Assembly: GCA_019508105.1 (NCBI GenBank)
Contig: JAEKMB010000121.1
Span: forward strand, 1 to 17,226
Length of the DNA: 17,226 bases
From: Alphaproteobacteria bacterium
GTDB taxonomy: Bacteria > Pseudomonadota > Alphaproteobacteria > Micropepsales > Micropepsaceae
Direction: 5' to 3'
Shown here: positions 1 through 17,226 of the stretch, one piece after another
Layout: each line of letters begins with the position of its first letter
Position numbering within the stretch: position 1 is the stretch's first letter
The notes under the pieces: generated by a model
Databases searched by the model: none
What the model was told of the DNA's origin: nothing
Seen by the model: only the letters and a program-made list of their open reading frames with translations
Position numbers and translations under genes: made by a program

Positions 1-241
1 CCGCCGCCGCCAGCCGCTGGGCACGGGCCAGAAGGCCAGGTTTCTGGGCGCGTTTGAGCACGTTGGCCGGCGGTTGGGCTCGGCCCGGCAAGTCCAACCC
101 GGTGACCGGCGGGGCCAGGGCCAGGCTGGTGACAAAGCCTACCAGGATGACCAGGGCGGCGATGCCCACCACCCAGGCCAAGACCTTGATGCGGGCGGCG
201 CGGCGCCCGGAGGCATCGAAGAAGATCGGCTTGTTGGCCAT
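1..241 (-). CDS. N-terminal part of a membrane-anchored protein, possibly a polysaccharide deacetylase / glycosyltransferase fusion
   Basis: An open frame starts with ATG at 241 and runs off the left edge, giving 80 residues without a stop. An AAAAGG-type ribosome site lies a few bases upstream. The protein begins with a short cytoplasmic segment containing PIFFDASGRR and two basic residues. A single hydrophobic helix (about residues 20-43) follows, then a proline-rich linker and an Ala/Arg/Gln-rich stretch. From memory, an N-terminus of the form PIFFDxSGRR plus one membrane anchor is typical of large alphaproteobacterial proteins that join polysaccharide deacetylase or GH18-like domains to a family 2 glycosyltransferase. 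The catalytic domains would lie outside the window, so this function is inference. The gene is divergent from the 372 gene, with about 130 bp between the starts. Confidence 0.65.
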   Translation of the reverse strand, partial: MANKPIFFDASGRRAARIKVLAWVVGIAALVILVGFVTSLALAPPVTGLDLPGRAQPPANVLKRAQKPGLLARAQRLAAA

Positions 242-371
242 TGCCTTTTGATACAACGCGGGGGCGCCGACGCGAAGAGGGGTCGCGTCATGGCGTCGCC
301 GCGACTGGGATACGCATGGCGGACTGAAGCGTTCATGCTAATGAGGCGTATAGCGATTCAGGTGGTTTAAC

Positions 372-734
372 GTGGCGTCTTATAATTGTGCGAAGTGTCC
401 GGGCTATTGCTGCTCCTATCCCCTGATCCCCCTCAAGAAACGTGACGTGCAGCGGCTGGCCGATCACTTCGGCCTGGAGTTCGAGGCGGCGCGGAAGAAA
501 TTCACCAAGACCGACGGGGACGAACCCTATGCCATGCGGCGCAAGGCTGATCCCCATTTCGGCAAGATCTGCCGCTTCTTCGACACCACCAAGCGCTGCT
601 GCACCATCTATCACGCCCGCCCCACCATCTGCCGGGAGTATCCGGGCGGCGGCTGCGGCTATTACAGCTTTCTGATGTCGGAACGGAATTCGCAGGAAGA
701 CCCGACGCACGTCGCCTCGACCTGGAACGCCTAG
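372..734 (+). CDS. YkgJ-family cysteine cluster protein
   Basis: This is a 120-residue soluble protein starting with GTG; an AGGTGGT ribosome site lies about six bases upstream. The N-terminus carries CAKCPGYCC (Cys6, 9, 13, 14). Further cysteines follow in KICRFF, RCCTIY and TICREYPGGGC. This layout is that of the YkgJ/CxxCxxCC family, which is believed to bind a metal ion or Fe-S cluster through these cysteines; its biochemical role is not established. Length and motif order look complete. A probable intrinsic terminator at 776-794 ends the transcript, so the gene appears monocistronic. Identification of the family is firm; function is unknown. Confidence 0.9.
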   Translation: MASYNCAKCPGYCCSYPLIPLKKRDVQRLADHFGLEFEAARKKFTKTDGDEPYAMRRKADPHFGKICRFFDTTKRCCTIYHARPTICREYPGGGCGYYSFLMSERNSQEDPTHVASTWNA

Positions 735-775
735 TTGTGACGGGCAATGGTGCAGTGCACCGTTGCAAATTCCTT

Positions 776-794
776 GGCCGAAACGGCTTTTTTT
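776..794 (+). terminator. Probable intrinsic terminator after the cysteine-cluster gene
   Basis: A short GC stem, GCCG (777-780) with CGGC (784-787) around an AAA loop, can be extended by one G-U pair and is followed by seven T (788-794). It lies about 40 bp after the stop at 734. The stem is short, so strength is uncertain. A separate small palindrome, GGTGC-AGT-GCACC, lies at 749-761. Confidence 0.5.
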
Positions 795-952
795 GATCTA
801 ACGGTTCCCAACAAGACGGGGATCTGAGGGGGTTTAGGCGGCGAACGCGTCTCGCGTTCTTTCCGCACAGCCGCATTCAAAACACCTCGAACCGGAGCGT
901 CGCCAGCGGCGCGCCACCGGAAGAACATGGGGCAAGGCGCGCACGCCTTCAC

Positions 953-957
953 GGAGG
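953..957 (+). promoter_or_regulatory. Ribosome binding site deciding the permease start
   Basis: GGAGG lies five bases before ATG 963. The in-frame ATG at 927 has no comparable site, so 963 is taken as the start. Confidence 0.75.
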
Positions 958-962
958 ACGAA

Positions 963-2585
963 ATGCAGGACAATATGTTCCACCAATTGCTGACACCGGT
1001 GTCGGGCAGCCTGGGCCTGTCCTTCCTGGTCGCGGCCATTCCAATCCTTGTGGTGCTGGTAATGCTGGGGGTGCTCAAGCGTCCGGCCTGGCAATCCTCC
1101 CTTGCCGGCCTGGCGGTGACCTTGGCGATCGCCCTGGCCGTCTGGCAGTTCCCGCTGAACCTGGCCCTGTCCGCGACGGCGGACGGCATGGCCTTCGCCC
1201 TGTGGCCGATCATGTGGCTCGTGCTGGCCGCTTTGACGCTCTATAACGTCGCCGTCCAGTCGGGCCGCTTCGACGCCTTCCGCCGCTGGGTGCTGACCCA
1301 TATCCCCAATGACCGCCGCATTGTGCTGATCGTGATCGGCTATGGCTTCGGCTCGCTGCTGGAAGGAGTGACCGGCTTCGGCGCCCCGGTCGCGATCAGC
1401 GCCTCGCTGATGATCATGCTGGGCTTCAAGGCGATTGATGCGGTGGTCTATGCCCTTCTCTTCAACACCGCGCCGGTCGCCTTCGGTTCGCTGGGTATCC
1501 CCATCACCACCCTGTCGGGCGTCACCGCCCTGCCCGCCGATGCGCTGGGCGCCATGGTGGGCCGCCAGCTTCCCTTCTTCGCCTTCCTGCTGCCTTTCTA
1601 TGTCATCGCCCTGTATGGCGGACTGAAGTCGGTGAAGGCGGTATTCCCCGCCGTGCTGGTGGCGGGCGGCGCCTTTGCCGGCATGCAGTTCATCACGTCC
1701 AATTATGTGAACTATGTCCTGACCGACGTGCTGTCGGCGCTCAGCACCCTGCTCGCCACCGTGCTGTTCCTAAAAGTGTGGCAGCCCAAGCCGGATCCGG
1801 AATATGCGCTGGGTGTGGGTCCCGCCAGCGAAATCCATACCGACCATGCCACGGTTCCGACCTGGCAGGGCTGGCTGCCCTGGCTGATCATGGCCGCGGT
1901 GGTGATCCTCTGGACCATCTTCAAGGTGGCCGGCATGGGCCAGCAGAACATTCAGTGGCCGGGCCTGCACAACCAGGTCTTTATCACCCTGTATGGCAAG
2001 CCCTATGCCGCGCTGTGGTCGTTCCAGCCTTTGGCCACCGGCACCGCCGTGATGGTGACAGCGATCCTGACGGCCCTGGCGGTCGGCATGGGTCCCAAGG
2101 GCTTCATCACCGCCTTCATTACCGCCTTCAGGCAGGTGTTGCTGCCGACCCTGACGGTGGTGGCGATCGTGGGCCTGGCCTTCCTGATGAACTATTCGGG
2201 CATGGCCTATACGCTGGGCCTGGGCGTCGCCTCGGCGGGCGTCTTCTTCCCGCTGGTATCGGCCTTCCTGGGCTGGCTGGCGGTGTTCCTGTCGGGCAGC
2301 GATTCCAGCGGCAATGCCCTGTTCGGCAATCTGCAGGTGGTGGCGGCGAACAAACTGGGCTTTGATCCGGTGCTGATGGCGGCGACCAATTCCTCGGGCG
2401 GCGTGTTCGCCAAGATGATCTCGCCCCAGAATATCGCCACCGGGGCGGCCATCAGCGACCTGAGGGGGCATGAAGGCAGTATCTTCGCCCGCACCTTCGT
2501 GCACAGCATCGTCCTGACCGTGCTGCTGGGGATTCTGGTATTCCTGCAGCAGAATTTCTGGCCCTGGATGATCCCGCCGCACTGA
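963..2585 (+). CDS. lctP: L-lactate permease family transporter (possibly glycolate permease)
   Basis: This is a 540-residue, very hydrophobic inner-membrane protein of the lactate permease family (LctP/LldP/GlcA, proton symport of small 2-hydroxy acids). Family signatures are visible: EGVTGFGAPVAI (Glu at residue 134), SGSDSSGNALFGN near residue 450, and NSSGGVFAKMISPQNIATG soon after. The length fits the family (about 530-560). The start at 963 is chosen for its GGAGG site. E. coli GlcA, a glycolate permease, belongs to this family and is encoded beside malate synthase G, as this gene is here, so glycolate is a real alternative to lactate. Sequence alone does not separate the two substrates. 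A strong terminator follows the stop. Confidence 0.93.
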   Translation: MQDNMFHQLLTPVSGSLGLSFLVAAIPILVVLVMLGVLKRPAWQSSLAGLAVTLAIALAVWQFPLNLALSATADGMAFALWPIMWLVLAALTLYNVAVQSGRFDAFRRWVLTHIPNDRRIVLIVIGYGFGSLLEGVTGFGAPVAISASLMIMLGFKAIDAVVYALLFNTAPVAFGSLGIPITTLSGVTALPADALGAMVGRQLPFFAFLLPFYVIALYGGLKSVKAVFPAVLVAGGAFAGMQFITSNYVNYVLTDVLSALSTLLATVLFLKVWQPKPDPEYALGVGPASEIHTDHATVPTWQGWLPWLIMAAVVILWTIFKVAGMGQQNIQWPGLHNQVFITLYGKPYAALWSFQPLATGTAVMVTAILTALAVGMGPKGFITAFITAFRQVLLPTLTVVAIVGLAFLMNYSGMAYTLGLGVASAGVFFPLVSAFLGWLAVFLSGSDSSGNALFGNLQVVAANKLGFDPVLMAATNSSGGVFAKMISPQNIATGAAISDLRGHEGSIFARTFVHSIVLTVLLGILVFLQQNFWPWMIPPH

Positions 2586-2605
2586 CGGGCGCCACAGACG
2601 AATGC

Positions 2606-2635
2606 AAAAGGCCGGGCTGCAAAGCCCGGCCTTTT
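2606..2635 (+). terminator. Strong intrinsic terminator between permease and malate synthase
   Basis: A 13-bp perfect inverted repeat, AAAAGGCCGGGCT (2606-2618) and AGCCCGGCCTTTT (2623-2635), encloses a GCAA tetraloop. The A and T flanks make it usable on both strands. It starts about 20 bp after the permease stop, so the downstream glcB should have its own promoter in the 52 bp before its ATG. Confidence 0.93.
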
Positions 2636-2687
2636 CATTTGGGTGAACGGGACCTAGGCTTATGCCACCCCTACAAAGAAGAGCGTC

Positions 2688-4823
2688 ATGGTGGAAAGAG
2701 TTTCGGTTCACGGCCTTGCAGTGGCGCGGCCGCTGTACGATTTCATTGGCAACGAGGCCCTGCCAGGCAGCGGCGTGGAAGCGGACAAATTCTGGTCCGG
2801 CTTCGCCGCCCTGGCGCTACGGCTGATGCCGCAGAACAAGGCGCTGCTGGCCGAGCGCGACCGGCTGCAGGCGGCGATCGACGCCTGGCACAAGGCCCAC
2901 CCTGCTCGCCCCATCGATGTGGTCGCTTATACCGCCTTCCTGAAAGAGATCGGCTATCTGGTGCCCGAGGGACCGGACTTCCAGATCGGCACCACCAATG
3001 TCGATCCGGAAATCGCCACCGTGGCCGGCCCACAGCTTGTGGTGCCGCTGACCAATGCGCGCTTTGCCCTGAATGCGGCCAATGCGCGCTGGGGCAGCCT
3101 GTATGACGCGCTCTATGGCACGGACGCGATTTCGCAAGGCGGCGAGCTGGCGTCCGGCAAGGGCTACAACCCCAAACGCGGCGAGAAAGTGATTGCCTTC
3201 GCCCGTGAGGTGCTGGACCAGGCCGCGCCGCTGGCGGGCGGCTCCTGGAAAGATATCGGCGCGCTGTCGGTCGAAGGCGGTGCGCTCAGGCCGGACCTGA
3301 AGAACCCATCCCAGTTCAAAGCCTATGTGGGCGATGCCACGGCGCCGTCGGTGATCCTCTTGGCGCACAACAACCTGCATATCGAAATCAATCTCGACTG
3401 CAGCACGCCCATCGGCAAAACCGATAAAGCCGGTATCAGCGATGTGGTGCTGGAATCGGCCATCACCACCATCATGGACTGTGAAGACTCCATCGCCGCG
3501 GTGGATGCAGAGGATAAGGCCGACGCCTATCGCAACTGGCTGGGCCTGATGAACGGCAGTCTGAGCGCCAGCTTTGAAAAGGGGGGCAAGACTCTGGAGC
3601 GCCGCGCCAACCCGGATCGGACCTACACGGCGCCGGATGGCGGCAAGCTCACCCTGCCGGGCCGCAGCCTGCTTTTCATCCGCAATGTCGGGCACCTGAT
3701 GACCAGCGACGCCATTCTGCTCCCTGACGGCAGCGAGATCGGCGAAGGGCTGATGGACGGGGTGGTGACCTCCCTGGTGGCGCTGCATGACATCAGGGGC
3801 AAACGCGCCAACAGCCGCAAGGGCAGCATCTATATCGTCAAGCCCAAGATGCATGGCCCCGCCGAGGTCGCTTTCACCAACACCATGTTCGATGGCATCG
3901 AGGACCTTTTGGGCCTGGAACGTCACACCATCAAGATGGGCGTGATGGACGAGGAACGCCGCACGTCGACCAATCTGAAAGAATGTATCCGCGCCGCCAA
4001 GGGTCGCATTGTCTTCATCAATACCGGCTTCCTGGATCGCACCGGCGACGAGATGCATACCTCCATGTATGCCGGCCCCATGGTCATGAAGGGCGAGATG
4101 AAGACATCGAAGTGGTTGACCGCCTATGAAGACCAGAATGTGGATATCGGCCTGGCCTGCGGTTTTCAGGGCAAGGCGCAGATCGGCAAGGGCATGTGGG
4201 CGATGCCCGACCGTATGGCCGACATGCTGAAGGCCAAGATCGGCCATCTCAGGGCGGGCGCCTCCTGCGCCTGGGTGCCCTCACCCACTGCCGCCACCTT
4301 GCATGCCCTGCATTACCATCAGCTCGATGTGCAGGCGCGGCAGGATGAGCTGAAATCGCGCCCCCGCGCCAGGCTGTCGGACATCCTCACCATCCCGCTG
4401 GCCGACCGGCCCAACTGGTCGCCCGAGGAAGTACAGCAGGAGCTGGACAACAACGCGCAAGGCATTCTGGGCTATGTGGTGCGCTGGGTAGACCAAGGCG
4501 TGGGCTGCTCCAAGGTGCCGGACATCCACAATGTCGGGCTGATGGAAGACCGCGCCACCTTGCGCATTTCCAGTCAGCATATCGCCAACTGGCTGCAGCA
4601 CGGCATCTGCAAAGCGGACCAGGTGACGGAAACTCTGAAACGCATGGCGAAAGTGGTGGACCAGCAGAACGCCGGCGATCCGCTGTATCGGCCCATGGCA
4701 CCCGGTTATGATGGCATCGCCTTCCAGGCGGCGTGCGATCTGGTGTTCAAGGGCAAGGAACAGCCATCCGGCTATACCGAGCCGCTGCTGCACCAGGCGC
4801 GGCGGGACCTAAAGGGCGATTGA
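2688..4823 (+). CDS. glcB: Malate synthase G
   Basis: This cytoplasmic enzyme condenses glyoxylate and acetyl-CoA to malate and CoA, feeding glycolate and C2 carbon into central metabolism. The 711-residue length is close to the roughly 720 of the G isoform and excludes the shorter malate synthase A. Motifs in order: [29 protein letters not shown] (Arg332, the counterpart of the catalytic Arg of E. coli GlcB), [47 protein letters not shown], and [18 protein letters not shown] (Asp621, the counterpart of the catalytic base). All expected residues are present. The ribosome site before ATG 2688 is weak (AAGAAGAG). The neighbouring permease makes a glycolate/glyoxylate role plausible. No glycolate oxidase genes are in the window. 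Confidence 0.98.
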
Positions 4824-4829
4824 GGTTTA

Positions 4830-4912
4830 TTGTCATGCCCGCGAAAGCGGGCATCCAACTTTCTCTATCGGGATCACAAGAAGTTGGATTCCCGCTTACG
4901 CGGGAATGACAA
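4830..4912. repeat. Two-hairpin palindromic intergenic repeat, copy 1
   Basis: An 83-bp element bounded by TTGTC (4830-4834) and GACAA (4908-4912). Hairpin one is ATGCCCGC-GAAA-GCGGGCAT (4835-4854). A middle stem is CCAACTT (4855-4861) with AAGTTGG (4881-4887). Hairpin two is ATTCCCGC-TTAC-GCGGGAAT (4888-4907). The whole can fold as a multi-arm structure. It lies between the convergent stops of glcB and leuB, within seven bases of each, and probably acts as a two-way terminator. A near-identical copy is at 12024-12099. Confidence 0.92.
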
Positions 4913-4916
4913 ATGG

Positions 4917-6020
4917 CTAAGCGCTCTTATCCAACGCCTTCAGAATGGCATCGGTCATCGCCGTGGTGCCGACCTTGGTCATGCCGGGCTGCATGATGTC
5001 GCCGGTGCGATAGCCGTCGGCCAGCACCTGGTCCACCGCCTTTTCCAGCCGCGCCGCCTCGTCCTTCATGCCGAAGGAATAGCGCAGGCACATGGCGAAG
5101 GAGAGGATGGAGGCGATGGGATTGGCCAGGCCCTGGCCGGCGATGTCAGGCGCAGAGCCATGGATGGGTTCATAGAGGGCCGCCGGCAGCCCGTTAGCTT
5201 TTTTGTCGCCGAGGGACGCTGACGGCAGCATGCCGATTGAGCCGGTGAGCTGGGCGGCTTCGTCCGACAGCACATCGCCGAACAGATTGTCGGTGACCAG
5301 CACGTCGAACTGCTTGGGATTGCGCACCAGTTGCATGGCGGCATTGTCGGCCAGGATATGGTGCAGCTCGACATCGGCATAGTCGCGTTTGTGCAGGGCG
5401 GTGATGACTTCCTTCCACAGCACACCGGTCACCATCACATTGGACTTTTCGGCGCTGTGCACCTTGTTGCCGCGCAGCCGCGCCATGTCAAAGGCGACGC
5501 GGCAGACCCGCTCGATTTCGCTGGTGGTATAGACGCCGGTATCCACGGCGCGCTTCTGGCCGTTCGGCAGGGTGGTGGTTTCCTTGGGCTCGCCGAAATA
5601 AACCCCGCCCATCAGCTCGCGCACGATCAGAATGTCCAGGCCCGCCACAATCTCGGGCTTGAGGGTGGATGCATCCTTCAGTGCATCAAAGCACAGCGCG
5701 GGGCGCAGATTGGCATAGACGCCCATATCCTTGCGCACCCGCAAGAGGCCGCGCTCGGCACGCTTCTCAAACGGCAAGCCGTCCCATTTGGGCCCGCCCA
5801 CCGAACCCATCAGCACCGCGTCGGCGGCGATGGCCTTGACGAAGGTTTCATCCGGATCGGGACGCCCGGTGGCATCGATCGCCGCGCCGCCCAAAAGCGC
5901 TTCCTCGGTCTGGTAGGGCAGGCCCTTCTGGCCATACCAGCCGACCACGCGCATGGTGGCGTCCAACACTTCAGGACCGATCCCGTCACCCGGGAGCAGA
6001 AGCAGCTTGTATTCGTTCAT
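4917..6020 (-). CDS. leuB: 3-isopropylmalate dehydrogenase
   Basis: This cytoplasmic NAD-dependent enzyme oxidatively decarboxylates 3-isopropylmalate in leucine synthesis. The 367 residues are full length for the family. Visible motifs: GDGIGPEV (11-18), GSVGGPKWD (72-80), [17 protein letters not shown] (Tyr141, catalytic), HSAEKSNVM (Lys192, catalytic), and [20 protein letters not shown] with Asp225, Asp249 and Asp253 matching the metal-binding aspartates. HGSAPDIAG (287-295) is the NAD-type cofactor loop. It starts 23 bp after leuD in the same direction, with TTTAGGA as ribosome site, so leuD-leuB form an operon. The gene ends against the palindromic repeat. Confidence 0.98.
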
Positions 6021-6043
6021 GGATGTTTTCCTAAAGCGCTGGC

Positions 6044-6640
6044 TTAAAGCCAGGGCTGCTGGGTCTTTTCGTAAGCGTCAATCTTCTCGCCGGCGCGCAG
6101 GGTCAGGGCGATATCGTCCCAGCCATTGAGCAGAACCTGTTTGCGGAACGGGTCCACCTCGAACTTGATCATGCCGCCATCGGGGCCGCGAATTTCCTGT
6201 TTCTCCAGGTCGATGGAGATCACGGCATTGGCGCCGCGCTCGGCATCGTCCATCAGCTTGTCCACTTCGGCCTGTGGCAGCTTGATCGGCAGGATGCCGT
6301 TCTTGAAGCAGTTGCCATAGAAAATATCGGCGAAGCTGGGCGCGATGACGCAGCGGATGCCGAAATCCAAGAGCGCCCAGGGAGCATGCTCGCGGCTGGA
6401 GCCGCAGCCGAAATTCTCCCCCGCCACCAGGATCTTGGCTTTGCGGTAAGCCGGCTTGTTCAGCACAAAGTCCGGCTTCTCGCTGCCGTCCGGATTGAAG
6501 CGCATCTCGTCGAACAGCGCCTTGCCCAGCCCGGTGCGCTGGATGGTCTTGAGATACTGTTTGGGGATGATCATGTCGGTGTCGACATTGATCATGTTCA
6601 GGGGGGCAGCGACGCCCTCTAGCTTTGTAAATGGTTCCAT
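6044..6640 (-). CDS. leuD: 3-isopropylmalate dehydratase small subunit
   Basis: This is the small subunit of isopropylmalate isomerase, which with LeuC (Fe-S subunit) converts 2- to 3-isopropylmalate. The 198 residues are typical of the small subunit. It shows [14 protein letters not shown] near residue 18, [19 protein letters not shown] from residue 76 (the swivel-domain substrate loop), and [19 protein letters not shown]. LeuC is not in the window, so the partner must be encoded elsewhere. It is the first gene of the leuD-leuB operon. The 76-bp upstream gap contains a 17-bp palindrome (6685-6701) and a modest AAGGT ribosome site. Confidence 0.97.
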
Positions 6641-6684
6641 GGGGCCGGGACCTTACCCATTTTCCCGCAAAAGTGAACCACCCT

Positions 6685-6701
6685 GTTTTGGGGCCTAAAA
6701 C
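6685..6701. promoter_or_regulatory. Operator-like palindrome upstream of leuD
   Basis: GTTTTGGG (6685-6692) and CCTAAAAC (6694-6701) are inverted repeats with one mismatch around a central G. The site lies 45 bp before the leuD start and 16 bp after the stop of the upstream transporter gene. It could be an operator or part of a weak terminator. No regulator is identified. Confidence 0.3.
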
Positions 6702-6716
6702 ACCGCAAAACGGAGC

Positions 6717-7994
6717 TCAGACTACCGGGCTGGTCCCTTCAGGCGCCAGCTTGCGGCCGGCGTCAATCTGGGTGAACAGGGCCGCGCCGATCAGCGCCAT
6801 GACCGAGACGGCATAGAAGGCGTAATTCCAGCCCCAGGCCGTGACGATAAAGACCGTCACCGTCGCCATGATGGCGCCGCCGAGATTACCCACGAAATTC
6901 ATCACCGCGGAACAGGAGCCGGCAAAGCTGCCGCCAATGTCCAGGGTCACCGCCCAGGCATTGCCCACCACCAGTTCCAGCCCGAACACCGTCAGGCCAA
7001 ACAGGGCGGCGCTGATGTAACGATCCGGCTGCAGCACCGCCAGAGGGCAACAGGTCGCCGCGATCAGGAACCCCACGATCGCCACACTCTGGCGCGCGAA
7101 TTTGATGCGGCCCGTGCGGTGGATGATCATGTCCGAGAACAACCCACCACAGATGTCACCCACCACGCCGGCCGCCAGCGGCAGACTGGCGAAGAAGCCC
7201 ATCTCCTTCAGCGAATAGCCGCGCGCCGCGTCCAGGTATTTGGGGTAGTAGGTGATAAAGACGTTCAGCGCATAGCCATAGCAAAAATACATCGCCGCCA
7301 CGGTCCACATCTGGCGCGAGCTCAGGATCAGCTTCCACGGAATCGGCGGGCGGCCCTTGGGATTGCCCAGCGCGGCGACGATCTTTTGGCGCTCGCCGGC
7401 ATTCACGCTTGTATGCTCGCTGGGAACGTCACGATAAAACCAGAACCATATCGCCGCCCAGACGATACCGACCAGGCCGAACAGGAAGAAGGGCGCATGC
7501 CAGCTATAGGTGGCGATCAGTGTCGCCACCATTACAGGCGTCAGAGCCCCTGCCAGGCGCGAGCCGGCGTGCGTCGCTCCTTGCGCGATGCCGCGTTCGC
7601 TGGGCAGCATCCAGCGCGAGAGCGCGCGGTTAGCGATAGGGAAGGCGCCGGCTTCGCCAAAGCCGATCAGGGCCAGGCAGATCATCAGCATGGTGACCGA
7701 GCCGGAAAAACCGGTGACAATGGTAAAGATGGACCACCACACCACCACGCTGGTCATGGCGATGCGCGGGCCGGCGCGGTCGCCGAACCAGCCGCCCGGA
7801 ATCTGAAACAGCGCATAGGACCACTGGTAGCAGCTCTGGATCAGGCCCAGCGTGACCAGGCTGAAACCGAATTCCTTCTGGATCACCGGCAGCGCGTTGG
7901 AAAGCAGCACCCGGTCCAGATAGGTGATGAAGTAGGCCGCAATGGTCAGCGCCAGGATGATGTGGCGCACACGCGTCGGTCGGGCGGTGGACAT
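6717..7994 (-). CDS. MFS transporter of the anion:cation symporter (ACS) type, probable sugar-acid uptake
   Basis: A 425-residue inner-membrane protein with about 12 hydrophobic helices. The first helix carries YFITYLDRVLLSNALP, and the loop after helix two has the MFS motif A form GGWFGDRAGPR (67-77), followed by GFGEAGAFPIANRALSRW. These features match the ACS family, which includes DgoT (galactonate), GudP (glucarate) and ExuT (hexuronate). The surrounding dgoA, dgoK and dehydratase genes favour galactonate or its dehydrated product as substrate, but the substrate is inferred from context. A ribosome site of AAGGGA type precedes ATG 7994. The gene follows the amidohydrolase by 63 bp on the same strand, so the two may be co-transcribed. 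Confidence 0.9.
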   Translation of the reverse strand: MSTARPTRVRHIILALTIAAYFITYLDRVLLSNALPVIQKEFGFSLVTLGLIQSCYQWSYALFQIPGGWFGDRAGPRIAMTSVVVWWSIFTIVTGFSGSVTMLMICLALIGFGEAGAFPIANRALSRWMLPSERGIAQGATHAGSRLAGALTPVMVATLIATYSWHAPFFLFGLVGIVWAAIWFWFYRDVPSEHTSVNAGERQKIVAALGNPKGRPPIPWKLILSSRQMWTVAAMYFCYGYALNVFITYYPKYLDAARGYSLKEMGFFASLPLAAGVVGDICGGLFSDMIIHRTGRIKFARQSVAIVGFLIAATCCPLAVLQPDRYISAALFGLTVFGLELVVGNAWAVTLDIGGSFAGSCSAVMNFVGNLGGAIMATVTVFIVTAWGWNYAFYAVSVMALIGAALFTQIDAGRKLAPEGTSPVV

Positions 7995-8011
7995 GTCGGC
8001 TTCCCTTCAAC

Positions 8012-8033
8012 CGCCGGGCGCGAAGGCCCGGCG
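8012..8033 (-). other. Intergenic hairpin between amidohydrolase and transporter genes
   Basis: CGCCGGGC (8012-8019) and GCCCGGCG (8026-8033) form a perfect 8-bp stem around a six-base loop. No T-run follows on the minus strand, so it is not a standard terminator. It sits just before the transporter's ribosome site and may tune read-through, RNA stability or translation. Confidence 0.5.
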
Positions 8034-8057
8034 TTCAGTTCCTGTCATGCGGGAGGA

Positions 8058-9485
8058 TCAGTACGGCATATGCGGCGGTTCGCTGGGCGACCCCGTAGTG
8101 CAGGCGCTGAGCGGACGGTCGCGGCAGGTCTGCCAGATGGTCGGCACCGAGTTACCGGCGATGAACACCGCCGAGATCGTCTGGGTGTTGCGAATATCGT
8201 CCAGCGGATTCTTCTCCAGCACCACCAGATCGGCCCATTTGCCGGCCTGGACGCTGCCGATGCTTTTGTCGCCCAGCCAGCGGGCATTGTCGCTGGTTGC
8301 GGACTTGATGGCCTCCATCGGCGTGCGGCCCGCCAGCACCTGCATCTGCATTTCTTCATGGGCATTGAAGCCGGGAAAGCGGCCATTGGGGCCGCTGTCG
8401 GTGCCCATGCCGACATTGACACCGGCATTCACCATCGCCTGCCAATTTTCCAGCGCCTGGAACAAGGTGCGGTCCATGTCCCAGAACACTTTCTTTTCAT
8501 AAGGAAGACCCGGGAACCGCGTCGGGCCCAGCACCACCGCCTTTTCGCGGGCCATGCTGCGCAGCGCATCCAGGGTGCCTGGCGTCACGCCGCGGGTGAA
8601 GAAGGGATCGTTCAGCCAGGGCATCATGGCCAGGCTGTAGGCCATCTCGCGCGACAGGGTGCCGGAGACCATCCACACGCCCTTGGCCTTCATCATGTCC
8701 AGCAGTTCCTTGTCCACCGGCTGGTCGCGGACCATGTGGCCGAAGCCGTCCACCCCTTCGCGGATCAGTTCCTTGGCATCGTCCAGATAGAAGACATGCG
8801 CCACGGCGCGCAGATGCTTCTTGTGGGCCTCGTCGATAATCGCGGCGGACACCGCCGGCGGCATCTTGACCGGAATGGTCTTGCGCTCGTCGTCCACCCA
8901 CAGCTTGATGAAATCAACGCCCTTGGCAGCCTGCTCGTCCACCAGCTTGCGCGCCTCTTCCGGGGTGGCAATGGGCTGGGTCACCCCAACCAACCCGCCA
9001 TAGCCGCCCTTGATCACCGCACCCTGGCCGGCGCTGAACACCCGCGACATGGTGGGGCGGCTCTTGCGCTGCTGATTGCGCAGGTCCAGGACGAAATCCT
9101 TGTCGGTGCCCAGCACCTGCACCGCGGTGACGCCGTAAGCGGCATATTGCTTGAGATCGGCACTCACATTCTCGGGCGTGAAATATTTCTCGTCCTGAGT
9201 GACGTCATGCATCAGGCCGATATGGACATGGCTGTCGATGATGCCGGGGATCACGAACTTGCCGGACAGGTCCTGGACCGTGGCGTCCTTGGGCGCCTTC
9301 ATGGCGGCGGCGGGGCCGGCATAGGTGATCTTGCCATTGGTCATCACAATGGCGGAATTGGGTTGGGCCGCCGCGCCGGTCCCGTCGATCAGGGTCAGAT
9401 TGGTCAGTACGGTGGTCTCGCACCAGGCCGGCGCGGCAAAACCCGCCGCCAACAATGCCACCACGCCCCATTTCAAACCCTGCAT
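8058..9485 (-). CDS. Secreted amidohydrolase superfamily metallohydrolase (imidazolonepropionase-like)
   Basis: This 475-residue protein has a Sec signal peptide (residues 1 to about 21, hydrophobic core WGVVALLAAGFAAPAW). The metal site of the amidohydrolase TIM barrel is complete: His86 and His88 in DSHVHIG, Lys194 in FIKLWVDD (candidate carboxylated lysine), His230 in VAHVFYL, His250 in GFGHM, and Asp363 in MGTDSG. The C-terminal KWADLVVLEKNPLDD is also typical. Members cleave varied amide, peptide-like and cyclic substrates, so the substrate is unknown. The start is ATG 9485 with GGAG five bases upstream; an in-frame ATG at 9515 lacks this support. A terminator-like structure upstream (9596-9620) may attenuate expression. 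A lipoprotein is unlikely because Trp precedes the only nearby cysteine. Confidence 0.93.
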   Translation of the reverse strand: MQGLKWGVVALLAAGFAAPAWCETTVLTNLTLIDGTGAAAQPNSAIVMTNGKITYAGPAAAMKAPKDATVQDLSGKFVIPGIIDSHVHIGLMHDVTQDEKYFTPENVSADLKQYAAYGVTAVQVLGTDKDFVLDLRNQQRKSRPTMSRVFSAGQGAVIKGGYGGLVGVTQPIATPEEARKLVDEQAAKGVDFIKLWVDDERKTIPVKMPPAVSAAIIDEAHKKHLRAVAHVFYLDDAKELIREGVDGFGHMVRDQPVDKELLDMMKAKGVWMVSGTLSREMAYSLAMMPWLNDPFFTRGVTPGTLDALRSMAREKAVVLGPTRFPGLPYEKKVFWDMDRTLFQALENWQAMVNAGVNVGMGTDSGPNGRFPGFNAHEEMQMQVLAGRTPMEAIKSATSDNARWLGDKSIGSVQAGKWADLVVLEKNPLDDIRNTQTISAVFIAGNSVPTIWQTCRDRPLSACTTGSPSEPPHMPY

Positions 9486-9490
9486 ATCAA

Positions 9491-9494
9491 CTCC
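9491..9494 (-). promoter_or_regulatory. Ribosome binding site deciding the amidohydrolase start
   Basis: GGAG on the minus strand lies five bases before ATG 9485. This favours 9485 over the upstream in-frame ATG at 9515. Confidence 0.7.
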
Positions 9495-9498
9495 GTTA

Positions 9499-9542
9499 TT
9501 TCGCTGGCTGAACAACCGGTTCTAAGGCAGGCCCCAGCGAAA
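9499..9542 (-). promoter_or_regulatory. Inverted repeat in the amidohydrolase leader
   Basis: TTTCGCTGG (9499-9507) and CCAGCGAAA (9534-9542) are perfect inverted repeats enclosing 26 bases, with the palindrome AACCGGTT (9514-9521) in the loop. The stem ends four bases before the GGAG ribosome site, so folding could affect translation. It could equally be a protein-binding site. Confidence 0.4.
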
Positions 9543-9587
9543 AAAAACCTCAAAGAGTTACGCTGCACTGCGACATGGAACATCACC

Positions 9588-9795
9588 AAAAAAAATGCCG
9601 CCTTCGGAAAGAAGGCGGCACCGATGTCGCGGGTTGATCCCGCTTTATGTTGCTTGCGTCCTGTCAGGCGCGTCACGAGAGACACGTTTCGGCTTGCGCC
9701 GATAACGTATTGATTCCTGTCCTGTTTCCTCGACCCCGGCCGGCGGACTTTTGCCGCCTTCGCTCACGCGGCTCCCTTTGGCGGGGCCGCTTGCG
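9588..9795 (-). ncRNA. Candidate small RNA or attenuating leader ending at the 9596-9620 terminator
   Basis: This is most of the gene-free stretch 9486-9904. Read on the minus strand, successive hairpins appear. GGCGG/CCGCC is at 9742-9758. An imperfect 25-base palindrome ACGTT..CGGC-TTGC-GCCG..AACGT is at 9684-9708. GCGGG-TTGAT-CCCGC is at 9629-9643. The terminator with its U8 tail ends the series. The 5' end is a guess; a weak CATAGT -10-like box lies near 9800. I recognise no known RNA family. The upstream part (about 9800-9890) shows nothing clear beyond GC-rich simple sequence. Confidence 0.35.
9596..9620 (-). terminator. Near-ideal intrinsic terminator on the minus strand, upstream of the amidohydrolase gene
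   Basis: TGCCGCCTTC (9596-9605) and GAAGGCGGCA (9611-9620) form a perfect 10-bp stem around a five-base loop. On the minus strand it is followed by eight T (9595-9588). On the plus strand no T-run follows, so direction is clear. No minus-strand protein gene lies upstream of it, so it must end a non-coding transcript or act inside a leader. Confidence 0.88.
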
Positions 9796-9904
9796 CAAAC
9801 ACTATGTCAGGAGGCGGACAAAAACAAATGCCGCGGCGCGCGGTTTTGCGCAGGAGCCCAAAGGCGCTTAAATAGCCGCAAAAGCACACCATAAGGAGAA
9901 CGGG

Positions 9905-10744
9905 ATGGGGAAATTTTCACGCCGCACCATGTTGGCGGGCACGGCCGCAGGCATCGCCATGCCGGGCAGCGTCTTTGCCGCCGATCCGATCATTCCCGCC
10001 GCCACCATCGCCGCACGCAAGAACGCAACCGTGATCCCCAAGAAGGTGAACAAGCTCTACAACCTCAAGCCACAGGTGGACCAGCCCAACGACATGCAGT
10101 TCGCCCCCAATGGCGATTTGTGGATCCTGGACCAGAAGGATCCCAACAAAGTCTTCACCATCAATGCCAAGACCGGCGCGGTGCTGGCCAGTGTGCAGAC
10201 CGAGTCCATCCACGGCAGCGGTATTACCTATGGCGATGGCGCCTGGTTCATCACCTCAACCAAGGTGCTGAGCGGCAATCCTTCGACCCTCAAGGTGGAT
10301 CCCAAGACCGGCAAGACCCTGAAGAAGTGGGAGACACCGGGCTGGGGCATCTATGGCACCTATGTCACCCGCGTGCCCAAGCCCGGCGACCTGCCGCCGG
10401 AATCCGGCGGCCATGGCGTCAAGTGGGCGGGCAACGGCCAGTATTGGCTGGCGACGCCGGCCGGCGGCAAGCTCTATCTCATCAATGCCGAAACGGGCAC
10501 CGTGGCGCGCAGCATCCAGGCGCCGACGGTGCGCACCCATGGCATCGCGCTGGAGGGCGACCACATCTGGTGCGTCGGCGCCGATGAAGCGGAAATCTAC
10601 AAGCTGCAAATTACCGACGGCGCCATCGTCGCTAAGATCGTGCTGGACAAGGCCAATGATCCTTCCATCCACGGGCTGGACATCAAGGATGGCGTGCTGT
10701 GGTATTGCGACGCCAACAAAGGTTGGATCTGCAATCTGACCTGA
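9905..10744 (+). CDS. Tat-exported beta-propeller protein (SMP-30 / streptogramin-lyase-like fold)
   Basis: A 279-residue protein with a twin-arginine signal: SRRTML at residues 5-10, a hydrophobic stretch, and probable cleavage after VFA (residue 25). The mature part shows at least five blade-like repeats of the form HG or ND, then G, then W/Y: QPNDMQFAPNGDLWILD (60-76), IHGSGITYGDGAWFIT (102-117), GGHGVKWAGNGQYWLAT (168-184), THGIALEGDHIWCVG (211-225) and IHGLDIKDGVLWYCD (255-269). This fits the NHL/SMP-30/Vgb type of propeller, which includes sugar lactonases, but I cannot assign a reaction. AAGGAG (9893-9898) sits six bases before ATG. The next gene, also Tat-exported, starts 31 bp downstream, so they form an operon; a lactonase or substrate-binding role is inference. 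Confidence 0.88.
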   Translation: MGKFSRRTMLAGTAAGIAMPGSVFAADPIIPAATIAARKNATVIPKKVNKLYNLKPQVDQPNDMQFAPNGDLWILDQKDPNKVFTINAKTGAVLASVQTESIHGSGITYGDGAWFITSTKVLSGNPSTLKVDPKTGKTLKKWETPGWGIYGTYVTRVPKPGDLPPESGGHGVKWAGNGQYWLATPAGGKLYLINAETGTVARSIQAPTVRTHGIALEGDHIWCVGADEAEIYKLQITDGAIVAKIVLDKANDPSIHGLDIKDGVLWYCDANKGWICNLT

Positions 10745-10763
10745 AATCACGACAATCATCACT

Positions 10764-10769
10764 GGGGAG
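10764..10769 (+). promoter_or_regulatory. Ribosome binding site deciding the dehydratase start
   Basis: GGGGAG directly abuts an ATG at 10770, which is too close for use, and lies six bases before the in-frame ATG 10776. The latter is therefore the likely start. Confidence 0.75.
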
Positions 10770-10775
10770 ATGACC

Positions 10776-12017
10776 ATGGACCGCCGCACCTTGATGACGG
10801 GCATGCTGGGCACGGCTGCCGCGCTGTGGACGGCGCCGGACGCCTTTGCGCTGGGCCTGCCCAAAGACAGGATCAAGCGCATCCGCTACTACAAAACCCC
10901 CACCGACGCGGCCGGGCGCCCCAATGTGCATCAGCCGACTTTCAACCAGTCCACCAACATCGTCACCATCGAGACCGAAAGCGGCTTAATGGGCATCGGC
11001 GAAGGCGGTGAGCCTTCGACCATGGAACAATGCGCCGGCCTGTTGATCGGCGAGGACCCCTTCCGCGTCCAGCATCTGTGGCAGGTGATGGAGCGTGGCT
11101 ATTTCTATCCGGCGGGGCGGGAAAAGACCCACTCGCTGGGCGCGCTGGACGTGGCGCTGTGGGATCTCAAGGGCAAGGCGCTGGGGGTGCCGGTGTGGCA
11201 GCTCCTGGGCGGCAAGAGCCGCGACTATGTGGAATGCTACGCCACCTCTTATCCCACGCCCAAGGGCGGCACGTTGGAAGACGCGGCGCGCGCCTGTGTC
11301 GCCGAAGGCTTCCGCGCCTATCGCACCGGCGTGCGCGAGAACCAGGTGTTCGACCGTTTCGAGGCGGTGCGCCGCACCGTGGAAGACTGCCAGGCCATCC
11401 GCCGCGGCGTGGGCAAGGACGGGGCCTGGGCGATCGACTTCCACGGTACCATGGATCCGCAGGATGCCATCACCCTGGCCACCGAGCTGGAGCCATTGCA
11501 TCCCTTCTTCTGCGAGGACCTGATCCGCGGCGAGAATATTGACATCTATAAAGTGTTACGCCCGCGGCTGCGGGTGCCGATCGCGGTGGGCGAGATCTAT
11601 GGTGTGAAGTGGGAGATGAGCCCGCTGATCGAGCAGAATCTGATCGATTTTGCCCGCTGCACCGTGCCCAATGTCGGCGGCATCACCGAATATATGAAAA
11701 TCGCCGCCCTGTGCGAGACCCATTATTGCGGCATGATCCCACATTTCACCGGGCCCATCGGCGAAACCGCCCTGGTCCATTGCCTCACCGCCACCTCGGT
11801 GATCGCGCTGATGGAAATGACCAGCGCCGGCCGCGAGCCCTGGCCCTATCTGCCGCAGGCCTATGACTTCCATAACGGTAAACTCTGGCCCAATGAGCGC
11901 CCCGGCCTGGGCGTAACCCTGGACACCAGCAAGCTGCAAAGGGTGGGCGACTGGACGGAGCATTATGCGCCCATCCAGATCAACAAACGGCCGGATGGTT
12001 CCTATACAAATTGGTAA
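10776..12017 (+). CDS. Tat-exported mandelate racemase/muconate lactonizing (enolase superfamily) sugar-acid dehydratase, galactonate dehydratase-like
   Basis: A 413-residue protein with a Tat signal (MDRRTLMTG, cleavage probably after AFA, residue 25), then the enolase-superfamily capping domain and barrel. The three metal ligands are Asp221 (AIDFHG), Glu247 (FFCEDL) and Glu273 (AVGEIYG), spaced 26 and 26. His223 is in the Asp-Phe-His motif and His323 (IPHFTGP) follows the last ligand by 50. As I recall, E. coli galactonate dehydratase has the same spacing (Asp183, Glu209, Glu235, His185, His285). RspA-type mannonate dehydratases share it, so the exact substrate is open. KGKALGVPVWQLLGG and RPGLGVTLD support a DgoD-like enzyme, as do the nearby dgoK and dgoA. 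Export is odd, because this family is normally cytoplasmic. It lies 31 bp after the propeller gene and ends at the second palindromic repeat. Confidence 0.9.
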   Translation: MDRRTLMTGMLGTAAALWTAPDAFALGLPKDRIKRIRYYKTPTDAAGRPNVHQPTFNQSTNIVTIETESGLMGIGEGGEPSTMEQCAGLLIGEDPFRVQHLWQVMERGYFYPAGREKTHSLGALDVALWDLKGKALGVPVWQLLGGKSRDYVECYATSYPTPKGGTLEDAARACVAEGFRAYRTGVRENQVFDRFEAVRRTVEDCQAIRRGVGKDGAWAIDFHGTMDPQDAITLATELEPLHPFFCEDLIRGENIDIYKVLRPRLRVPIAVGEIYGVKWEMSPLIEQNLIDFARCTVPNVGGITEYMKIAALCETHYCGMIPHFTGPIGETALVHCLTATSVIALMEMTSAGREPWPYLPQAYDFHNGKLWPNERPGLGVTLDTSKLQRVGDWTEHYAPIQINKRPDGSYTNW

Positions 12018-12023
12018 ACTCAG

Positions 12024-12099
12024 TTGTCATGCCCGCGAAAGCGGGCATCCAACTTGGTAAAGTCAAAAGTTGGAATTCCCGCTTGCGCGGGAATGACAA
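12024..12099. repeat. Two-hairpin palindromic intergenic repeat, copy 2
   Basis: A 76-bp copy of the element at 4830-4912, bounded by TTGTC and GACAA. Hairpin one (12029-12048) is identical to copy 1. The middle stem is CCAACTT (12049-12055) with AAGTTGG (12067-12073). Hairpin two, ATTCCCGC-TTGC-GCGGGAAT (12075-12094), differs by one loop base. The central spacer differs in sequence and is shorter. It lies between the convergent stops of the dehydratase gene and dgoA. A T5 run follows on the plus strand (12101-12105). Confidence 0.93.
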
Positions 12100-12103
12100 G
12101 TTT

Positions 12104-12727
12104 TTAGTTTGCAGCCTTGAACGCAGCCACACTGGCGCGGACGCGGGCGGCGATGTCTTCGTCGCTGAAATCCGGCTTGAACAATTCCGACCCTAGCCCG
12201 AAACCGGCGGCACCGGCGCGGCGCCATTCCTGCATGTTGCCGGCGCCGACCCCGCCCACGGCATAAACCGGTTGCCCCTTGGGCAGCACCGCCAGCATGG
12301 CTTTGAGATGATCGGTGCCGCCGGTGGCCGCCGGAAACAGCTTGAGATATTTCGCGCCGGCCGCCAGGGCGGCAAAAGCTTCGCTGGGTGTATAGAAGCC
12401 CGGCATCACGGTGAGGCCCTGTTCCACGCCGCGCGCGATGACAGCGGGATTTGTGTTGGGTGTCACCAGCAGCTTGCCGCCGGCCGCCGCCACCCGGTCC
12501 ACATCGGCCGCATTCAGCACGGTGCCCGCGCCGATCAGGCAGCGGTCGCCGAACATCCTGGCCAGGCTTTCGATACTGGCGAAGGCATCGGGAGAATTCA
12601 GCGGAACTTCGATGGCGCGGATGCCTGCATCAAACAGCGCCTCCGCCACGCCCAGGACCCTGCCAGGCGTCACGCCGCGCAGGATGGCGACGATGGGTAA
12701 TCCGGCCAGCAAGGCATCAGGGTTCAT
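12104..12727 (-). CDS. dgoA: 2-dehydro-3-deoxy-6-phosphogalactonate aldolase (KDPG/KDPGal aldolase family)
   Basis: This cytoplasmic class I aldolase cleaves 2-keto-3-deoxy-6-phosphogalactonate to pyruvate and glyceraldehyde 3-phosphate, the last step of galactonate degradation. The 207 residues match the family. ILRGVTP (Arg17), IEVPLNSP (Glu40) and YLKLFPA (Lys129, Schiff-base lysine) are present. VPLNSP is the form I associate with DgoA; the Entner-Doudoroff enzyme Eda usually has a threonine-arginine version. The start ATG overlaps the dgoK stop by four bases (ATGA, 12724-12727), and no separate ribosome site is seen, so translation is probably coupled. The stop lies five bases from the palindromic repeat. 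Confidence 0.94.
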   Translation of the reverse strand: MNPDALLAGLPIVAILRGVTPGRVLGVAEALFDAGIRAIEVPLNSPDAFASIESLARMFGDRCLIGAGTVLNAADVDRVAAAGGKLLVTPNTNPAVIARGVEQGLTVMPGFYTPSEAFAALAAGAKYLKLFPAATGGTDHLKAMLAVLPKGQPVYAVGGVGAGNMQEWRRAGAAGFGLGSELFKPDFSDEDIAARVRASVAAFKAAN

Positions 12728-13635
12728 GAGAAAATTTCCGCATGGGCGTGGACCAGGCCCGCCAGGGCCGCTGCATCGCCGTCAATCACGGCGCTAGTGA
12801 GATCATAGGCGCTGAGCGCCCTGGCATAAAGCGCCGCCAGCCCGGGGCTGCAGATCAGCTGCACCGGCCCTTCGAGGTCGAGCAAGCTGCGCGCCGCGCC
12901 GATATCCTTGCCCAGCATCAGGCCCGACAAATAGGACGCCGCGTCGGCCTTGGGCATCTCGCCCGTGACCACGCGGCTGCGGGTGCTGAACAGAAGATGC
13001 AGCAGGTCGGCATTTTCGTTGGCGCGGGCAAAATCCAGACCGCGCGCAAATCCCCGACTTGCGGGATCCACCTCGCCGCCATCGCGCGCCAGCACGCTGT
13101 GGCGGCGCACCAACTCGAACAATTCTCCCGACAGCGCGGTCTGGAACTGGATCACCGCGCCCTCTTCCACCACCACCCATTTCACATGGGTGCCGGGCAT
13201 GCAGAGGACATGGCGGCCCTTGGTCAGATCGGGACGAAGGCGCAGCGCACCCGATATCTGGGTTTCCTCGCCGCGCATCACATCCGGCGCACCGGTTTTG
13301 CCGGTGCAGGACAAGCCCGGCAGGATGGCGATGGCGCGCCCGCCCGCTTCAAAGCGCAGCGCCGCACCCGCGATGGCGCCGGGCTTTGCCGGGCATTTCA
13401 GATAGGGCACCTCGCGCCAGCCGATGGTTGAACCCACCATGCCGCCCAGCACCGCCGGCAACACGCCATGCGCCTGGTCCCAGGGTGCCACCACGGCAGC
13501 GAAGCGGCCGGCGCAGTCTGGCACCGAAGCGCCCTCGCCTTCGGCTCGCGCCAGTACCTCGCCACGCCTGTCACATAGATAAAGCCGCAAGCGGCTGGTG
13601 CCCCAGTCGCCGGCGATGAAAGCCGCCCTGCTCAT
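12724..13635 (-). CDS. dgoK: 2-dehydro-3-deoxygalactonokinase
   Basis: This kinase phosphorylates 2-keto-3-deoxygalactonate at C6 in the cytoplasm, giving the substrate of DgoA. The 304-residue protein begins MSRAAFIAGDWGTSRLRLYL; the GDWGTSR phosphate-binding motif (9-15) is characteristic of the DGOK family. GTHVKWVVVE and the conserved HSVLARDG/GFARGLDFARAN region follow. An upstream in-frame ATG (13752) would overlap the preceding gene and precedes only Arg-rich sequence, so 13635 is preferred. There is no clear ribosome site. A TATAAA box (minus strand, 13650-13645) with TCGACA 15 bases further upstream could yield a nearly leaderless transcript. The gene also follows a DUF3175 gene by 22 bp, and read-through from it is possible. 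Confidence 0.94.
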   Translation of the reverse strand: MSRAAFIAGDWGTSRLRLYLCDRRGEVLARAEGEGASVPDCAGRFAAVVAPWDQAHGVLPAVLGGMVGSTIGWREVPYLKCPAKPGAIAGAALRFEAGGRAIAILPGLSCTGKTGAPDVMRGEETQISGALRLRPDLTKGRHVLCMPGTHVKWVVVEEGAVIQFQTALSGELFELVRRHSVLARDGGEVDPASRGFARGLDFARANENADLLHLLFSTRSRVVTGEMPKADAASYLSGLMLGKDIGAARSLLDLEGPVQLICSPGLAALYARALSAYDLTSAVIDGDAAALAGLVHAHAEIFS

Positions 13636-13657
13636 GCTGCGGCTTTTATACGGACCG

Positions 13658-13981
13658 TCAGTCCTTGTCGAACAGGCGACGCAGTTCGCCCTTGGCCTTT
13701 TCCAGCACCTTCTTCTGGCTGGCCGGAAGATCTTTTCCGCCCCGGTTGACATAAAAAGTCAGCATCGACATGGCCGAGCGGTAAGGGCTGGATTTGCGGC
13801 GATGGCTGTCTTCGGCCGAGCGTTTGAGCGAGGCGGCGATCTTTTTGGGATCTTTAGACTTGAACACGCCCTTTTTGAGGTCCAGGGCGTCGCTTTCCCG
13901 CGTCACCTTGCCGGACCACTTCTTCTTTTTGGTCTTCTTCGGCCCTTTGGTCTTTTTGGCAGTCTTTTTTCGGGCGGCCAT
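13658..13981 (-). CDS. DUF3175 domain protein, small basic
   Basis: A 107-residue protein with a lysine-rich head (residues 1-20), then KWSGKVTRESDALDLKKGVF, DPKKIAASLKRSAE, and SPYRSAMSMLTFYVNRGGKDLP, ending in a basic helix. From memory this is the DUF3175 signature, widespread in Alphaproteobacteria and of unknown function. The basic head suggests nucleic-acid contact, but that is inference. No Shine-Dalgarno sequence is visible upstream of ATG 13981. The start region overlaps the 3' end of the upstream gene's frame by 79 bases. Confidence 0.87.
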   Translation of the reverse strand: MAARKKTAKKTKGPKKTKKKKWSGKVTRESDALDLKKGVFKSKDPKKIAASLKRSAEDSHRRKSSPYRSAMSMLTFYVNRGGKDLPASQKKVLEKAKGELRRLFDKD

Positions 13982-14415
13982 GAGGAGCTAAGGGCGTGCT
14001 CTGCGCGTGAAAAGTTTACGGGCGTTTGACCTGCAGCGTGTCCAGGTCGCGCAACTGCACCGCCCACCACCGCGCCGGCCAGGGCCGAGGCCAGCCAGCC
14101 CGCCGCCACCACCGCGCCAATTCCAGGAAATACGAAGGCGCTCAATCCCGCCAACAGCCCGGCCGCACCGCCCAGCGCCGCGCCGACGCCAGCACTCTTG
14201 TTTACCAACTGCCCGCGATCATCCCGGCCGTCGCGATCCCGATCGATCACGTCATCCGCATTTTCCATATCGGCATTCTTCATGGGCTGCGACAGGGCGC
14301 GCGAAGGCGCAATGATGCCAATATCGTCTTCGGGAAGGCCTGCCGCCTTCAGCTCATCGACCACCGCCCGGGCGATGGCGCTGTCGGGATAAAGCCGGGA
14401 AAGGGTGATCATCAT
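13903..14415 (-). CDS. Glycine-zipper general-stress-type protein with an altered C-terminus
   Basis: The N-terminal part reads like the alphaproteobacterial family resembling general stress protein 17M: MITLSRLYPDSAIARAVVDELKAAGLPEDDIGIIA, an acidic DRDRDGRDDRG linker, then a long Gly/Ala hydrophobic segment, GAALGGAAGLLAGLSAFVFPGIGAVVAAGWLAS, that could insert in a membrane. Relatives normally continue with a domain containing EGVRRGGTLV. Here that part is missing; the frame instead runs into Pro/Ser-rich sequence and a basic tail made by reading the DUF3175 lysine codons out of frame. This suggests a deletion or frameshift. The +1 frame would stop at 14016-14018. The start is ATG 14415 or 14412; a longer start at 14457 is possible. 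The upstream region has EcfG-like boxes. Confidence 0.6.
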   Translation of the reverse strand: MMITLSRLYPDSAIARAVVDELKAAGLPEDDIGIIAPSRALSQPMKNADMENADDVIDRDRDGRDDRGQLVNKSAGVGAALGGAAGLLAGLSAFVFPGIGAVVAAGWLASALAGAVVGGAVARPGHAAGQTPVNFSRAEHALSSSWPPEKRLPKRPKGRRRPKRRSGPAR

Positions 14416-14447
14416 GGCGGAACTTTCGTGCACAGCGACCTGATGGC

Positions 14448-14473
14448 AACACGCCACCTCGCCCGCCCGTTCC
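14448..14473 (-). promoter_or_regulatory. EcfG-like promoter candidate, minus strand (proximal)
   Basis: GGAAC (14473-14469) is separated by 17 bases from TGTT (14451-14448), one mismatch from the alphaproteobacterial general-stress consensus GGAAC-N16/17-CGTT. It faces the stress-type gene starting at 14415. Confidence 0.35.
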
Positions 14474-14498
14474 GGAACCCGAATGAATTTCGCCGGTT
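14474..14498 (+). promoter_or_regulatory. EcfG-like promoter candidate for the DUF6496-type gene
   Basis: GGAAC (14474-14478), a 16-base spacer, and GGTT (14495-14498) give one mismatch to the EcfG consensus. The box lies 29 bp before ATG 14528, a suitable promoter distance. Confidence 0.45.
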
Positions 14499-14506
14499 AT
14501 GGTTCC
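14482..14506 (-). promoter_or_regulatory. EcfG-like promoter candidate, minus strand (distal)
   Basis: GGAAC (14506-14502), a 16-base spacer, and CATT (14485-14482) give one mismatch to the EcfG consensus. It overlaps the plus-strand box, so divergent transcription could share this control region. Confidence 0.35.
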
Positions 14507-14527
14507 GCCACCTATAAGGAAAAAGTC

Positions 14528-14746
14528 ATGGCACGAAAATATTCCAAAGGCGCCTCGAAAAAGGTCAAGAAGGCGATGCATGAGCGCAAGAAAGGCACTC
14601 TGAAAAGCGGTTCCGGCAGGAAAGTGAAGAGCAGGAAGCAGGCGATCGCCATCGGCCTGTCGGAAGCCCGCAAGGAAGGCAAGAAGGTCCCCAAGAAGGC
14701 AAAGAAGTCCAAGAAGAAGAGCAAAAGGAAAAGCAAGAAAAGTTAA
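14528..14746 (+). CDS. DUF6496-type small lysine-rich protein
   Basis: A 72-residue, extremely basic protein: MARKYSKGASKKVKKAMHE, then KKGTLKSGSGRKVKSRKQAI, AIGLSEARKEGKKVPKK and a final poly-Lys/Ser tail resembling a histone H1 tail. The core matches what I recall of DUF6496, a family of unknown function. Nucleic-acid binding is plausible from charge only. AAGGA (14516-14520) seven bases before ATG 14528 fixes the start; an in-frame ATG at 14483 would fall inside the promoter candidate. It is divergent from the 14415 gene. The 90 bp downstream of the stop show no T-tailed terminator. Confidence 0.88.
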   Translation: MARKYSKGASKKVKKAMHERKKGTLKSGSGRKVKSRKQAIAIGLSEARKEGKKVPKKAKKSKKKSKRKSKKS

Positions 14747-14836
14747 GCGGTCGCCGCAAAGCCGCTCGAGGTTGAAAGCGCAGGGACTGCATGTCGCGGG
14801 CGTTCAGCACCGTAAGGCATGGACGGGCCCAGTTTC

Positions 14837-16957
14837 CTATTTTGGCGGCACCAGGCCGCGATGCACCAGCATCGGACCGATATCGGGGTCCTTGCCGTAA
14901 AAGGCCTTGAACATAGGGCCGTAATCCAAAGTGTGGCCGCGGGACAGGACCAGGTCGCGGAAGCGCTGGCCATTGGCCCGGGTCAGCCCGCCATGGGCGG
15001 TGAACCAGGCATAGGCATCGTCATCCAGCATCACCGTCCATTGATAGGCGTAATAGCCGGCTGCGTAACCATTGGCCCAGATGTGCAGGAAATAGCTGGA
15101 GCGGTAGCGGGTGGGCACATTGGGAAAGTCGGTGCCGGTCGTCTTGAGCGCCTGGGTTTCGAAGGCATCGACATCCTGCTTGGGGGTGCCCGGCGCCAAG
15201 GTGTGCCACTGCATGTCCAGCTGCGAGGCGGCCAACAGCTCGCCCAGCGCATAGCCCTGGCCCCAATTCTCCGAAGCCTTGATCTTGTCCACCAGGCTTT
15301 GCGGGATGGTCGCGCCGGTCTTGTAATGGACGGCATAGTGCTTGAGCACGTCGGGATAAAGCGCCCAATGCTCATTGAACTGGGAGGGAAACTCGACAAA
15401 GTCGCGCGCCACATTGGTACCCGACACCAGTGGATAGGTCTGGTTTGCGAACAGCCCATGCAGGGCATGGCCGAACTCATGGAACATGGTGTTGGCGTCG
15501 TCGAAGCTGATCAGTGCCGGCGCGCCCGGCGCGGGCTTTGTGAAGTTGGCGACATTGTAGATGACCGGCCTGAGGCCCCTGAGCTTGGACTGGCCCACGA
15601 AATTGCTCATCCAGGCGCCGCCGGACTTGTTGTCACGCTTGAAGTAATCGAAATACATCAGCCCCAGCTTGGAGCCGTCCTGGTCGAACACTTCGTAAAC
15701 CATCACATCGGGGTGATAGACCGGAATATCGGTGCGGCGCTTGAAGGTGATGCCGTAAAGCTTGGTGGCGGCATAGAAGACGCCGTCCTCCAATACTTTG
15801 TGGAGTTCGAAATAGGGCTTGAGCGCCTCTTCATCCAGTTCGTAGCGCGCCTTGCGCACCTTTTCGGCATAACGCTGCCAATCCCAGGGCTTGAGATCGA
15901 AATGCTTGCCGTCTTTGTCGATGGCGGCCTGGATCAGCCGGGCTTCCTCACCTGCTTTGGCGCGGGTGGGGGGCACCAGCTGGCGGATGAACTTGTCCAC
16001 CGCCTGCGGCGTCTGGGCCATCTGATCGTACAGCACATAAGCCGCATAGTTGGGATAGCCGAGCAGCTTGGCCTTCTCGGCGCGAAGCACGGCCAGTTGC
16101 GCAATGATGGCGCGGGTGTCGTGCTTGTCGCCTTTCTCGGTGCGAGTCCAGCTATTTTGGAACAGCCTTTCGCGCACGTTGCGATCTGCCAGTGAAGTCA
16201 GCAGCGGTTGCTGGGTGGTGTTCTGCAGCGGAATGACATACTTGCCGGCAAGCCCGCGCCCTTTGGCGGCCTGCGCGGCATTAGCGATCTCCGCTTCCGA
16301 CAGTCCGGCAAGCTCGGCTTTATCGTTGATCACCAGCGCGCCGGCCTTCGCCGCGGCCACCAGCCTTTGCTGGAAATCGGTTTCCAGGCTGGCGCCCTGC
16401 TTGTTGATCTGTTGCAGCCGGGCCTTGTCCGCCGGCGGCAAGTTGGCGCCGGCATGGACGAACTGGCGGTAATAGAGCGCCAGAACCTGCAGTGCTTCCG
16501 GGTCCAGCTTCAGGGCGGCGCGCCGGTCGTAGAGCGCCTTCACCCGTGCGAACAATTTGGCATTGAGATAGATGGCGTCGTTATGCGCCGCCAGCCTGGG
16601 CGCCTCGACGGTCTGCACCTTGTCCAGCGCGGGATTGGTATTGGCCTGCACGACGCCGGAAAAGGTATTGTTGACCCGCTCCAGCATCCGGCCCGACTGC
16701 TCCATCGCCACGATGGTGTTGTCGAAGCTGGGGGTATCCTTGTTGTCCGCGATGGCGGCGATCTCGGCCAGCTGCTGCTTCATGCCCGCCTCGAAGGCCG
16801 GCTGATAGTCGCGGTCCTTGATGATGTCGAAGCGCGGCGCCTGGTATGGCAAGCTGCTGGGGGTATCGAACGGACCGCCGGCGGCGCAGGCGGGAGCCGC
16901 CAACATTAAGGCAGGCACCGCGGCCAGCAGCATTCCGATACAGATGGTATTGCGCAT
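14837..16957 (-). CDS. dcp: Secreted M3 family metallopeptidase, peptidyl-dipeptidase Dcp type
   Basis: A 706-residue zinc peptidase that releases C-terminal dipeptides or degrades oligopeptides. A Sec signal peptide covers about residues 1-25 (MRNTICIGMLLAAVPALMLAAPACA). The mature length of about 680 fits Dcp. The zinc site is HEFGH (His493, Glu494, His497), with Glu522 in FVEFPSQFNEHW 29 residues after the first His, as in Dcp. SGGAWMSNF and the C-terminal tyrosine/glycine-rich segment SYFLHIWANGYAAGYYAY also match. The signal peptide points to the periplasm. A GGCGGGGA ribosome site precedes ATG 16957, and a TAATAT box further upstream could be a -10 element. It follows the partial gene at 17023 by 65 bp on the same strand. 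Confidence 0.97.
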   Translation of the reverse strand: MRNTICIGMLLAAVPALMLAAPACAAGGPFDTPSSLPYQAPRFDIIKDRDYQPAFEAGMKQQLAEIAAIADNKDTPSFDNTIVAMEQSGRMLERVNNTFSGVVQANTNPALDKVQTVEAPRLAAHNDAIYLNAKLFARVKALYDRRAALKLDPEALQVLALYYRQFVHAGANLPPADKARLQQINKQGASLETDFQQRLVAAAKAGALVINDKAELAGLSEAEIANAAQAAKGRGLAGKYVIPLQNTTQQPLLTSLADRNVRERLFQNSWTRTEKGDKHDTRAIIAQLAVLRAEKAKLLGYPNYAAYVLYDQMAQTPQAVDKFIRQLVPPTRAKAGEEARLIQAAIDKDGKHFDLKPWDWQRYAEKVRKARYELDEEALKPYFELHKVLEDGVFYAATKLYGITFKRRTDIPVYHPDVMVYEVFDQDGSKLGLMYFDYFKRDNKSGGAWMSNFVGQSKLRGLRPVIYNVANFTKPAPGAPALISFDDANTMFHEFGHALHGLFANQTYPLVSGTNVARDFVEFPSQFNEHWALYPDVLKHYAVHYKTGATIPQSLVDKIKASENWGQGYALGELLAASQLDMQWHTLAPGTPKQDVDAFETQALKTTGTDFPNVPTRYRSSYFLHIWANGYAAGYYAYQWTVMLDDDAYAWFTAHGGLTRANGQRFRDLVLSRGHTLDYGPMFKAFYGKDPDIGPMLVHRGLVPPK

Positions 16958-17022
16958 GCGCGTCCCCGCCAGATCCGAGGGGATAATATTACCCGCTCCG
17001 GGCGGCGGCGCTAGGGCACCGG

Positions 17023-17226
17023 CTAGATCAGCCCGCCTACGCTGCGGATGGCGGCGGTGGCAACCTGCACATCCTCGCGCACGCCCTGGCGCTTATGCTT
17101 GGCCAGGATGAGTACCGTCTTGACGCTGTGGGCATATTCGCCCGGCTGGGCGGGGCGCACGGCGACGACCTTGGCCACGTCGATCTTCACCGCAGCGCCG
17201 TCGGGACGGGTGAGCTTGACCAGGTC
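17023..17226 (-). CDS. C-terminal part of an unidentified small protein
   Basis: The frame enters from the right edge and ends with TAG at 17023-17025, leaving 67 residues that begin DLVKLTRPDGAAVKIDVAKV and end TAAIRSVGGLI. Codon use matches the neighbouring genes. The opening LTRPDGAAVKIDVAKVVAV faintly recalls FlbD-like small proteins (LTRxNG followed by a short hydrophobic strand), but the resemblance is weak and I assign no function. The true start may lie only a few codons outside the window. Confidence 0.6.
   Translation of the reverse strand, partial: DLVKLTRPDGAAVKIDVAKVVAVRPAQPGEYAHSVKTVLILAKHKRQGVREDVQVATAAIRSVGGLI

Follow-up and report, generated by a model that had tools for sequence, protein, structure and literature searches.

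In the De Ley–Doudoroff route, galactonate is imported first and is dehydrated inside the cell. The locus described here, from a Rhizomicrobium-like soil alphaproteobacterium, raises the question of whether a sugar acid could instead be dehydrated outside the inner membrane. A preliminary description of the window (the whole 17,226-nucleotide stretch that was analysed) had proposed such a division, and all of the genes that it named lie where it placed them (Table 1).

Table 1. Features of the locus, with window coordinates and the basis of each assignment
Feature	Coordinates	Strand	Basis
MFS transporter, ACS-type (SLC17-like)	6717..7994	-	PDB match, TIGR00893, residue table
Exported amidohydrolase, candidate	8058..9485	-	PF01979 84.5 bits; metal-site ligands
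Divergent intergenic region with conserved terminator-like hairpin	9486..9904	.	
Tat-signal beta-propeller	9905..10744	+	Invariant residues, N-terminus
ENO, Tat-signal enolase-superfamily protein (mandelate-racemase type)	10770..12017	+	PF13378, PF02746
DgoA, 2-dehydro-3-deoxy-6-phosphogalactonate aldolase	12104..12727	-	NF006600 270 bits, cut-off 207
DgoK, 2-keto-3-deoxygalactonokinase	12724..13635	-	PF05035 278 bits, above cut-off

Gene neighbourhood and the distribution of dgoK

The propeller and ENO genes run in the same direction with a gap of 25 nt, an operon-like arrangement that bears out the single operon described earlier. They are flanked by the MFS/amidohydrolase pair and by dgoA–dgoK; the MFS gene and dgoA–dgoK lie on the opposite strand. 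The family matches of DgoA and DgoK agree with the earlier statement that the cytoplasmic steps are encoded nearby, and this DgoK is the only match in the window's own, incomplete genome. The hairpin in the divergent intergenic region is on the minus strand (9622–9594), and an Rfam search of this region returned no family at gathering score. The amidohydrolase gene, 63 nt upstream of the MFS gene on the same strand, was absent from the preliminary description, yet it is a member of the conserved cluster.

Across 15 public ENO loci (76–94% identity), we found dgoA in 14, dgoK in 13, the amidohydrolase and the propeller in 12 each, and the MFS gene in 11. Six of the 13 absences fall at contig ends, five belong to a single locus (L132) and two are real (the propeller of L060 and L062). 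Much of the conserved synteny also takes in the unrelated neighbours leuBD, glcB and dcp, and part of it is therefore plain vertical gene order. Locus L062 keeps MFS–amidohydrolase–ENO–dgoA–dgoK on a contig of 9.7 kb that lacks leuBD and dcp, and three distinct contexts (L062, L067 and L098) combine dgoKA with ENO or a paralog of it. Within the genus group, dgoK was present in 12/12 genomes with ENO versus 6/25 without it (Fisher p 1e-5, uncorrected for kinship). In three of those six ENO-less genomes (G020, G024 and G035), dgoKA has an IlvD-family dehydratase as its neighbour, which suggests that ENO occupies the dehydratase's place; these clusters resemble the window in placing dgoK–dgoA next to a dehydratase but differ in its family, the window having the exported ENO. 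In the other three (G022, G028 and G029), dgoK had no IlvD neighbour. Scanning the neighbours in G020 and G035 revealed an SGL lactonase in both and galactosidases in G020.

The preliminary description had named a second cytoplasmic dgoD supplying DgoK as evidence against its own reading. A canonical cytoplasmic DgoD is encoded in five of the 12 ENO genomes (G001, G015, G016, G018 and G031), each time with a DgoT-like MFS, and probably in a sixth (G012), where its frame is split. The single dgoK of those five genomes lies in the ENO cluster, and the canonical DgoD could feed the same DgoK. One explanation is thus that DgoK and DgoA complete a conventional cytoplasmic route whose dgoT–dgoD pair lies elsewhere, that ENO makes another keto acid imported by the altered MFS, and that the proximity to dgoKA is historical. 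The opposite strands of ENO and dgoKA fit this explanation, as does our finding no dgoK in 11/11 acidobacterial ENO genomes tested, for which completeness is not given. However, no canonical signal-less DgoD match was found in four genomes that carry both ENO and dgoK, namely G036 (100% complete), G006 (98%), G008 (93%) and G017 (82%), and the three separate contexts of dgoKA with ENO or its paralog also argue against a merely historical association. Further signal-less enolase-superfamily proteins occur in G036 and G006, the two of these four that were examined. On balance, we consider this explanation rather unlikely.

Family and active site of ENO

ENO matched PF13378 (150 bits) and PF02746 (62 bits), and mannonate dehydratase 3vcn was among its four best PDB matches. 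It scored 207.8 bits against the DgoD equivalog NF010624 (cut-off 311) and 197.2 bits against the ManD (D-mannonate/D-gluconate dehydratase) profile NF043051 (cut-off 550), and no NCBIfam profile exceeded its own cut-off. The metal ligands D223, E249 and E275 are present together with H225 and H325, and all five are invariant in 75/75 ENO-clade rows. The 26/26 spacing of the ligands, previously read as that of galactonate dehydratases, is indeed there but is not diagnostic for DgoD, because the ManD-like sequence L148 has the same spacing. The dyad Asp, which we take to be the partner of the catalytic His in DgoD, was present in 5/5 DgoD proteins compared and is missing from ENO: the position is T298 in the window and, among the 75 rows, T in 65, S in 8 and M in 1, with one not printed. 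An Arg on the second strand and a long loop with a catalytic Tyr are presumably hallmarks of ManD. ENO has the Arg (R185, in 75/75 rows) and shares it, the D-x-H motif and the Thr at the dyad position with L148, but it lacks the long loop after R185 (25 alignment columns gapped against L148) and, unlike ManD, has a Tat signal.

The phylogeny against DgoD that had been called for placed ENO in a clade of its own, branching nearer to the ManD-like group than to DgoD, with long-branch warnings. The ENO rows of the tree comprised the best 80 of 181 loci plus loci from the genus genomes. Fifteen of 124 rows were dropped: eight repeat records; L056, L057, L058, L072 and L112, each with RR, as presumed close relatives; L121, truncated ahead of its N-terminus; and L131, in which no signal was seen.

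From these sequence features, we propose that ENO is an exported sugar-acid dehydratase. Its separate clade, its lack of an NCBIfam match over cut-off and its R185 and T298 pattern, unlike that of DgoD, would also suit an epimerase or a cycloisomerase, or else a dehydratase whose sugar-acid substrate is acyl- or amino-linked and is released or consumed by the exported amidohydrolase. The amidohydrolase carries a Sec-type signal by eye, and its ligands H85, H87, K193, H229, H249 and D362 (counted from the residue after Met) are intact in 12/12 cluster members, window included; we take HxH-K-H-H-D to be the superfamily ligand pattern, and hydrolysis of an amide or a lactone is a possible reaction. 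The complete retention of the D-x-H, E, E, H, E set in 75/75 rows and the partnership with DgoK and DgoA make such another activity of ENO unlikely.

The propeller, probably five-bladed, has the invariant residues N62-D63, H103, H170, H212 and H256. The suggestion that it is a lactonase found no support: at E 0.001 neither PF08450 (SMP-30) nor PF10282 matched, and the profiles that exceeded their own cut-offs were DUF6923 (32 bits) and PepSY (27 bits) alone. In G014, the ENO ortholog occurs with a PQQ-dehydrogenase-type protein, a second Tat enolase and a PF10282 lactonase that has a Sec-type signal by eye.

Export signals and the transporter pocket

Consistent with the Tat signals reported earlier, the N-termini of ENO (MDRRTLMTGM...APDAFA/LG) and the propeller (SRRTMLAG...VFA/AD) each have a twin-arginine motif and a cleavage site, placed by eye at the slash. 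In ENO, A25-x-A27 is invariant in 16/16 rows and RR in all 15 rows that include the N-terminus; R6-R7 of the propeller is kept in 39/39 rows, and TatC is encoded in the window's own genome. A twin-arginine signal was seen in 69/74 scoreable ENO-clade rows, ranging from Alphaproteobacteria to Acidobacteria (L129 unscored; 69/75 if the dropped row L131 is included). The first scoring gave 68 rows with a signal, 5 without and 2 unscored; L106 and L130 both proved to have RR when their sequences were inspected, and the Tat label of 16 tree rows, which the automatic anchor had missed, was set by hand from the N-terminal sequence. Our rule of thumb is loose: among ORFs of loci selected around genes of this kind, it flags 132/1022. 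It does not flag the propeller, a failure that we attribute to the propeller's V-x-A cleavage site. Despite this looseness, it is very improbable that the segment leaves ENO inside the cell (through a downstream start codon or an inward-facing membrane anchor), since conservation covers RR, the hydrophobic stretch and AxA but not the sequence between them, and the canonical DgoD proteins from this genus group have no signal (5/5).

The ACS transporter noted close to the dehydratase proved to have a DgoT-like residue core. Its best PDB match was DgoT 6e9n (169 bits), and it scored 245 bits against TIGR00893, below the cut-off of 395. The proton and carboxylate residues of DgoT (D46, R47, Y79 and E133) are kept in 10/10 full-length cluster MFS proteins, window included, as is the hydroxyl-binding N393. 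The other hydroxyl-binding positions have changed: Q164 to S or A and Q264 to Y in 10/10, and S370 to G in 9/10. By contrast, all three residues are retained in 5/5 transporters adjoining a canonical cytoplasmic DgoD in related genomes. In E. coli DgoT, even the conservative changes Q164N, Q264N and S370T abolish galactonate uptake (PMC10149257). The changed residues tell what the cluster MFS is not and are silent on its cargo; the altered pocket leads us to propose that it is an importer of keto-deoxy acids.

A possible split-compartment route

From the genes, signals, retained residues and altered pocket, we infer a route in which Tat-exported ENO would dehydrate a C6 aldonate on the outer side of the inner membrane, the remodelled transporter would bring in the 2-keto-3-deoxy acid with protons, DgoK would phosphorylate it, and DgoA would split the product into pyruvate and glyceraldehyde 3-phosphate. 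Talonate, gulonate and idonate share C4/C5 with D-galactonate. Since DgoK and DgoA take 2-keto-3-deoxygalactonate, the route would be expected to start from D-galactonate or from one of these aldonates. The exported propeller and amidohydrolase probably work at earlier steps, and one of the two may open a lactone. The transporter pocket, the conservation of the cluster and the co-occurrence of dgoK with ENO support this split as first suggested; the canonical DgoD in ENO genomes and the sub-threshold DgoD and ManD scores weigh against it, and we hold it tentatively, as a quite possible reading.

Compared with the E. coli DgoT–DgoD–DgoK–DgoA system, the locus shares the families of DgoK and DgoA, the SLC17 type of MFS and the metal ligands of DgoD, but ENO has a Tat signal and falls into a different clade, the transporter differs at Q164, Q264 and S370, and an exported propeller and an exported amidohydrolase are added. 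In the quinate route of acetic acid bacteria, the dehydratase is periplasmic. Acetic acid bacteria oxidize substrates outside the inner membrane before a dehydratase step, for example from quinate to dehydroshikimate (PMC9171043); the window enzymes are unrelated, and DgoK and DgoA are absent from that system. A SAR202 genome holds 80 enolase-superfamily genes, proposed to function in sugar and sugar-acid catabolism, and the searchable portion of that article does not mention the periplasm for this expansion (PMC10444878), whereas many copies here carry Tat signals.

A broader and more doubtful idea is that, in Rhizomicrobium-type bacteria, the upper half of aldonate catabolism takes place beyond the inner membrane. 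Enolase-superfamily dehydratases exported by Tat would have radiated there, fed by periplasmic oxidation and by a propeller enzyme of an unrecognised kind, five-bladed and metal-dependent with four histidines in a ring, and the keto-deoxy acids that these dehydratases make would pass through a re-tuned SLC17-type symporter to DgoK and DgoA. Transporters adjacent to DgoD and those adjacent to the exported enzyme offer a directly testable pair. If ENO is an exported dehydratase, it would commit shared aldonates to a product usable only by cells with the matching importer, and would change the reading of many 'galactonate dehydratase' labels on the ENO clade in Alphaproteobacteria and Acidobacteria.

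Gene cluster and its conservation

Profile searches of the window (contig C189 of an assembly that is 62% complete) bore out the gene content reported in the preliminary description, namely a Tat-signal enolase-superfamily protein (ENO) and a Tat-signal propeller with an MFS transporter and dgoK–dgoA. Four ENO homologues, at 80–87% identity, are labelled Rhizomicrobium sp.

Genes of the window, with positions and strands
Gene or product	Position	Strand	Remark
Lactate permease, malate synthase G, leuB, leuD	First four genes, in order		leu names by eye
ACS-type MFS transporter	6717–7994	-	
Exported amidohydrolase	8058–9485	-	
Tat-signal propeller	9905–10744	+	
ENO, Tat-signal enolase-superfamily protein	10770–12017	+	
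DgoA	12104–12727	-	
DgoK	12724–13635	-	
DUF3175 protein, peptidase M3	Last genes, after DgoK		

Within contig reach, the MFS–amidohydrolase–ENO–dgoA–dgoK set was seen in 8 of the 36 other genomes of the Rhizomicrobium-like genus group. Across 15 public ENO loci (76–94% identity, several from the same genomes as the genus set), dgoA was present in 14, dgoK in 13, the amidohydrolase and the propeller in 12 each and the MFS in 11. The MFS is missing from L058, L059 and L064, the amidohydrolase from L058 and L064, and dgoK from L064 because the contigs end; the propeller is truly absent from the ENO locus in L060 and L062. At locus L132 (genome G014), none of the other five cluster genes surrounds ENO. 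Since leuBD, glcB and dcp are often collinear as well, part of the synteny is plain vertical inheritance. L062 carries the five-gene set on a 9.7-kb contig without leuBD, glcB and dcp, and dgoKA also lies close to ENO or an ENO paralogue in L067 and L098.

The divergent intergenic region (9486–9904) holds a hairpin with a T-run on the minus strand (9622–9594), about 140 nt before the amidohydrolase gene, as well as the element GCAGTGCAGCG. The hairpin occurs in 12 of 13 aligned cluster loci (ten picked up by pattern, L060 and L068 on visual inspection; L062 is without it). A small RNA and an attenuated leader are both possible readings of it. A comparison of the region with Rfam gave nothing at gathering score.

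Identity and predicted export of ENO

By alignment, ENO has the ligands expected of a sugar-acid dehydratase: D223, H225, E249, E275, H325, E349 and R185 were invariant in all 75 rows of the ENO clade. The galactonate-dehydratase ligand pattern of the preliminary description is thus borne out, but not membership of the DgoD family: the score of ENO, 208 bits, lies below the cut-off of the DgoD equivalog (311), and T298 occupies the position of the DgoD dyad Asp. Against ManD it scored 197 bits (cut-off 550). The R185 position is Lys in DgoD and Arg in the ManD-like L148, but over 25 columns of the L148 loop ENO has no aligned residues. With both scores under cut-off and these residue and loop differences, we do not assign ENO to either family. 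The phylogeny that had been proposed against DgoD did not place ENO there: its rows form one clade (SH-aLRT 100) neighbouring the group that holds L148 (support 93), on a tree for which the program warns of long branches.

The twin arginines and A-x-A motif of ENO are kept across the genus group, with a variable segment between them. The clade takes in Acidobacteria and a Sphingobium; an RR signal was found in 69 of its 74 scoreable rows and was absent from L120, L122, L123, L125 and L128. The rows were drawn from the best 80 of 181 loci plus genus-group loci, and the Tat label was in part assigned by hand. Inspection of N-termini found no signal in any of the genus group's five canonical DgoD proteins. 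The genome of the window encodes TatC, which was detected in 36 of the 37 genomes searched. A loose Tat rule flagged 132 of 1,022 ORFs and did not pass the propeller, so the case for export rests on conservation and not on the rule.

Further Tat-signal enolase lineages occur in the genus group; the tree requires seven Tat-label changes, and two of the Tat clades fall together with DgoD. The window's genome has a second Tat enolase from these two clades (L050, contig C152, 1402–2649; 351 bits, over the DgoD cut-off); a sequence resembling an MFS (33% to that of the window) lies close by on the contig. Tat enolases have radiated in G015, G031 and G036 (loci L134–L162 and L175–L200), where by eye 8 of 16, 9 of 13 and 10 of 15 PF13378 matches, respectively, have a twin-arginine signal. 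The ENO paralogues L047, L048 and L046 (59–62%) each have, beside or near them, a member of the same protein family whose N terminus looks like a signal; that of L047 matches the metallo-beta-lactamase superfamily (PF00753), which could make it a further hydrolase of lactones or esters.

The G014 orthologue of ENO (76% identity; L043/L132, contig C50) neighbours an aldose epimerase, an aldehyde dehydrogenase and a PQQ-dehydrogenase-type protein, which scored 518 bits against the membrane-bound glucose/quinate family (cut-off 833). The contig also encodes a lactonase of family PF10282, whose Sec-type signal was read by eye, and another Tat enolase, with ManD as its nearest family. Such a gene set would fit a route in which oxidation, opening of a lactone and dehydration all take place outside the membrane.

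Transporter, amidohydrolase and dgoK partners

According to PMC6532931, DgoT binds the five hydroxyls through Q164, Q264, S370 and N393 and the carboxylate through R47, Y79 and Y44; PMC10149257 reports galactonate uptake as abolished by Q164N, Q264N and S370T and not by Y44F. In all ten full-length cluster MFS proteins aligned to DgoT, D46, R47, Y79, E133, W373 and N393 are retained, Q164 is replaced by S or A, and Q264 by Y; S370 is G in nine and S in L062. In the five MFS proteins that adjoin canonical DgoD, Q164, Q264 and S370 are retained along with the rest, and position 44 is Y or F. Given the kept core and the changed hydroxyl-binding residues, the cluster MFS is most likely a carrier of organic anions, coupled to protons, whose pocket differs from that of DgoT. 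Such an altered pocket would be required to import a dehydrated acid, yet it does not tell which cargo is carried. The ligands of the amidohydrolase are intact in 12 of 12 cluster members. Among its best structure matches are phenylurea and molinate hydrolases, an arginine carboxypeptidase and a possible prolidase.

Among 37 genus-group genomes, 12 have ENO-clade proteins (at least 59% identity) and 18 have dgoK, which is present in 12 of 12 ENO genomes versus 6 of 25 others (Fisher p = 1e-5, kinship ignored). In three of these six (G020, G024 and G035) an IlvD-family dehydratase adjoins dgoK and dgoA, and thus ENO takes the place held elsewhere by IlvD; G022, G028 and G029 have IlvD matches, but none close to dgoK. 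G014, itself an ENO genome, carries an IlvD-family gene too, at a distance of about 6 kb from dgoK. In a scan of the neighbours in G020 and G035, dgoKA lies near an SGL-family lactonase in both G020 (L208) and G035 (L210), with a GH42 beta-galactosidase, a melibiase and a D-xylose-dehydrogenase-like SDR in the former and a sodium:solute symporter in the latter. From these neighbours, we infer that dgoKA in the genus group can serve galactose or galactonate use.

Canonical DgoD and the place of the pathway

The preliminary description, which proposed dehydration outside the inner membrane, MFS import of the keto-deoxy acid and completion by DgoK and DgoA, named a second, cytoplasmic dgoD able to supply DgoK as something that would refute it. 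About half of the ENO genomes have one, as canonical DgoD. The proteins of G001, G015, G016, G018 and G031 (640–678 bits) are signal-less and each lies beside a DgoT-like MFS; each genome has a single dgoK, inside the ENO cluster. The G018 ORF was missed by the gene caller and placed beside the MFS by profile search. The dgoD of G012 (L168, contig C131) is split over two overlapping frames, either by a frameshift or by an assembly error. No DgoD match of this strength was found in G036 (100% complete), G006 (98%), G014 (95%), G008 (93%) or G017 (82%). Two G036 proteins exceed the cut-off, at 362 and 318 bits, and each bears a Tat signal; signal-less superfamily members of unassigned function persist in G036 and G006. 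The window's genome is too incomplete to decide the question.

Beyond the genus group, DgoK was not found in the 11 acidobacterial ENO genomes searched, whose completeness is unstated. The search covered 14 of the best 80 of 181 loci; dgoK was present in two genomes only, a Sphingobium and the G014 record, and was not found in that of L120. In genomes without DgoK, the ENO product must have another destination. A division of labour between exported ENO and cytoplasmic DgoK and DgoA is the best single reading, although not a secure one, and the substrate of ENO should be left open among the aldonates that yield 2-keto-3-deoxygalactonate. We do not class ENO as DgoD, and place the system as a variant of the galactonate route.
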